Source: Lachnospiraceae bacterium (GTDB lineage: Bacteria; Bacillota; Clostridia; Lachnospirales; Lachnospiraceae). Taken from it: a stretch of 64,000 nt of DNA. Under the pieces are notes generated by a model. The model saw nothing but the letters and a program-made list of their open reading frames with translations. It made no database searches and was not told the origin of the DNA. Within the stretch, counting starts at the first letter, position 1. Each line of letters opens with the position of its first letter. The stretch is taken from NCBI GenBank assembly GCA_015057665.1, contig SVDY01000004.1:62001-126000 (forward strand). The letters are read 5' to 3'. Positions 1 to 64,000 of the stretch are shown here, one piece after another. The position numbers were made by a program, and so were the translations under genes.

Positions 1-618
1 CCAGGAAACAGCGGTAATGAGAGAACCTTTTTTTACACTGGCATAATTGAACTCATCAATTACACCTTTTACATACAGTTTTTTCTCACTGGTCACAATG
101 AGGACTGCACCGCCGCTCTGTGCGGCATCTGTATTGATCGTTTTCACAATTCCATCAATAGCCGCATAGACAGTAGCATCGTCCACTTCTTTTTTTAATG
201 TTTCATACTCCAGTTTGAGCTGTTTCAACTCATATTCCAGGTTCTTTTTCTCTTCTCCGTTGGTGTATGCAAGGGAACGCTCTGCTTCTTTTACTGCATA
301 TTCCTTTAATTCCAGATCGATTTTTTCTTTTTCCATGTCAAAGCTCAAAAGAGGATCGCCTGTTTTGACTTCCTGCCCCGCTTCCACATAGATATCATCA
401 ATGGATTTCCCATTGTAAGGCAGAACTTCCTGACTCATACTATTGGTCACAGTCCCGGTGCACATATCATAGTCTTTCCACCAGTCATCCCGCAACATGG
501 AAACAGGAACAACTTCTACAGCCTGAAACTTCTCCTGATAGAAAATCCAGGCACCTGCTGCAAGAATCAGCAATAAAAGGATAAAGAAAGGAAATCTTCT
601 CTTTTTCTTTTCACTCAT
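1..618 (-). CDS. HlyD/membrane-fusion-type efflux adaptor, 3' part outside window
   Basis: Partial protein of about 206 visible residues that runs off the left edge. After a basic N-terminus comes one hydrophobic segment (about residues 9-26), then a biotinyl-lipoyl-like half (VEAGQEVKTGDPLLSFD), a charged coiled-coil hairpin, and the second lipoyl half (AAIDGIVKTINTDAAQSGG). This is the usual order of HlyD/RND-type adaptors. Its ATG overlaps the stop codon of the upstream ABC ATPase gene by 4 bp (ATGA), so the two are translationally coupled. It is the second adaptor-like gene of the same module, which is unusual. In Gram-positive bacteria such proteins bridge an ABC permease to the cell exterior; a permease gene probably lies beyond the edge. 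Confidence 0.85.
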   Translation of the reverse strand, partial: MSEKKKRRFPFFILLLLILAAGAWIFYQEKFQAVEVVPVSMLRDDWWKDYDMCTGTVTNSMSQEVLPYNGKSIDDIYVEAGQEVKTGDPLLSFDMEKEKIDLELKEYAVKEAERSLAYTNGEEKKNLEYELKQLKLEYETLKKEVDDATVYAAIDGIVKTINTDAAQSGGAVLIVTSEKKLYVKGVIDEFNYASVKKGSLITAVSW

Positions 619-1352
619 TCAGAAGCCACCTCCTGTGTTTCCATCTGTACTTCTGTCTGCACCACTGTTTCAGCCTTCTGTGTTTCTTCCCGGATAATCT
701 CCCCGTCAAACAGGTGAATGATCCGCTTTGCCTGGCGGGCTACTTTCTCATTGTGGGTAATCATGATAACTGTCATCCCCTCCTCATTGAGCTGTCGGAA
801 CAATTCCATGATCGCAAGGCCGGATTTGGAATCCAGAGAACCGGTCGGTTCATCCGCAAGAAGAATCTTTGGATGATTGATGATGGCTCTGGCAATGGCC
901 ACCCGCTGCTTTTGTCCTCCGGAAAGCTGATTTGGCATGAAATCCATTCTGTCCTCCAATCCAACTTTCGCCAGGGCTTTTCTTGCCATTCTGTAACGTT
1001 CTCTCAGAGGAATGCCTGCATAGCTTAAAGGCAGGGCTACGTTATCAAGAGCTGTCATCTTGGGCAAAAGATGAAAGTTCTGAAATACAAATCCGATACT
1101 ATTTAACCTGACATCGGAAAGTTCATCATCGTCGCAGGCTGATACATCCTGTCCCTCCAGAAAATACATACCGGAGGTCGGTCTGTCCAGACAGCCGAGC
1201 AGATTCATAAGCGTCGTTTTTCCTGAACCGGACGGCCCCATAACAGCCAAATATTCTCCTTCTTCCACCTGCAGATGAATATCTTTTAAAACAGGCACCA
1301 CAAGTTCTTCTGATACATAGTCTTTACAGATATCTTTTAATTCGAGAATCAT
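615..1352 (-). CDS. ABC transporter ATP-binding protein, MacB/LolD type
   Basis: 245-residue ATPase that powers an export or lipoprotein/peptide-handling ABC system at the membrane. It has Walker A GPSGSGKTT near residue 40, a Q-loop (FVFQNFHLLPKMTALDN), signature LSGGQKQR near 143, Walker B ILLADEPTG followed by SLDSKSG, and the switch histidine in MITHNEK. Length and motifs fit the MacB/LolD/FtsE class. The start overlaps the stop of the upstream adaptor gene by 4 bp and the stop overlaps the next adaptor gene, so all three are one operon. The C-terminal tail, rich in Gln, Glu and Thr, is atypical. Substrate unknown. Confidence 0.93.
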   Translation of the reverse strand: MILELKDICKDYVSEELVVPVLKDIHLQVEEGEYLAVMGPSGSGKTTLMNLLGCLDRPTSGMYFLEGQDVSACDDDELSDVRLNSIGFVFQNFHLLPKMTALDNVALPLSYAGIPLRERYRMARKALAKVGLEDRMDFMPNQLSGGQKQRVAIARAIINHPKILLADEPTGSLDSKSGLAIMELFRQLNEEGMTVIMITHNEKVARQAKRIIHLFDGEIIREETQKAETVVQTEVQMETQEVASE

Positions 1353-2857
1353 AAGAGTACCTCCATAGGCATAGGAATGCTGCCTACCGGTCCCTGTTCC
1401 TCTCTGTCATCTCCCTGTGTGCCCTCATTATCAAATTCCTGGAAAATATCATCATCAAGCTGAAGTTCATTCTCATGATTCCCTTCCGTATCGGACTGGC
1501 CGGACTGACTTTCCGCCTCTTTTGTTGTTCTTGCAAAAGCATGGAGCTCTTCCGTCGGAAAAGCAATATAATCTTCCCTGTCAAGACCGGATAAGATTTC
1601 ATACTGCCCCAGTTCTTCATTAAATGTTCCAAGGGTCACTTCTCTTTTTTCAAGAAGTTTCAGACTGCTCTCGGCCCAGACATAAGTCTTTCCTTCTTCC
1701 TGTACAAGATAATAACCTTCCAGCCAGACACCGTCTTTTACCACATCCTGTCCGCGGTCCAATTCCACATAGACATGCTGTCCAAGAAGCAGTCCGGCAG
1801 AAGAATCCAGCTTCACATAGAAAGGATAAGTGGATGAGGTCGTCAGCTCCACCGTATCTGTATAGGATACCTGTCCGGAATCTTCCGGATTCTGCGTATC
1901 TATGGTTACAATAGTTCCTGTCCATTTCACATCCTTGTCCACTCTTGAACGGACAATTACCTTGGCTCCCTCTTCAATGGACCACTGATTCTGTTCATTG
2001 ACAGAAGCCTTGATTCTGTAATCACCGGACGCAAGAATCTTGATAAATTCTGTCTCTCCATAAGCACTGTTGTTAATCAGGGAGCTGTCGATGGCTTTTA
2101 CCACACCAGAGAGCTCGCTGACTACTATTGTATTCTCAGCAGCAGTTTCTAATGCTTCAATAGATGCTGTCTGATTTTTTATATCATATTCCGTCTTTTT
2201 GTTATTGGCTTTCAGACTCTGAATCTGAATCTCTATATCCATCTTTTCACTGGAAGATAAACCTTCCTTCTGGCTTTCCAGACTTGCAATCTGTCTTTTT
2301 GCCGCCTCCAGTTCACTCTCCATACGTTCCAGTTCCAATCTGGCCTGTTCCAGATTTAACCGGATTTCCTCTGCATCATAGGAAAAGAGCCGGTCTCCTG
2401 CTTCTACATTATCTCCCACACTGACATAGACTTCTTTCACACGTCTGTTGCCGTCTACTATAACGGACCATTCATCCTGAGATTCCACGATCCCCGCATA
2501 ACGGTTCAGGGAACCGTTGCCGCTTCCCAGCCCCATAATATTAGACACACGGGTAACATATACCTGATTGGTACCGCCAAGGAAAGGAATACCGAAAAAG
2601 TAAAAAGCAGCACCTCCCCCTATTATAATAAGAAGAACAACAAGTACAGCCACAAACGGATTTCTTCTCTTTTTGCGGATTTTTCTTATTTTGCTCTTTT
2701 TTTGCTTTTTTGATCTTTTTGTCTTTTTCGTTTTTTTATTCTCTGTATTTCCTTCTCCATTCTGTTCTGCCGGATTCATTTCTTCTATAAAAGAAGGAGA
2801 ATCAGCGGAAACATCCTGTATTTTTAAGGATTTCATTCCTTTTTTCTTAGAAAACAT
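1349..2857 (-). CDS. HlyD-family efflux adaptor with long lysine-rich N-terminus
   Basis: 502 residues. The first ~70 are hydrophilic and very rich in Lys/Arg, followed by one membrane segment (about 70-92, VAVLVVLLIIIGGGAAFYFFG). Then come a first lipoyl half (VSVGDNVEAGDRLFSYD), a coiled-coil hairpin with many Glu/Lys, the second lipoyl half and a beta-barrel part. The C-terminal ~70 residues are acidic and low complexity. It should sit in the membrane with the bulk outside and link an ABC permease to the surface. ATG is preceded by AAAGGAG. It lies 42 bp after dapF and overlaps the ATPase gene. Confidence 0.88.
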   Translation of the reverse strand: MFSKKKGMKSLKIQDVSADSPSFIEEMNPAEQNGEGNTENKKTKKTKRSKKQKKSKIRKIRKKRRNPFVAVLVVLLIIIGGGAAFYFFGIPFLGGTNQVYVTRVSNIMGLGSGNGSLNRYAGIVESQDEWSVIVDGNRRVKEVYVSVGDNVEAGDRLFSYDAEEIRLNLEQARLELERMESELEAAKRQIASLESQKEGLSSSEKMDIEIQIQSLKANNKKTEYDIKNQTASIEALETAAENTIVVSELSGVVKAIDSSLINNSAYGETEFIKILASGDYRIKASVNEQNQWSIEEGAKVIVRSRVDKDVKWTGTIVTIDTQNPEDSGQVSYTDTVELTTSSTYPFYVKLDSSAGLLLGQHVYVELDRGQDVVKDGVWLEGYYLVQEEGKTYVWAESSLKLLEKREVTLGTFNEELGQYEILSGLDREDYIAFPTEELHAFARTTKEAESQSGQSDTEGNHENELQLDDDIFQEFDNEGTQGDDREEQGPVGSIPMPMEVLL

Positions 2858-2899
2858 AGTTTCTCCTTTTCATTTTCACTTTCCTTCACCGCTTACAGC

Positions 2900-3736
2900 T
2901 TACAATTCTATCTCTCCGTCAAAAACAATCGTGGCAGGTCCTGTCATATAGACTCTGTTATTGTCTCTGTTCCATCGGATCAGAAGATCGCCGCCAGGAA
3001 GATGAAGGGTAATCTCATCTTCTGTATGACCGCAGAGAATAGCAGCCACCGTTGCCGCACATGCACCTGTTCCACATGCCATAGTCTCTCCGGAACCACG
3101 TTCCCATACTCTCATATTAACTGTTTTTCTATCTAATACTTCAATAAACTCTGTGTTGATTCTTTTTGGGAATCTCTCATGAGACTCAAACTGTGGTCCA
3201 ATCTCATGAAGAGGGAAATCTTTTACTGACTCCTGGATAAAGATGACACAATGAGGGTTGCCCATGGATACGCAGGTCATCTCCCAGTCCTGTCCGGCTG
3301 CATGAATCGGTTCATTGATGACATTCTCTCCTTCTGATACAACAGGAATAAATTCCGGTCTTAATTCCGGTTCTCCCATATCAACGGTTACCCATGTTAC
3401 CTTGCCGTCTTCGATTTTAAAATCAAGGTATTTGATTCCTGCAAGGGTCTCCACGGAGATTTTTTCCTTCCTGGTCATACCGTGGTCATAGACGTATTTT
3501 CCTACGCAGCGGATGGCATTGCCGCACATCTCTGCCTGAGAACCGTCTGCATTAAACATGTCCATTCTGAAATCTGCCGTGTCAGATGGTTTGATAAGTA
3601 CAAGTCCGTCTGACCCGATTCCAAAATGACGGTCACTTACTTTGATAGAAACCTCCGCTGGATTATCCACCGTCTCCTCAAAACAGTTCACATATACATA
3701 ATCATTGCCTAAGCCGTGCATCTTTGTAAATCTCAT
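2900..3736 (-). CDS. dapF: Diaminopimelate epimerase
   Basis: 278-residue cytoplasmic enzyme that converts LL- to meso-diaminopimelate for lysine and peptidoglycan synthesis. The N-terminus [16 protein letters not shown] and the two active-site cysteine regions are clear: [16 protein letters not shown] (first Cys) and [14 protein letters not shown] (second Cys). Length is normal for the family. The ATG overlaps the stop of queH (ATGA), so it is co-translated with that gene, and the adaptor/ABC module follows after 42 bp on the same strand. Confidence 0.98.
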
Positions 3737-4350
3737 ACTAATTCTCTCTCTTTCTTTGAAAAAATACAGCCGCAGTAATCCTGACGGTAAAGGTCATATT
3801 CTGCGGACAGTTCGATTGATCTTTTGTAACCATTCCGTTTCTTAAAATCTGCCGGCAGGCTCTTTACTCCGTAAATGGCTGCCGCCTCTTCCGATAATTC
3901 ATTGAGCCACTGGGCATTCTTATGAGGGCTGATGGATAAGGTCGTTGTAAAATAGTCATACCCCTTCATTGCCGCTGTCTCTGCGGTGCTCATAAGCCGC
4001 ATCTTATAGCAGTCGTAACAGCGCAGTCCCCCTTCTTTCTCGCCCGGCCAATTAGCTGCCATGGCAAAAAAAGCTTTGGGATTATGATCTCCTTCCAGCA
4101 CATCCACGTCCCTAAGCCCCATCTCTGTAATGAGACGCCTTACTTCCTGAATACGCTTATCATATTCCGCCTTTTCTGTAATGTTGGGATTATAATAATA
4201 AACCGTAATCCGGAAATATTTATGGAGATATTCTAAAACATAGCTGCTGCAGGGCGCGCAGCAGCTATGTAATAAAAGGCTTGGTTTTTCATCGGATGGA
4301 TCCAAATGTAACAGAATCTGATCTAATTCTTTCTGATAATTCTTCTTCAT
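3733..4350 (-). CDS. queH: Epoxyqueuosine reductase QueH
   Basis: 205 residues from the chosen ATG. QueH (formerly DUF208) makes the last step of queuosine synthesis in tRNA, reducing epoxyqueuosine. Visible family cysteines are HSCCAPCSS near the N-terminus, CYDCYKM in the middle and DYCGCIFS near the end, which fit an Fe-S/metal-binding reductase. An in-frame ATG lies 42 nt upstream (4392), but it would overlap the preceding gene by 17 bp; the start at 4350 has AGAAAGAGA just upstream. The gene ends in a 4-bp overlap with dapF. Confidence 0.93.
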
Positions 4351-4375
4351 CTTATTTCTCTTTCTATATGAGTCA

Positions 4376-5413
4376 TTATTCTGAAACTTCACTGTCTTCG
4401 TCTACGAAAGCAATCTCTGTCTGGAATGTAATGGCATTCCATTCTTCATCCTCGATATACATGACATATCGTTTGGCAAGTTCATTCAGATGATTGAGAT
4501 AAAGATCTTCCAGGAGCTGCTGCTTTGCATATTCGATGGCGGAAGCTGTTTCTTCTTCGTTGATTTCAGATACCATCTGAATAATACAGTAGCCGTCCAG
4601 ACATTCTGTCACCGGGCTGTATTCTCCTTCTTTTAAGGCAAAGGCAGCATTCTCAAATGCTTCGTCATAATATTCGTCTCTGGCATCTACAGGAGTTCTG
4701 CCTGTCACAAGCATACATTCATCGGGATCCATATCATAAGCTATGGCCACTTCTTCCATGGTCTTGCCGGACTGAAGCATGGCATAAGCGTCCTCTGCTT
4801 TCTTCTTCACAGCTTCTAATTCTGCACCTGTGTACTCTGTAATCTCGCCTTCTTCATTGGTCTCATAATTATAGAAAGTCAGAATAAAGAAATCAGACTG
4901 TTTCAGACCTTCTTCATCGGCCTGCACGGTCTTTGTTTCTAAAAATTCTGTTTTATACTTTTCATAAAGGGCAAAATCTTCTTCAAAACGAGCATACACC
5001 TCTTCGTCAATGCCGGTCTTTTTCTGTGTTTCTTTCTCAATACTATGGATAAATTCTGCCGCATTGGCTTTGCACATGTCTACTTCTTCATCTGTAAGTG
5101 TCATGCCGGAATCCTGGGCTGCAAGGACCGTAAGCTTTACATGCTGAATCTCCGCCAGCATATCATTCTTGTAGATTTCCTCAAAAGTTGTGCCGGATTC
5201 ATCTGTCTGTGTCCAGAAATCTGCTCCAAAGAAAGACTCGTACTGGTCTTTGTACATGAGGGCATAGAGCCATACATAGGATGATGCGATCTCCATACGG
5301 ACTTCATCCTTTTCCTTGATGGTGATAGTTGTATTGTCCGCATGAGCAGAGCCGCTGCATCCGCTAAGAAGCATAGCCATGGCCAGCAAAATTGCTGCTA
5401 TTCGTTTCTTCAT
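4376..5413 (-). CDS. Parvulin-like peptidyl-prolyl isomerase lipoprotein (PrsA/SurA type)
   Basis: 345-residue exported foldase. The N-terminus has a lipoprotein signal with lipobox LLSGCSGS, so it is probably anchored in the membrane through Cys about residue 19. The middle is an acidic helical SurA-N-like region; residues about 175-290 look like a degenerate parvulin domain (AYAMLQSGKTMEEVAIAYD, ALKEGEYSPV, GYCIIQM). The domain is less conserved than in classical PrsA, so catalytic activity is uncertain. It heads the queH-dapF transcription unit. Confidence 0.8.
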   Translation of the reverse strand: MKKRIAAILLAMAMLLSGCSGSAHADNTTITIKEKDEVRMEIASSYVWLYALMYKDQYESFFGADFWTQTDESGTTFEEIYKNDMLAEIQHVKLTVLAAQDSGMTLTDEEVDMCKANAAEFIHSIEKETQKKTGIDEEVYARFEEDFALYEKYKTEFLETKTVQADEEGLKQSDFFILTFYNYETNEEGEITEYTGAELEAVKKKAEDAYAMLQSGKTMEEVAIAYDMDPDECMLVTGRTPVDARDEYYDEAFENAAFALKEGEYSPVTECLDGYCIIQMVSEINEEETASAIEYAKQQLLEDLYLNHLNELAKRYVMYIEDEEWNAITFQTEIAFVDEDSEVSE

Positions 5414-5426
5414 ATTGTTATTAAGG

Positions 5427-5445
5427 GAGAAGGACTCCCTTTCTC
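5427..5445 (-). other. Stem-loop in the leader of the foldase gene
   Basis: AAGGGAG and CTCCCTT arms pair across a short loop just upstream of the lipoprotein start. The best GGAG-type ribosome binding sequences are in or beside this stem, and the bases next to the ATG carry no clear Shine-Dalgarno. The stem might therefore limit translation; this is inference. Confidence 0.35.
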
Positions 5446-5467
5446 CTTTCGTGCATTCTAAAAAAAT

Positions 5468-5496
5468 AGTATAACATATTTATACTAATTCTGCAA
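5468..5496 (-). promoter_or_regulatory. Probable sigma-A promoter for the foldase-queH-dapF unit
   Basis: On the minus strand TTGCAG (-35) is followed after 17 nt by TATACT (-10). It overlaps the last codons of the upstream peptidoglycan-binding protein gene and lies about 55 nt before the lipoprotein start. Confidence 0.6.
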
Positions 5497-6817
5497 TTCT
5501 TGATACGCCTACATAAATCTCCGAAATCTTATACCAGGTCGGATAGTCTACAACACCGGTCTGAGGCAGGCCAAACACATCCTGGAATCTGCGCACCGCA
5601 TCTGCTGTCGCCTGCCCATAGATTCCATCTGCATTTACGGCTGGAATATAAGGATAGTCCTGTGAAATTCGGGTCAGCTGTTCCTGAAGCTGGCGGACTT
5701 TCGCCCCGGAAGAGCCGGCTGACAGATTGGAGCCAGGCCAGGATGCGGGGATTCCGGATATCTCATCTGCCACGTTGATGAACATGGAATCTCCGTAGAA
5801 ATATCTTAGAATTTCAATAGGAGTATAGCCCCGGTCTCCAAGAGTTTTACTCTCCCACTGACGCATCCACTGCGGACAGGACACTCTTTTGCCGTCACAG
5901 TACTGAGTCAGAATCGGCTGGATGACATTGGGGCGGGAAAGATAATTGGCAAAAAGTTCATCTACAATCCGGTCAATGGTATCGAAAATGTTACGTCCAT
6001 GGATGTATTTGTGGTCGTAGGCTGTGGATGATGTGATAGTAAAATCATATCCTTTGTTCCGGTACCACTCTGTATAGACACGATTTAATGTAAAAGACAT
6101 AATGGCAAGAACATTTGCCTCAATGGTGGCTCTCGGCCAGGTGGCATAGATTTCACTGGAGGCAACGTTCTTAATGTAATCTCTGTATCTTTCATAGTAA
6201 TTGTTCGCTGAAGAATCGGACGGAGGTCCATCGTGAACAATAATAAATTCCGGAACTACTACCCGGCTAAGTACAATCTCGCCGCTTCCTGTAACCGGTT
6301 TGGTCTCGGATTCGGCAATCTTCGGCGGATAATCGCCATATAAAGTATGAGGTCCGATAGCAATGGGATTGTTGTTATTTTCCGGTGTTGTTACAAGAGG
6401 TGTCATCTCTATCCTTGACAGAGCTTTGATTCCGGAAAGAATCTGGACACCGGATACCACTTCTGGTTCATAGCCCTCTGCATTTACTTCTATAGTATAT
6501 TCGGAATAAGGCTGCATCGGCTGATTTTCATCCAAACTGTATTCTACGGGAGGAGCATCCAGATCAATGGTGGCAGTTTGGCCGTTTCCGTCAGTCTGAA
6601 CCTGTTCTAAAGTACGGTTTGGTTCTCCCGTAAAGGAAATGCGTACTGTTACGTTGTCAACAGGAATTCTGGTTCCCCGGCGGACGACGTTTACCTGGAG
6701 CTGACCCGTATCAATGTTGTTGGATGAGCTGCCTTGATTGGTTCCATTTCCTCCGTTGATTCCATTATTTGTGCCGTTTCCGTTTGGAAAGAGCTGGTTT
6801 TGAGTGGATTTAAGCAT
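5480..6817 (-). CDS. Peptidoglycan-binding protein with SpoIID-like middle region
   Basis: 445 residues. The N-terminus is Asn/Gly-rich low complexity, followed by a beta-sandwich, carboxypeptidase-regulatory-like part (VRRGTRIPVDNVTVRISF to EVVSGVQILSG). Residues ~190-350 resemble SpoIID/LytB-like proteins (AIMSFTLNRVYTEWYRNKGYDF, TAYDHKYIHGRN). The C-terminus is a PG_binding_1 domain (GSSGAKVRQLQEQL, DGIYGQATADAVRRFQ). No signal peptide is visible at this start. GAGG lies 8 nt before the ATG. Probable role in cell-wall or spore-wall remodelling; enzymatic activity not shown by motif. The gene follows the giant protease gene after a terminator. Confidence 0.75.
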   Translation of the reverse strand: MLKSTQNQLFPNGNGTNNGINGGNGTNQGSSSNNIDTGQLQVNVVRRGTRIPVDNVTVRISFTGEPNRTLEQVQTDGNGQTATIDLDAPPVEYSLDENQPMQPYSEYTIEVNAEGYEPEVVSGVQILSGIKALSRIEMTPLVTTPENNNNPIAIGPHTLYGDYPPKIAESETKPVTGSGEIVLSRVVVPEFIIVHDGPPSDSSANNYYERYRDYIKNVASSEIYATWPRATIEANVLAIMSFTLNRVYTEWYRNKGYDFTITSSTAYDHKYIHGRNIFDTIDRIVDELFANYLSRPNVIQPILTQYCDGKRVSCPQWMRQWESKTLGDRGYTPIEILRYFYGDSMFINVADEISGIPASWPGSNLSAGSSGAKVRQLQEQLTRISQDYPYIPAVNADGIYGQATADAVRRFQDVFGLPQTGVVDYPTWYKISEIYVGVSRIAELV

Positions 6818-6855
6818 AGAACTGCCTCAGTTTTGCATATTTCTTTTAATATATG

Positions 6856-6882
6856 AAAAAGGCCACCAATGGTGACCTTTTT
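6856..6882 (-). terminator. Rho-independent terminator of the giant protease gene
   Basis: AAAAAGG and CCTTTTT plus an inner CACC/GGTG pair form a short stem with one mismatch and an AAT loop. It lies 6 bp after the giant gene's stop codon and has T-runs on both strands, so it may work in both directions. Confidence 0.75.
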
Positions 6883-6888
6883 CACTAA

Positions 6889-9800
6889 CTATTCTAATCC
6901 AATCAGTTTTCTCAAAATCTGAACAGCATCTCTGCTATCCACTCTTCCATTGCCATTTATATCGGCAGCAAGATCATCAAATTTTTCATTCGTAAGCTTA
7001 ATAATGTAACGGAGAATGCTTACCGCATCTCTGGAATTCACTCTTCCATCTCCATTTGCATCCCCTAATAATATAGTTGATTTTTCTTTGCCAAAAATCA
7101 CATACTCAGAGAAGTGTTCCAATTCCACAACAAGACAGCCTTCTGCATATATTGTTTCCAGATACTCAATCGTACCATTTTCGGCGACATATGCTATTGC
7201 GTATTCACTACCTGTCATTCCTTCTTCTGGAGTAAAAGGAATCTGAACTGTCACAATACCACCGTTGAAGTCGCAGATTGTATTTCCATTACACAAGATT
7301 TCTATAGCAATGACTGACACGACTTCTTTTGTCTCTTTTTCAATAGCTTGCTTCTGTTCATCGCTTAGCATTTCTTCTTCTATTTCTGCCACCTTCAATT
7401 CAATTGCAACATTTTTATCGACCTCTTCTACTAGAGCTGTTAATGCTGCAGGATCCAGTGTCACTATAGCTGTATTTGTCTCTACTGTAAGAGATTTCTC
7501 AGCTGTTGCTACTGTTTCCATAGATTCTACAGGAATCTGAATGTTCTGTACTGGTATATCTGTTTCAGGAATTACAATAATGACTTTATCTCCTGTTGCA
7601 TTTGCAAGAGCATCTGCAATTTCCTCTTTGAGGATTACTATAGTATCTTTTTCACTTTCAGGAGTTCTAATTGGTTCTTCCTCAATTTCAGTCATTCCAC
7701 ATTCAACACATATACGTTGTTTTTCACCATTTTCCATTGCAGTAGGTTCTTTGGTAATAACCCATTCACCAAACTTATGCTCCTTCAAAGGAATAGTTTC
7801 CTGCGGAATGAGAATTTTATTACATCTGGAACAATGCTTTCCTTCTGTCAACCCACTCGCAGTACAAGTCGCTTCCATTTTCTCATCAATTACTTCAGTA
7901 TGACCTATTGGGACAATGTCTTCCCTGATTATTCTTCCGCAATCATTACAAGTGTACTCCTTCAGACCAGGCTCTTCACAACTCGCTTCTTTAATAATCA
8001 CGCCCAAATCAAACTCATGACTTACCACAACGGTACACTCATCCGAAACATTCGTATTTTCCACCGCGACTTTGATAGTTGTTGTCCCTTCTGCAATGCC
8101 GGTAATGTCACCTTGATTGGATACTTTTACAAGGATTTCATTCTCTGACGTCCAAATCAAACTCTTTCGATCCGCATCCTGTGGATAAATATCCACCTCT
8201 AATGTTTTTGTTTTTTCTGGACAAATATGCACCATATCTTCATTTAATCGAATCGTTTCAATCGTTTTGACTAGTCGTTTTGTAACAAGGACATATACAC
8301 TGAAATGCTCTGTTTTAAACATTAATTTACCATCAAAATATTCTGTTTCCATTTCAGTCGCTGTACCATCATCTTCTATACGATATATAGATTTAGTATT
8401 TGCATCATCTCCTTTTTCAAGAGGAATTTCTACATCTACAATAGTCTCTGGTTGAACAACACCACTGCCATCTAACAAAGTAATATCATATACTTGTACA
8501 TTTTCAACAAAACCATTATCCTCTTCCACATCAGATTCAATCTGTTCAAATGCATTTGTATGTTCTTCACGCACAGCCTCGGACTGTAATACTTCAACAG
8601 AAAGTGCTATATTTTCTTTCATTTCAGAATTATCAGCATTTGTTACCGTAATTCCAGTCTCCACATCTTTTAAACCGATTACTGTTACCGTATAAGAAGC
8701 TTCACATTGACCGACTTTACCAGTTATTACAGTTTTTCCTTTTGATACCGCTTTTACCAAACCATTTTGGTCTACCGTAGCAATTGCATTATCTCCAGAA
8801 ATCCATGTAACTGTTTTATCATCTGTTGTATTATTTGGCTCATAGATTACTTCTAACTGCTTTGTACGGTCAAGTCGCATTGTTCCTGTTGTTGTGTTCA
8901 AAACAATCCATTGTAATGGAGCTTTTACAGTTACAATCACTTCAGCCTTTTGACCGTGCACTATCGCACCCACCCTAGCGGTTCCCGGACCGACTGCTGT
9001 AATAGCACCATTTTGATTTACTTTTACAATAGTCAGATTGCTACTGTACCAATATACATCTTTCTGAATAGTTGTGTTTTCCGGTTGATAAATGATTTCT
9101 GTCTGTTTTGTTGTTCCTACATCTAATACAATCTCTTTATCTGTAAAACAGATCGATTCCAATGGAAGTTCTACATTCACCACATAGTTTGCAGAATATG
9201 TTCCATGAACAATACTAATCGATGCTGTTCCAGGGGCTATAGCATTCACAATTCCATTTTCAACAGTAGCGATACTATTGTCGGAAGACGCCCACACAGT
9301 TGTGTTATTATCTGATTCCGAAAGTACAAAGGAAACTGGAATCTCTTTCACATCTCCAATACTAAGGGTACATTCGGTCTCATCCAGTTTAATACCATAT
9401 TGAACCGGAACTACAGTTACATTAGCCGATGCCTTTATATTAGCATTCTGTTTTAAAACAGCAGTTATTTGAGTCTCACCTTCAGATACAGGAGTAATTA
9501 GTCCATAATCATCAACTGTTGCCACATTTTCATTAGAGCTTTCCCATAAAACAACAGCTTCTTCTGTATAATTTTTTGGCATCACTTGAACTGTTAAAGT
9601 ATCCTGCTCACCTATTTCAAGGGTTTTATCCGGAATAGAAATTGTTTCAATCGGAATCTTAAACAATGCTTTTGCGGTTAATTCCTCTACAAGTACTATT
9701 GGTAAATTATCCCTTTGTCCATCATCATCAATATCCCAACCAACAAACTCTGCACCTTCAGGTAGGTATGCCATTATTTCTTTTTCAGATGGAACATGTA

Positions 9801-12800
9801 CTGTATCTCCTTTTTTCACAGGTTCCATCATTACAATACACCCATCTATATAAAATGTTACCAAATCCCACTCATTTCCATAATAAATGTTCTGATTATT
9901 GGTCCATTGATCTGGCAAATCTAAAAGTTCCTCTTCAGCTGTTAGGTAAATATTCTTATTTCTTAACTGGTCAAAGTAATAAGGATCAACGTTATTTACA
10001 TCCGTCAAAATAAGATTATTCCAATCAACAGGAAAAATATCAGAGATTCTTTTATCCATATATGGCATTTTAATAATATCTACATATCCATCCGTAAAGA
10101 ATGCACTGGTTTCAATATCACACTCTTTTGATTCAATGATGACATATTTTAATTGTTTTGTATTTGGAAATGCATAATATTCAATATGCTTTACAGTTTC
10201 TGGAATTTCAATACTACTAATAGATGTTTCGGCAAACGCGTGCGAACCAATATATTCCAGATTACAACTCATTTTAACCTTTTCCAGGCTTGAGTTGCCA
10301 TATAAAGCATAACTTCCAATACCAATTAAAGAATCCGGTAAATACAATTCAGTCATGCCCGTTCCTTGAAGAGATGAATCAGCGATTACCCTTGTTCCAT
10401 CTCGAATTACGCATATTTTTTCAAAACCTTCTCTGGATGCCACAACATTATTCCCTAAGTATAGGATTCCATCTTCCCAATTCCGATCATCATTGTAATA
10501 AGCTGTAAAATAGAATGCTGCAGCTCCAATATGTTCAATATTGTCCCCCATTATTATATTATTCAGATTAGAACATTGATTGAAAGCCAACGTCGGAATA
10601 GATTTTAATGAATTTGGTAATGATACTGTTTTAATTCTGTTATTTCCAGAAAAAGCACATTCATTCATTATCTCTACACCTTCTGGAATCACAATTTCAT
10701 CCTTCATTACTGCATGACCTGTAATCAATCGAGTTTTCTCTGAATTATACAAACACCCGTCTTCTACCACAAAATACTTATTCCTTGTTGATAAATCTAT
10801 TTTTTCTAAAGATGTACATCCAGAAAACGCAGTATTAGTAATTTCTTTTACATTTTCACCAATATAAATATATTTCAATTGACTTGTATTCCAACATGCA
10901 GTTTCAATTACTTCAACCGATTCCGGCAATATCAAACTTTTCAGACTTGTACATCCAGCAAAATCACCGACGACTTTTAATCCTTCAGGAAGAACAACAC
11001 TCTCCAGCGAATTGCACTCATCAAACATACCTTGCAAGTTTTCGACAGGACAACTGATAACCGCTTCTTTCAAATTATCGCAATCAAAAAACAACTGATT
11101 TCCAATAGATTTAACCGTAGATGGAATCTCTACAGATACTAATCCACTACTCTTAAATGCATGAGCTCCTATTTTAGTTACAGTAGTTGGTATTACAATA
11201 TTGGTTAGATTAATGCAACCATCAAAAGTATTCTCAATAATTTCTGTAACTCCTTCCGCTATGATTACATTTCCTTTAACAGCGCCAGGTACACAAACAA
11301 TATTATTCGAACTGCGGTCATAGATAATTCCATCTATACTTCTATATACATCATTCTCATCAGATACATTTATTGATTCAAGTTTTGTGCACCCGGAAAA
11401 TGCCGCATATCCAATACTTTTTACAGAGGCAGGAATATCAACCTGTGTAAGCGAAATACACTGAGAAAATGCATATCTTTCAATCACGTTTAATGTTTCA
11501 GAAAACAATATTTTTCTCAGATTACGACAACCTTCAAATGCACCATGTCCAATATATTCCAAATTTGCAGGACAGATAAATTCCTGAAAATCTGAGTAAC
11601 AGAACGCTCTATCACCTATAATTTTTACACTATTTGGTAATACCATCCTTTCAATTGGGCATCCATTAAAAGCACACCATCGTAACTCAACTATAGTTTC
11701 CGGTAAGATAATATTTTTAATGCTCAAACAATTTGCAAATGCTTGCTCTCCCACAAAGCTTCCTGCTTTTACCGTAATATTTTCTACCTTACAATCTACG
11801 TCATCGTATAGATAAATAAAGCGTGTATTTACCTCATCATCTAAATAAGCTCCTATAAACGGAACGGTTATGCTGGTTATAGAAGTATTTCCTTTTAACA
11901 ACCCTTTTCCAATGTATTGCACACTATCTGGAATCTCCAGTTCTGTCATTTCTTCTAGTCCGGAATCTGCCAGAGCATATGCCCCCAGATCCGTAACCAC
12001 ATCATTGAATCTAAAGGTTTTTAAATTTGTTCCTCTAAATGCATAATCTCCAATTTCAACCAACTCTTTAGGCATGGAAAACGAGCCAAGACTTGAATAT
12101 TCAAATACATGGCTATAAACAGCTTTCAAAGCACTATTCTCGGTTAACTCTGCTTTTGTGAGATTGGTACATCCATAAAAAGCATAGTCGCTGAGTTCCT
12201 GCACTCCATCTGGAATTCTTATATCTGTCAAGGCAGCACAATTATAAAAAGCACTATCATAAATTCCTGTTAATTGGCTCTCCTCGTTTATGAAAACAGT
12301 TTTCAGATTTTCACAATATGCAAATGCAGAACTTTCAATACTTTGAACTTCGTCTGGAATGGCTATCTCAGTAAGATACGGCATATTACTGAATACTTTT
12401 GACCCTATAGTTGTTAAAATACTATCTTTCCCAAATGTAATTTTAGACAATCTAGCCCCTTCAAACGCCGAAATTCCAATTACGATTGTATTATCGGGAA
12501 CCTCATAATCTCCCGTTTTTCCAGCCGGACAAACAATTAATTTTGTTTTATTCTTGTTATAAAGAACACCTTTATCAGATGCATAACTTTTGTTAAGCTC
12601 ATCTACTTCTATTGTTGTTAAATTTGGACATGCTGACAGGCATAATTCTCCCAAATACACAACATTTTTCGGAATCACAATTGTTTCAAGACCGGACTGA
12701 TAAAAAGCACTTCCATAAATTTCCAGTTCTGTATCTTCTTCAATTGTTGCACTTTTTAAGCTTTCGCATTGTCTAAATGCATTATAATCGATTTTTTCCA

Positions 12801-15800
12801 ATGTAGATGGAAATGTTACATCTAAAAGATTAGTTTTGTAAAATGCATATCTCCCGATTGATTTTAGTGAACTATTTTCATTAAAAATCAATCTCGAAAG
12901 ATTACTTTTATAAAATGCATAATCCTGTATCTGCACCAGAGAATTAGGTAAATTAATCTCTTCCAAATTCTCTGTTTCCGCAAATGCATATCGTCCAATA
13001 TTTGTTAATAAACTATGATCATCAAATGTTACTGCAGATATTCCACTATTTCTGAAAGCCTCTGAATCAATAATCATAACAGAATCCGGAATATGTATTG
13101 TCTTCAACGCTTTCGTATCTTTAAATGCCCCCTGAAAAATTCCTCTCAAGGTATCAGGAAGTTTAATTTCTTCTATTGTTTCATTTCCTTCAAAAGCAAA
13201 TCCGCCAATGGAGGTAATTTCATAACCATCTATCGTTGATAAAGAAATCACTTTTTCTGATCCAGTATATTTTATAATACTTGCCTCATTGTCACTTGTC
13301 AGCGTATATTTCCATTCTCCACATGTATGCTCGACACCGCTTCCCACATAGTAACCGGCGATTCCATAATTCCAGTACTCCTCTAATCCATCTGGCAGAG
13401 AGGATATTTCAAAATACACAGAGATATTATTGGTACCTGCAAAGGCATATCTTCCAATAAATGTTGTTGTAGCAGGGATAATCATGGCATCCAGTTTACT
13501 GCAATCCTTAAATGCATACCTTCCAATCTTTTCTACTTTAGACGGAAGTGTTATTGCCAGAAGGGACTCGCATCCGCTAAATGCATAATTTCCAATTTCA
13601 GTCAATTTTTCACAATCGTTCAGATTTATCTTTTCCAGCTTATTCAATCCTTCTAATGCTCTTGCATTAATGTGATTAATTTGACATCCTTTTTCAAAAG
13701 TAATCTGTTTTAAATTATCTGCTCCTGCAAATATCCACGCAGACAAATTTGTAAGTTTATTATCAGCTTCAAATGTTATGGTAAGCAGTTCTTCACAACC
13801 GGCAAAAACTTCTGTACCTATAGATGTTATATTTTCCGGTATTGTGAAACTTTTAATGCCCGTGTACGCAAAAGCTCTATCTGATATTCTCGAAAGTAAA
13901 CTTTCTGCTTCTATCTCAATCGTTGTTAAATTGTAATCATTAAAGAAAGCCCGTCTTCCTATAGATATAACTGTTTTCGGAATAAGAATTGCGCCAGTAA
14001 AAGATATACAATATTCGAAAGCATCCTCTTCAATTCTAAGCAAGCTCTGAGGAAGTACTGGTGCACTTAATTCTGTACAATTAGAAAACGCACCATTGCC
14101 TATTTCCTTTAGCCCCTGATTTAAAATAATTTGTGTCAATTTTTCAGCATCAGCAAATGCAAAGGCTTCAATTCTAACTACAGAATCCGGAATTACATAG
14201 GTTCCATTTCTGCCAGATGGAAATGCCTGCAACGTCGTTATATCTTTATCATATAACACACCGTTTATAGCTGAATAATTCGCATTATCTGTATCCACGT
14301 TTATGGTCTGTAACTGTGAACACGCAGAAAAAACTGCTGTACCTATAATTTCAACATTTGAACCAATTTGAATTGTCTCAAGACCACTTCTGGCAAAACA
14401 ATTTTCCCCGATTTTTTTTATTGTATGTAAGACAGTAATCTGTCTCAGTGAACAGCAATTATAAAAAGCATATTTCCCTAATTCTACACATTGGCCATTT
14501 TCGCTCCATTTTATTTCCTGCAAGTAAGGACAATATGCAAAACAATATTCTGGAATTAGGCTGACTTTTTCAGGAATTTCAATTTTAACAATTTTCGTTG
14601 AACTGAAGGCGCCTTCTCCCAACTGTTCCAATTGACTATTCTTTGTAAAAATAATATTATCGATTCCTGTACCAGCAAATGCCCAATCGTTAATTGATTT
14701 AATCTGTTCCGGAAGTTCAATCGCTGTTAAATTATAACATCCGTTAAAAGCAGAACTTCCTATCCGATTGCACAGATTGTCTGAAGAAAAAGTAACTGTT
14801 TGTAAATACCAACAATTCTCAAATATTCTGTTTGGCAATTCAATAATTAATTTCGGTATCGTAACATTTTGAATATAACACTGTTGAAATGCATAGTCAC
14901 CAAAAGATTCTATCGTTTCCGGAAAATGAACCGCATATACTCTGGCATATGCAAATGCCCCTGTTCCAATACAAGTAGTTCCTTCAGCAACTGTATATTC
15001 TCCACTTAATCCAGTCGGAAAATAAAGAAGCTCATTCCCTGCCTTATTATATAATGCCTTGTTAATGACCTGATAATTCTTATTTTCGGATGCTATCTCA
15101 ATTTTATTCAGATATGTACACTGATAAAAAACACCTTCTCCAAGTAACTCTACTCCTTCCGAAATGTAAAAAGAATTAATTCCAGTCATCTGAAAAGCAT
15201 AGTTTCCGATTGTTTTTAATGCACTACCAGAAGTAATATTTATGGTATTTAAACGCACACATCCACTAAACGCATATTCTCCAATCGATACTATTTGATC
15301 AGGTATATTAATACTTCGTAAATTATTACAATTCGCAAATGCATTGTTCCCAATCTCAATCATACTATCTGGCAATATCACTGTACGAAGTCGGCTGTTA
15401 TTGGCAAACGCCCGCTCATCAATACAGGAAACTACTGCACCTTCTATTTTTTCCGGCACAGTTACAAATCGTCTTTTACCAATATAGGATGTAATTTTTA
15501 TTGTCCCATCATCTAATTTGACATATGTATATGCTGTACTATCATCTTCATAAATCCAGTTTGCATACAATATAACATCCTTATTAAAAACAGTTTCATA
15601 TGGCAAACATTCATCTTCCATTTCATGGTCAAAAAACCATCCATCAAAGACAAGCGTTTCTCTCTCTGGTTCTGCCATATACTGAACCGGACGTCCTTTC
15701 ACAAAAATTTGTGTCGTACCTTCCAATTCTTCAGTCAACATATCATAAGTAATTGTACCTTTCTCTTCACATAATAAAACATGAATATCAAGATACCCAA

Positions 15801-17103
15801 ATCCATACTTCCAGTCTTCACCTTTTGTTCCTGCATCTACGGAAGAAGCTTTTAGCAATTCACACATATGGTCGTATTGTGTATTCGGATACTGTGACAA
15901 ATATAATGCAACCGCACCAGCTACAATAGGACTAGACATAGATGTTCCTGTGGCATAACCATAACCGCCATCTTTACTTGTAGTATATACAGTTTCTGGT
16001 GCTACCAATTCACTATTATCTCCATAGTTAGAAAAATCACTCAGCTCCCAGTTTGACATGTCAAAAGAACCCACACCTATTACATATTCATCTGCGGCCG
16101 GATAAACAGGTATCGCACTACCTTCGTTTCCTGCTGCCGCAACACAAATAATATCACTGTCAACTGCTAACTTTGTGTATTTAGAAAATATGTTAAATGG
16201 TGTACCAAATGACATGTTAATTACATCTGCGCCACACTCAATCGCATAACTTAAACCAAACACTAAATCCGATGCTTTTGTGAAATAACCATTTTCATCT
16301 GTTTTACATTTAATAATCAACAAAGACACCTCTGGTGCAACACCTGTAATGCCGGTATTGTTATTCATGGAAGCTCCTATGATTCCTGCTACTGCTGTAC
16401 CATGTCCATTTTCATCTTCAATAACTGAAATACCATAATCTTGTACCGTTTTATCTTCTGTTGCATTATAAGACTTCTCACTTATTTTCCCTGTAAATTC
16501 CACATGATCCGTGTCTATTCCTGTATCTATAACTGCAACCGTAACACCATTACCTCTAGAAACACTCCATGTGTTTTTTAAGTTCAGATAACCTAAATAC
16601 TCTTGATTTGTATAATTAGGATCGTTCGCATCATATAACGGCATAGTTGTATGAAGTTCTTTGTTATAAGCATCCACTGCCGCCAAACTTACATAATAAT
16701 CCAATGACATTTCTGAAAAATGTGCTTTATATTCATCATTCGCGTACACATCTTCAACTGTCATTCCTTCTCTTAGATATAACACTGCAAAAGACTCATC
16801 TTTTGTCATTCGGATTTCTGATCCTAAATCCTGTGCTATAGCATTGGCCTGCTCTTTCGTCGTATCGGAAAGGATAATGGTGTTCTCACTGTACAAACCT
16901 TTATTGAGTCTTGCCTCCTGTTTCATAGACTCTTGCATCTGATTGAATTTTTCATCTTCGACTTGCTTCGCTTCTGTATAAATCTCATTCGTTTTTTCAT
17001 ACTGTGCTTGGTTTTCAGTATTCTTTTCATTTTTTGGAATCAAAAAGGATACTAACATGATAACAGCAATACTTATGACTACTATCCATGGTTTCTTTTT
17101 CAT
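6889..17103 (-). CDS. Giant subtilisin-like surface protease with LRR_5 repeats, Ig-like domains and dockerin
   Basis: 3404 residues. Order seen: N-terminal signal/anchor helix (6-22); prodomain-like region; S8 peptidase with Asp193 (AVIDTGIDTDH), His234 (DENGHGTAVAG), Asn326 (AAAGNEG) and Ser388 (GTSMSSP); a Listeria-Bacteroides-type repeat (~450-520, FDGWFF...LYANW); a very long BspA-type leucine-rich-repeat array (~535-2300, units like SIGNYAFSGC); four tandem BIG_2-like domains (~2480-2810); a further BIG_2 (~2945-3025); paired-CxxC repeats; and a C-terminal type I dockerin (last ~60 residues, duplicated DxNGDGRVNSRDA loops). All catalytic residues are present. No LPXTG sorting signal is seen; the dockerin may attach it to a cohesin partner, none of which is in the window. 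By eye it is richer in A/T than its neighbours. AGAGGCGG precedes the ATG. Confidence 0.93.
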   Translation of the reverse strand: MKKKPWIVVISIAVIMLVSFLIPKNEKNTENQAQYEKTNEIYTEAKQVEDEKFNQMQESMKQEARLNKGLYSENTIILSDTTKEQANAIAQDLGSEIRMTKDESFAVLYLREGMTVEDVYANDEYKAHFSEMSLDYYVSLAAVDAYNKELHTTMPLYDANDPNYTNQEYLGYLNLKNTWSVSRGNGVTVAVIDTGIDTDHVEFTGKISEKSYNATEDKTVQDYGISVIEDENGHGTAVAGIIGASMNNNTGITGVAPEVSLLIIKCKTDENGYFTKASDLVFGLSYAIECGADVINMSFGTPFNIFSKYTKLAVDSDIICVAAAGNEGSAIPVYPAADEYVIGVGSFDMSNWELSDFSNYGDNSELVAPETVYTTSKDGGYGYATGTSMSSPIVAGAVALYLSQYPNTQYDHMCELLKASSVDAGTKGEDWKYGFGYLDIHVLLCEEKGTITYDMLTEELEGTTQIFVKGRPVQYMAEPERETLVFDGWFFDHEMEDECLPYETVFNKDVILYANWIYEDDSTAYTYVKLDDGTIKITSYIGKRRFVTVPEKIEGAVVSCIDERAFANNSRLRTVILPDSMIEIGNNAFANCNNLRSINIPDQIVSIGEYAFSGCVRLNTINITSGSALKTIGNYAFQMTGINSFYISEGVELLGEGVFYQCTYLNKIEIASENKNYQVINKALYNKAGNELLYFPTGLSGEYTVAEGTTCIGTGAFAYARVYAVHFPETIESFGDYAFQQCYIQNVTIPKLIIELPNRIFENCWYLQTVTFSSDNLCNRIGSSAFNGCYNLTAIELPEQIKSINDWAFAGTGIDNIIFTKNSQLEQLGEGAFSSTKIVKIEIPEKVSLIPEYCFAYCPYLQEIKWSENGQCVELGKYAFYNCCSLRQITVLHTIKKIGENCFARSGLETIQIGSNVEIIGTAVFSACSQLQTINVDTDNANYSAINGVLYDKDITTLQAFPSGRNGTYVIPDSVVRIEAFAFADAEKLTQIILNQGLKEIGNGAFSNCTELSAPVLPQSLLRIEEDAFEYCISFTGAILIPKTVISIGRRAFFNDYNLTTIEIEAESLLSRISDRAFAYTGIKSFTIPENITSIGTEVFAGCEELLTITFEADNKLTNLSAWIFAGADNLKQITFEKGCQINHINARALEGLNKLEKINLNDCEKLTEIGNYAFSGCESLLAITLPSKVEKIGRYAFKDCSKLDAMIIPATTTFIGRYAFAGTNNISVYFEISSLPDGLEEYWNYGIAGYYVGSGVEHTCGEWKYTLTSDNEASIIKYTGSEKVISLSTIDGYEITSIGGFAFEGNETIEEIKLPDTLRGIFQGAFKDTKALKTIHIPDSVMIIDSEAFRNSGISAVTFDDHSLLTNIGRYAFAETENLEEINLPNSLVQIQDYAFYKSNLSRLIFNENSSLKSIGRYAFYKTNLLDVTFPSTLEKIDYNAFRQCESLKSATIEEDTELEIYGSAFYQSGLETIVIPKNVVYLGELCLSACPNLTTIEVDELNKSYASDKGVLYNKNKTKLIVCPAGKTGDYEVPDNTIVIGISAFEGARLSKITFGKDSILTTIGSKVFSNMPYLTEIAIPDEVQSIESSAFAYCENLKTVFINEESQLTGIYDSAFYNCAALTDIRIPDGVQELSDYAFYGCTNLTKAELTENSALKAVYSHVFEYSSLGSFSMPKELVEIGDYAFRGTNLKTFRFNDVVTDLGAYALADSGLEEMTELEIPDSVQYIGKGLLKGNTSITSITVPFIGAYLDDEVNTRFIYLYDDVDCKVENITVKAGSFVGEQAFANCLSIKNIILPETIVELRWCAFNGCPIERMVLPNSVKIIGDRAFCYSDFQEFICPANLEYIGHGAFEGCRNLRKILFSETLNVIERYAFSQCISLTQVDIPASVKSIGYAAFSGCTKLESINVSDENDVYRSIDGIIYDRSSNNIVCVPGAVKGNVIIAEGVTEIIENTFDGCINLTNIVIPTTVTKIGAHAFKSSGLVSVEIPSTVKSIGNQLFFDCDNLKEAVISCPVENLQGMFDECNSLESVVLPEGLKVVGDFAGCTSLKSLILPESVEVIETACWNTSQLKYIYIGENVKEITNTAFSGCTSLEKIDLSTRNKYFVVEDGCLYNSEKTRLITGHAVMKDEIVIPEGVEIMNECAFSGNNRIKTVSLPNSLKSIPTLAFNQCSNLNNIIMGDNIEHIGAAAFYFTAYYNDDRNWEDGILYLGNNVVASREGFEKICVIRDGTRVIADSSLQGTGMTELYLPDSLIGIGSYALYGNSSLEKVKMSCNLEYIGSHAFAETSISSIEIPETVKHIEYYAFPNTKQLKYVIIESKECDIETSAFFTDGYVDIIKMPYMDKRISDIFPVDWNNLILTDVNNVDPYYFDQLRNKNIYLTAEEELLDLPDQWTNNQNIYYGNEWDLVTFYIDGCIVMMEPVKKGDTVHVPSEKEIMAYLPEGAEFVGWDIDDDGQRDNLPIVLVEELTAKALFKIPIETISIPDKTLEIGEQDTLTVQVMPKNYTEEAVVLWESSNENVATVDDYGLITPVSEGETQITAVLKQNANIKASANVTVVPVQYGIKLDETECTLSIGDVKEIPVSFVLSESDNNTTVWASSDNSIATVENGIVNAIAPGTASISIVHGTYSANYVVNVELPLESICFTDKEIVLDVGTTKQTEIIYQPENTTIQKDVYWYSSNLTIVKVNQNGAITAVGPGTARVGAIVHGQKAEVIVTVKAPLQWIVLNTTTGTMRLDRTKQLEVIYEPNNTTDDKTVTWISGDNAIATVDQNGLVKAVSKGKTVITGKVGQCEASYTVTVIGLKDVETGITVTNADNSEMKENIALSVEVLQSEAVREEHTNAFEQIESDVEEDNGFVENVQVYDITLLDGSGVVQPETIVDVEIPLEKGDDANTKSIYRIEDDGTATEMETEYFDGKLMFKTEHFSVYVLVTKRLVKTIETIRLNEDMVHICPEKTKTLEVDIYPQDADRKSLIWTSENEILVKVSNQGDITGIAEGTTTIKVAVENTNVSDECTVVVSHEFDLGVIIKEASCEEPGLKEYTCNDCGRIIREDIVPIGHTEVIDEKMEATCTASGLTEGKHCSRCNKILIPQETIPLKEHKFGEWVITKEPTAMENGEKQRICVECGMTEIEEEPIRTPESEKDTIVILKEEIADALANATGDKVIIVIPETDIPVQNIQIPVESMETVATAEKSLTVETNTAIVTLDPAALTALVEEVDKNVAIELKVAEIEEEMLSDEQKQAIEKETKEVVSVIAIEILCNGNTICDFNGGIVTVQIPFTPEEGMTGSEYAIAYVAENGTIEYLETIYAEGCLVVELEHFSEYVIFGKEKSTILLGDANGDGRVNSRDAVSILRYIIKLTNEKFDDLAADINGNGRVDSRDAVQILRKLIGLE

Positions 17104-17118
17104 AATTCCGCCTCTTTT

Positions 17119-20100
17119 CTATCTTCTCACACTGATTACTTTTCCGGTCGCTGTACTATAATATTTTGTACTGCTTCCGGCCTGACTATAATATGGAACT
17201 ACTTTAAAATAATAAGTCATCCCCTTTGTCAGATTTGTTTTTGTATAGTGAGTATTTCTTGTATCCGCCAGCAACGTAAATGCTGATGACCCCGGTCTTC
17301 TATAATAGATACGGTATCCTGTGGCACCAGCCGCCTTAGTCCAATTCAGTCTTACGCCATTATAACCAACACATTCTGCCTTGATAGCAGAAACCGCCTT
17401 TGGAAGAATCCGGAAAGTCAGAATGGCACTGCCTCTGTAATTGCCGATTCCTTTGATTCTAATTGGATAAATGCCCACATTTGTCCTTCCCATTGGATAA
17501 GCCACCGTGTAATCTTTATCCTGTACCAAAACTCTTCCATCCTTATCTTTTACAATCACAAAAGGGGTACATTCCCTTCCTGTATATGTATAATCTGTTT
17601 TTTGTAAATATGCTTCTTCCAAATATAATGGCTTTATAGCAAAGGTAAGTCTTTTGCTAAAACTATATTTACCTTCGCCGGATACCGTAACCGGATAGGT
17701 GCCTGCAGTTTTCACTTCTGTCGGATAAGTCACACTGTAATCAACATTTTCCATTAATATTTTTCCCTCTGCATCTGTTACCGTTACTTCAGGCAAATGC
17801 ATTGTATCACCATAGTTGTAATTATATTTTGAGAGAGAAAAATCCGTAACTCTGGCAACTGCCTCAGTCATAACCTCCTGACAGATTTCACAGCTGCCGC
17901 CAATTTCTCCGTCTTTCTCAAGAGTTGCAATCTGGATGATCCACATGTCATCATACTGATGCTCTCCCAATTCAAGCAGACTCTGCTCCACTATTATCAT
18001 GTTACATACGGAACAACGAATCCCATCTGTCAATCCATGTGTCATACAGGTAGATTCTCTTCCCTCTATGGTCTCTTCCCTATGCTGCTCACATGCCGGT
18101 TTCCAGGTTACTTGATTACCATACTGAGCCATAACATCCGTTGTCCAGCTTGTATCATCTGCCGGATAATAGACAACAGGTTTTGTAATATCATTGAAGA
18201 CCCATGCATTTTTCTCCACAGTCATTGCACTTCCAAGGAAAAACACTTCTTCCAGGGATGGACTTGAAAGAGCACCTTCCCCGCATCGTTTCACGCTGGC
18301 CGGAACAATAAGCTGTTTCAGATATTGACTGCTGATTCCCACAGGACCAATATATGTAACAGAATCAGGAATTCGATAAAACTCCCCTTTCTTCTGCTCC
18401 GGATAAGAGAGTAAACTTGTCATATCTTTGTTGTACAAAATTCCAGCGCTGGAACAATAAACCGAATTGTCCTCGTCGACAATAAATTCTTCTACATACC
18501 ACACTCTGAAACTAAGTTCCTCATGGGCTGTCAGACTTTTGGGCAGATACAGTTTTTTTACCTTTGCATATTCAAATACAACCTGACCAATATATGTCAC
18601 GCCTTCCGGAACCTTATAGGATTCTTCCGTCTTTCCATCCGGATAATATAAAATAGAAGACATGTCTTTGCTAAATAGTACACCATCCTGATCTGCGTAG
18701 CATGCATTGTTCTCGTCCACAAAGATATCCGATACTTGAGAGCAGGCCCTCATAAACGGAATGTCAATCTGTTCCACACTATAAGGAATATTGAGCTCGC
18801 TCAATTCTTCACACATAACAAAGCTTTCCTGCCCTATCCAGGTCACTGTGTCTGGAATTACTACTTCATCAAGAATTCTGCAACACATGAATGCACACAT
18901 CTCAATCTTATTTACCCCTGCCGGAATCTTATAAGTTCCATCCTTTTTTGCCGGGCACTGATAAAATAAAGATAAGTCTTTTGATAACAATGCACCTTCC
19001 ACAGAACAATAGTACGGATTATCTTCTGCCACTTCAAAAGCTTCCAAAGTCTCTATCCCACTAAAAGCAAGATCCCCAATATGATTCACGGAAAAAGGAA
19101 TTTGAACTCTTGTAATAGAACAGCTTCTGAATGCCCATTTCCCAATACTCTGGAGATTATCCGTGAATTCAATATCAGTAAGATTCAGACAACAGTTAAA
19201 CGCATAATCTCCTATGGCTGTAACAGATTCCGGAAGAATGACCGCTGTCAGATTCTCACAAGACTGAAAAGTACCGCCTCCTACAGTAGTCACGCCCTCT
19301 TCCAGAACAATGGTCTCGATACTATCTTTCCATTTTTCCCATGGAGTTTCAATGAGATTATCTTCAAAAACATATTCTGTCATAGCCCCCTGTCCGGAAA
19401 CGGTAAATGTACCTGTACGATTTAAGGACCATGTTACACCTGTTCCACAATTTCCGAAAGCGATTAGACCGTCCTCAGAATAAGAGACTTCAGACATTGG
19501 ATATTCTGCATAGAACTCCTCGGCAGCATATTCACTGTCTCTTGCATGATCTAAGAACTCTTCGTCATTTAACAGGAAATTATAATATTCCCCCATACCT
19601 GCGTCCCAGGTAGAATCCAGATTGTAATACAAGCCATCTAACTGAACAATGTTCCATGCATGGTCACCTCCATTGCCTATTCCAACAATGATACGACAGT
19701 CTATATCCATCTCAAGAGCCAGACGATAGAACAATAGTGCATACCCCTGACATACTGCAGTTCTGTCAATGATTGCAGCATATGCGGAATGTTTTAATGT
19801 ATAGGAAGTATTGTCAAGATTCTCATAATCATATGTAATGTTGGCGCATATCCAGTCATATACGGTCTTTATCTTTTTATAATCTGTTCCTTCCGGTTTT
19901 AACTGAGCAAGAAGGGCATCTACCGCTTCTGTCACCTGATCTTCCTGCTCCTTCGTTGCATAATAGGTCATTGTGTATGTAATGATAGAGTTATAACAGG
20001 TTCCATCTTCACTAGTACCTTGATAAGATGCTGAAATAAAGTATCCTCCATAATGCCACAAAATATAATCCCCCTCTGAAGGATTACCCGTATGTCTGCA

Positions 20101-20487
20101 TACTTGTGCGAAGATGTCCTGTCCGATTCCACTCAGCCCTTCGTTTGTATACAACTCAGCAGGAATCTGATACCCGAAGGAAACTTCTGTTTCACGATTT
20201 ACGATAGATTCACGAATTTCATCTGCAGCGGAAGCTTCCTCATCATGATATATGACATCCGCATACAGGCTGGCTCTTGAAACAGACGAATATACAGATA
20301 ACTCACCTTTTTGAAGATCATCCTCTGTCATCTCATCCGCATACAATGGATTAATATACGTTGCCGAGATTGTTCCCGGATTCTGTTCCTGTCCTGCCTG
20401 TCCTGTCTTTCTCGCCGCAAATGCTTCAAAAGGTATAGCAGTAACAAGCAGAAGGAGCGCAATCAACATAGCTATATTTCGTTTCAT
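17119..20487 (-). CDS. Secreted transglutaminase-like protein with LRR_5 repeats and C-terminal Fn3-like domain
   Basis: 1122 residues from the ATG at 20487, which has AGGAGG 6 nt upstream; another ATG 18 nt earlier lacks one. Clear signal peptide ending near AFA-ARK. Transglutaminase-like core with Cys246 (TAVCQGYAL), His276 (GDHAWN) and Asp291 (YYNLDSTWD). Then come BspA-type repeats (~330-780), a paired-CxxC segment, two copies of a beta module (SVTYPTEVKTAGTYPVTVSG / TVAYPMGRTNVGIYPIRI) and a final Fn3-like domain (VRLNWTKAAGATGYRIYYR). The LRR and CxxC modules match those of the downstream giant protease, only 15 bp away, so the two are probably one operon. Likely a cell-surface enzyme acting on peptides or proteins; substrate unknown. 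Confidence 0.88.
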   Translation of the reverse strand: MKRNIAMLIALLLLVTAIPFEAFAARKTGQAGQEQNPGTISATYINPLYADEMTEDDLQKGELSVYSSVSRASLYADVIYHDEEASAADEIRESIVNRETEVSFGYQIPAELYTNEGLSGIGQDIFAQVCRHTGNPSEGDYILWHYGGYFISASYQGTSEDGTCYNSIITYTMTYYATKEQEDQVTEAVDALLAQLKPEGTDYKKIKTVYDWICANITYDYENLDNTSYTLKHSAYAAIIDRTAVCQGYALLFYRLALEMDIDCRIIVGIGNGGDHAWNIVQLDGLYYNLDSTWDAGMGEYYNFLLNDEEFLDHARDSEYAAEEFYAEYPMSEVSYSEDGLIAFGNCGTGVTWSLNRTGTFTVSGQGAMTEYVFEDNLIETPWEKWKDSIETIVLEEGVTTVGGGTFQSCENLTAVILPESVTAIGDYAFNCCLNLTDIEFTDNLQSIGKWAFRSCSITRVQIPFSVNHIGDLAFSGIETLEAFEVAEDNPYYCSVEGALLSKDLSLFYQCPAKKDGTYKIPAGVNKIEMCAFMCCRILDEVVIPDTVTWIGQESFVMCEELSELNIPYSVEQIDIPFMRACSQVSDIFVDENNACYADQDGVLFSKDMSSILYYPDGKTEESYKVPEGVTYIGQVVFEYAKVKKLYLPKSLTAHEELSFRVWYVEEFIVDEDNSVYCSSAGILYNKDMTSLLSYPEQKKGEFYRIPDSVTYIGPVGISSQYLKQLIVPASVKRCGEGALSSPSLEEVFFLGSAMTVEKNAWVFNDITKPVVYYPADDTSWTTDVMAQYGNQVTWKPACEQHREETIEGRESTCMTHGLTDGIRCSVCNMIIVEQSLLELGEHQYDDMWIIQIATLEKDGEIGGSCEICQEVMTEAVARVTDFSLSKYNYNYGDTMHLPEVTVTDAEGKILMENVDYSVTYPTEVKTAGTYPVTVSGEGKYSFSKRLTFAIKPLYLEEAYLQKTDYTYTGRECTPFVIVKDKDGRVLVQDKDYTVAYPMGRTNVGIYPIRIKGIGNYRGSAILTFRILPKAVSAIKAECVGYNGVRLNWTKAAGATGYRIYYRRPGSSAFTLLADTRNTHYTKTNLTKGMTYYFKVVPYYSQAGSSTKYYSTATGKVISVRR

Positions 20488-20531
20488 CTTCTTCCTCCTA
20501 TTCATTCTTTCGAACCATGATCATACAAACA

Positions 20532-21059
20532 CTAGTCATGGCTCCCAATGATTTTTTCCATCCAGATCATGTCATACCAGCGGTTAAACTTGTAGCCGCA
20601 TTGATGAAATCTTCCGACTGTAGTGTAACCCAGATGTTCATGAAACCGGGCACTGTTTCTCGTTAAATATTCGTCTTCCTCTATCGGATAACCAATGCAG
20701 GCATAAAGATTTAGGATTCCCATCTCTTTTAATGCCTCTTCCAGCGCAAGGTACAATTTCTTTCCCAGACCGCCTTTCACTGCGTCATGGGCAATATAGA
20801 TAGTGGTCTCCACAGACCAGTCATAAGCTGCACGTTCCTTAAATGGTCCTGCGTAGGCGTAGCCCTGAATCTTGTCATCTTTTAAAATCACAAGATAGGG
20901 ATACTTTAATAAGGTTTTTTCGATTCTTCTCTTCATCTCTTCTAAAGACGGAATGTCATATTCGAAGGTTATGGCTGTTTTCTCTACATAGTAAGAATAC
21001 ATCTCTAAAATAGCTTCTGCATCTTCAATAGCTGCAGAACGGATTACCACATTATCCAT
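20532..21059 (-). CDS. GNAT N-acetyltransferase, phosphinothricin acetyltransferase-like
   Basis: 175 residues. Starts MDNVVIRSAAIEDAEAI, typical for the Pat/MnaT group. It has the conserved aromatic segment TAITFEY, the AYAGPFKERAAYDWSVETTIYI strand region, a degenerate acetyl-CoA loop (GGLGKKLYLAL) and the closing ENSARFHEHLGY-like segment (RNSARFHEHLGY). Known members acetylate phosphinothricin or methionine sulfoximine and related amino compounds; the actual substrate here is unknown. An ATG four codons upstream (21071) is possible, but GAAAGG would abut it. Confidence 0.85.
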   Translation of the reverse strand: MDNVVIRSAAIEDAEAILEMYSYYVEKTAITFEYDIPSLEEMKRRIEKTLLKYPYLVILKDDKIQGYAYAGPFKERAAYDWSVETTIYIAHDAVKGGLGKKLYLALEEALKEMGILNLYACIGYPIEEDEYLTRNSARFHEHLGYTTVGRFHQCGYKFNRWYDMIWMEKIIGSHD

Positions 21060-21125
21060 TCCTAATCTCATCCTTTCTCACATATTACTCTTATTATAAA
21101 ACATAGAAAATGCTTCTTCAACCAA

Positions 21126-21153
21126 GAAAGTGCCTCGCTTGCGAGACACTTTC
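21126..21153 (-). terminator. Hairpin terminator after the DUF975 gene
   Basis: GAAAGTG and CACTTTC arms with an inner CTCGC/GCGAG stem and a 2-nt loop. It sits ~30 bp after the DUF975 stop. The minus-strand T-run is weak; the plus strand has CCTTTT after the stem. Confidence 0.6.
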
Positions 21154-21183
21154 CTTTTAATCCATATAGTTTTTAGTTATCAA

Positions 21184-21963
21184 TCAGAAAATTTCTCCCT
21201 CATAGACCGGTTCTTCATACTCATATTCTCCACCATGAGAATACTCTGTTCCGGATACTTCCCGGTAAAAGGCTGCTTTGGAGGCCTGAATATATGGGAT
21301 CAGCCAGAGATTCCCGATTCCCATAGTAAATGCACAAAGAATATGCCAGCCGATAAAGCTGAAATCCAAACAGAACAGACGGAAACGATTGCCGCGCATT
21401 ATCTCCTTGGATAAGCTAATCGCTTCCCCGGCTGTCAGTTCCGGATGTTCTGCAATGATATACTGTGTCATGGCATAACTATAAGAAGCCATAATACCAG
21501 GAATAATAAAAAGAAGAGACCACAGCACAACATAAATTGACTGTAAAAGACTTGCAATAGCAGTTGTCTTCCACTGAGAAAAATAATCAAACAGTGTGCC
21601 GAATTCAGGCTGTTTCAAATCAATCAAATCAAGATTGAATTTTGCATAACCTACACCTACCACACTTCCGAGCACAAAATAGAGGATTGCAAAGGCAAGG
21701 GCCGCAAGCACAATTACAATAGCACCTCCAACAAGAAAAGCCATAAGTTCGGAATTGATTCCTCCACTGGTGGAATATACAGTCTGATTGCCGATTACAA
21801 GGTTGGCATTGGCTCCATATTCATTAAGCTCAAAAGTGATCTCCGGTCCGGAAGAACCTATGCCGCCAAGTATAGAGGCAACCACTCCGGCTAACAGGGC
21901 AATCACCCATCTGCCGCTTAATCTCTCTCTTGCCAGACGTTTGAAATCTGATGAATTTTTCAT
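21184..21963 (-). CDS. DUF975 family integral membrane protein
   Basis: 259 residues, matching the DUF975 pattern: short polar start (SSDFKRLARERLSGRW), then several hydrophobic helices (VIALLAGVVASILGG, AFLVGGAIVIVLAALAFAILYFVLG, LLQSIYVVLWSLLFIIPGIMASYSYAM, FIGWHILCAFTMGIGNLWLIPYI), and an acidic, Tyr-rich tail. Function of the family is unknown. AGGAGG precedes the ATG. It follows the SpoIIE-type phosphatase by 12 bp and may be co-transcribed with the sensor hydrogenase pair. Confidence 0.85.
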   Translation of the reverse strand: MKNSSDFKRLARERLSGRWVIALLAGVVASILGGIGSSGPEITFELNEYGANANLVIGNQTVYSTSGGINSELMAFLVGGAIVIVLAALAFAILYFVLGSVVGVGYAKFNLDLIDLKQPEFGTLFDYFSQWKTTAIASLLQSIYVVLWSLLFIIPGIMASYSYAMTQYIIAEHPELTAGEAISLSKEIMRGNRFRLFCLDFSFIGWHILCAFTMGIGNLWLIPYIQASKAAFYREVSGTEYSHGGEYEYEEPVYEGEIF

Positions 21964-21975
21964 GTCTTTCTCCTC

Positions 21976-23142
21976 CTAATAGTATTCTACGATTACTTTC
22001 TTCCCGATAGATTCCGCAACCTTCTTTAAATTCTTTACAAGACTCATTCGCATGGAATACTCGAATGGAACATCCTTATCCAGATATGCGTTATTGATGG
22101 CGGTACCAACAAACATATGAATGTCTGTACAGTCTTCAATCAGAAGTCTTGCCAGCCTGGAAGCGCCGTTATCCGCATCCAGTTCAAAGAAGAATTCCAC
22201 TGTCAGGTCGCCGCGGGCATACTGTTTGAGAAGTGTGAGCACTCGGCTCAATGTAACAACACCCTCTAATACCAGATCCAATCCGGCGATATTGGATGTA
22301 GGAGGAATGGTTCCATTGCCGTCATCGTTGGTGGTAATTTCTCTGTCCAGCACCCGGGCCACAATATCCGAACTGGTTCCTCCGGCTACGACTTTGGTAC
22401 CTTTCGCCTCCATAAAGCTTCTGACCACATATTCGTCATCTTCTTTGTTCTTTGGCGGTCCGGTAAAAATGTTGACCATCTGTCTTTCCTCAATCTTCAT
22501 CACACATACTGTGGTATCATCCCCTGGATGTCTGCCATACAATTCATTACACATATCAGAAAGCATGGCAGCCATTCTGGATGCGGAACGGGTCTGACCG
22601 GCACAGGTCCGGCTGTATTCAGCCATCTCATCCCAGGTCCAGTTATAATTCATAATCTCTCCGGTTCCTGCCCATACCACACCGTCACTCATGAGCACAA
22701 AACTGTCACCGATTTTTACTTTGAAACGGTACTCGCGGATTTTCTTTCCTTCCATGATACGTTCTTCATAAGGATAATTCTGAATCCGGTTGTCTCTGAT
22801 AAAAATGCAACTTGGATTATCAAACTCTACCAGATAAGCATCTCCGTTATAGAAAACCTGAAGGATACTGAAGGTAGAATAAGCCACCTGCCTTTCCCTG
22901 CAGATTGGCAGGGTTTTCATAATGGTCTCTACTGCAAGATCAACAGAAGCTCCTTCTTTAAACATGGTTTTGAATATTCTGGAAGTGAGAGTGGCAAGAA
23001 TATTGGCTTTCACCCCGCTTCCCATACCATCTGCCAGAATCATTACCACAGAATCCGGCGTATAGAGCATCTCAACCTTATCCCCGCAGAGCTCTTCATC
23101 GTGTTTATTCAAACTGCTCCATGATACATCAATACTGAACAT
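21976..23142 (-). CDS. SpoIIE-type PP2C serine/threonine phosphatase
   Basis: 388 residues. Start chosen at the ATG at 23142, which has GGGGAGG 6 nt upstream; upstream TTG/ATG codons would overlap the preceding gene. The N-terminal PP2C core has acidic metal-binding motifs (VVMILADGMGSGVKA, SFVLMSDGVVWAG, HPGDDTTVCV), and a C-terminal extension of about 150 residues is of unknown fold. SpoIIE-like enzymes dephosphorylate anti-sigma antagonists or similar STAS proteins in partner-switching circuits. The gene begins 1 bp after the stop of a PAS-containing hydrogenase-like protein, a strong sign that the two work together. No STAS protein is seen in the window. Confidence 0.9.
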   Translation of the reverse strand: MFSIDVSWSSLNKHDEELCGDKVEMLYTPDSVVMILADGMGSGVKANILATLTSRIFKTMFKEGASVDLAVETIMKTLPICRERQVAYSTFSILQVFYNGDAYLVEFDNPSCIFIRDNRIQNYPYEERIMEGKKIREYRFKVKIGDSFVLMSDGVVWAGTGEIMNYNWTWDEMAEYSRTCAGQTRSASRMAAMLSDMCNELYGRHPGDDTTVCVMKIEERQMVNIFTGPPKNKEDDEYVVRSFMEAKGTKVVAGGTSSDIVARVLDREITTNDDGNGTIPPTSNIAGLDLVLEGVVTLSRVLTLLKQYARGDLTVEFFFELDADNGASRLARLLIEDCTDIHMFVGTAINNAYLDKDVPFEYSMRMSLVKNLKKVAESIGKKVIVEYY

Positions 23143-23143
23143 A

Positions 23144-24862
23144 TTATTCCTCCCCGCCATCATCAAGAATAGAATCCCGAAGTTTTGTAAGAGTTACCTT
23201 GGTCTCTGCAGTTGTCTCGCCAAGAAGTCCTGCAATCTCCTGGGCTACCATCATCTGCTTGTCGATGACACGCTGGGCCATCTCAATGGTTTCCATCTTA
23301 AGCTGCATGCGTTTTTCTTTGGCATTTTCCCGCTTTCTTACATCTTCATAAATGACAAGAACAGAATCCAGTTCATCGATGTATACGATCTTTTCTTCTG
23401 CGATCAGTTTAATCTGAGGCAGATTTACTTTCTTATCAATAATCGGTTCCTTTGTATTTAAAACAGATTCAATGTCCTCTGTCTCGATATATTCAAAAAT
23501 ATAACTTTTAAGGGCATCTTCCCTGCTTACTCCAAAGAACATCTGAGCACTCTTGTTGCACTCACGGAGTCTCAGTTCTTTGTCAACGATGAGAATCAGG
23601 TTCGGCGTAATATCAAGAACTACATTGGACATGGATTCTGCCTTGGCTACTGCATATGGAAGACACATATCCAGCTCCGCCTTGCCCTGGTAGACCGCAA
23701 CGGCTTTATCCCTGCAGGTCTTATAACCGCAGGCGCTGCAGTTCAATTCGTCACTTGGCTTAATTTTACCCATAGAGCGAAGAATATCCTTTAATTCTGC
23801 CTCTGTCGGCATCTTTTCAGCCCTGTATTTGTTGTAAAATCTTTTATCCAAAGGTACATTCACTGTTCTGATCACTAAAGATGCCGGTGTTCTGTCCTGT
23901 ACCTGTTTTTCCACAGTAACTCTTGCTTTGACAAAGGATTTGTTCCGGTTATTGGATGCAGGGCCCTTGATACAGCCGCCTTTACACATATTTGCCTCGA
24001 TAAAGCAACGGGAAAGGTCGCCGTTTTCCATACTTTCAAATAATTCCCGGCATTCTTCGATTCCATCTACGTAAAGCCTGCTGTAATTGTCCATCTTGTA
24101 TTCTGCAAGAACAGACTGGACAACGCCGCCGCTGATTGGATATAAGCCATTTACATTGACGGGAGGGTTGGCCATGGGCTTTTCTTCACACTTATGTACA
24201 TCGATTCCTTCCATATGGAACCAGTTTTCTATTTCCTCAAATGTTAAGATGGCATCCACAGCTCCAAATACTCTGGCATCACCCACGGCCTCTTCTTTTT
24301 TGGCCACGCAAGGTCCTAAAAATACAACCTTAATATCTTCTCCATATAATTTTCGAATCAGTCTTCCATGGGCAATCATTGGAGAAACAACCGGAAGCAT
24401 GTATTTGGTCAGGCTCGGATAGTATTTCTCTATCATCTCATTGACACTTGGACAACATGTGGTAATCATATTCTCCATGTTGCCTTCTCTTAAAATTCTC
24501 TGATATTCTCTTGTGACAAGGGCCGCTCCTTCTGCAGTCTCTCTCACCTCGTAAAAGCCCAGTTTCTGTAAAGCATCCACAATCTGTCCCGGCTTATCAT
24601 AATCCAGCACGCCAATATAAGATGGAGCGATGGATAGGATTACCCGGTCTCCACCTCGGATATAGCCCTTCACCCGGTCAATATCACTGGCAAATGTCTT
24701 GGCGTTCTGTGGACAGACTTCCAGACAATGTCCGCAGAGTACACATGCTTCTTTTATAATATGAGCCTGTTCGTTAATAACAGAGATGGCTTTTACACTG
24801 CAGTTTCGGACACATTTATAACAATGCTTACAATTGGCGTTGTTAAAATCAATTACATTCAT
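23144..24862 (-). CDS. Putative sensory [FeFe] hydrogenase-like protein with PAS domain (HydS type)
   Basis: 572 residues. Order: two [4Fe-4S] ferredoxin motifs (CKHCYKCVRNC at 11-21, CVLCGHCLEVC at 40-50), hydrogenase large-subunit domain, Fe-S domain with Cys375/378/383/400 (CSACGYKTCR), PAS domain (~408-520) and a C-terminal helix. H-cluster loops: L1 TTCCPSV (134-140), L2 GPCVAKKEE (183-191), L3 EANMCKGGC (289-297), so the four expected cubane cysteines are present. L2 and L3 depart from the catalytic consensus (MPCxxKxxE, ExMACxxGC). This architecture is known for group C putative sensory hydrogenases. A downstream SpoIIE-type phosphatase suggests an H2/redox input to protein dephosphorylation (inference). 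GGGGAGG precedes the ATG. Confidence 0.9.
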   Translation of the reverse strand: MNVIDFNNANCKHCYKCVRNCSVKAISVINEQAHIIKEACVLCGHCLEVCPQNAKTFASDIDRVKGYIRGGDRVILSIAPSYIGVLDYDKPGQIVDALQKLGFYEVRETAEGAALVTREYQRILREGNMENMITTCCPSVNEMIEKYYPSLTKYMLPVVSPMIAHGRLIRKLYGEDIKVVFLGPCVAKKEEAVGDARVFGAVDAILTFEEIENWFHMEGIDVHKCEEKPMANPPVNVNGLYPISGGVVQSVLAEYKMDNYSRLYVDGIEECRELFESMENGDLSRCFIEANMCKGGCIKGPASNNRNKSFVKARVTVEKQVQDRTPASLVIRTVNVPLDKRFYNKYRAEKMPTEAELKDILRSMGKIKPSDELNCSACGYKTCRDKAVAVYQGKAELDMCLPYAVAKAESMSNVVLDITPNLILIVDKELRLRECNKSAQMFFGVSREDALKSYIFEYIETEDIESVLNTKEPIIDKKVNLPQIKLIAEEKIVYIDELDSVLVIYEDVRKRENAKEKRMQLKMETIEMAQRVIDKQMMVAQEIAGLLGETTAETKVTLTKLRDSILDDGGEE

Positions 24863-24929
24863 CTATCTTTCCTCCCCCATTTTTTATGATATCTTTCTCT
24901 GTATGGACACTTATAGTTCTTCTGTCAAT

Positions 24930-24957
24930 ATTATAACAAACTATGGGGAATATACAA
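24930..24957 (-). promoter_or_regulatory. Probable promoter of the sensor hydrogenase-phosphatase unit
   Basis: Minus strand: TTGTAT (-35), 16-nt spacer, TATAAT (-10), about 70 nt before the ATG at 24862. Confidence 0.55.
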
Positions 24958-25005
24958 GACTTTCACAAAAACTGGTATACACAATAGTACGATCCTTGTG
25001 GAGCA

Positions 25006-25047
25006 TTTTTTGTTCTATAGAAACGAAGTTTTTTATAGAACAAAAAA
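25006..25047. terminator. Symmetric hairpin with T-runs, possible bidirectional terminator
   Basis: A 14-bp perfect inverted repeat (TTTTTTGTTCTATA / TATAGAACAAAAAA) with a 14-nt loop, between feoAB and the sensor hydrogenase unit. T-runs flank it on both strands. It overlaps by a few bases the next hairpin at 25045. Confidence 0.55.
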
Positions 25048-25066
25048 GAGAGCTTTCGCTCTCTTT
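25045..25066 (-). terminator. Rho-independent terminator of feoAB
   Basis: AAAGAGAGC / GCTCTCTTT stem with a 4-nt loop and a following T6 run on the minus strand, 10 bp after the feoAB stop. Confidence 0.85.
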
Positions 25067-25075
25067 CTCAATTTA

Positions 25076-27412
25076 TTATAACATTGTCATAATCATATAT
25101 GTAATAAAGGCTCCAATCCATGCAACGGCACACTGCCACAATGCCACACCTGCTGCCCATTTACCGCCCAGCTCACGTTTTACCGCTGCAATGGCTGCCA
25201 CACATGGGGTGTAAAGAAGGCTGAATACGAGCAGAGAAGCCGCACTTGCCGGACTCATCATTACTGATACCGCTCCGCCAAAAAGTACTTCCAGTGTGGA
25301 AACCACACTTTCTTTTGCCATGAAACCGCTGATTAAAGCTGTACTGATTCTCCAGTCACCAAGACCAATTGGTTTTAAAATCGGTGCAATTAATCCTGAC
25401 ACTGCAGCAAGTATACTCTCTTCGGAGGATACCACCATATTCATCTGGAAATCAAAGCTCTGTAAGAACCAGATTACTACAGTCGCAATCAAAATGACAG
25501 AGAAGGCTCTCTGAAGGAAATCCTTTGCCTTTTCCCAAAGAAGCTGCATTACATTCTTTGCACTTGGAAGACGATAATTTGGAAGTTCCATGACAAATGG
25601 TACCGCTTCCCCTTTGAATAATATTCCTTTGTATAAAAATGCCACTAAAATTCCAACAAGAATTCCAAGAACATAAAGTCCTGACATAATCAGTCCGCCA
25701 TGTTTCGGGAAGAATGCGTTCACAAAGAAAGCATAAATCGGTAATTTTGCTGTACAGCTCATAAACGGTGTCAGTAAGATGGTCATCTTTCGGTCACGTT
25801 CACTTGGAAGAGTTCTTGTAGCCATAACTGCCGGAACCGTACATCCAAAACCGATGAGCATTGGAACAATACTTCTTCCGGAAAGTCCGATTTTTCGAAG
25901 GAGCTTATCCATTACAAAAGCAACTCTTGCAATATATCCGCTGTCCTCCAGTAAAGAAAGGAAGAAGAACAGAGTCACAATGATCGGAAGGAAAGAAAGT
26001 ACGCTGCCCACACCTGCAAAAATACCGTCTACAATCAGGCTCTGCAGCGCTTCATTGACATGAGCTGCTTCCATGGCTGCCGCAGCAAGATTGATCACCC
26101 ACTCTACGCCCATCTCCATCACGCCCTGAAGCCATGCTCCAATGACGTTAAAGGTCAGATAGAACACAGATACCATAATCAGCACAAAGGCCGGAATGGC
26201 AGTATACTTACCTGTAAGGAAGCGGTCAATGACCTGGCTTCTGTGATGTTCCTTGCTCTCTTTTGGTTTTACAACCGTATCCGCGCAGACTCTCTTAATA
26301 AAGCTGAAACGCATGTCTGCCATAGCCGCACTGCGGTCCAGACCTCTTTCCTTTTCCATCTGCGCCACAATATGTTCAAGCATCTCTTTTTCATTCTGAT
26401 CAAGGTCTAACTTGTCAAGAACAAGGTGGTCATTCTCCACCAGCTTGCTTGTTGCAAAGCGGACCGGAATCTCTGCTTTTCTGGCATGATCTTCAATAAG
26501 ATGGACAATGCCGTGGAGACATCTGTGTACAGCGCCATTGTGGTCTGTCTCATCACAGAAATCCTGTCTGAGAGGCCGTTCCTGATAATGTGCCACATGA
26601 ATGGCGTGCTTCACAAGTTCATCAATTCCCTGGTTCTTTGCAGCTGAGATTGGAACAACCGGCACCCCGAGCATTTTCTCCATGCTATTGACGTCAATGT
26701 AACCGCCGTTATTGTTCACCTCATCCATCATGTTAAGTGCAACAACCATTGGAATATTCATCTCAAGAAGCTGCATGGTCAGATAAAGGTTACGCTCAAT
26801 ATTCGTCGCATCTACAATATTAATAATGGCACTTGGTTTCTCGTTCAGAACGAAATTACGGGATAGGATTTCCTCGCTTGTATAAGGCGACATAGAATAA
26901 ATACCCGGAAGATCTGTTACAACCGTATTATGATGTCCTCTCATGCCGCCATCCTTGCGGTCGACCGTAACACCAGGGAAATTTCCCACATGCTGGTTCG
27001 CTCCCGTCAGCTGGTTAAATAATGTAGTCTTTCCGCTGTTCTGGTTGCCAACCAGGGCAAAAGTAAGGACTTTATCTGCCGGCAATGGATCACCATCACC
27101 ATCATGATGAAACTTACCGGTCTCTCCAAGTCCCGGATGTTCTGTTTTAGCCGCCGGAATCGCTGTATTATACTCATTCTTCCTCTTGTCAATCTGTGTT
27201 ATCTCAATCTTTCCTGCATCTGCAAGACGGATGGTCAGTTCATATCCATGAATCTGAATCTCCATAGGGTCTCCCATAGGTGCAAGCTTCACCATAGTAA
27301 CTTCCGCTCCCGGAATCACACCCATATCAAGAAAATGCTGTCTTAAAGCACCTTCTCCGCCAACAGCGTCAATGACTGCTGACTTTCCTATTTGTAACTC
27401 TTTTAACGTCAT
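25076..27412 (-). CDS. feoB: Ferrous iron transporter, FeoA-FeoB fusion
   Basis: 778 residues from the ATG at 27412. Residues ~1-75 form an SH3-like FeoA domain (MTLKELQIGKSAVIDAVGG...LRQHFLDMGVIPGAEVTMV), followed by a linker and the FeoB G domain: G1 GNQNSGKTTLFN, G3 DLPGIYSMSPY, G4 NMMDE, and a Gly-rich membrane domain with many helices, including the Cys-containing gate motifs (GFGCTVPAVMATRTL, TPFMSCTAKLPIYAFF). It imports Fe(II) across the membrane, apt for an organism with many Fe-S enzymes. No strong ribosome binding site is seen; a TTG eight codons upstream is an alternative. It has its own promoter with a 16-bp palindrome. Confidence 0.96.
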   Translation of the reverse strand: MTLKELQIGKSAVIDAVGGEGALRQHFLDMGVIPGAEVTMVKLAPMGDPMEIQIHGYELTIRLADAGKIEITQIDKRKNEYNTAIPAAKTEHPGLGETGKFHHDGDGDPLPADKVLTFALVGNQNSGKTTLFNQLTGANQHVGNFPGVTVDRKDGGMRGHHNTVVTDLPGIYSMSPYTSEEILSRNFVLNEKPSAIINIVDATNIERNLYLTMQLLEMNIPMVVALNMMDEVNNNGGYIDVNSMEKMLGVPVVPISAAKNQGIDELVKHAIHVAHYQERPLRQDFCDETDHNGAVHRCLHGIVHLIEDHARKAEIPVRFATSKLVENDHLVLDKLDLDQNEKEMLEHIVAQMEKERGLDRSAAMADMRFSFIKRVCADTVVKPKESKEHHRSQVIDRFLTGKYTAIPAFVLIMVSVFYLTFNVIGAWLQGVMEMGVEWVINLAAAAMEAAHVNEALQSLIVDGIFAGVGSVLSFLPIIVTLFFFLSLLEDSGYIARVAFVMDKLLRKIGLSGRSIVPMLIGFGCTVPAVMATRTLPSERDRKMTILLTPFMSCTAKLPIYAFFVNAFFPKHGGLIMSGLYVLGILVGILVAFLYKGILFKGEAVPFVMELPNYRLPSAKNVMQLLWEKAKDFLQRAFSVILIATVVIWFLQSFDFQMNMVVSSEESILAAVSGLIAPILKPIGLGDWRISTALISGFMAKESVVSTLEVLFGGAVSVMMSPASAASLLVFSLLYTPCVAAIAAVKRELGGKWAAGVALWQCAVAWIGAFITYMIMTML

Positions 27413-27476
27413 GTTTTGTTTCTCATTGCAGCACAAAATGGCTGCATTCCCCTTCTATCTTTAATATCTAATTATT

Positions 27477-27492
27477 GTTAGATATATCTAAC
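27477..27492. promoter_or_regulatory. Palindromic operator, probable metal-dependent repressor site for feoAB
   Basis: Perfect 16-bp palindrome GTTAGATATATCTAAC lying over the expected transcription start of feoAB. The TTAG...CTAA ends recall DtxR/IdeR-family boxes; this link is inference. Binding by an iron-loaded repressor would block initiation. Confidence 0.65.
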
Positions 27493-27497
27493 TAGTT

Positions 27498-27526
27498 ATT
27501 ATAATATAGAACTCCCAGAAATTCAA
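27498..27526 (-). promoter_or_regulatory. feoAB promoter
   Basis: Minus strand TTGAAT (-35), 17-nt spacer, TATAAT (-10). The palindrome at 27477-27492 begins 5 nt downstream of the -10. Confidence 0.75.
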
Positions 27527-27548
27527 GAGTATTTTCCTATGCAAGAAA

Positions 27549-27576
27549 AAAGCCCCATCCCAAGGGATGAGGCTTT
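27549..27576 (-). terminator. Terminator of the hydrogenase operon
   Basis: AAAGCCCCATCCC pairs with GGGATGAGGCTTT (one mismatch) with a 2-nt loop, followed on the minus strand by a T-run; 12 bp after the hydA stop. Confidence 0.9.
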
Positions 27577-27587
27577 CAATGATTCTA

Positions 27588-29330
27588 TTAGTTGATTGTT
27601 CTCTTTACATATGTTGTATGTAAGATATCGTGAGCTTTATGGCTTCCCGGATGTCCAAGATATTCTTCGTATAATTTCTTCACTGCTGGGTTTTCGTGAG
27701 ATTTACGAATCTTGTTAGCTGCATCGTTGTCGTATAAAGCTTTTGCACGAAGAGCTTTTACGTCTACGAAGTTACGAACATCTGCTGGAACCTGAGGCTG
27801 TCCGCCGCCGTTTACACAGCCGCCTGGACATCCCATGATTTCGATGAAGTGGTAATCAGCTTCGCCGGATTTTACTTTTTCTAATAATGCTTTGGCATTA
27901 CCAAGACCGGATGCTACAGCTACTTTTACTTCTAAGCCAGCTACATTGTAAGAAGCTTCTTTGATTCCTTCTGTTCCACGAACATCTGTGAAATCTAAGG
28001 ATGCAAGTTCTTCGCCTGTTAATGTTTCAACAGCTGTACGAAGAGCAGCTTCCATTACACCACCTGTTGCACCGAAGATTACAGCTGCACCTGTGGATTC
28101 TCCAAGTGGATCATCGAAGCCTTCTTCCGGAAGGTTTACGAAGTCAAGACCAACACGTTTGATGAGTCTTGCAAGTTCTCTTGTTGTGATTGCGATATCT
28201 ACATCAGGAACACCTGCTGCACTCTGATCTGGACGTCCGATTTCGAATTTCTTCGCTGTACATGGCATTACAGATACACATACGATGTCTTTTGGATCTA
28301 ATCCCATCTTTTCTGCGTAGTATGTCTTTGTTACAGCACCGAACATCTGCTGTGGAGATTTACAGCTTGATAAGTTATCTGTCATATCTGGGAAGTAGTG
28401 TTCGCAGTATTTAATCCATCCTGGGGAACAGGATGTAATAAGTGGTAATACACCGCCGTTTTTCACTCTGTCTAAGAATTCGTTTGCTTCTTCCATGATT
28501 GTAAGGTCAGCTGTGAAGTTTGTATCGAATACTTTGTCGAATCCAAGTCTTCTAAGAGCTGCTGCCATCTTACCTTCTACGTCAGTACCGATTGGGTAAC
28601 CGAATTCTTCACCAAGAGCTGCTCTAACAGCAGGAGCTGTCTGAACAACAACGTGTTTTGTAGGATCAGCAATAGCTGCTAATACTTCGTTTGTATAATC
28701 TTTTTCTGTTAATGCACCTGTTGGACATACAGCGATACACTGGCCACAGGATACACAGCTTGTTTCGCCAAGGCCCATCTCGAAAGCGGAACCGATAGAT
28801 GTTGCGAAACCTCTGTGGTTTGCTCCAATTACACCAACAGCCTGAACCTTTTCACAAACTGCTGTACAACGACGGCAGAGGATACATTTGCTGTTGTCAC
28901 GGATCATATGTACTGCAGAGTAGTCGATTTCTGTAGGTGTCTTTTCACCATCGAAGTAACCTTCGTCAGCTACACCTAAATCTTTACATAACTGCTGTAA
29001 TTCACAGTCACCACTTCTTACACAGGAGAGACATTTTCTATCATGGTTAGAAAGGATTAACTGTAATGTTTTTCTTCTGGAATCAAGTACTTTTGGTGTG
29101 TTTGTCCATACTTCCATACCTTCGTTGATAGGGTATACACAGGAAGCAACTAAAGATCTTGCACCTTTTACTTCAACTACACAGATACGGCAAGCGCCGA
29201 TTTCGTTGATTTCTTTTAAGAAGCACAGTGTAGGAATCTTGATGCCGGCAATTCTTGCAGCTTCTAAAATAGTAGATCCTTTTGGAGCACTGACTTCAAT
29301 ACCATTAATTTTAATTGTAATATTTTCCAC
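27588..29330 (-). CDS. hydA: NAD(H)-linked electron-bifurcating [FeFe] hydrogenase, catalytic subunit
   Basis: 580 residues. Order: N-terminal plant-type [2Fe-2S] domain (CFLKEINEIGACRIC, Cys64), HydG-type Cys/His [4Fe-4S] domain (HDRKCLSCVRSGDC), two ferredoxin-like [4Fe-4S] motifs (CILCRRCTAVC, CVSCGQCIAVC), then the H-cluster domain: L1 TSCSPGW (299-305), L2 MPCTAKKFE (355-363), L3 EIMGCPGGCVNGGGQ, and the small-subunit tail. It reduces protons or oxidises H2, using ferredoxin and NADH with the HydB/HydC partners. GTG start with GGAGGG 7 nt upstream. L1 has Ser where many hydrogenases have the second Cys. Last gene of the operon. Confidence 0.95.
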   Translation of the reverse strand: MENITIKINGIEVSAPKGSTILEAARIAGIKIPTLCFLKEINEIGACRICVVEVKGARSLVASCVYPINEGMEVWTNTPKVLDSRRKTLQLILSNHDRKCLSCVRSGDCELQQLCKDLGVADEGYFDGEKTPTEIDYSAVHMIRDNSKCILCRRCTAVCEKVQAVGVIGANHRGFATSIGSAFEMGLGETSCVSCGQCIAVCPTGALTEKDYTNEVLAAIADPTKHVVVQTAPAVRAALGEEFGYPIGTDVEGKMAAALRRLGFDKVFDTNFTADLTIMEEANEFLDRVKNGGVLPLITSCSPGWIKYCEHYFPDMTDNLSSCKSPQQMFGAVTKTYYAEKMGLDPKDIVCVSVMPCTAKKFEIGRPDQSAAGVPDVDIAITTRELARLIKRVGLDFVNLPEEGFDDPLGESTGAAVIFGATGGVMEAALRTAVETLTGEELASLDFTDVRGTEGIKEASYNVAGLEVKVAVASGLGNAKALLEKVKSGEADYHFIEIMGCPGGCVNGGGQPQVPADVRNFVDVKALRAKALYDNDAANKIRKSHENPAVKKLYEEYLGHPGSHKAHDILHTTYVKRTIN

Positions 29331-29344
29331 GTCTTAGCCCTCCA

Positions 29345-31135
29345 TTACTCTTTGCTGATTGCGCCGAAGCGGCATTTTTCCATACAAGCTCCACATTTTA
29401 CGCACTTGTTAGGGTCGATAACGTGAGCTTCTTTTACAGTACCGCTGATTGCGCCTGCTGGACAAACTCTGGCACAAAGTGTACATCCTTTACACTTAGC
29501 AGGATCAATCTTGTACTGAAGGAGTTCTTTACATACGCCTGCCGGACATTTCTTGTCAACAACGTGAGCGATGTATTCATCTTTGAAGTAACGAAGAGTA
29601 GAAAGTACTGGGTTTGGAGCTGTCTGTCCAAGACCGCAGAGAGCGTTTTCTTTAATGTAGTAGCAGAGTTCTTCTAATTTATCGATATCTTCTAATGTAC
29701 CATTTCCTTTTGTGATCTTATCAAGGATTTCATACATACGTTTTGTACCGATACGGCATGGTGTACATTTACCACAGGATTCATCTACTGTGAATTCAAG
29801 GAAGAACTTAGCAATATCAACCATACAGTTGTCTTCATCCATTACGATAAGACCGCCGGAACCCATCATGGAACCGATTGCGATTAAGTTATCATAATCG
29901 ATAGGTACGTCGAAATGTTCTGCAGGGATACATCCGCCGGATGGTCCACCTGTCTGAGCAGCTTTGAATTTCTTTCCGTTAGGAATGCCGCCGCCGATTT
30001 CTTCGATTACAGTACGGAGTGTTGTACCCATAGGGATTTCAACAAGACCTGTGTTGTTAACTTTACCACCAAGAGCAAATACTTTTGTTCCTTTGGATTT
30101 CTCTGTACCCATGGATCTGAACCAGTCAACACCATTTAAGATAATCTGAGGAATATTCGCATATGTTTCAACGTTATTTAAAATTGTAGGCTGTTCGAAA
30201 AGACCTTTCACTGCTGGGAATGGAGGTCTTGGACGAGGTTCACCACGGTTACCTTCGATGGATGTCATAAGAGCTGTCTCTTCACCACATACGAATGCAC
30301 CTGCACCGAGACGGAGTTCGATGTCAAAGTCGAAACCTGTTCCGAAGATGTCTTTGCCGAGTAAGCCGTATTCTCTCGCCTGAGCGATAGCAATGTTAAG
30401 ACGGTCTACAGCGATTGGGTATTCTGCACGAACGTAGATATAACCCTGGCTTGCGCCGATTGCGTAACCTGCGATAGCCATAGCCTCTAATACAACGTGT
30501 GGGTCACCTTCTAATACGGAACGGTCCATGAATGCACCTGGGTCACCTTCGTCAGCGTTACAGCAAACGTATTTCTGAACGTTACCGCGGTTGCCTGATG
30601 CGAATTTCCATTTAAGACCTGTAGGGAAACCAGCGCCGCCACGTCCGCGGAGACCGGAATCAAGGATTGTCTGGATAACTTCATCAGGTGTCATCTCTGT
30701 GAGAACTTTACCTAAAGCTTCGTAGCCGCGTGTACCGATGTATTCATCGATTTCTTCAGGGTTGATAACACCACAGTTACGAAGAGCGATACGTGTCTGT
30801 TTCTTATAGAAATCTGTGTCATTAAGGGAACGGATTCCTTCTTCTGTTACTGTTTCTTTGTAAAGGAGACGTGTTACAACACGACCTTTTAAGAAATGTT
30901 CGGATACGATCTCAGGAATATCTTCTTCTTTTACCATGGAATAGAAGCAAGCTTCCGGATATACGATCATAATTGGTCCAAGTGCACATAATCCGTGACA
31001 ACCGGTTTTAACGATTGCGACTTCGTCTGTAAGACCATTTTTTTCAAGCTCTACTTTAAGAGCATCAATAATTTTTTCGCTTCCGGAGGAAGTACAACCA
31101 GTTCCGCCGCAAACGAGTACATGTGTACGATACAT
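29345..31135 (-). CDS. hydB: Bifurcating hydrogenase flavin subunit, NuoF-like
   Basis: 596 residues. N-terminal thioredoxin-like [2Fe-2S] domain (CGGTGCTSSGS...GCHGLCALGP), then the NuoF core with the FMN/NADH motif (GLRGRGGAGFPTGLKW, NADEGDPGAFMDR, EYPIAVDRL), the C-terminal [4Fe-4S] motif (ESCGKCTPCRIGTKRM), and two more ferredoxin-type clusters at the end (CKGCTLCARVCPAGAI, CVKCGACMEKCRFGAI). It carries FMN and exchanges electrons with NADH and ferredoxin, the bifurcation site of HydABC-type enzymes. GAGGAGG precedes the ATG. Between the thioredoxin-like ferredoxin gene and hydA in one operon. Confidence 0.96.
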   Translation of the reverse strand: MYRTHVLVCGGTGCTSSGSEKIIDALKVELEKNGLTDEVAIVKTGCHGLCALGPIMIVYPEACFYSMVKEEDIPEIVSEHFLKGRVVTRLLYKETVTEEGIRSLNDTDFYKKQTRIALRNCGVINPEEIDEYIGTRGYEALGKVLTEMTPDEVIQTILDSGLRGRGGAGFPTGLKWKFASGNRGNVQKYVCCNADEGDPGAFMDRSVLEGDPHVVLEAMAIAGYAIGASQGYIYVRAEYPIAVDRLNIAIAQAREYGLLGKDIFGTGFDFDIELRLGAGAFVCGEETALMTSIEGNRGEPRPRPPFPAVKGLFEQPTILNNVETYANIPQIILNGVDWFRSMGTEKSKGTKVFALGGKVNNTGLVEIPMGTTLRTVIEEIGGGIPNGKKFKAAQTGGPSGGCIPAEHFDVPIDYDNLIAIGSMMGSGGLIVMDEDNCMVDIAKFFLEFTVDESCGKCTPCRIGTKRMYEILDKITKGNGTLEDIDKLEELCYYIKENALCGLGQTAPNPVLSTLRYFKDEYIAHVVDKKCPAGVCKELLQYKIDPAKCKGCTLCARVCPAGAISGTVKEAHVIDPNKCVKCGACMEKCRFGAISKE

Positions 31136-31149
31136 TGAACATCCTCCTC

Positions 31150-31521
31150 TTATAATTTAATATCGCCAAGTGTATAATCTGTTACTACCTGACCACGCAT
31201 TAAGTGCTGTTCTACAACTTCTAATGCTTTTTCAGCTGTCATCTTAACGTATGTAACTTTTTCTTTGCCTGGTTCCATAACTTCAACGATTGGTTCGAAT
31301 TTGCAAAGACCGATACAGCCTGTCTGTTTTACTGTAACGTTTGTTAATTCTTTTTCCTGTACTGCATCAGATAATGCTTTTAATACAGGTCTTGCACCGC
31401 TGGCGATACCGCATGTTGCCATGCCTACTACCACGCGGATGTTATTCTCATTATCATGACGCATGTCAACTTTACCCTGCATACGTTCACGAATTGCTTT
31501 TAATTCAGCAAGAGATTTCAT
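31150..31521 (-). CDS. Thioredoxin-like [2Fe-2S] ferredoxin subunit (HndB-like)
   Basis: 123 residues. The four cysteines of a thioredoxin-like [2Fe-2S] fold are visible: GMATCGIASGAR and QTGCIGLCKFEP. HndB-type proteins are an extra electron-carrying subunit of NADP- or NAD-linked hydrogenases. GGAGG precedes the ATG. Sits 14 bp upstream of the NuoF-like gene, in the same operon. Confidence 0.9.
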   Translation of the reverse strand: MKSLAELKAIRERMQGKVDMRHDNENNIRVVVGMATCGIASGARPVLKALSDAVQEKELTNVTVKQTGCIGLCKFEPIVEVMEPGKEKVTYVKMTAEKALEVVEQHLMRGQVVTDYTLGDIKL

Positions 31522-31540
31522 ATTTTTTCCTCCACTATAG

Positions 31541-32098
31541 TTATAGGATAATGCCCTGATTGACTTCCGCCGTATTCTCTATAAGGAATGTCTCAATATA
31601 GCCTGATACTTCCGGTTCGTCAAGAGGAACACCTTCCAATATTTCTTTAAATTCACGGGTATCTAATACAAATGATCGCTCATCTACACAGTATGTGTAA
31701 ACAAAATCAATATGCGTATTGAATGTAATCAAAGTATGCATTGTGCCGCACATATCACCAAGAGGCATGCGGTCCACATGGGAAAGTACAAATTCCGCTC
31801 TTACTTTCGTTCCAACGCCCACTTCCGATGTAATCGAAAAGCTGCCGCCCGTAGATTCTGCCGCATACTTATAAAAAGGAATTCCAAGACCGACTTTACG
31901 GGTCGTACGTGTTGTGAAAAACGGATCCACTACACTTGCTACCTGTTCTTCTGTCATGCCGCAGCCATCATCCTCGATGAGGATGACCAAACGGTCTTTA
32001 TCCGTGTCCGCCTCCACAGTTACATGAACTAAAGAAGCTTCTGCACGGACAGAATTCTCCGTAACATCTAATACATTCAATGCAAGCTCTGTCATCAT
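31541..32098 (-). CDS. GHKL (histidine-kinase-like) ATPase without kinase core
   Basis: 185 residues. An HATPase_c domain is visible: N box LNVLDVTENSVRAEA, G1 EDDGCGMT, F/G2-like DPFFTTRTTRKVGLGIPFYKYAA, G3-like GVGTKVRAEF. There is no dimerisation/phospho-acceptor helix and no sensor domain. The C-terminal ~60 residues are unique. Two adjacent ATGs; Shine-Dalgarno weak (CAGG). Such genes recur between NuoE-like and NuoF-like genes in clostridial hydrogenase operons. A regulatory kinase or anti-sigma-type role is possible but unproven. Confidence 0.82.
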   Translation of the reverse strand: MMTELALNVLDVTENSVRAEASLVHVTVEADTDKDRLVILIEDDGCGMTEEQVASVVDPFFTTRTTRKVGLGIPFYKYAAESTGGSFSITSEVGVGTKVRAEFVLSHVDRMPLGDMCGTMHTLITFNTHIDFVYTYCVDERSFVLDTREFKEILEGVPLDEPEVSGYIETFLIENTAEVNQGIIL

Positions 32099-32114
32099 TG
32101 CTTTTTACCTGAAA

Positions 32115-32609
32115 TTATTCGTATTTCGCAAGAATGCCTTCAAGCTCGTCTACGCCGATACGTCCATATACGTCGTCGTTTACTAACATAACCGGTGCGA
32201 GACCACATGCACCTACACAACGGCAAGCATCTAAAGAGAACTTACCATCCGGTGTACATTCTCCGCCTACAATACCTAAAAGTTCCATCAGTTTGTTGTA
32301 AAGGTCGCCTGATCCTTTTACATAGCAGGCTGTACCAAGACAAACAGAAATCTGATATCTTCCCTTTGGGTTTAATGCGAACTGTGAATAGAAAGTTGCA
32401 ACTCCATAGATTTTTTCTAATGGAATACCCATAGCGTCAGAAATAATAGTCTGAACCTCGATTGGCAGGTAACCATAAATTCCCTGCGCTTTCTGCATGA
32501 TTGGCATTAAAGAGCCCGGCTCATCTTTAAGTTCAGCGATGATAGCCAATAACTGTTCTTCCTGTTCCTTTGTTCCGTTGAAAGGAACAGTCTGTTTTGT
32601 AGAACTCAA
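32115..32609 (-). CDS. hydC: Bifurcating hydrogenase [2Fe-2S] subunit, NuoE-like
   Basis: 164 residues. NuoE/HndA family with thioredoxin-like [2Fe-2S] cysteines (VCLGTACYVKGS, DACRCVGACGLAPV) and the PIMQKAQGIYGYLP helical start. It passes electrons between NADH/FMN subunit and hydrogenase. Start set at TTG 32609: GGAGG lies 7 nt upstream and the length then matches the family; a longer in-frame extension to 32741 has no family resemblance. First gene of the minus-strand hydrogenase operon. Confidence 0.93.
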   Translation of the reverse strand: MSSTKQTVPFNGTKEQEEQLLAIIAELKDEPGSLMPIMQKAQGIYGYLPIEVQTIISDAMGIPLEKIYGVATFYSQFALNPKGRYQISVCLGTACYVKGSGDLYNKLMELLGIVGGECTPDGKFSLDACRCVGACGLAPVMLVNDDVYGRIGVDELEGILAKYE

Positions 32610-32812
32610 ATCAATCCCTCCTTCATTGATTCTATCCTTAATAGGATTTATTGCAAATCTGAACGATTTTGCTGTTTTTGTGGAAGTCTTCACACTAAAG
32701 TACAGACTCCCTATCATGGACAGTATACCATCATTGAACAATAAAAGCTAGAAGAATCTGTCACTTTTTTATTAAGTTTATCCTTTCACCTCATAAGTAA
32801 AAACTTATATCA

Positions 32813-32830
32813 TTGTTAAAATATGTGCAA
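32813..32830. promoter_or_regulatory. Possible Rex (NADH/NAD+ sensor) operator
   Basis: TTGTTAAAATATGTGCAA has TTGT/GCAA-type ends and matches the redox repressor Rex consensus TTGTGAAATATTTCACAA at about 11 of 18 positions. A second half-site TTAACAA lies at 32851-32857. Rex is known to control clostridial hydrogenase and fermentation genes; the match is weak. Confidence 0.35.
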
Positions 32831-32868
32831 ATTTTATGTAAAATAATTATTTAACAATCCATTTTTTA

Positions 32869-32897
32869 TTGAAAATGACCAATAATGATGATATACT
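32869..32897 (+). promoter_or_regulatory. Promoter of the plus-strand DRTGG/hydrogenase-like operon
   Basis: TTGAAA (-35), exactly 17 nt, TATACT (-10), 33 nt before the ATG at 32930, which has AGGAGG at 32918-32923. Confidence 0.8.
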
Positions 32898-32929
32898 AAT
32901 TAAAATACTATGATTTCAGGAGGTTTTCT

Positions 32930-33283
32930 ATGACTGTTCAGGATATTAAAGAGATATTAAACGCGAAGGTATTGGCAGGTGCCGATTTCCTCGACAGAGA
33001 AGTCCACTCCGCCTGTGGTTCCGATATGATGAGTGACGTACTCGCTTTTGTAAAAGATCAGTCTGTTTTGATTACCGGCCTTTGCAATCCTCAGGCAATC
33101 CGTACTGCTGAGATGATGGATATTGTATGTCTTATTTTTGTCAGAGGTAAAGCTCCGGACGAGAACATGCTGTCCATGGCAGAAGACAGGGAGCTGGTCG
33201 TTCTTTCTACAGACATGACCATGTTCACAGCCTGCGGCATGCTTTATGATGCAGGATTAAGAGGAGGTACATCAATTGGGTAA
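32930..33283 (+). CDS. DRTGG-domain protein, hydrogenase-locus type
   Basis: 117 residues, almost entirely a DRTGG-like domain (LNAKVLAGADFLDREVHSACGSDMMSDVLAF...VLITG, then an alternating beta/alpha end VVLSTDMTMFTACGMLYDAGL). Function unknown; DRTGG domains accompany CBS domains and P-loop kinases and may bind ligands. First gene of the plus-strand operon; its stop overlaps the next gene. It is distantly similar in pattern to the shorter gene at 35224-35556. Confidence 0.82.
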   Translation: MTVQDIKEILNAKVLAGADFLDREVHSACGSDMMSDVLAFVKDQSVLITGLCNPQAIRTAEMMDIVCLIFVRGKAPDENMLSMAEDRELVVLSTDMTMFTACGMLYDAGLRGGTSIG

Positions 33284-33698
33284 CATTATGACATATCACT
33301 ATGCAGTATCTCCTGACGATTTTACTCGTGCTGGAGAAGCCAGCAGTAATTTTAAAAATGTATTAAAGCAGCTCTGTGTTCCGCCGAACATTATCAGAAA
33401 AGTAGCCATTGCCATGTATGAAGGCGAGATCAACATGGTAATCCATGCCAACGGCGGAGATATTACTGTAGAGATTTCAAGCACAGGCATTACTATGATT
33501 TTAAAAGACGTAGGTCCCGGAATTCCGGACATTGATAAAGCAATGCAGGCCGGATATTCCACTGCACCTGATAACATCCGCACCTTAGGTTTCGGCGCCG
33601 GCATGGGTCTGCCGAACATGAAGAAATACACCGACGAGATGACTATCGAGACGGAACTGGGTGTGGGTACTACGGTTACTATGGTTGTATATTTTTAA
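33276..33698 (+). CDS. RsbW-like anti-sigma/serine kinase ATPase
   Basis: 140 residues. HATPase_c_2 fold: N-box region KVAIAMYEGEINMVIHANGG, G1 KDVGPGIPD, G2 FGAGMGLPNMKKY, G3 GVGTTVTM. The N box has EGEINMVIHA where RsbW/SpoIIAB have ExxxNAxxHA. Such proteins phosphorylate STAS antagonists or hold sigma factors. Start at TTG 33276, which lies 8 nt after GGAGG; the in-frame ATG at 33288 is too far. It overlaps the stop of the DRTGG gene and precedes a hydrogenase-like sensor, so a signalling role is likely (inference). Confidence 0.85.
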   Translation: MGNIMTYHYAVSPDDFTRAGEASSNFKNVLKQLCVPPNIIRKVAIAMYEGEINMVIHANGGDITVEISSTGITMILKDVGPGIPDIDKAMQAGYSTAPDNIRTLGFGAGMGLPNMKKYTDEMTIETELGVGTTVTMVVYF

Positions 33699-33719
33699 CA
33701 GTTCAAGGAGGTAGCTCCC

Positions 33720-35150
33720 ATGGATAAATTTACTCATTCCGTTTATTTGAAAGAGGATTTATGCAAGGGTTGTATCAACTGCATCAAACGCTGTCCGACA
33801 AGAGCAATCCGCGTACGCCACGGCAAAGCCAGCATTATCAGCAAGTTCTGTATTGACTGTGGTGAATGCATCCGCATCTGCCAGCATCATGCGAAAAAAG
33901 TACGCCGCGACAAGATTGATATTATCGGCAAATACAAATATACGGTTGCCCTTCCGGCACCATCTCTATACGCTCAGTTCCAGAATCTTGATGATATCAA
34001 CATTGTTCTTACAGCTTTAACCTATCTTGGTTTTGACGATGTTTTTGAAGTCAGTGCAGCTGCAGAATTAGTATCTGCCGCAACCCGTATTTACTCAAAA
34101 GAACACCAAGACCAGTGGCCTCTCATCAGTTCCGCATGTCCGACTGTAGTCCGTCTCATCCGCATGCGGTTCCCGAACCTGATTGACCACCTGATTCCAA
34201 TCAATCCTCCTGTGGAAGTAGCAGCCCGTCTTGCAAGACGCCGTGCAGTAAACCGCACAGGACTGAATCCGGAAGACATCGGCATTATCTTCATTACTCC
34301 ATGTCCTTCCAAGATTACATATGTAAACTCCCCTCTCGGTGTAGAACATAGTGAGATCGACCATTGCATCGCCATTAAGGATATCTATCCATATCTTATC
34401 TCCGAGATGAAGAAAGCACAGCTTAATCCACTTGACCTTGCCATGTCCGGCAAGATTGGCGTAGGCTGGGGAACCTCCGGCGGTGAGGCCGGCGGCTTAA
34501 TCACAGATAGTTATCTTGCAGCTGACGGTATCGAGAATGTCATCCGCGTCTTAGAAGACCTGGAAGATGAGAAGATCGGGGAAGGTCTGGAATTCATTGA
34601 GCTTAATTCCTGTTCCGGCGGCTGTGTAGGCGGTGTGCTTACGGTTGAGAATCCGTTTATCGCCAAAGTAAAATTAAACCGTCTGAACAAGTATCTTCCT
34701 GTATCCACCAATCATTTGACAGATTATGAAGATGTGGAACTGGACTGGACAGATCCTGTAGAATATGAACCTGTTTACCGCCTTGGAAGCAATTTCATGG
34801 AAAGTATCCAGATGTTACATCAGGTAGAAGAATTGTCCAACGAATTCCCAGGACTCGATTGCGGCTCCTGCGGTTCTCCGACCTGCCGTTCCCTTGCGGA
34901 AGACATCGTAAAAGGCGACGCAACACAGGATTACTGCGTACCGTACTTAAAGAGCCGTATTCACAAACTCTCCGACGATTACATGACCCTTCTCAACCTG
35001 GAATGCGACTGTAACGGATGCGATACAAGCGGCGTAGAATGTGTAACAGTCATGCAGGATTACATCCGCCAGTTAGCAGAAGAGATTGCCCTTTTAGATA
35101 CTAGCATCGGAGGACAGACAACTCCACAAAAAGACTCCGATAATAAATAG
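33720..35150 (+). CDS. Second putative sensory [FeFe] hydrogenase-like protein
   Basis: 476 residues. Two [4Fe-4S] motifs (CKGCINCIKRC at 15-25, CIDCGECIRIC at 44-54), a divergent H-cluster domain and a C-terminal Fe-S domain (Cys381/384/389/406, CGSCGSPTCR). L1 is SSACPTV (137-143): the cubane-ligand Cys is kept but the preceding, proton-relay position is Ala. L2 is TPCPSK, L3 NSCSGGC. Loss of the relay cysteine is recalled from characterised sensory hydrogenases, so fast turnover is unlikely. It lacks a PAS domain. AAGGAGG precedes the ATG. Co-transcribed with the RsbW-like ATPase and DRTGG genes. Confidence 0.88.
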   Translation: MDKFTHSVYLKEDLCKGCINCIKRCPTRAIRVRHGKASIISKFCIDCGECIRICQHHAKKVRRDKIDIIGKYKYTVALPAPSLYAQFQNLDDINIVLTALTYLGFDDVFEVSAAAELVSAATRIYSKEHQDQWPLISSACPTVVRLIRMRFPNLIDHLIPINPPVEVAARLARRRAVNRTGLNPEDIGIIFITPCPSKITYVNSPLGVEHSEIDHCIAIKDIYPYLISEMKKAQLNPLDLAMSGKIGVGWGTSGGEAGGLITDSYLAADGIENVIRVLEDLEDEKIGEGLEFIELNSCSGGCVGGVLTVENPFIAKVKLNRLNKYLPVSTNHLTDYEDVELDWTDPVEYEPVYRLGSNFMESIQMLHQVEELSNEFPGLDCGSCGSPTCRSLAEDIVKGDATQDYCVPYLKSRIHKLSDDYMTLLNLECDCNGCDTSGVECVTVMQDYIRQLAEEIALLDTSIGGQTTPQKDSDNK

Positions 35151-35159
35151 CCGGAATAC

Positions 35160-35196
35160 CAGCCCCTTTTAAACCGCCAGAAGCAAAAAGGGGCTG
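35160..35196 (+). other. Intercistronic stem-loop
   Basis: Perfect 11-bp stem CAGCCCCTTTT / AAAAGGGGCTG with a 15-nt loop between the hydrogenase-like gene and the second DRTGG gene. No T-run follows on the plus strand, so it is more likely an mRNA processing/stability element or a leaky terminator. Confidence 0.6.
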
Positions 35197-35223
35197 TCCT
35201 ATATAAGAAAGGATGAATCATTT

Positions 35224-35556
35224 ATGACAATTCAGGAACTTATGGACAGTAACCTTTTTACATTAGTAAATGCAGGTGATGATACCGATGCCCAGATTAC
35301 CACACCATTTTGCTGCGACCTTCTTAGTATCGCCATGGGCCGTGCCCCGGAGAAATGTGCCTGGATAACCGTTATGGCCAACGTGAATACTCTGGCTGTA
35401 GCCTCTTTAGCAGACTGCGGATGTATCATTCTCGCAGAAGGAACTGCATTTGATGAAGCAACCAACGGGAAAGCAGCTGCGCAGGGAATTACTGTTTTCA
35501 CCACTGATATGCCTGTCTTTGAAGCGGCCCTTGCTATCTGGCAGAAGCTTCAGTAA
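35224..35556 (+). CDS. DRTGG-like small protein (second copy in operon)
   Basis: 110 residues: MTIQELMDSNLFTLVNAG, then CDLLSIAMGRAPEKCAWITVMANVNTLAVA and an alternating beta/alpha end (CIILAEGTAFDEATNGKAAAQGITVFTTDM). The pattern parallels the gene at 32930. No catalytic motif is seen. AAAGGATG stands upstream of the ATG. Function unknown; placement between a sensor hydrogenase and a PHP hydrolase suggests ligand or redox signalling. Confidence 0.78.
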   Translation: MTIQELMDSNLFTLVNAGDDTDAQITTPFCCDLLSIAMGRAPEKCAWITVMANVNTLAVASLADCGCIILAEGTAFDEATNGKAAAQGITVFTTDMPVFEAALAIWQKLQ

Positions 35557-35577
35557 GCTTCCCTTTTCCTGCCAACC

Positions 35578-36321
35578 ATGTTATCTCTTACTTATGATCT
35601 GCACCTTCATTCCTGCCTCTCTCCCTGCGGAGACGACGACATGATTCCTGCCAACATTGCAGGAATGGCTTCCATCATCGGTCTGGATATTATTGCAGTC
35701 ACAGATCACAACTCCTGTAAGAATGTACCTGCAGTCATGGAAGCTGCAGAAGAATATGGCATTACCGTGATTCCCGGTATGGAACTGACCACTGCAGAAG
35801 AAGTACATGTAGTATGTCTGTTTGAGACATTAGAAGACGCCATGGCTTTTGATGCCTACGTTTACGATCATCTTCTTCCATTCCCGAACAAACCGGATAT
35901 TTTCGGACAGCAGCAGATCTATAATTCTACAGACCAGGTTCTTGGTGAAGTGGAATATCTCTTAATTAATGCGACAGATATTTCTTTTGACGAAGTATAT
36001 GAGCTGGTCGCTTCTTACAATGGTATTATGATTCCTGCCCATGTGGACAAAGATACCACAAGCCTTCTGTCCAACTTAGGTTTTATTCCGCCGGACAGCC
36101 GTTTCACCTGTGCCGAGGTGAAGAATCTTACAAAGCTGGATGCTCTTAAAGAGAAACATCCTTACCTAAACCAGTGTAAGATCATCTCAAACTCGGATGC
36201 CCACTACCTGGAACAGATCAACGAACCGGTAAACCGGCTTCATGTCAAGAGCCGGAACATCCGTGATATTTTGAATGCTCTTGTAAGCGGAAGCCATTAT
36301 GATCCATTTATCAATGACTAA
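35578..36321 (+). CDS. PHP-domain phosphoesterase
   Basis: 247 residues. PHP metal-binding motifs are visible: YDLHLHSCLSP (HxH), AVTDHNSCKN (DH), GMELTTAEEVHVVCLF (E, H), IPAHVDK and NSDAHYLE (DxH). PHP proteins hydrolyse phosphoesters such as histidinol phosphate or nucleotides; those linked to hydrogenase loci have no assigned substrate. The region before the ATG lacks a clear ribosome binding site, so translation may be coupled to the gene 21 bp upstream. Last gene of the operon, followed by a strong terminator. Confidence 0.9.
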   Translation: MLSLTYDLHLHSCLSPCGDDDMIPANIAGMASIIGLDIIAVTDHNSCKNVPAVMEAAEEYGITVIPGMELTTAEEVHVVCLFETLEDAMAFDAYVYDHLLPFPNKPDIFGQQQIYNSTDQVLGEVEYLLINATDISFDEVYELVASYNGIMIPAHVDKDTTSLLSNLGFIPPDSRFTCAEVKNLTKLDALKEKHPYLNQCKIISNSDAHYLEQINEPVNRLHVKSRNIRDILNALVSGSHYDPFIND

Positions 36322-36326
36322 AAAGA

Positions 36327-36365
36327 AAGACGGGATGCTGCAAAACATCCCGTCTTGTTATTTTT
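36327..36365 (+). terminator. Strong Rho-independent terminator
   Basis: 11-bp perfect stem AAGACGGGATG / CATCCCGTCTT, 8-nt loop, followed by TGTTATTTTT. Ends the plus-strand operon; it also faces folA from the other strand. Confidence 0.93.
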
Positions 36366-36382
36366 CTTAACAATATGTGAGG

Positions 36383-36877
36383 CTACTTATTTACTCTTCT
36401 ATATTTATTAAAGAAATATTCAATACTGAAAAATGTCTCTTCTTCTCCCTCTTCGTACATCTCCCAGTCTTCCATCTCATCAAGATTTGGGAAATAACGA
36501 TCCGCCTGATATTCGTAATCAATGCGTGTTACGTATGCTTCTTTGCAGTATGGAAGAAGCTCTCTGTAAATGCTTTCTCCTCCCACTACATAGACCTGTT
36601 TGTCAGGATAGTTTTTCAGTTCTTCTAACAATTCCTCTGTATTGTGAACAATTACACAACCTTTTGCCTGATAATCCGGGTTCTGCGTCATGACAATGTT
36701 CACTCTGTTTGGAAGAGGCTGGGCATTCGGAAAGCTTTCCAACGTCTTTCTTCCCATAACGATCACATTACCTGTTGTCAGTTTACGAAACATCTTCATA
36801 TCATTTGGAATTTTAACTAACAGGTCACCTTTATAACCGATGGCCCAGTTTTTGTCTGCAGATAATACAGCAATCAT
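36383..36877 (-). CDS. folA: Dihydrofolate reductase
   Basis: 164 residues from the ATG at 36877, preceded by AAGGAG. Family signatures: MIAVLSADKNWAIGYKGDLLVKIPNDMKMF, VIVMGRKTLESFP, VYVVGGESIYRELLPYC and RIDYEYQADRYFP. It reduces dihydrofolate with NADPH, regenerating the product of thymidylate synthase encoded just upstream (62 bp). An in-frame extension to 36943 has no family similarity. Confidence 0.97.
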   Translation of the reverse strand: MIAVLSADKNWAIGYKGDLLVKIPNDMKMFRKLTTGNVIVMGRKTLESFPNAQPLPNRVNIVMTQNPDYQAKGCVIVHNTEELLEELKNYPDKQVYVVGGESIYRELLPYCKEAYVTRIDYEYQADRYFPNLDEMEDWEMYEEGEEETFFSIEYFFNKYRRVNK

Positions 36878-36939
36878 ATTTTTTCTCCTTATTCGTTTTT
36901 TCTCCCCGCCGTGCCATCTCGATTTCGCTTTGCTGTTGA

Positions 36940-37788
36940 TCAAATAGCAATCGGGATATCTTTAATCTGTGGTCCGGCCTGATAATCTTCGATTGTAAAA
37001 TCATCCACTGTAAAGTCATAGAAATTCTTTACTTCCGGATTGATCTTTACGATCGGTGCCGGGTAAGTCGGACGCTTGATCAGCTCTTCAATAATCGGAA
37101 CATGTCTGTCATAAATATGAGCATCTGCAATGACATGAACCAGTTCGCCTGGTTTCATATCACTTACCTGGGCAAACATATAGACAAGAGCTGCATACTG
37201 AACTACATTCCAGTTATTTGCTGCAAGAATATCCTGAGAACGCTGATTTAAAATAGCATTTAATACGAGACGCCCGTCTGTTTCGTCCTTTGTCACGTTA
37301 AAAGTCATGCTGTATGCACATGGATAGAGATTCATCTCGTGAAGATCTTCATGAACGTAGATATTTGTCATAATTCTTCTGCTATATGGATTGTTTTTAA
37401 GATCGTAGAGAACACGGTCAACCTGATCCATCATACCCTCTTTGTACTGGTGTTTTACACCGAGCTGATACCCATAGGCTTTTCCAATAGAACCATCCTC
37501 ATCTGCCCATTCATCCCAGATTTTGCTTTTTAAATCTTTTATATTGTTGGACTTCTTCTGCCAGATCCAGAGAATCTCATCGATAGCAGATTTAATATAG
37601 GTTTTTCTTAAAGTAATGGCCGGAAATTCTCTGGATAAATCATAGCGGTTTACCACACCGAATTTCTTAATGGTATATGCTTTCTCTCCGTCCGGCCAGA
37701 CAGGGCGGACTTTCTCACCTTTCGTATCGATGCCGCTTGCAAGAATGTCTTTACACATATCGATAAATAATGTATCTGCGTAACTCAT
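36940..37788 (-). CDS. thyA: Thymidylate synthase
   Basis: 282 residues from the ATG at 37788 (AAGGAGG upstream). It makes dTMP from dUMP and methylene-tetrahydrofolate. Catalytic Cys in LYPCAYSMTFNV; Asn/His motifs QRSQDILAANNWNVVQYA and HVIADAHIYDRHVPI. An in-frame upstream extension to 37938 reads into the 3' part of the RNase P RNA and is rejected. Forms a pair with folA. Confidence 0.97.
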   Translation of the reverse strand: MSYADTLFIDMCKDILASGIDTKGEKVRPVWPDGEKAYTIKKFGVVNRYDLSREFPAITLRKTYIKSAIDEILWIWQKKSNNIKDLKSKIWDEWADEDGSIGKAYGYQLGVKHQYKEGMMDQVDRVLYDLKNNPYSRRIMTNIYVHEDLHEMNLYPCAYSMTFNVTKDETDGRLVLNAILNQRSQDILAANNWNVVQYAALVYMFAQVSDMKPGELVHVIADAHIYDRHVPIIEELIKRPTYPAPIVKINPEVKNFYDFTVDDFTIEDYQAGPQIKDIPIAI

Positions 37789-37849
37789 GGAATATTCCTC
37801 CTTATAATTTACTACATGAATATTCCATAGGAAATTCCATGCATTGAAA

Positions 37850-37881
37850 AAGGAAGCATATACGTAATTATGTGCTTCCTT
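37850..37881 (-). terminator. Terminator of the RNase P RNA gene
   Basis: AAGGAAGCA / TGCTTCCTT stem, 14-nt loop, T-run on the minus strand, directly after the 3' end of rnpB. Confidence 0.85.
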
Positions 37882-37892
37882 TGCTGTCAAAA

Positions 37893-38245
37893 AGTATGCG
37901 AGCCTGACGATAAGCCGGGTTATGTCGCGAATGATCATCTATCTCTTCCTGCTGTTGCCAACAGGCTTTAGCGGCCAACCTGGAGAAACTCGGGCCAAGC
38001 TATACTCTCCTATCCGGCCTTGCTTCGGATGGGGTTTACAGGGACGCCTTCTGTTACCAGAAGACCGGTAAGCTCTTACCTCACCTTTCCACCCTTACCA
38101 GACGAATCTGGCGGTATATTTCTGTTGCACTTTCCTTGGAGTCACCTCCACCGGACGTTATCCGGCATCCTGCCCTGTGAAGCCCGGACTTTCCTCACCG
38201 CCTCCCTTTCGTCTGAGACGGCGCGATCATTTATCGGACTCGCGC
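37893..38245 (-). ncRNA. rnpB: RNase P RNA
   Basis: Minus-strand sequence carries the conserved RNase P core: GAGGAAAGTCCGGGCTTC (P4 5' side region) followed by ACAGGGCAGGATGCCGG, a GTGCAACAGAAA segment (J11/12-P12 region), GGTAAGGGTGGAAAGGTG, and the 3' CGACATAACCCGGCTTAT. It is the catalytic RNA that matures tRNA 5' ends. Length ~350 nt fits. 5' end inferred from the promoter, 3' end from complementarity of the CATAACCCGG segment with CCGG near the start; both are good to within a few nt. Confidence 0.96.
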
Positions 38246-38250
38246 TCCTA

Positions 38251-38279
38251 ATTGTATCAGAGTTTGTTTTACAAGTCAA
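38251..38279 (-). promoter_or_regulatory. rnpB promoter
   Basis: TTGACT, 17-nt spacer, TACAAT on the minus strand; near-consensus as expected for a highly expressed stable RNA. Confidence 0.9.
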
Positions 38280-38311
38280 ATCCTTCTTCTATTTAAAGAA
38301 ACCGTATTCTT

Positions 38312-39985
38312 TTATTTAAAGAAACAGCTTCCACCGATAAATTCTCTGAGAACAGAATTATTTGGCACAGTTGCACTGTCTGTACCGACGAAGTAGGACA
38401 GGAATTTCAGCAGTCTCTTCGCCTGAATGCCTTCCGGTGTATTCGGATCCACCTGGAATAAAAGAGGCTGGGCATACTGTTTTAAAATACTAATCTCGTA
38501 TATCAATGAAGAATTAAACATCACATCCGCTTCTTCCTGATATGGGAAAATGTTCTTTTCCTCCCCGGCACGTACAGAAGACCACATACCGATGGTCTTC
38601 TCCGGAGAAGCGCCTCTTCCCACCACATCGCGGGTCATACGACGGAGCAGTCTTCCATCTGTTGCCGCAATACTGTTATGTGCATCTACGTTAATAGACG
38701 TCATGGCGCTGATGTAAATCTTGAATTTATCTTCCTTTGGAATCTTGTATGTAGCACGCTCATTAAGACCGTGAATTCCTTCGATTACAAGAATCCCTTT
38801 CTCTCCAAGCTTTAAAGTGTTGCCTTTATACTCCCTGAGTCCTGTCAGAAAGTTAAACGTCGGCATGGCAACTTCTTTCCCTGCCAATAAAGCAAGAATA
38901 TCCCGATTCAAAACTTCGATATCTACTGTCTCCAGAGCTTCAAAGTCATATTTTCCTGTTTTGGGATCAATGGGCGTATTGACACGGTCTACAAAATAAT
39001 CATCCATAGCAATCGGATGAGGTTCCAATCCATGAGCCGAAAGCTGAATAGAAAGCCTATGGGAAAAGCTTGTTTTTCCGGAAGAAGAAGGACCTGCTAT
39101 AAGAACAACCTTCTTACCGGATTCGGCAATCTCATCGGCAATCTCACCGATACGTTTCTCCATCAGAGCCTCCTGCACAAGAATCAGGTTCTGCATCTTT
39201 CCTTCCGCGATACACTGATTCAGATCCCCAACTGTGGCCACCTTCATGGTCTTTGCCCAGTCTTTGGACTGTTCTAAAATTTCAAAAAGTTTAGGGCGGT
39301 CAATAAATGTATCTTCCTCCCAGCGTCCTTCTCTCATACTTTCCTCGGAAGGAAGATGCAAAAGAAAACCATCCCGATAAGCTTCCAGTCCGAGAATCTT
39401 TACATACCCCGTAGATGGCGCCATATATCCATAGAAATAATCTGCGTAATCATCTAAAAAATATACATTCATGTGGGAGTGAACACGAAAACGAAGCATT
39501 TCCTTTAATTCCTTCGCCCTTCTTGGAGAAAAATACCGATCCACTTCGTCGCTGGCCACATGATTCTTCACGATTCTTAAATCAAGCCCAATCAGTTCCC
39601 TCATGCGTACTTCCACTTTGTCTAGCACATCACCGGAAAATATCTTCCCGTTACTGCATTCACAGTACACACTGCTTCCAAGCACATGGCGGAATTCAAT
39701 ATTGTCTTCTGCTTCTCTTCCTAAAATATCTTTAAAAGCTTTCAGCATGATCAGGCAGGCACTGCGGCGGAAAGCCATATAGCCGTTAGTAGAGCTGATC
39801 TGTTTAAATTCAACCCTTGTGTAATCTTCTACCTTCTTATAAAGTTCAGACAGTTTTCCATCTACTTCTGCCAGAATAATCCGATTTCCATCCTCTTTAT
39901 CAAAATCCTTTGCCAGCTCTTCTAAAGTTCTATTTTTATCTACAAAAAACTTTCTTCCATCAATAAACACTCTGCATAACTCCAT
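38312..39985 (-). CDS. Nucleoside (uridine) kinase with TGS-like and ThrRS-like N-terminus
   Basis: 557 residues. The N-terminus resembles the TGS domain (VFIDGRKFFVDKNRTLEELAKDF) and a tRNA-synthetase second additional domain (FRHVLGSSVYCECSNG, VKNHVASDEVDRYF). The C-terminal half is a Udk/PRK-type P-loop kinase: GPSSSGKTSFSHRLS near 295, DDYFVDR, and IEGIHGLNE. Known in Firmicutes as 'nucleoside kinase'; likely phosphorylates uridine/cytidine in pyrimidine salvage. GAAAGGATG precedes the ATG. A ~600-bp structured element separates it from nif3. Confidence 0.88.
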   Translation of the reverse strand: MELCRVFIDGRKFFVDKNRTLEELAKDFDKEDGNRIILAEVDGKLSELYKKVEDYTRVEFKQISSTNGYMAFRRSACLIMLKAFKDILGREAEDNIEFRHVLGSSVYCECSNGKIFSGDVLDKVEVRMRELIGLDLRIVKNHVASDEVDRYFSPRRAKELKEMLRFRVHSHMNVYFLDDYADYFYGYMAPSTGYVKILGLEAYRDGFLLHLPSEESMREGRWEEDTFIDRPKLFEILEQSKDWAKTMKVATVGDLNQCIAEGKMQNLILVQEALMEKRIGEIADEIAESGKKVVLIAGPSSSGKTSFSHRLSIQLSAHGLEPHPIAMDDYFVDRVNTPIDPKTGKYDFEALETVDIEVLNRDILALLAGKEVAMPTFNFLTGLREYKGNTLKLGEKGILVIEGIHGLNERATYKIPKEDKFKIYISAMTSINVDAHNSIAATDGRLLRRMTRDVVGRGASPEKTIGMWSSVRAGEEKNIFPYQEEADVMFNSSLIYEISILKQYAQPLLFQVDPNTPEGIQAKRLLKFLSYFVGTDSATVPNNSVLREFIGGSCFFK

Positions 39986-40022
39986 ATATTCACATCCTTT
40001 CTACGGTTTCATAACATATAGG

Positions 40023-40324
40023 TTTTGACACGATTTAGTTTTTGAATCGTTTTCATCCCTGGTTTTGATTCTCATCCCAGCTCTGTCAGCAAGAAATACT
40101 AAAACTTGATATCAGAACGGCAGTATGGGATATTATTCATGGCAGCTTTCGTAAAATCGAAAACTCGCTACCTGTTATTATCATTGGATATTGTCTAAGA
40201 GCTCAAACACTCGATTTTACTAGCCCGTTCTGCTATCTTCGTTAAGTATTTCTAAGCTTCCGCCGAATGGTCTGAAAACCAAAAACAGGGATGGAAACGA
40301 TTTCTAATTACTGTATAAAACAGT
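40023..40324 (+). repeat. Left copy of the inverted structured pair (hairpin 1)
   Basis: Main stems: CATCCCTG (40054-40061) with CAGGGATG (40286-40293); AGAAATACT (40092-40100) with AGTATTTCT (40245-40253); CAGAACGG (40113-40120) with CCGTTCTG (40225-40232); GTAAAATCGA (40151-40160) with TCGATTTTAC (40211-40220). The 50-nt apex carries GGATATTGTCT. Confidence 0.7.
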
Positions 40325-40625
40325 GCATTAATTTTAAAAACTTAATATCGGTTCCGTGTATTCTTTTGAGGTTTATGACGTTCGGAGAAGTTCTAGATGT
40401 TCTTGACGAAGGGTAAAGGGCGTACAAATAAAATCACATGTTTGAACTCATAGACACTATCCTTGTCATATAACTAAAAGTGAGTTTGTGATTTTATGGA
40501 AACAGCCAAAGACAATATCCATATCTGTAGCCCTTTAAACAAGTCTTAGAACATCTTAACGACGGAGCCGGAAGGAACCACAAAAGAATACACGGGAGCG
40601 ATTCGAGTATAAAATCGTGTCAAAA
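40324..40625 (-). repeat. Right copy of the inverted structured pair (hairpin 2)
   Basis: Read on the minus strand it aligns with the left copy without gaps. Main stems (plus-strand coordinates): CCGTGTATTCTTTTG (40354-40368) with CAAAAGAATACACGG (40581-40595), 15 bp perfect; GATGTTCT (40396-40403) with AGAACATC (40548-40555); AAAGGGC (40415-40421) with GCCCTTT (40530-40536); ATAAAATCACA (40428-40438) with TGTGATTTTAT (40487-40497); AACTCA (40445-40450) with TGAGTT (40481-40486). Confidence 0.7.
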
Positions 40626-40626
40626 A

Positions 40627-41409
40627 CTATAAAACCTGATACGGCATTCCTTCGAAGAAAGGAACCGCCTCCACATCCTCTAAGGACTCTATGTATTCAC
40701 ACAGATGCCCGATAAACACCTGCTCTAATCCGTAATGGCCTGCTTCGATGACAGCAAATCCCATATCCATGCTGTCCAGTCCTTCATGGTGGCCAATATC
40801 TCCTGTGATGAGAACATCTACTTTTTTCTTATCTGCTTCTTTTATCATGCTGCGTCCGGATCCGGGAGATACAGCAGCATATTCTACCATACGGTTAAGA
40901 TCGCCAAATACAAGTACATTGGAAAGGCCGAATGTCTCTTTTACTTTTGCAGCACACTGGGCAAGTGTCATTTTTTCCGGAAGTTTTCCAACCTGGCCGA
41001 TTCCTACCAGACGGTCTTCTATCTCACCCATGACCTCAAATGGTTCCGGATTCACAAGACCCATCTTTGCTCCGCAGATTTCAGCCATGCCGCCGGCAAT
41101 ATCATAGTTGGTGTGCATGGCATAACAGCAGATGCCGTTCTCGGCCATAATAAGAACTTTATCGCCAATGAAGCTGTCATCATTTACCTGTTTCATTGCA
41201 GAAAAAATCATAGGATGATGAGTCAGGATCATATCTGCACCAATCTCCACAGCTTTCTCTACTGCTTTTTTTGTTGCATCAAGAGCAACAAGAACTTTTT
41301 TTACTTCCTTTTCTTTTCTTCCGCAGATGAGTCCGGGATTATCCCACCCACAAGCGTAAGAAGGAGGAGCAAGCTCCTCCAACATTCTAATGATATCTTT
41401 ACATTTCAT
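40627..41409 (-). CDS. Nif3-like dinuclear metal-centre protein (YqfO/GTP cyclohydrolase I type 2 family)
   Basis: 260 residues of the single-domain, short form. Metal-binding motifs: LTHHPMIFSAM (HH), MHTNYDIAGGM, TGDIGHHEGLDSMDMGFAVIEAGHYGLE (HH...E). The family is conserved and binds two metals; function is not settled. It overlaps the trmK stop by 11 bp, a typical trmK-nif3 pair. GGAGAAAG lies upstream within trmK. Confidence 0.93.
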   Translation of the reverse strand: MKCKDIIRMLEELAPPSYACGWDNPGLICGRKEKEVKKVLVALDATKKAVEKAVEIGADMILTHHPMIFSAMKQVNDDSFIGDKVLIMAENGICCYAMHTNYDIAGGMAEICGAKMGLVNPEPFEVMGEIEDRLVGIGQVGKLPEKMTLAQCAAKVKETFGLSNVLVFGDLNRMVEYAAVSPGSGRSMIKEADKKKVDVLITGDIGHHEGLDSMDMGFAVIEAGHYGLEQVFIGHLCEYIESLEDVEAVPFFEGMPYQVL

Positions 41410-42091
41410 AATGATATGCTTTCTCCAATTTTAAAATGCAGGACTTCATTTCCTGTCTTCTTACCTGGGAAGCCTGGGAATCATTGTCATTGAGGCTTTC
41501 CATAATCTTATGATACTTAGTCATCTCCCGTTCCAGATATTCCAGCATAAGAGGAGATTTCTCCCGAAGAAGAATCTCTCCGTATTCATAGAGATATTCT
41601 TCCCCATAATGCTGCTCACCCGGCAGGGCTTTGATGATGAAATAATATTTGCCCTCTTCCTTTACAATCTGTTCCTCCACAATGGCATAGCCATTCTCAT
41701 GAAGAAAATGTCGGACTTTAAAGATTTCTGACTGAGGCTGCAGAATCAATTCCTTACCTGCATTTACTACGTGGATTCCCTTTGTCAGAATATCTGTCAT
41801 CAGTGCACCGCCCATTCCAGCAATGACAATAGAGTCTGCCTCGGAAGGATCCAGCCTTTCCAGACCATTGGAAAGTCTTGTTCCAATCTTATCTGCAAGT
41901 CCATATTCCCTGATATGAGATTCCGCACGGTCGAGAGGCCCCTGGTTCACATCCATGGCGATGGCAGAAGGACAGATTCCTTCCTGAACCAGATAAATGG
42001 GTATGTATCCATGATCTGTACCGATGTCGGCCAGACGGTTTCCTTTTGTCACACCGCTGGCTACGGTCATTAATCTTTTGGACAATTCCAT
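41399..42091 (-). CDS. trmK: tRNA (adenine-22-N1)-methyltransferase
   Basis: 230 residues from the ATG at 42091. SAM motif ADIGTDHGYIPIYLV near residue 24, then AMDVNQGPLDRAESHI, IVIAGMGGALM and LQPQSEIFKVRHFLHENGY, with a C-terminal coiled-coil, as in TrmK/YqfN. Methylates N1 of A22 in tRNA using SAM. AGGAAGGG lies upstream; an in-frame TTG at 42112 would overlap rpoD. Part of dnaG-rpoD-trmK-nif3. Confidence 0.93.
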   Translation of the reverse strand: MELSKRLMTVASGVTKGNRLADIGTDHGYIPIYLVQEGICPSAIAMDVNQGPLDRAESHIREYGLADKIGTRLSNGLERLDPSEADSIVIAGMGGALMTDILTKGIHVVNAGKELILQPQSEIFKVRHFLHENGYAIVEEQIVKEEGKYYFIIKALPGEQHYGEEYLYEYGEILLREKSPLMLEYLEREMTKYHKIMESLNDNDSQASQVRRQEMKSCILKLEKAYHYEM

Positions 42092-42104
42092 GTTCTCACC
42101 CTTC

Positions 42105-43217
42105 CTAGTCAAGGAAATCTTTTAATTTACGGCTGCGGCTTGGATGACGTAACTTGCGGAGAGCTTTCGCTTCGATCTGACGGATACGTTCACGTGTTAC
42201 GTTAAATTCCTTACCAACTTCTTCAAGAGTTCTTGCTTTGCCATCTTCTAAACCAAAACGTAAGCAGAGAACTTTCTGCTCTCTTTCTGTAAGTGTTCCA
42301 AGAACTTCCACAAGCTGTTCTTTTAATAAAGTAAATGCAGCTGCTTCTGCAGGTACAGGAACATTTTCATCCTGAATAAAGTCGCCAAGGTGGCTGTCTT
42401 CTTCTTCACCAATTGGTGTTTCTAAAGATACAGGTTCCTGAGAAATCTTTAAGATTTCACGCACTCTGTCTACAGGCATATTCATCTCTTCTGCAATTTC
42501 TTCCGGAGATGGTTCTCTTCCAAGTTCCTGTAAAAGCTGTCTGGATACACGGATCAACTTGTTGATCGTCTCTACCATATGAACCGGGATACGGATTGTT
42601 CTCGCCTGGTCAGCGATCGCTCTTGTAATTGCCTGACGGATCCACCATGTTGCATATGTGGAGAATTTGTAACCTTTATGATAGTCAAATTTCTCAACCG
42701 CTTTAATAAGACCTAAGTTACCTTCCTGAATTAAATCAAGGAATAACATACCACGGCCTACATATCTCTTGGCAATACTTACTACGAGACGTAAGTTTGC
42801 TTCTGCAAGCTTTTTCTTGGCTGCTTCGTCGCCTTCTTCCATTCTCTGAGCAAGTTCGATTTCTTCCTCTGCAGATAACAGAGGTACTTTACCGATCTCT
42901 TTTAAATACATACGCACCGGATCTTCAATGCTTACGCCTTCTAAGGCAGAAGTCATCTCCGCATCAATGTCAATATCGTCTTCGATATCGGCAAGATCAG
43001 CAATATCAGCGTCGTCATCGTCATCCTGTGGGATTGTGAGAATGTCTACGCCATTCTGTTCTAAATATTCATAAATTACTTCTATCTTCTCTGTGGACAG
43101 CTCCATGTCACTGAAAAACTGGTTGATTTCTGTATACTCCAGTACATTTTTCTTCTTCTTTGCCACATCAAGAAGCTGTTTCAGTTTTTCATTAAATCGC
43201 AGCATTGCTTCATCCAT
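42105..43217 (-). CDS. rpoD: Primary sigma factor RpoD (sigma A)
   Basis: 370 residues. Region 1.1-like start ([25 protein letters not shown]), acidic stretch, region 1.2 ([16 protein letters not shown]), region 2 ([39 protein letters not shown], then [19 protein letters not shown]), region 3, and region 4 with the recognition helix ([40 protein letters not shown]). Directs RNA polymerase to TTGACA/TATAAT promoters, consistent with the promoters noted in this window. Follows dnaG by 42 bp. Confidence 0.98.
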
Positions 43218-43259
43218 GTTTCTTCCATCCTTCCATCACTAAGTTCTATTTTAACCAGA

Positions 43260-45029
43260 CTACAGGGAAATATGCAGTCTCTGCAGTTCGGCCTTTTTCT
43301 GAATTAATTCCTGCCATCTCACAATGTCCGTGGACCGGTTCATCTCTTCTTCAATACTATTGCTTTTTACTTTTTTTACAATATCCGTAAGCACTTTCTC
43401 GTTATCTTTCGGAAGCGGAGCTACCTTAAGTCTTGCGTTAAAAAGAGAAGCCACTTCGGACTGCTCCTCCGTATCCGGGAACTGGCTGATAATCTGAGCC
43501 GGTGTTACCCTGCCGTCTTTTGCATACTGATCAAAGAGCATAATGGCAACGGAGTGATATAAGTTTTCTACAAAATCATCGGGACCAATGATGTGTTTGA
43601 GCTTTTCAAACAGCTCCGGTCTGTTCACATACCAGGTAAGCAGAAGTTTCTGAGGCTGTTTCTTCGCATCATCTTTCTCCCGTCTGATCTGTTCCCTTGT
43701 CTCTGCCGGCTGTTGTTCTTCTGCTTTCTTTTCAAAACCTGCCATAGTTCCATAACGTTCCACCAGTTTTTGAAGATCTTTTGCGCCCATATAATAGCGG
43801 TTTGCCGCTGCTTCAATGTAATTGTTGCGCTCTAATACTTCCGGGATAGTGGCAAGCTTTTTGGCAAGTTCTTTCTGAAATGCAGTTCTGCTCTCCGGAT
43901 CCTGCTGATTATACGAATCTGCTAAAACCTGAATCTCGAACATCATGCTCGGCATAGCCTGTGCTATTCTCTCTTCTAAAGCTTCCGCTCCCAGATTCTT
44001 GATAAACTCATCCGGATCCTTATAAGGTTTTAAGTTGAGAACTCTCACCGTAAGTCCGGCATCCTTAAGAATCGGAATGGCTCTTAATGCCGCCTTGGTT
44101 CCTGCTCCGTCACTGTCAAAAGAAAGAACAACTTCACCTGTATACCGCTTCAGAAGCAGTGCGTGGGATGAGGTAAATGCTGTCCCCAGTGAAGCCACCG
44201 CATTGGTAAATCCAGCCTGATGCATAGAGATCACGTCAAGATATCCTTCACAGAGAATCATGTAATGCTTTCTCGTAGATCTGGCAAAATTCAGTCCATA
44301 CAGATTACGGCTCTTATCAAAGAGCAAGGTCTCCTTGGAGTTCAGATATTTAGGCTGTCCATCACCGAGAACTCGTCCGCCAAATCCAATGACCCTGTTA
44401 TTCACATCCACAATAGGGAAAATAACACGGTTAAAAAACTTATCATAGGCGCCTCTCTCTTCAATGGTTACCAGTCCGGAGTCTTTCAAATCTTTGTCCT
44501 TAAAACCTTTGGACTTCAGATACTGATAAAGCCCGTCCTTGTAAATATCTGCAAAGCCAAGGCCAAACTTCTTCATGATTTCTTCCGAAAGCCCTCTGTC
44601 TGTCAGGTACTGAAGCCCTCTCTCGCCCCTCTTATTGCGGAGAATATAATAAAAATATCCTGCTGCCGCCTTATTCATGGAACGAAGAAGAGCCTTCGCA
44701 TCCATCTCCTGCTTGGCCTCCTGGCTTAATTCCTGTTTGGGAAGTTCGATTCCGCTTCGGTCTGCCAGGTACTCCATAGCCTCTGTAAAAGTATAATTCT
44801 CATACTCTGTTAAAAAAGTAAAAATATTGCCGCCTTTTCCACAGCCGAAACAGTAATACATCTGCTTGTCCCTGCTGACAGAAAAAGAAGGGGTCTTCTC
44901 ATTGTGGAACGGACAACAGCCAAAATAAGAGCCGCCTTTCTTCTTCAGCTGAACGTGGGTGGATATTAAATCTACTATATCATTGCGGGAACGGACTTCT
45001 TCGATCAGTTCTTCCGGATATCTTGCCAT
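43260..45029 (-). CDS. dnaG: DNA primase
   Basis: 589 residues. CHC2 zinc finger (CPFHNEKTPSFSVSRDKQMYYCFGC), primase core with GLGFADIYKDGLYQYL and GRVL...YLNSKETLLFDKSRNLYGL, TOPRIM domain (ILCEGYLDVISMHQAGF, LSFDSDGAGTKAALR), and a helicase-binding C-terminal part. Makes RNA primers at the replication fork. ATG at 45029 has AAAGGCGG upstream; the GTG two codons earlier is too close to it. Classic dnaG-rpoD arrangement. Confidence 0.97.
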   Translation of the reverse strand: MARYPEELIEEVRSRNDIVDLISTHVQLKKKGGSYFGCCPFHNEKTPSFSVSRDKQMYYCFGCGKGGNIFTFLTEYENYTFTEAMEYLADRSGIELPKQELSQEAKQEMDAKALLRSMNKAAAGYFYYILRNKRGERGLQYLTDRGLSEEIMKKFGLGFADIYKDGLYQYLKSKGFKDKDLKDSGLVTIEERGAYDKFFNRVIFPIVDVNNRVIGFGGRVLGDGQPKYLNSKETLLFDKSRNLYGLNFARSTRKHYMILCEGYLDVISMHQAGFTNAVASLGTAFTSSHALLLKRYTGEVVLSFDSDGAGTKAALRAIPILKDAGLTVRVLNLKPYKDPDEFIKNLGAEALEERIAQAMPSMMFEIQVLADSYNQQDPESRTAFQKELAKKLATIPEVLERNNYIEAAANRYYMGAKDLQKLVERYGTMAGFEKKAEEQQPAETREQIRREKDDAKKQPQKLLLTWYVNRPELFEKLKHIIGPDDFVENLYHSVAIMLFDQYAKDGRVTPAQIISQFPDTEEQSEVASLFNARLKVAPLPKDNEKVLTDIVKKVKSNSIEEEMNRSTDIVRWQELIQKKAELQRLHISL

Positions 45030-45150
45030 ATTCACACCGCCTTTCTGAAAAATTATGTCAACCTTCTAGTTTGTTCTGTCGGTTCCATTGCCCAAAAAAG
45101 GGCAAAATATCCCCTTATAGTTATTATTCTACATAAAAATCAAAAATCCT

Positions 45151-46098
45151 CTAAAAAAGATTCGTAAAATCATAAAATATCTTATCCAGAGAAAATGTTT
45201 TTTTTGTGATAGGATAAAGACAGTCAGGCATGTCCTTCATACACTCTTCAATGACTTTTTCATCTCCGAAGAGATAAATTGGAATCCTGTCAACATAATT
45301 CGGATGTTCTTCTGTCCACTTTCTTTCTTCCCTTGCGAAATCCACCCATTTCCATTGGTCTTCGTAAGTCATAAACGCATATACATCCCAGGAATAGGTT
45401 TCCTCAATTCTGTCACTGTAAAAACATTCGTAATTAAATGCTTCCTCCCAGCAATGATTTCCAAAATCGAATAAATCTTTGTCCTTTCTCAGATTTTCCA
45501 CATACTTGTAATCGACCCAAACTTTATTGGATGTAGGTGTGTGGATCAAAACGTCTTTCCGATATCGTCCCATTCTCCAGTAGGAACCATACTGATTTCC
45601 CATTTGAATCACATGGGTCACTTCCGGTGTGGAATTGACAAATTCCAAAGCCTCCAGATCTTCCCTTTCCGTCAAAACATCTTTCCTTAAAACACAGCTT
45701 TCGGAAAACCTTTCCGCAATAGCTTTTATCATCTGATCTGCCGCTTGATCAGAGATCCACCGGCTTCCCTCCGGCTCATAACAGCCTGAGTATTCTATCC
45801 ATATTTTCTTTGCATCTGCCATAAACAGAGTCATGAATGTTCCAATGTAATAAATCGGATGTCCAATGGGACTGTCATCTATATGAATATAGTATACCTG
45901 GTCTTTTGCTTGTCCCTCTTCTACCCGGTCTTTATAGTTGTCATAGATCCAGTCCACAAGAGAATGAAGATGTTCTTCTGAAACAACCGGCCAAGTAAGG
46001 TCCGGCATTGCCGGACCTCCCTTATTCCACTTTATGATTTTTTTTGATGCTTCTTCCACACAAAGATGCATTTGTTGTCTGATTTCTTCTTTTGTCAT
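45151..46098 (-). CDS. Hypothetical protein, 315 residues
   Basis: Not recognised. Soluble, rich in Trp, Tyr and acidic residues; no signal peptide or membrane segment. Notable pieces: YYIHIDDSPIGHPIYYIGTFMTLFMADAKKIWIEYSGCYE and VWVDYKYVENLRKDKDLFDF. AGGAGG precedes the ATG. It follows the PHP-domain gene by 9 bp, so they are co-transcribed. First gene of the accessory island after dnaG; may be an island-specific partner or immunity-like protein (speculation). Confidence 0.75.
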   Translation of the reverse strand: MTKEEIRQQMHLCVEEASKKIIKWNKGGPAMPDLTWPVVSEEHLHSLVDWIYDNYKDRVEEGQAKDQVYYIHIDDSPIGHPIYYIGTFMTLFMADAKKIWIEYSGCYEPEGSRWISDQAADQMIKAIAERFSESCVLRKDVLTEREDLEALEFVNSTPEVTHVIQMGNQYGSYWRMGRYRKDVLIHTPTSNKVWVDYKYVENLRKDKDLFDFGNHCWEEAFNYECFYSDRIEETYSWDVYAFMTYEDQWKWVDFAREERKWTEEHPNYVDRIPIYLFGDEKVIEECMKDMPDCLYPITKKTFSLDKIFYDFTNLF

Positions 46099-46107
46099 AG
46101 CATCCTC

Positions 46108-47067
46108 CTATTCTTGATGAAATATCCGTTTCCAGTTTTCCAACATTCTATCCCATATTTTCATTGGAAAACGGTTATCCAAACTATCCTTTTCAGACTG
46201 GCCGTGGTAATCGGAACCGGCACTGATGAGAAAACCAAATTCTTTTGCTTTTTTTGCAAGCCAGGCTCTCTGTTTTTTATTATATCTTCCATAAAGTACC
46301 TCCATAGCGGCAAGAGGTCCTGCTGCTTCTTTAAAACGTGTCATCAAACGATTGAGTTCCCATTTGTTAAACCGGTAATAAAGAGGATGGCATAAAACAA
46401 TAGCTATAATAGAATCACCGCCTGCCTCTCTGATTTCACGGATTGTCTCTTCCAGACCTTTGTAAGCAGCTTTGTATGGTGCCGCATCAACCCAGGCGAG
46501 TTTTTTGCCATACTTGCCAAAATATAAATCATAACCCTCGCCTCGATAGGAAATCTGTCCATGGTCATACATATAATCTTCTATATGTTTCCGTCCTACG
46601 TGTTCCGTTTCAGGGTATCTTTTTTTGAAAGTATCATAATCAGGAATTTCTTTTCCGCAAAGAGCAAGTTTTTCCCGCTGTTCATTGAAACGTCCTCTGT
46701 TATCTATCTTTCTGTCTGCAAGAAAACGGATTCGGTCTCCGTCTGTGGTAAGAACTACCATGTGCACATCTTCCAGTTGTTTTTCTGTGGGTTTGTTTTG
46801 GTTTTGACTTGTGGGACTTTGATCTGTATCACCTTGTTTTTTATCATAATTGGTAGATACTTCAATGCCTTCTACGATTTCAATACGCCCCTGAAATTTC
46901 TTTCTTAATATGATTAATTCTTCCTTCGTCAAAAGCCGGTTATGGTCTGTAATACTGATAACGCCGATCTGATTCTCTATGGCCTTCTGAATCAATTCTT
47001 CCGGTGACAGATTCCCGTCGCTGAGATTGGTATGACAGTGAAATTCCACATATTTGACTTTCTTCAT
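46108..47067 (-). CDS. PHP-domain phosphoesterase, island copy
   Basis: 319 residues. PHP motifs: VEFHCHTNLSDG (HxH), SITDHNRLL (DH), GIEVSTNY (E), a later CHPLYYRFNKWELNRLM and SAGSDYHGQSEKDS (DxH). A Gln/Asn/Lys-rich loop follows the first part (~residues 75-92). Reaction unknown. RBS AAGGGGAG before the ATG. Lies between the TPR kinase gene (16 bp) and the orphan gene (9 bp) as one transcription unit. It is unlike the PHP protein at 35578 apart from the motifs. Confidence 0.87.
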   Translation of the reverse strand: MKKVKYVEFHCHTNLSDGNLSPEELIQKAIENQIGVISITDHNRLLTKEELIILRKKFQGRIEIVEGIEVSTNYDKKQGDTDQSPTSQNQNKPTEKQLEDVHMVVLTTDGDRIRFLADRKIDNRGRFNEQREKLALCGKEIPDYDTFKKRYPETEHVGRKHIEDYMYDHGQISYRGEGYDLYFGKYGKKLAWVDAAPYKAAYKGLEETIREIREAGGDSIIAIVLCHPLYYRFNKWELNRLMTRFKEAAGPLAAMEVLYGRYNKKQRAWLAKKAKEFGFLISAGSDYHGQSEKDSLDNRFPMKIWDRMLENWKRIFHQE

Positions 47068-47083
47068 AAACTCTCCCCTTTCC

Positions 47084-49741
47084 TTATCCTCTCTGTATAA
47101 GTTGACGGTATATATCTTCCGCCCGTTCCATATATTCAGAACTTTCTTTTTCTCTTCCAGTCATGCGGAGCATATAGCCGTAATTGCCATAAAGGTGCAC
47201 CATGACTTCCAGATAAGCTTCCGGCTCTTTCTCATGAAGTCTTCCCATAATGTGGATTGCTTCTTGATATAAAGGTTCGCTGTTTCCAAAATCACCTTCC
47301 ACATCATAGTAGTATGCCAGTTCCTTCAATCTTTGAACCACGCTGATCCATCCTTTATGAGGATTCTCTAAAACTTCTTCTCTGCTGATAGCAAGAGATG
47401 TTCTGCAAAGAGATACGGCTTCTTCTGTCTGTCCCATCTCAAAGCAGAAAAACGCCATGTTGTAATAAACTTCGGAAAGTCTTCCAAGATCTTTCGTCTG
47501 TTTGTTCTTATTCAGTTCCTCTTCGATTTCTATTGCCTGATCATAAAGCTGTTCACATTCCTTTAGCAGAAACTGTCTGGAAGCAGTATCCTGTTCTGAT
47601 TTGGCAAGCTCGAGCAGACAATTGGCCAGATTACCGCAGATCAGGGCGTAACCCCGGTCTTTCTTTTTTTCGACAAGTTCCATTGCCTTGCGAAGATAGA
47701 ATACTCCAAGACCGGCTGCACCCAGGTTGGCAAAATGAATTCCCAGATTATTATAAACATCCGACAACTTTTCTCTGTCTTTCATTTCCTCGCACATTTT
47801 CTGGGCTCTTTCCAGATACCAGATATTTTTGTGAAAATCATTGAATGCATAGTACAGATTTGATCTTAATAAATACAAATCAGCCATGGCCGTCTTTGCA
47901 ACAGAAGCATCCCCTTCATATATTTTCTCCAGCTTGTCAGACACATCCATAGCCTGTGTAAAACGATGAGTTGAATGAAGAAAGGAAGCATATTCATAGA
48001 TACAGTTGTAGTCCAAACGATACTTTTCAGAAAGCTCAGCATTTTCCCTGAAACAATCTTCAAGCATAGCAATTCGTTCCGGATTCAGACCCTGGCAATA
48101 GAGAACGGCTGTCTTAATTTTGTTTTCAGACAAATATCCTTTGATCAGTTCCATCCCCTGCTCCGCCATACTCTTAGCTGCGTCCAGTTCTCTTGTTCTC
48201 TCTTTTTCATTTAAAAGAGCAACGGCACCTTCATAGTTTCCTTCCTCTAAAAGTCGTTTTGCTGCATTTCCACGTTCTGTTATAATAGCCCCGTCCTCGT
48301 CCATTTGAAGAATTTTATTATAATGATCGAGCATATTTCCCTCCAGTTCATAAAGCTGCTGTGTTGTTTTTTCCAACTGACCGGATATCTCTATCAGCTT
48401 ATGGAATACAGATTCATCCAGAGGGTTTTCTATGTTTTTCATGCGCAGCTTGTAGAAGTTTTTGCTGAGAACTTCCTTTTTCTGTCTTAAGTCCTGCACA
48501 TTCTTATTCAATCGATAGAATGGAACATGATCAAGTGAAAAGACTTCCTGATTGTCAAGGAGAACCTTACCATCTCGAAATTCCACCTTTTCTGCCATAT
48601 TTTCATTTTTAATCCAGTCCAAAAGACTGTTCAATTTCACAGTATCCGGATGGACAATGTCCTTTCTGGTAAAACAGGTTTTGGAAGTATAGCCCGCATA
48701 GACTGCTTTTAAATCCTGCATTAATGCTTCTGCATTCTCATACCCTTTTTCCATCCGATCAAATAAATCTTCTATCAGAAGTCTGCCAAGAATGTCTATC
48801 AGTTCTTTCCCCGTCTCTTCAATCTTCTTTGTCTCCTGTTTTTCCCACAGTGTATATTCATTGATAAAATCTTTTAACAATTCTTCTTTCATGGAATCGG
48901 ATAAAGTTCCACCCTGCCATGTTTTATGAAAGAAAAGAGTGTAAAGATAAGAACCAATGGCATACAAGTCAGAAATCGGTTTCAGATTTGCTCTCTTCAT
49001 TCTTTCAAATTCACGCTCAGACACACCCTCTTCCAGATATTTCTCAAGCATGCGGATCTGTGGAGAAATATACTGGGAGTTAAGATAAATCCGGTCCATT
49101 TTAGCTAAAGAATCATCCCGGTATGGCACCAGACTGTCTGTATCGATTAGGATCACAACACTGGGTCTTCTAATCCACAGGAAATTCTCCGGTTTAAAAT
49201 CCAGCATCAAATAACCTTCTTCGTGAAGAATTCCCATGGTTTCTGTCAGACTCACTGCCGCGTTCAGCTTTTCTCTTAAACTTACCGGTTCTGCCTGTTT
49301 CAGATCAGCACCAAGATGGGCATCACTTACAATGTAATAACTGTCTCCGTATACTCCGGTAACCAGTGGTTTTACTGCAATCTCCATAGCACCGGAAGCC
49401 GCCAGTTTCTTTTGATACTCAAGCCCCTGCATAAACTGTTCCCATGCCATTTTGTATTCTGTCTGTTCCTTTATCTTTTCACTCACCAAAAGACAGCCTG
49501 ATTCCTCTTCCCGCACAACATGAAAATCTACAGCTTTTCTTTTTATATCGGGATAGAATTCTTTTATAATCACTCGGTTAGGAACAATTCCATTTTCACT
49601 ATGAATATGTCCATGATAAACAAGACAGCTGCTGCCTTCAGATACCTGATCCTGTGCATCATCGATCTGAATTCTGATTCCGTTAATGGTGAATTCCGTT
49701 CCTTTTTTCATTGGTATTCTGTTTCTTTTCACAAAGGTCAT
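47084..49741 (-). CDS. Protein kinase-like protein with C-terminal TPR repeats
   Basis: 885 residues. The N-terminal ~340 resemble a eukaryotic-type kinase: VIIKEFYP (VAIK-like Lys), catalytic loop LMLDFKPENFLW (HRDxKPxN variant, with Leu for His and Phe for the Arg-next position), IDTDSLVPY (DFG variant), and an APE-like QYISPQ. A linker with coiled-coil propensity (~380-480) follows, then TPR-like helical pairs to the end (SDVYNNLGIHFANLGAAGLGVFYLRKAMEL, SEVYYNMAFFCFEMGQTEEAVSLCRTSLAI). The unusual catalytic residues leave activity open; TPRs suggest a partner protein. AGAAGGAG precedes the ATG. Confidence 0.85.
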   Translation of the reverse strand: MTFVKRNRIPMKKGTEFTINGIRIQIDDAQDQVSEGSSCLVYHGHIHSENGIVPNRVIIKEFYPDIKRKAVDFHVVREEESGCLLVSEKIKEQTEYKMAWEQFMQGLEYQKKLAASGAMEIAVKPLVTGVYGDSYYIVSDAHLGADLKQAEPVSLREKLNAAVSLTETMGILHEEGYLMLDFKPENFLWIRRPSVVILIDTDSLVPYRDDSLAKMDRIYLNSQYISPQIRMLEKYLEEGVSEREFERMKRANLKPISDLYAIGSYLYTLFFHKTWQGGTLSDSMKEELLKDFINEYTLWEKQETKKIEETGKELIDILGRLLIEDLFDRMEKGYENAEALMQDLKAVYAGYTSKTCFTRKDIVHPDTVKLNSLLDWIKNENMAEKVEFRDGKVLLDNQEVFSLDHVPFYRLNKNVQDLRQKKEVLSKNFYKLRMKNIENPLDESVFHKLIEISGQLEKTTQQLYELEGNMLDHYNKILQMDEDGAIITERGNAAKRLLEEGNYEGAVALLNEKERTRELDAAKSMAEQGMELIKGYLSENKIKTAVLYCQGLNPERIAMLEDCFRENAELSEKYRLDYNCIYEYASFLHSTHRFTQAMDVSDKLEKIYEGDASVAKTAMADLYLLRSNLYYAFNDFHKNIWYLERAQKMCEEMKDREKLSDVYNNLGIHFANLGAAGLGVFYLRKAMELVEKKKDRGYALICGNLANCLLELAKSEQDTASRQFLLKECEQLYDQAIEIEEELNKNKQTKDLGRLSEVYYNMAFFCFEMGQTEEAVSLCRTSLAISREEVLENPHKGWISVVQRLKELAYYYDVEGDFGNSEPLYQEAIHIMGRLHEKEPEAYLEVMVHLYGNYGYMLRMTGREKESSEYMERAEDIYRQLIQRG

Positions 49742-49858
49742 AATTTTCTCCTTCTTTTTGTTTTTCTTTCACGACATTTTTCATAGTATCCTTTAATTGT
49801 TTTACTTTACCATAGAATCGGTCTTATTTCATTAAAGATACTCTATATTTTGAAAGTT

Positions 49859-50359
49859 TTATTCCCCCTTTTCCCTTAACTTTTCAAGCATTTCATATGA
49901 AGTTTCACTAATAATTGCATTTTGTTCTGCGATTTCTTTCAAAATGTCTTCTGGAATTTTTAGTTTTATTGCTTTTAATTCTCTTTCGTATTTTTCCTTC
50001 AATTGCTTCTCGGCTGCTTTCCGCTCCAAAGTATATGAAGAAAAAAGAGTACTCTTGTTGACACATCTTTTATAATACTTGTCCTGTCCTGTAATTTTCA
50101 CTTTAATCAAATAGTGGAAAGGTGTTTCCTCCAAAACAGTACCTATAATACATTTGTCTGAACCTGGGGAGGAATCATTATGAAGACAGACACGATCTCC
50201 GATTTGAATTCCTCCTTTCTCCAATTCCAGTTTGCAGCTAAATCCTGCCAGATTTAACTCTTCATCAAAATAAGGTTGTGAAATGACCCAGTTTTTCTTT
50301 GGTTCATTGTTGTACTCCTCGGTTACCGATTTGATAAACATCATGATTTCTCTCTTCAT
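49859..50359 (-). CDS. Hypothetical protein, 166 residues
   Basis: Not recognised. N-terminal half may be a small beta barrel (GGIQIGDRVCLHNDS, CIIGTVLEETPFHYLIKVKI); the C-terminal ~60 residues are a charged helix (LERKAAEKQLKEKYERELKAIKLK). No membrane segment. AGGAGG precedes the ATG. Located between the sigma-like gene and the TPR kinase. Confidence 0.7.
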   Translation of the reverse strand: MKREIMMFIKSVTEEYNNEPKKNWVISQPYFDEELNLAGFSCKLELEKGGIQIGDRVCLHNDSSPGSDKCIIGTVLEETPFHYLIKVKITGQDKYYKRCVNKSTLFSSYTLERKAAEKQLKEKYERELKAIKLKIPEDILKEIAEQNAIISETSYEMLEKLREKGE

Positions 50360-50512
50360 AATTGTTTCCTCCTGTGTTCAATTATCAATGTACATTTTGC
50401 TGTCTTATAAGGGACAGCGCCTTATATAATTACTATACGGCAGGGCTGATTTTTTAATTTTTTCTTTTCCCTTTTTTCATAATCAAATTTCGGAAGAACA
50501 TTATTTTTTTAC

Positions 50513-50552
50513 AAAAAACGGAGTGTTGCAAACCACAACCACTCCGTTTTTT
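50513..50552. terminator. Bidirectional terminator after the sigma-like gene
   Basis: AAAAAACGGAGTG pairs with CACTCCGTTTTTT, 13 bp perfect, 14-nt loop, T6 on both strands; 16 bp after the stop at 50569. The rest of 50360-50568 holds only A/T-rich leader sequence of the 166-residue gene. Confidence 0.92.
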
Positions 50553-50568
50553 ATTTTAAATTCTGTTT

Positions 50569-52848
50569 TTATTTTCTCCGCTTTCTGTCCATATAGCGGT
50601 CCGGATCATCGATGCAGTAATCCCACATTGGCTGATCCAGTTTTTTCATCCACATATACCGGTATAATTCCAATGGTTCTGCACAGGTCAGTACCAGTTT
50701 CAGATACAGATCATAAGCATTTTCATTGTTCAGAGCCATATACCCACAGGCGCTCAATTCTCTGTAAACTTTATCTTCAAAGTAGGCCAGCCTCTCTTCA
50801 TAATTATCACTGACTCTGGTTGAATTAAGAAGTTTATAACAAAAATTCGCAAACAGCAGGGTCAGTAACAGATTACGTTTCGTCATTGCCGGACGGGTCG
50901 AAAAGGAAGAAATGACATTATCATCATAGATTAATGCATTTAAAAATTCGTCTGTATTAAGAAAAGACGATTTTTTACCTATTACACATGCATCTTCCAC
51001 ATCCGGATCCATCACCCCATATAAAGTACGGCGTATGTATGGCCGGTCAATATCCACCTGTTTTGGCACATCAAAGATTGACTCACCACGCTCTTGTGCC
51101 TTCCTTAAATAGTATTCATATGTGATTTCATTCCCGTCATACTGGGTAATATTCTCCCGCAGTTCTTTCAATTGATTATGGAACAACTCTTCACTGGAAC
51201 CCATAAGTTTTTTCTTCTTTATCACTTCGGTTTTCCTGATAATGTCTTCTAATTTCTCAATCTTTTCCGTAAATAAAATATCTTTATATTCGGATTTTAA
51301 TTGATCAATATCTTCTATATAGAAAAGAATTTCATTTCCAATCCTTCTGGAGGCATCATACATATTCTCCAGAACGGAATCAGAAACATTTTCTTCCCTT
51401 ACATCTTTGTATAATGCATCCAGGCAGTCATATGCCTCTTTGTAATTGGAAAATCCACAGAAAGCGGCATATTTTAACGTAAAGTACATATAGATATACT
51501 CTCTTTGTGTAAAATCAGATTCAGCACATTTTATGACTTTTTTTCGAAATGCAGAATAGATTTCCATGGTCATGCCGGTTGCAAGAGCCATATCGTTTAA
51601 CTTTGTTTCATTTAAATCGGATACCAGCCCGGCAAAATAAGCTTTCATTTTAGAAACCGTTACTCCGCTTCTTTTATAATCAGCCTTCAGATATTTTAAA
51701 CAAAGTTCTTCTTCTTTGGTGCCATAATGAGCTTTCAAATATCTCATTACATACTTGCTGCAATCTACACTTTTAATCTGTTCGACCTGTTTTAAGAATC
51801 GTTCCTCCTTTTCGCTTCCATAAAAAGAACCTGCATCCATGTCCCAGCATTTTTTTGGCAGTCTTATATGCTGTTTCTCCATACCGAAAATATAATCGGT
51901 GAGACGATTCTGTTTTTGAATCAGCTTTGTAGTTTCACCTGAAGAAACATATTTCAAGTGATTTAAATATTCACCTATATCTTCCGCCCCTGTTTCTTCT
52001 TCCACATATCCACCCTGGCGGATTACTTTTTTCACTTTGTTATACAGTTTTTTCTTAATTTTGTCATATTCCTCCCTGGTCATTCCTGCCTTTTTCAATA
52101 TGGAATTAATGCTTTTTTCATGAAATTCACTGGTGAGGATATGAAGTACCAGTTTTTCTTTCGGGTCATCACAGGGGATTTTTTTCATATTCTCAAGGAC
52201 GCCTGTCATGTCTAAACTCGTCTGTTCTTCCATTACCATGTCGTCAACGAGATGTTCATCAGGGATCCGGAGAACAGCCTCCAATTCTTCATCATTCTCT
52301 TCTCCTATCTCCATATTCAAAGACAAGGCTCCCTTGTGCACATTGTCTTTGTTCAGTGCATGCAGAATATATTTTTCAATCCAGTATTTTGCATAGGTTG
52401 AAAATGCACCTTTTTTATAATCGTATTTTTCTATGGCTTTCATCAGGCCTATATTCCCTTCCTGTATCAAGTCAGGAAATGACAGGCCGCGGCCTGTAAA
52501 ATTTTTTGCTATAAAAATCACATAACGAAGATTGGCCTGTGCCATTTTGTTTTTGGCAGCCTGGTCACCATTCTTTATCCGTTTTGCCAGTTCTACCTCT
52601 TCTTCCTTTGTCAAAAGGGGAACTCTGCCTATTTCATTCATGTAAAGACGAACAGAATCCACCACTTCTTCCTGTTCCGTCTTTTCTGTCTGGATTTCTT
52701 CTTCCAAGCTCTCGTCCTCTGACATGATATCATGATCTTCCATTGTGTCATCATCTGGCATTATGTCACTATCAGAACCATCCATAGAATAGAAATATTC
52801 CATATATTGGTTGTTTTTCTTGTCAGTTTCATTCTCTTTTCTCTTCAT
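50569..52848 (-). CDS. Sigma-70-like protein with ~460-residue novel C-terminal extension
   Basis: 759 residues. Acidic N-terminus (~1-55), region 1.2 ([28 protein letters not shown]), region 2 ([56 protein letters not shown]), then a divergent region 3 and a possible degenerate region 4 ([30 protein letters not shown], ~270-300). The remaining ~460 residues are helical, charged and unrecognised. Core-binding region 2.2 is close to RpoD, so it should bind RNA polymerase; region 4 is weak, so promoter choice may differ. AGGAGG precedes the ATG; ended by a strong terminator. Confidence 0.85.
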
Positions 52849-52938
52849 AGAAATCCTCCTGTCCTATTTTTACTATTATAACATGAAGATACCTTCTTCT
52901 TAAAGATAACTTTTCATACAATAAATTTTAAATGCCAA

Positions 52939-52963
52939 TAGAGCAGGGAAATCCCCTGCTCTA
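52939..52963 (-). terminator. Hairpin after the 352-residue gene
   Basis: TAGAGCAGGG / CCCTGCTCTA, 10 bp, 5-nt loop, 6 bp after the stop; only a weak T-rich tail on the minus strand. Confidence 0.6.
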
Positions 52964-52968
52964 TGATG

Positions 52969-54027
52969 CTATGCCGCATATTGTTCCGGCATGGTGTATG
53001 ACGGTAATTGATAATACACTGCATTTCCTTCTTTTGTAAATTCATACAATGCAGTGTCACCTTTTTGGACTAACAGATCATCGGTAAATAAGATTCTAAG
53101 ATCTGAATCAATTCCCTCTGCTTTTTTCAAATAGTCATAGACTTCCCGGTTATGGGCTTCTGACTCCCCGCAGATTACAAAATGCATGCTTCCTGCGTAA
53201 GGATGATAATTCACACATGGATAGAGTTCTCTATTCTCAAAAGCTTCAAAACGTTTTATTTTGTTGGCAAGATGATCCAATGCCTCCGGATTGCACCGTA
53301 CAACCTCATAGGATAATAAAACCGGAGTATTACAGGAACCCCCTCCCGTAAAAAACGGGTTTATGGTGACGTTTAAGTGAGTTCTCAACATAGGAGCAGT
53401 CACCTCTTCATAAGTATCATAGATTTCACTGACCGGGCGGAGGGTATCCATAAAACCAAACCGGCAAACGTCAATATGGTTTTTCAACATATTTAAAAGA
53501 AGCTGATTTGCTATAAGAACTTTCTTCACTTCAACAGGACCATCCAGTTTATCCTGGTCTACAGCACTTTTATAGGGAAGATACTTCACACCTGTATGCA
53601 GATACATTCCATGGCTATATATGTATTTATTACCCCAGTAATCAAGTTTATAGCAATCCAGTTTTTTTAGGCCATTCTCTCCGTCTGTCACCTGAACCTG
53701 ACGAATGGTTCTTGTCATCATCAGCTTTCTTAGACGACGGCAGACATCGCCGGTTGATATTCTTCGTCCGGAGAGCCACAGATACTGATGAAGCTGATCC
53801 GGAAGCAGATATTTGCTCATGGCAATTCTTTTTATGATATCCTGATCTGTTCTGTCATACAGATCACTCAACTGCTTCTCATTCATTTTGTGTTTAGGTC
53901 CGGCAGACTCTTCTACCGTCTCTCCCTGTGCATAACCAAAGAATTTCTCAGGAAAGATATGGTTCAGTGGATAAGACTGAGCCATATAAGTATGGGCAAT
54001 GTTACATTTTGTGTTAAAATTCAACAT
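52969..54027 (-). CDS. Hypothetical protein with possible N-terminal winged helix
   Basis: 352 residues. Residues ~60-145 look like a winged helix (DQDIIKRIAMSKYLLPDQLHQYLWLSGRRISTGDVCRRLRKLMMTRTIRQVQ), resembling the N-terminus of replication-relaxation/MobC-like proteins; the match is by pattern only. The rest is mixed alpha/beta with VLLSYEVVRCNPEALDHLANKIKRFEAF and HFVICGESEAHNREVYDYLKKA, perhaps a nuclease-like or regulatory domain. AGGAGG precedes the ATG. Lies 17 bp after the smaller island gene at 54045, same strand. Confidence 0.7.
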   Translation of the reverse strand: MLNFNTKCNIAHTYMAQSYPLNHIFPEKFFGYAQGETVEESAGPKHKMNEKQLSDLYDRTDQDIIKRIAMSKYLLPDQLHQYLWLSGRRISTGDVCRRLRKLMMTRTIRQVQVTDGENGLKKLDCYKLDYWGNKYIYSHGMYLHTGVKYLPYKSAVDQDKLDGPVEVKKVLIANQLLLNMLKNHIDVCRFGFMDTLRPVSEIYDTYEEVTAPMLRTHLNVTINPFFTGGGSCNTPVLLSYEVVRCNPEALDHLANKIKRFEAFENRELYPCVNYHPYAGSMHFVICGESEAHNREVYDYLKKAEGIDSDLRILFTDDLLVQKGDTALYEFTKEGNAVYYQLPSYTMPEQYAA

Positions 54028-54044
54028 AAAGATCCCTCCTATTC

Positions 54045-54557
54045 TTAGATTAAATCGTTATATTCCTCGTGAAAGCTTCTCACATCATCCACGAAATCTT
54101 CTAAAGCCGCAGCAATGAGATGTGCGTATGGTTTTTCTCCTATGATTTCCCAGGAAGTATCCGGAAGTTTATAGGACAGATTGATATAATAAGTATCCGG
54201 AATCTGCTCAACGGAATCCAGATTAATGTTTGCACCAAACAGATAGAGACCATTGTCTGCAAGCATCTCCCATTTCTTCTGATCCTTTGTCTCAATGGTC
54301 CATCCGTTTTTTCTGCCATCTGCATGATAATAAACAGTACCATCCTGACTGATATGCATGCAGCCATTTAATTCTGTTTCCTCATCTGCAAAGATAGAAA
54401 AATCAATGACACCGGTATAATAAACATTTCCGATTATCTCTTCGTCGATTGTTTCAATTTCATATTTTTTTAAATAGTCGTAGCCGGCTTTTTCTAAAAC
54501 CTCCTCACATACATCCACTCTTTTTACTAACAGTTCAGGAACTTCATAAATCTTCAT
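54045..54557 (-). CDS. Hypothetical protein, paralog A of a small island family
   Basis: 170 residues from the ATG that lies 8 nt after GGAGG (54557). Two earlier in-frame ATGs sit on or beside the Shine-Dalgarno. Not recognised. It aligns with the next gene upstream (54621): CEEVLEKAGYDYLKKYE, DGTVYYHADGRKNGWTIE, DNGLYLFGANI, YYINLSYKLP, and a C-terminal FVDDVRSFHEEY. No membrane segments. Conserved KNGW motif in the middle. Confidence 0.75.
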   Translation of the reverse strand: MKIYEVPELLVKRVDVCEEVLEKAGYDYLKKYEIETIDEEIIGNVYYTGVIDFSIFADEETELNGCMHISQDGTVYYHADGRKNGWTIETKDQKKWEMLADNGLYLFGANINLDSVEQIPDTYYINLSYKLPDTSWEIIGEKPYAHLIAAALEDFVDDVRSFHEEYNDLI

Positions 54558-54620
54558 TCTCATTACCTCCATATTGTTTTAAGTATTTAAAATATACTTC
54601 TTCTGCCTTTTTTTATTTTT

Positions 54621-55148
54621 TTACTGTCCTTTTTCCTGTTCCGGATCGGCAAAGAATTCTGTGTGAACCGTTGTTACATCGTTCAAAAACTCCATCAGGG
54701 TTTCTTCTGCTATCATTGCAAAATCAGCTGCATCACAGTAATCATCTTTGATTCTTGCAGTACAGTAAGACATATTCAGATACTTCTTCTCCTGCTCTGA
54801 TCCTTTCATTTTTTTCACTTCAATACCAGGACTTCCAAAATAACAGCTGTCACAAAGATCTAATATGGCATATAATTTTTCATGCTCCCCCTCTTTGATT
54901 TCCCAGCCGTTTTTGCTGCCAATCATCTCAATATAAAGATGACCATCCTCAAAAAGCTTCATAAGGACAGTGACATCCTGATTCTTAATTTCAAATTCTC
55001 CAAAATTGTAACAGGTATCTTTCTCTTTCCAGAGCATTTCACAGTTTCTCCACTTGAATTCATAGTTCAAATACTCATTCTTTAGAAGTTTACCTTCACA
55101 TTTTTTCACTCGTTCCATTAATTCTTCGGAAATTTCACATTTTAACAT
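54621..55148 (-). CDS. Hypothetical protein, paralog B of a small island family
   Basis: 175 residues. Same plan as the 54045 gene: CEGKLLKNEYLNYEFKW, EDGHLYIEMIGSKNGWEIKE, DSCYFGSPGIEVKK, KKYLNMSYCTARI, LNDVTTVHTEF. AAGGAGG precedes the ATG. The two genes probably arose by tandem duplication and have diverged to low identity. Function unknown; small acidic cytoplasmic proteins in tandem next to regulators could be immunity or adaptor proteins (speculation). Confidence 0.75.
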   Translation of the reverse strand: MLKCEISEELMERVKKCEGKLLKNEYLNYEFKWRNCEMLWKEKDTCYNFGEFEIKNQDVTVLMKLFEDGHLYIEMIGSKNGWEIKEGEHEKLYAILDLCDSCYFGSPGIEVKKMKGSEQEKKYLNMSYCTARIKDDYCDAADFAMIAEETLMEFLNDVTTVHTEFFADPEQEKGQ

Positions 55149-55242
55149 TTTTCAACCTCCTTCTTTCTGTTCAAAAGCGGGAATCATCCCTCATCTGATA
55201 TATACAAGATACGTCGTAGGCGAATTTCTATTTTTTTCAAAG

Positions 55243-55288
55243 AAAAAAAGCCGCAGGAATATGCGCTTTCAACACATATTCCTGCGGC
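55243..55288 (-). terminator. Terminator of the MATE gene
   Basis: 14-bp perfect stem GCCGCAGGAATATG / CATATTCCTGCGGC, 11-nt loop, T7 on the minus strand; 17 bp after the stop. Confidence 0.95.
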
Positions 55289-55305
55289 TTCATACCACTT
55301 TATAT

Positions 55306-56646
55306 TTATTTTTCTTTTCCTATATTTCTATAATAACTTATCATTAAATAAACCGTGGATCCAATCCATGCTGCAACCTCAGCCCCAAAGATTCCACTCT
55401 GAAAGCCTGAATATCCAACGAAGAATGAAATTCCAACACGAATCACAAACTCAATGATACCGGATACAAGAGGACCAATGGTATTGCCCATCCCCTGAAG
55501 AGCGGACAGGTACACATATAACAAATAGAGAATCGGAAGACAGATACTCATTACGGACAGGTAAGTATAGGCCGTATTCCCTGCCACAGCTAAAAGCTCT
55601 GGATTATCAGAAGAAATAAAAAGCATGGTAATCTCCCGTCCGAAGAAAAGCATGAGACCGCCTATGAGAATGGATGTCAACACAGATAGAACAATGGCTG
55701 ACCTCATTCCTTCTTTAATTCGGTCAAGCCGCGCTGCGCCATAGTTCTGTCCCACGTAAGTGGTCACAGCATAGCCATAGGAAATGGCTGCAATCTCCAG
55801 CAATCCATACAGCTTATTAGTGGCTGTGAATCCGGCAATAAAGCTCATAGCAAATCCATTTACCACACTCTGGACCGTCATGCCGCCCACAGCTACCACA
55901 ATATTCTTTAAGGCGATTGGCGTACCAAGTCCCATCAGCTCTTGTTTCATACTTCTGTCTTTTCCAATGTGTTCCTTATGGAAACGCAGTTCCGATGTTT
56001 TGTTCATCTTCACAGCACAAAAAGCACCCGCCAGACACTGGGAGAACACTGTAGCTGCCGCTGCTCCTCCAATGCCCCATCCAAGAACAAACACAGCAAT
56101 ACTATCAAGAATAATATTAATTACGGAAGCCGCAACCATTGCCTTCAAAGGTGTCTTGCTATCTCCCACTGCCCGAAGGACTGCAGAGCAGAAGTTATAA
56201 AACATGGTTGCAGAAAAGCCTCCAATCATGATTCTTGTATAAAGACCGGACAAAGGTATCAGTTCTTCCTGAACTCTTAACAGTTTTAACAATAGCGGAA
56301 GTCCAGCCTGGCCGATGATGGTCCAGCAGACTGCAATCATCACAGAAAGCGCAGCAGACTGTCCGATAACTTTCTTGACCCCATCCATATCCCCTTCTCC
56401 AAATTTCTGAGAAATACGGACACAGAATCCCTGAGAATAGCCCTGGGCAATTCCAAGCATCATCCAGTTGAACCAGTCAACAGCACCAAGAGCTGCAAGG
56501 GCAGAAAGACCGACACCCTGACCAACGATTGCCGTATCTACTACAGTATATAATTGTTGAAATATATTTCCAAACATCAAAGGAAGGGCAAAAGCAAAAA
56601 GTAGCTTTATCGGTTTCCCCTGAGTCATATTAACAGTTTTTGTCAT
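55306..56646 (-). CDS. MATE family multidrug efflux transporter
   Basis: 446 residues, about 12 membrane segments. MATE marks: MTQGKPIKLLFAFALPLMFGNIFQQLYTVVDTAIVGQ at the start, AVLRAVGDSKTPLKAMVAASVINIILD in the middle, and GMGNTIGPLVSGIIEFVIRV in the second half. Exports cationic compounds or metabolites with Na+ or H+. Monocistronic, with its own terminator; substrate unknown. The upstream region has no strong ribosome binding site. Confidence 0.95.
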   Translation of the reverse strand: MTKTVNMTQGKPIKLLFAFALPLMFGNIFQQLYTVVDTAIVGQGVGLSALAALGAVDWFNWMMLGIAQGYSQGFCVRISQKFGEGDMDGVKKVIGQSAALSVMIAVCWTIIGQAGLPLLLKLLRVQEELIPLSGLYTRIMIGGFSATMFYNFCSAVLRAVGDSKTPLKAMVAASVINIILDSIAVFVLGWGIGGAAAATVFSQCLAGAFCAVKMNKTSELRFHKEHIGKDRSMKQELMGLGTPIALKNIVVAVGGMTVQSVVNGFAMSFIAGFTATNKLYGLLEIAAISYGYAVTTYVGQNYGAARLDRIKEGMRSAIVLSVLTSILIGGLMLFFGREITMLFISSDNPELLAVAGNTAYTYLSVMSICLPILYLLYVYLSALQGMGNTIGPLVSGIIEFVIRVGISFFVGYSGFQSGIFGAEVAAWIGSTVYLMISYYRNIGKEK

Positions 56647-56685
56647 ATTATGTACCTATACTCTATTTCATTCCATGCCTCTGTC

Positions 56686-56716
56686 ACAAAAAGGCTGTTG
56701 AATTATTCAACAGCCT
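56686..56716 (-). terminator. Terminator of the DUF1292 gene
   Basis: AGGCTGTTGAAT / ATTCAACAGCCT, 12 bp, single-nucleotide turn region, T5 on the minus strand; 17 bp after the stop. Confidence 0.92.
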
Positions 56717-56733
56717 CTTAAAACTTGATTCAA

Positions 56734-57033
56734 TTAGTCTACAAAGTTAAATGCATCTTTGTTCTTTTCTTTGAAGATCTTGTATACTGCTTCTAATGTT
56801 TCAACATCGTCTACAGAGAGGAAGTTTTCCATTCCTTCTTCGTCAACTTCTACAGCTAAGATAATTACTTCTGCGTCGATTACGTCTTCTACGGGAAGAA
56901 GTACTGCAAATTCTTCACCGTTATACTCGATTGCATCGATTACTTCATATTCGAATTCGTTACCTTCCTCGTCTGTAAGATTTAAAATGTTATCGAATTC
57001 TTCGTTCATGTTTTCATTTAACATATCTGTCAT
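56734..57033 (-). CDS. DUF1292 domain protein
   Basis: 99 residues, strongly acidic. Matches the DUF1292 pattern: NILNLTDEEGNEFEYEVIDAIEYNGEEFAVLLPVE followed by EVIILAVEVDEEGMENFLSVDD. Common small cytoplasmic protein in Firmicutes; function unknown. Own promoter region and terminator. Confidence 0.9.
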   Translation of the reverse strand: MTDMLNENMNEEFDNILNLTDEEGNEFEYEVIDAIEYNGEEFAVLLPVEDVIDAEVIILAVEVDEEGMENFLSVDDVETLEAVYKIFKEKNKDAFNFVD

Positions 57034-57155
57034 GTCTGCCTCCTATGATGTCTGTTCCCTGTACAATGACAGCAACAGTTTCTTTTTGATTTATCTATGA
57101 CATCATAACAGTTGTCCTTTCTATTTGCAAGTGAAATTATTCTTACAATGATTCT

Positions 57156-58157
57156 TTATCCCTGCCAGAATCTAGGCTGATATAACTGCTGAAACTTCAT
57201 AACCGCAAATTTGTCTGTCATACCGGCAATATAATCGCAGACTGCCGTCTCCGTTCCATCCTTTTCTGCAATCAAACCATACTCTTCCGGAAGTTCATCC
57301 GGATTGGAAATATAATATTCAAACAAAGCTGCCAAAAGGCTTCTCGCTTTCTTCTCTTCTGAAATAGCTGCCGGATTGCGGTATACATTCTCAAACATAA
57401 ACTTTCGAAGTCCCATCAATGCCTGAAATACGGAATCCGACATAAGAATATCGTTCTTACCCATGCTGTGAATAATAAGATCGTGAATCATGGTATTCAA
57501 CCGTTCTCTCACACTATTGCCAAGCAGATCTGTATATTCCTTTGGCAGGTCTTCTTCTCTTAGGAGCTGTCCACGGATTGCATCATCAATATCATGGTTG
57601 ATATAAGCAACCTTGTCACAGATACGGACAATCTTGCCTTCCAGTGTAGCAGGCATGGCCTTGGTCTGATGATTCACAATTCCGTTGCGGACTTCCCAGG
57701 TAAGGTTCAGTCCCTGTCCCTTCTTCTCTACTACATCAACAACACGGAGACTCTGGTCAGAATGCTCAAATCCTTTAGATGAAAGTTCATTCAGTTCTGC
57801 TTCTCCGGCATGTCCAAAAGGCGTATGACCAAGATCATGTCCTAAAGCGATTGCTTCTGTTAACTGTTCGTTGAGTCTTAATGCATTGGCACAGGTTCTT
57901 GCTATCTGTGCCACTTCTAAAGTGTGGGTAAGACGAGTTCTGTAATGATCTCCTTCCGGAGAAAGAAAAACCTGAGTCTTATCCTTCATTCTGCGAAAAG
58001 CTTTGGAATGGATGATTCGATCCCTGTCTCTCTGATAGCAGGTACGGACATCACATTCATCATCTTCCTTCTGCCGTCCTCTGCTGTTCAGGCTTAAGGA
58101 AGCAAAAGGACTCAGATACTGCTGTTCCCATTCTTCCTGCATCTTGCGAATCTCCAT
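57156..58157 (-). CDS. dgt: Deoxyguanosinetriphosphate triphosphohydrolase-like HD protein
   Basis: 333 residues. HD-superfamily residues: H in THTLEVAQIARTCANALRL, HD in ALGHDLGHTPFGHAGE, further D in DKVAYINHDIDDAIRG. N-terminal CYQRDRDRIIHSKAFRRMKDKTQVFLSPEGDHYRTRLTHT is typical. Hydrolyses dNTPs to nucleoside and triphosphate. The family also has members with other dNTP preferences. AAAGGCGG precedes the ATG. Starts 15 bp after the truncated sigma gene, so the two are co-transcribed. Confidence 0.93.
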   Translation of the reverse strand: MEIRKMQEEWEQQYLSPFASLSLNSRGRQKEDDECDVRTCYQRDRDRIIHSKAFRRMKDKTQVFLSPEGDHYRTRLTHTLEVAQIARTCANALRLNEQLTEAIALGHDLGHTPFGHAGEAELNELSSKGFEHSDQSLRVVDVVEKKGQGLNLTWEVRNGIVNHQTKAMPATLEGKIVRICDKVAYINHDIDDAIRGQLLREEDLPKEYTDLLGNSVRERLNTMIHDLIIHSMGKNDILMSDSVFQALMGLRKFMFENVYRNPAAISEEKKARSLLAALFEYYISNPDELPEEYGLIAEKDGTETAVCDYIAGMTDKFAVMKFQQLYQPRFWQG

Positions 58158-58172
58158 ACTTACCGCCTTTCT

Positions 58173-58937
58173 CTAACTTCTTGTTGGCTCCTCTACTGTC
58201 ACAGCGTCCAGGGAAATCTTCATAATCTGTCTTACCTGTTCTTCTGTGATACCCATACGTTCTGCCAGTTCAGAAGGTGTTGCTTCTCTTTCTAATTCCT
58301 TGGCCATCTCAGTGGCAAGTTCGGAAAGCTCATTGGCACGGCTTGCCACCTTCTTGGCAGATATTGTCTCTCTGCTGTCTTCCACTAAGGCATCTTCAAT
58401 GGCTTTATGAATGGCATTACTGATAAACTCATGGAATGTGACACCTGTAGAAAGTTCATATTCGTTCACACCCATTAACAATCCAATATTGCCTTCCTGA
58501 ATCAAATCACCCATTGGAAGGTTCCGGCTCTTATATTCTTTGGCGATCTTTGTTACCAGTGTAAGATTGGATTCGATTAAAAGATCTCTCGCCTCCATGT
58601 CTCCATCCAGCATCTTACGGGCAACAAACTGCTCCTGATCCGGAGAAAGCTCATTCTTATCCTTTAACTCATCCATATAGATCTTAACGATGGCACTTTC
58701 AACCTTATCTTCTTCCCTGAAGTCTTCTTCGGAAATCGGTTCATCCCAAAGTTCATAATCTTCAATAAATACACCCTGATCTACGACATAACGATAAATC
58801 ATGGCACGCTGTCCTTCATCAAGATTCATGTCAGAGAAATAATCTCTAATCTCCTGTTTTGTCGTTCTGTTGTGATTGGTCTTGGCAATCTTCACAAAAG
58901 TAGTGAGATCCTGCAAGAACTTATTCTTATCTCCCAT
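58173..58937 (-). CDS. RpoD-like sigma factor lacking region 4
   Basis: 254 residues. Region 1.1-like N-terminus (FLQDLTTFVKIAKTNHNRTTKQEIRDYFSDMNLDEGQRAMIYRYV) parallels RpoD of this window; region 1.2 (IVKIYMDEL); region 2 ([39 protein letters not shown]); region 3 (EREATPSELAERMGITEEQVRQIMKISLDAVTVEEPTRS) and then the stop. There is no region 4, and dgt begins 15 bp later, so no room for one. It could bind core polymerase but not a -35 element; may modulate transcription or need an activator. AAAGGAC precedes the ATG. Confidence 0.85.
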   Translation of the reverse strand: MGDKNKFLQDLTTFVKIAKTNHNRTTKQEIRDYFSDMNLDEGQRAMIYRYVVDQGVFIEDYELWDEPISEEDFREEDKVESAIVKIYMDELKDKNELSPDQEQFVARKMLDGDMEARDLLIESNLTLVTKIAKEYKSRNLPMGDLIQEGNIGLLMGVNEYELSTGVTFHEFISNAIHKAIEDALVEDSRETISAKKVASRANELSELATEMAKELEREATPSELAERMGITEEQVRQIMKISLDAVTVEEPTRS

Positions 58938-58994
58938 GGTATTGTCCTTTCGTATATAAATATCATATGATCCGATAGTTCGATTTCTAATCCT

Positions 58995-59022
58995 ATTTTA
59001 TCACTTTTGTCAGACAATACAA
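58995..59022 (-). promoter_or_regulatory. Probable promoter of the truncated sigma-dgt unit
   Basis: Minus strand TTGTAT, 16-nt spacer, TAAAAT; about 55 nt before the ATG at 58937. Confidence 0.5.
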
Positions 59023-59056
59023 GTATTGACATGAGAATCAGATAGACAATCCTATT

Positions 59057-59167
59057 CTATTCTTTTCTTATCTGATTTTTAATGGCATTCATCTCTTTGC
59101 TTAATTTGGCTATGATATCTGTCAATTCTGCAACTTTACCTGCCAGTCAAACTGTACCCTTCTTCAT
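59057..59167 (-). pseudogene. Small broken reading frame downstream of map
   Basis: ATG at 59167 opens MKKGTV, then an in-frame TGA, then a readable helix (LAGKVAELTDIIAKLSKEMNAIKNQ) to a TAG at 59057. It may be a decayed small gene, or two unrelated fragments. No good ribosome binding site. The remaining gene-free sequence of 58938-59184 shows only the sigma promoter. Confidence 0.3.
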
Positions 59168-59184
59168 TCCTATCTTTTTCAGTT

Positions 59185-60057
59185 TTACCAGCAAAGAACC
59201 TCATGTCCTTCTTCCGTCACAAGAACCATAATCTCCCACTGTGCTGACGGCATATCGTCTTCTGTATAAACGGTCCATCCGTTATCTTCGTCGATGAATA
59301 CTTCATCACAGCCCATATTCACCATAGGTTCAATGGTAAATATCATACCAGGAGCCATGACCATCTCGGTTCCCTTCGGTGTTACATAACAAACGTATGG
59401 GTCTTCATGGAATTCAAGGCCGACGCCATGACCGCCGATATCCGGTACTACCGTATATCCATTGGCATTGGCATGTTCGTTGATTGCATAGCCCACATCT
59501 CCAAGAAATCCCCAAGGTTTTACTTCTGCAAGACCCTTTTCCACACATTCCTTTGCTACATCCACAAGTCTTTTCATTTCTTCGTGAACTTGGCCGATAC
59601 AGAACATGCGGGAAGAGTCAGAATAGTATCCGTTATAAATCGTGGAAACATCTACATTGATGATATCTCCTTCTTCTAAAATGATATCATCATCCGGGAT
59701 TCCGTGACAAACTTCATTATTAAGGGAAGTACAGACACTCTTAGGGAATCCTTCAAAACCAAGAGGCGCCGGTATCCCGCCACGCAGTGTGGTCTGTTCA
59801 TATACCCAGCGGTCAATATCACCTGTTGACACACCGGCCTCTATATGTTCTGCTACATAGTCGAGAACTGCCATATTGATAGCACAGCTCTCTTTAATCT
59901 TCTCGATCTGTTCCGGCGTTTTGATAATCTCTCTGTCCGGAATGATATGTCCTTCTTCCTCGAGTCTTTTTAACTTTTCATCAAAATGCATATGACACTG
60001 TTTATATTTTTTTCCGCTTCCGCACCAGCATGGAGCGTTTCGTTCTAATAATTCCAT
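59185..60057 (-). CDS. map: Type I methionine aminopeptidase with SEC-C metal-binding N-terminus
   Basis: 290 residues. N-terminal SEC-C motif (CWCGSGKKYKQCH) binds zinc; the rest is MetAP: His in GFPKSVCTSLNNEVCHGIPDD, Asp in NVDVSTIYNGYYSDSSRMF, His in IGGHGVGLEFHEDPYV, Glu in IFTIEPMVNMG and the final QWEIMVLVTEEG. Removes the initiator Met. SEC-C may help docking near the ribosome or Sec system. AGCAGGTAG precedes the ATG. Confidence 0.97.
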   Translation of the reverse strand: MELLERNAPCWCGSGKKYKQCHMHFDEKLKRLEEEGHIIPDREIIKTPEQIEKIKESCAINMAVLDYVAEHIEAGVSTGDIDRWVYEQTTLRGGIPAPLGFEGFPKSVCTSLNNEVCHGIPDDDIILEEGDIINVDVSTIYNGYYSDSSRMFCIGQVHEEMKRLVDVAKECVEKGLAEVKPWGFLGDVGYAINEHANANGYTVVPDIGGHGVGLEFHEDPYVCYVTPKGTEMVMAPGMIFTIEPMVNMGCDEVFIDEDNGWTVYTEDDMPSAQWEIMVLVTEEGHEVLCW

Positions 60058-60119
60058 ATTCTACCTGCTTTCTTTTCACGTCCTGTTCTCTAATTATCAA
60101 TTTACAGTTGCAGTATACC

Positions 60120-60149
60120 AAAAGGGCGTCACATAATGCAACGCCCTTT
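60120..60149 (-). terminator. Hairpin after the ECF S-component gene
   Basis: AAAGGGCGT / ACGCCCTTT, 9 bp, 11-nt loop, 40 bp after the stop. The minus-strand tail is TTTTGG, a weak T-run. Confidence 0.7.
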
Positions 60150-60188
60150 CTCATATTCCTGTTTTAATTATTTTTTCATATTCCTAAA

Positions 60189-60782
60189 TTACACTCTGTC
60201 TTTCAATGCTTTATACAAGAAGAAAGATACAATAGAGATAATAATACCTTTCACCACATTAAATGGTGTAATTCCAATCATTACCAGTTTGGCCAGGTTA
60301 TCGATGGATGGAATTGTTGCCTGAACCATTCCCATAACTGCTTCTTCTCCAAAGAGTCCCAGATAAAGAGGTACCGTAATAAAGTAATTTGTAAACATGC
60401 CCATAAGTGCAAGACCGATGGTGCCTGCAACAAATCCTACAATAAGGCCTTTATTTGATTTACTCTTCTTCGCAATCAGTCCAAGAGGAATTACAAATCC
60501 AAGAGAAACCATAAAGTTTGATAATTCTCCGGACATTCCTGTACTTGTTGCTGTCAGATGAAGAACATTCTTAATTAATTCAACTAAAACGCCGGATACG
60601 GGACCATAAATAATGGCTACAATTGCTGCCGGAACATCACTGACTTCCAGTTCAAGGAATCCAAGATAGGAAACCGGTAATTTGACAAACATTAATACAA
60701 ATGAAATGGCTGCGCAAATTCCGATGATTGCGATTTGTTTGGTGGATACCTGGTTTGTTCTGCTCATTGTTGCTGTACTCAT
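60189..60782 (-). CDS. ribU: ECF transporter S component, riboflavin type (RibU)
   Basis: 197 residues from the ATG at 60782 (CAGGAG 9 nt upstream). Six hydrophobic segments: IAIIGICAAISFVLMFVKLPV, FLELEVSDVPAAIVAIIYGPVSGVLVELIKNVLHL, ELSNFMVSLGFVIPLGLIA, GLIVGFVAGTIGLALMGMFTNYFI and a C-terminal pair. Captures riboflavin for an energy-coupling ECF complex (EcfA/A'/T not in the window). Assignment rests on the FMN riboswitch upstream as well as on the fold. Its 5' third is duplicated at 63460-63611. Confidence 0.93.
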   Translation of the reverse strand: MSTATMSRTNQVSTKQIAIIGICAAISFVLMFVKLPVSYLGFLELEVSDVPAAIVAIIYGPVSGVLVELIKNVLHLTATSTGMSGELSNFMVSLGFVIPLGLIAKKSKSNKGLIVGFVAGTIGLALMGMFTNYFITVPLYLGLFGEEAVMGMVQATIPSIDNLAKLVMIGITPFNVVKGIIISIVSFFLYKALKDRV

Positions 60783-60892
60783 ACTTAACATCTCCTGTTC
60801 TTAAAAGTGTGTGTGTTGGGTCAAGGATTTGTTCTTATTGAATTTTTGAAGATATGTGGCGTTGGAGAAATATTAATTATGTATATTCGGAA

Positions 60893-60933
60893 AAACAAAA
60901 AAGCCCTGAATACAGAAAAATTGCATTCAGGGC
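60893..60933 (-). terminator. Riboswitch-linked attenuator terminator
   Basis: GCCCTGAAT / ATTCAGGGC stem with a 13-nt loop and a T-rich tail on the minus strand, between the FMN aptamer and ribU. Formation of this hairpin with FMN bound would stop transcription before the gene. Confidence 0.85.
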
Positions 60934-60960
60934 ATATACACAATAAAAAACTCTAACTTG

Positions 60961-61074
60961 TCTTCTCTCATCCAGACTATACTGTCGGTTCCGGAATTCC
61001 TATTGGTCACCGGATCAGCCTTACGGCTCGCGGACTTTACCGCCGGTGGGGAGTTTCACCCCGCCCTGAAGAAC
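60961..61074 (-). promoter_or_regulatory. FMN riboswitch (RFN element)
   Basis: Minus strand carries the conserved aptamer from GTTCTTCAGGGCGGGGTG, through GGCGGTAAAGTCCGCGAGC and GATCCGGTGA, to GACAGTATAGTCTGGATG and GAGAGAAGA. It binds FMN and controls ribU through the following terminator. Confidence 0.97.
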
Positions 61075-61093
61075 GTTTCCTATTTACAGAGCT

Positions 61094-61122
61094 ATTATAT
61101 AATAGATATAGAATAGACACAA
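61094..61122 (-). promoter_or_regulatory. Promoter of the FMN riboswitch transcript
   Basis: Minus strand TTGTGT, 17-nt spacer, TATAAT; about 20 nt before the first aptamer stem. Confidence 0.7.
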
Positions 61123-61192
61123 GTAATTTTTACTACATTTTTAAAAAATTTTATTAATTTTTGCATAATTCAAACATTTTTCTTTCCGGGCA

Positions 61193-61256
61193 AGTCCGCT
61201 CAGTCGGACTCAAGCGAGATTTGCATCGTGCTTACACAACAATTTATCTCTTGCGC
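61193..61256. other. Structured A/G-rich intergenic segment
   Basis: AGTCCG / CGGACT stem (61193-61198, 61205-61210) next to a GAGAT / ATCTC pairing (61216-61220, 61246-61250) and a short GCGC. It lies just after the ElaA-type gene on the minus strand. No T-run follows, so a normal terminator is doubtful; could be a small repeat. Confidence 0.35.
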
Positions 61257-61266
61257 ACCTCTGGGC

Positions 61267-61704
61267 TTATAAAAGAGTTCTCATCTCTACATGAGGAATG
61301 CCATCTTCCATAAACTCATCGGACGTCACTCTAAATCCTGCCTTTTCATAAAAACCAACCGCATAACACTGTGCCTCGATGCATACTTCTCTGGCCTTTA
61401 AATATTCTTTTGCAGCAGCCAATCCTTCTCTTAGAATTCTAATTCCCACACCGGTTCCTCTGGCAGTTGTCAGAACTCTTCCAATTTGAGCCAGCTTTTC
61501 TTCCGGGTTCTTCATAAAAATTCGAAGATAGGCATGAATTTTCCCGTCTTTTTCAAAGAAAACATGGATGCTATTCTTATCTTTTTCATCAAGATCCTGA
61601 TAGACACAATTTTGTTCCACTACGAAGACTTCTGCCCGCACTTTTAAGATTTCATAAAGTTCTTCTGTAGTAAGTTCCTGAAATGTTTTTATCATAAATT
61701 TCAT
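61267..61704 (-). CDS. GNAT acetyltransferase, ElaA family
   Basis: 145 residues. ElaA marks: ELYEILKVRAEVFVVEQNCVYQDLDEKD, IGRVLTTARGTGVGIRILREGL (acetyl-CoA loop variant) and the final YEKAGFRVTSDEFMEDGIPHVEM. Substrate not known. GGAG lies upstream. The sequence before it holds a decayed reading frame. Confidence 0.9.
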   Translation of the reverse strand: MKFMIKTFQELTTEELYEILKVRAEVFVVEQNCVYQDLDEKDKNSIHVFFEKDGKIHAYLRIFMKNPEEKLAQIGRVLTTARGTGVGIRILREGLAAAKEYLKAREVCIEAQCYAVGFYEKAGFRVTSDEFMEDGIPHVEMRTLL

Positions 61705-61708
61705 AAAT

Positions 61709-61807
61709 CTACTCCTGCTTCAAGATCATCTCAAGCACCCGCTTCGCACAGACGCATATTTCTTCTCTCGTAAGCGCACCTTTGTCCACTGCCTCAAGCA
61801 ATCTATC
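61709..61807 (-). pseudogene. Remnant resembling the end of a glycoside hydrolase family 3 domain
   Basis: Reads DRLLEAVDKGALTREEI, then CVCAKRVLEMILKQE and stop. This resembles the closing helix pair of GH3 barrel domains (leu-rich AV-x-G-x-L-x-x-x-EI and RVL-x-hydrophobic). Upstream (61808-61890) another frame stays open (NVLEPQDISTLNGIEPPTG) and then stops, so no intact gene exists. Ends 5 bp before the ElaA-type start. Assignment by pattern only; 61808-61924 otherwise shows nothing clear. Confidence 0.4.
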
Positions 61808-61924
61808 CGGTTGGAGGTTCTATTCCGTTTAAGGTGCTGATATCCTGTGGTTCTAACACATTTTGGGGATGATTCTTCTCATTTTCTTGTTCCTTCCCTC
61901 AGTGTATCTGTTTCGTGATAATTA

Positions 61925-62623
61925 CTACTCCATTATACTCCCATCTGTCGAAATTGTCACTACGTTCCAAGGAATGAACTTACCGCTTGCCTGAAGTGCC
62001 CTTTTAACTGCGTTCTCAATTCCTCCACAACAAGGAACGATCATGCGAACTACTGTAACGCTCTTAATATCATTAAGTCTGATAATCTCTGTCAGTTTCT
62101 CTGCGTAATCTCCCGAATCAAGCTTAGGACAACCGATTAAAGTAACTCGGTTTCTCATGAATTGATGATGGAAATTCCCATATGCATATGCGGTACAATC
62201 AGCTGCAATCAACAGATTGGCACCATCAAAATATGGAGCCTGCACCGGCGCAAGTTTAATCTGAACAGGCCACTGAGCAAGGTGGGTTTTCACTTCTGTA
62301 TTCGGTACAGAGCATGGCTGAACTTCTCTTTTTAATGCTCTCGCTTCTGTTCCGGGACAACCGCATGGAAGTGTTGCCGCCTCTTTTTCTTTCTTGGAAG
62401 CTAATACTGCCGCTTCATCATAGGCAGGAGCTTCTCTCTCCTCGAAAGAAATGGCATCCATCGGACATGCCGGAAGGCAATCGCCTAATCCATCACAGTA
62501 ATTTTCTTTCGTAAGTTTTGCCTTTCCGTCAATCATCTCAATGGCGCCTTCGTGGCAGGCTGCTGCGCATGCCCCGCAGCCGTTACATTTTGCTTCATCA
62601 ATTTTTATAATTCTACGTATCAT
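61925..62623 (-). CDS. Ferredoxin-type 4Fe-4S protein with extra C-terminal domain
   Basis: 232 residues from the ATG at 62623 (AGGAGG 6-7 nt upstream); an extension to 62698 would cover the promoter region. Two [4Fe-4S] motifs: CNGCGACAAACHEGAI and YCDGLGDCLPACPMDAI; between them and the C-terminal half lie CGCPGTEA and Pro/Ala-rich linker; the C-terminal part has CTAYAYGNFHHQFMRNRVTLIGCPKLDSGDY and VVRMIVPCCGG. Redox role, partner unknown; this family often lies beside Crp/Fnr-type regulators. Divergent from such a regulator here. Confidence 0.88.
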   Translation of the reverse strand: MIRRIIKIDEAKCNGCGACAAACHEGAIEMIDGKAKLTKENYCDGLGDCLPACPMDAISFEEREAPAYDEAAVLASKKEKEAATLPCGCPGTEARALKREVQPCSVPNTEVKTHLAQWPVQIKLAPVQAPYFDGANLLIAADCTAYAYGNFHHQFMRNRVTLIGCPKLDSGDYAEKLTEIIRLNDIKSVTVVRMIVPCCGGIENAVKRALQASGKFIPWNVVTISTDGSIME

Positions 62624-62718
62624 TCTGATTCCTCCTAATTCTTTGTGATGTTCTGTCTTTATTTGTACAGGTATCAATACTGTTTTTGTCTTTGACATAC
62701 TGACATCATGTTCAAATC

Positions 62719-62772
62719 TTGTTTTCTTTTTACAACTGCATTATAATATAATAAATCAAACAATTCAGTTGT
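62719..62772. promoter_or_regulatory. Overlapping divergent promoters with inverted repeat ACAACTG/CAGTTGT
   Basis: Plus strand: TTGTTT (62719), 17 nt, TATAAT (62742-62747). Minus strand: TATAAT at 62740-62745, weak -35 CTGAAT 17 nt upstream. Arms ACAACTG (62732-62738) and CAGTTGT (62766-62772) flank both -10 boxes. A plausible operator for the adjacent Crp/Fnr regulator, on itself and on the Fe-S gene. Confidence 0.55.
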
Positions 62773-62793
62773 ATTTCCAACAAAGGAGTTATC

Positions 62794-63453
62794 ATGGAAC
62801 GCTATATTCACATTTTAAAACACACACAATTATTTGCAGGAATTGGGGAAACTGAGATATCCGCCATGCTAAACTGTCTTCAGGCGACTCTTCGCACTTA
62901 TAAAAAAGGGGACTATGTTTTCAGAGAAGGAGAACGACTTGATAAAATCACTGTTCTTGTAGATGGAAAACTCCTCATCCAGAAAGACGATTTTTGGGGC
63001 AACCGAAGTATTGTCAATGTGATTCGAATCGGAGAAATGTTCGGAGAAGCTTACATTGCTCCTGAAAGCGGTTCTATCTTAAATGATGTAATTGCAGAGG
63101 AAAACAGTGTCGTGATTTTTTTTGACGTTCACAGAATTCTTACTACATGTCCTTCCGCCTGCCGCTTTCATTCCATGATTATAGAGAATCTGTTTTTCGC
63201 TATTTCTGAAAAGAACAGAAAGCTGGTTCAAAAGATTGGGCATATCTCAAAGAGAACCACCCGGGCGAAACTTTTATCTTATCTGTCTGAGGAATCAAAG
63301 CTCCATAACAGCAATCATTTTACTATTCCTTTTAACCGGCAGCAGTTAGCGGATTTTCTGTCTGTGGACCGGAGTGCTATGTCCAATGAGCTCGGTAAAA
63401 TGAGGGATGAAGGATTGATTTTATTTGATAAAAATGAATTTACTTTACTATAG
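62794..63453 (+). CDS. Crp/Fnr family transcription regulator
   Basis: 219 residues. N-terminal cyclic-nucleotide-binding-type beta barrel (FREGERLDKITVLVDGKLLI, GEMFGEAYI), long dimer helix, then an HTH of the Crp type (FTIPFNRQQLADFLSVDRSAMSNELGKMRDEGLI). The only cysteines are few and scattered, so no Fnr-type [4Fe-4S] site is evident. In clostridia such regulators respond to nitrosative or oxidative stress or redox state. AAAGGAG precedes the ATG. Divergent from the Fe-S protein gene. Confidence 0.93.
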   Translation: MERYIHILKHTQLFAGIGETEISAMLNCLQATLRTYKKGDYVFREGERLDKITVLVDGKLLIQKDDFWGNRSIVNVIRIGEMFGEAYIAPESGSILNDVIAEENSVVIFFDVHRILTTCPSACRFHSMIIENLFFAISEKNRKLVQKIGHISKRTTRAKLLSYLSEESKLHNSNHFTIPFNRQQLADFLSVDRSAMSNELGKMRDEGLILFDKNEFTLL

Positions 63454-63459
63454 CAAAAA

Positions 63460-63611
63460 GCTGCCGGAACATCACTGACTTCCAATTCAAGGAATCCAAG
63501 ATAGGAAACCGGGAATTTGACAAATATTAATACAAATAAAATGGATGCACAAATTCCGATGATTGCGATTTGTTTCGTGGATACCTGGTTAGTTCTGCTC
63601 ATTCCTGCTGA
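63460..63611 (-). pseudogene. Duplicated 5' fragment of ribU
   Basis: 152 bp matching 60625-60776 without gaps at ~142 of 152 positions (hand count). It encodes the first ~48 residues of the S component (MSRTNQVSTKQIAIIGICAS...FLELEVSDVPAA with 4 substitutions), then runs into unrelated sequence, so it cannot make a functional transporter. It starts 7 bp after the Crp/Fnr stop and overlaps the end of the radical-SAM gene. No riboswitch accompanies it. Confidence 0.9.
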
Positions 63612-64000
63612 CAAGACATTCTCTCGATACTTCGTTCATAAAATTCAAAATATTGACTTGCTTTCTAATATTCCGAAATACCGCTTCCGGCATGCGGGTC
63701 AGATTTAGAACAAAATCTTTCGGCAGATCTGCCTTTTCTAAAAATGTCTCTTTTTCCATCAGATTACGTGACAGGGCATGGTCAAAAATCGCCGTTCCCG
63801 GATAACACTGTACCATATTGATTGTCAGATTATATTTTTCCCTGTTGGCAGCATACCAGTCCATGGATTTCTTTGCCGTTTCTTCTGTTTCTGCTATGTC
63901 TCCAATAATGATATTTCCACTGGTTGGAATATGATTTTTTGTTATGAGAAGCAAAGCATCCTCAATCTGTTTAAACTTAAGCTTTTTCCCCATGCTTTCC
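63589..64000 (-). CDS. Radical SAM protein, C-terminal part only
   Basis: At least 136 codons, 5' end outside the window: the frame stays open upstream of an internal Met at 63993. The segment MGKKLKFKQIEDALLLITKNHIPTSGNIIIGDIAETEET is typical of the late barrel of radical SAM enzymes (often B12-binding type: GN-x-I-x-G-x-x-E-T). The last residues (SRNEQN) and stop are read from the ribU-derived fragment, so the native C-terminus was probably replaced. The first base of the TAA is created by a difference from the ribU original (TTT to TTA on the plus strand). Confidence 0.75.
   Translation of the reverse strand, partial: ESMGKKLKFKQIEDALLLITKNHIPTSGNIIIGDIAETEETAKKSMDWYAANREKYNLTINMVQCYPGTAIFDHALSRNLMEKETFLEKADLPKDFVLNLTRMPEAVFRNIRKQVNILNFMNEVSRECLVSRNEQN

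Follow-up and report, generated by a model that had tools for sequence, protein, structure and literature searches.

A 603-nt element in a Lachnospiraceae genome is probably a doublet of mobile palindromes whose arms are kept complementary by template switching

The 603-nt element at positions 40023..40625 of the window, by which we mean the whole 64,000-nucleotide stretch of Lachnospiraceae DNA analysed here, is probably a doublet of palindromic, non-autonomous mobile DNA in which template switching maintains the complementarity of the arms. It consists of two inverted palindromic units, the one on the + strand followed by the one on the − strand, placed between nif3 and a kinase gene. The tip and core of these units are mobile: they are present in many copies, the insertion site is unoccupied in congeners, and terminal repeats are common to three doublets. 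The arms are not fixed; each mirrors its partner, and at one locus the mirrored sequence is the end of trmD.

When compared with its own reverse complement without gaps, the 603-nt stretch matched at 60.4% of positions, against a mean of 26.8% (sd 2.4, max 34.2%) in 1000 shuffles. This agrees with the dyad symmetry that an earlier note had described from the letters of the window, and the 14-nt outer arms, both internal hairpins and the stem pairs named there are all present in the sequence. The left terminal inverted repeat, TTTTGACACGATTT (40023..40036, +), was read directly, and outward of it the symmetry extends through TATAG. The right repeat, AAATCGTGTCAAAA (40612..40625, −), adjoins the nif3 stop codon. 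Unit 1a, a locus-specific outer stem plus a core, occupies 40023..40306 (+), and unit 1b, composed in the same way, occupies 40342..40625 (−). Their conserved cores lie at 40085..40268 (+) and 40380..40563 (−) and score 180 bits (E 1.6e-34) and 186 bits (E 7e-36), respectively, with the covariance model R1 described below, both units being among the 11 sequences from which that model was built. The core of unit 1a carries an expanded tip, AACTCGCT .. AGCTCAAACA (40162..40209, +), which is the counterpart of a short tip, AACTCGCTTCGCTCARACA, found in other genomes, and the expanded tip of unit 1b is AAACTCACT .. AGTTCAAACA, read on the − strand (40439..40487, −). The direction of each unit is set by an asymmetric internal loop, and by this measure the order in the pair is + then −.

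The element interrupts a conserved gene pair. Upstream is a gene of the DUF34/NIF3 family (40627..41409, −; PF01784, E 1.6e-72) whose stop codon abuts the element, and downstream is a PRK/uridine kinase-like gene (38312..39985, −; PF00485, E 1.2e-15). The spacer between them is about 640 nt here, 22 nt in G001 and 81 nt in G002, two congeners, and the adjacency is kept in the next relatives with spacers of about 15-100 nt. The earlier note had proposed a look for empty sites in this gap in relatives, and neither congener has an element there. The ends of the element allow a target-site duplication of TA or TATA; because those ends are themselves palindromic, the duplication cannot be fixed. 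Elsewhere in the window, an FMN riboswitch lies at 60956-61077 (−, 103 bits).

A DNA search of the window's genome (G000; 81 contigs, 93% complete) found further copies of the element. No match was obtained by blastn with the element in 60 relatives, and no close relatives were found in plasmids, phages or E. coli. We built covariance model R1 from the ~184-nt core of 11 units of G000, and a search of that genome with it returned 22 full-length units (E 2e-36 to 1e-14) plus remnants. The earlier note had listed a fold-back transposable element among its possibilities, and these copies, the doublets with a common terminal repeat and the unoccupied site speak for it. All 22 units are intergenic, mostly between tandem genes, and none is in a divergent (promoter-to-promoter) gap, as judged from longest-ORF predictions of the gene neighbourhoods. 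Three doublets share TTTTGACACGATTT or near variants of it as terminal inverted repeats beside TA-rich flanks; in the two besides ours (L020, L021), one unit is internally deleted in each. Single units share no common terminal inverted repeat, and several have ATAG-like ends. R1 also gave weaker core matches in six other Lachnospiraceae genera, which on reading were clear palindromes with the tip in five of the six, while the matches in G200 resemble chance hits in coding sequence.

A unit is 180-300 nt long and begins, outermost, with a locus-specific stem of about 15-70 bp. Next inward come the stem AAGAnnTTCT / AGAAnnTCT, which is conserved and bordered by fixed loop bases, then a stem around GAACGG / CCGTTC followed by a long 5′ internal loop, and innermost a stem around GTAAAATC / GATTTTAC, capped by the tip AAACTCGCT .. 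AGCTCAAACA. Certain core positions are invariant, at a mean identity between units of only 63%. Neutral decay by itself does not account for such invariance in copies so diverged, which calls for either locus-by-locus selection or ongoing mobility. The outer stems are self-complementary at each locus and have nothing in common between most loci; that of L056, for example, has no second occurrence in the genome except as the opposite arm at its own locus. Beside the palindrome, the outer arm is present as a tandem duplicate at two loci, in the left arm of L046 (before the core at 1501) and at about 1620-1770 of L281, as if copying had slipped.

The two halves of the doublet are not sister copies. 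The cores of 1a and 1b are 62% identical, the mean between two units of the genome being 63%, and the tree places the two in different clades, 1a together with the C42 unit and 1b with that of C47. The earlier reading of two inverted hairpin copies thus stands, refined in that the copies are not sisters. An origin by inverted duplication of one unit is ruled out by the identity and the tree; the grouping with C42 and C47 indicates that the doublet was assembled from two lineages.

The source of the arms is clearest at L049, where a unit lies between trmD and a ribosomal-protein-L19-like gene (names assigned by eye from translations). The palindrome there extends into the last trmD codons (..SKKEQEYLKKLMEQ*), and the arm on the other side mirrors the trmD end in decayed form, with a score reached by 0 of 2000 shuffles. 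The arm on the trmD side is the native one, because the protein of G002 has a homologous end, ..LTPKEQQYLERLIEI.. Palindromy past the stem was also significant at L039, L053 and L054 (0/200 controls each), and at L051, L053 and L054 it seems, by eye, to take in the terminators of flanking genes, so that mirrored terminators are less firmly established than the mirrored trmD end. Of the 22 units, then, the one beside trmD plainly has its native flank in inverted copy, and four others show this with less certainty. The mirrored trmD end and flanks indicate that some arms, at least, are the native flank duplicated in inverted orientation.

The tip reaches well beyond this genome. In other genera a compact 19-nt form, AACTCGCTTCGCTCARACA, replaces the expanded tip, and the strand opposite it contains GCGAAGC, an exceptionally stable DNA mini-hairpin. 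We found the 19-nt tip in at least 118 DNA stretches of the genome collection (L071-L188), and among the matches listed it caps a palindrome (p at most 0.01) at 95 of 113 testable sites. The titles of the tip-bearing stretches are those of what we take to be Pseudomonadota, Bacteroidota, Bacillota and relatives, Nitrospirota, Desulfobacterota, a gastranaerophilal cyanobacterium and Patescibacteria; same-tip palindromes occur in at least seven phyla. The stems of these palindromes are unrelated between the taxonomic groups that share the tip. Within 250 Lachnospiraceae genomes, the tip (at most one mismatch) was present in 23, in up to 24 copies, and a backwards control pattern gave few matches. 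Close pairs of tips across other genomes were in +− order in 18 of 24 cases (binomial p 4e-7). Isolated mismatches outside Lachnospiraceae were strand-asymmetric, 102 vs 55 over 118 sites among the matches listed (Burkholderiales 25 vs 3, the rest 59 vs 26), with wobble favoured on the TGTYTGAGCGAAGCGAGTT strand, which hints at single-strand folding, as DNA or RNA, in those taxa. As queries in a plasmid search, the Ralstonia and Parabacteroides relatives gave no match and the Variovorax relative hit a single plasmid. Matches in viral contigs were set aside, as only 4 of 19 sit on a palindrome and most look like chance or coding matches. No paper came up in a literature search for the tip, whether as DNA or translated, with subscription journals mostly uncovered and novelty therefore uncertain; the family of same-tip palindromes seems to be undescribed so far.

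The earlier note took the compensated stem changes to imply selection on a fold and considered either one large non-coding RNA or a convergent pair of smaller ones. The changes themselves are genuine: over the 22 units, 86 cells were doubly changed, against 24 in shuffles, with only 2 cells changed on one side (G·U), and the covariation score was 0.434 compared with 0.164 in shuffles and at most 0.08 in slid controls. A structured RNA kept by selection on its fold would account for this strong covariation, and also for the very low folding energy of the element (−211.5 kcal/mol vs −138 in shuffles, z −9.7), the conserved unpaired loop positions and, outside Lachnospiraceae, the mild bias of wobble-type mismatches towards one strand. 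However, RNA tolerates G·U, and not A·C, on its own strand, and in whole palindromes of 21 units (1624 paired positions) the isolated mismatches were 17 G·U and 18 A·C and were strand-symmetric (18 vs 17). Near-equal counts are what results when one DNA arm is copied from the other. The class A RNase P RNA of the window (37895-38242, −, 295 bits), our positive control for G·U pairing, had 12 G·U and 1 A·C in 97 pairs, which puts the share of G·U at 12% there vs about 1% in the 21 units (Fisher p 1e-8). Nor are recent changes compensated. Between 1b and C47, a recent pair (96% identical), eight pairs changed with 0 of 8 compensated, and between 1a and C42 (84%) seven pairs changed on both sides vs 24 single-sided breaks or repairs; thus individual copies deteriorate, and on longer time scales complementarity is re-established or renewed. 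Because copying of one arm from the other at the DNA level yields the same pattern, the covariation need not mean selection on an RNA fold. The 603-nt element had no match in Rfam at the gathering threshold or at E up to 1, and both the dispersal of 22 copies in the genome and the entry of one palindrome into coding sequence are further points against an RNA. Together this makes a structured RNA, whether one large molecule or a convergent pair, very unlikely, and the evidence from Rfam, wobble pairs, strand symmetry and recent decay leaves both forms unsupported.

Two kinds of known mobile DNA were also weighed. A classical MITE moved by a DDE transposase would have fixed terminal inverted repeats, a TA duplication and arms that diverge with age, and the TTTTGACACGATTT repeats of three doublets beside TA-rich flanks, as well as the ATAG-like ends of several units, would suit it. 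Most units have no common terminal sequence, however, yet their arms are near-perfectly complementary, which independent decay of fixed repeats cannot produce, and the trmD coding end lies inside one palindrome; we regard this origin as unlikely. Quite unlikely, in our judgment, are REP/REPIN-like repeats moved as folded single-stranded DNA by a Y1 transposase of the RAYT or IS200-like kind. Such repeats would occur, as these do, between genes and as singlets and inverted doublets, the +− order of 18/24 doublets is as expected for them, the mismatch asymmetry suggests one folded strand, and G000 encodes one IS200-like TnpA. Against this, matches to RAYT (NF047646) do not track tip presence in 250 Lachnospiraceae genomes, and the units are 5-10 times longer than REPs and do not have their GTAG/CGTC tag (PMC3733652). 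Around the tips, no convincing protein family recurred in the loci examined; several recurrent clusters of neighbour proteins turned out to be spurious frames across GC-rich repeats and were discarded.

We therefore favor mobile palindromes with template-switched arms. In this reading the conserved tip and core are the part that moves and spreads, and a nascent strand may fold back at the hairpin tip and copy its own arm, as in snap-back synthesis or quasipalindrome correction. Template switching of this kind would produce double changes that are Watson-Crick only, without selection at the RNA level. The tip may be recognised as a folded single DNA strand by a host or mobile enzyme, and the doublet would move as one unit, in the manner of a REPIN. 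A more tentative extension is a cross-phylum class of mobile DNA whose new copies would inherit nothing but tip and core, each insertion building its arms by fold-back copying of the target. If arms are built in this way, an inverted target duplication would take the place of the usual direct one, and the mode of spread would be distinct from transposition with direct duplication. The usual proof that an RNA has a functional fold is covariation, and here covariation counts were passed by a DNA-level pattern; the symmetry of G·U and A·C mismatches is a simple test that separates the two origins. The 19-nt motif common to palindrome tips in at least seven phyla points to a recognising enzyme to be sought.

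The process that most resembles the one proposed is template switching at inverted repeats. Template switching is documented to homogenise the arms of inverted repeats in yeast (PMC8604942) and to cause mutation at quasipalindromes in E. coli (PMC7202029), and our units are like quasipalindrome correction in that arms are made identical at the DNA level, with double changes and without wobble intermediates (PMC7202029, PMC8604942). Quasipalindrome correction is known as a process of local mutation and is not known to belong to a dispersed family with a conserved tip. In the REP/REPIN system, a REP is 20-40 bp long, with conserved stems, one of the tags GTAG and CGTC, and a cognate RAYT (PMC2817692, PMC3116915, PMC3733652). 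The family described here resembles REPs and REPINs in being palindromic and non-autonomous and in occurring between genes in many copies per genome, singly or as inverted doublets, but its units are 180-300 bp, the stems differ from locus to locus, conservation is confined to tip and core, and there is no association with RAYT. Like MITEs and fold-back transposons, the units are short, non-coding and multi-copy, have inverted arms and lie in intergenic DNA; unlike them, they have arms that vary between most loci and may incorporate native flank, and transposase-type ends are common only to three doublets. In the attC sites of integrons, the folded structure matters and the stem sequence varies, with conserved ends and a variable tip. 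Compared by description, the stem variation is alike, whereas the conserved part is the tip in our family and the ends in attC.

Some tip-bearing sites have recurrent surroundings. At L153 and L179 (Aliivibrio and Vibrio), the tip is found where the surrounding sequence fails to score as a palindrome; the flanks there are attC-like, of the form ..GCTTAAGACTGAATTCGTAAACGCGTGCC..tip..GGCACACGTTCACTCAC..GCTTATAAG, and these are possible integron cassette sites. Palindromes of Bacteroidota and Pseudomonadota often have another hairpin, of the type CTTTTTGnnTTGnnnCAAAAAGTAACnAAAAAnTCAAG, at the start of their left side; this left-end module recurs at L147, L131, L102, L083, L109 and L214. Several viral contigs (L216, L222, L228, L237, L248) have the context AACTCGCTTCGCTCAAACActggcgcacttcg..cccccgtgatacaggacggggg in common.
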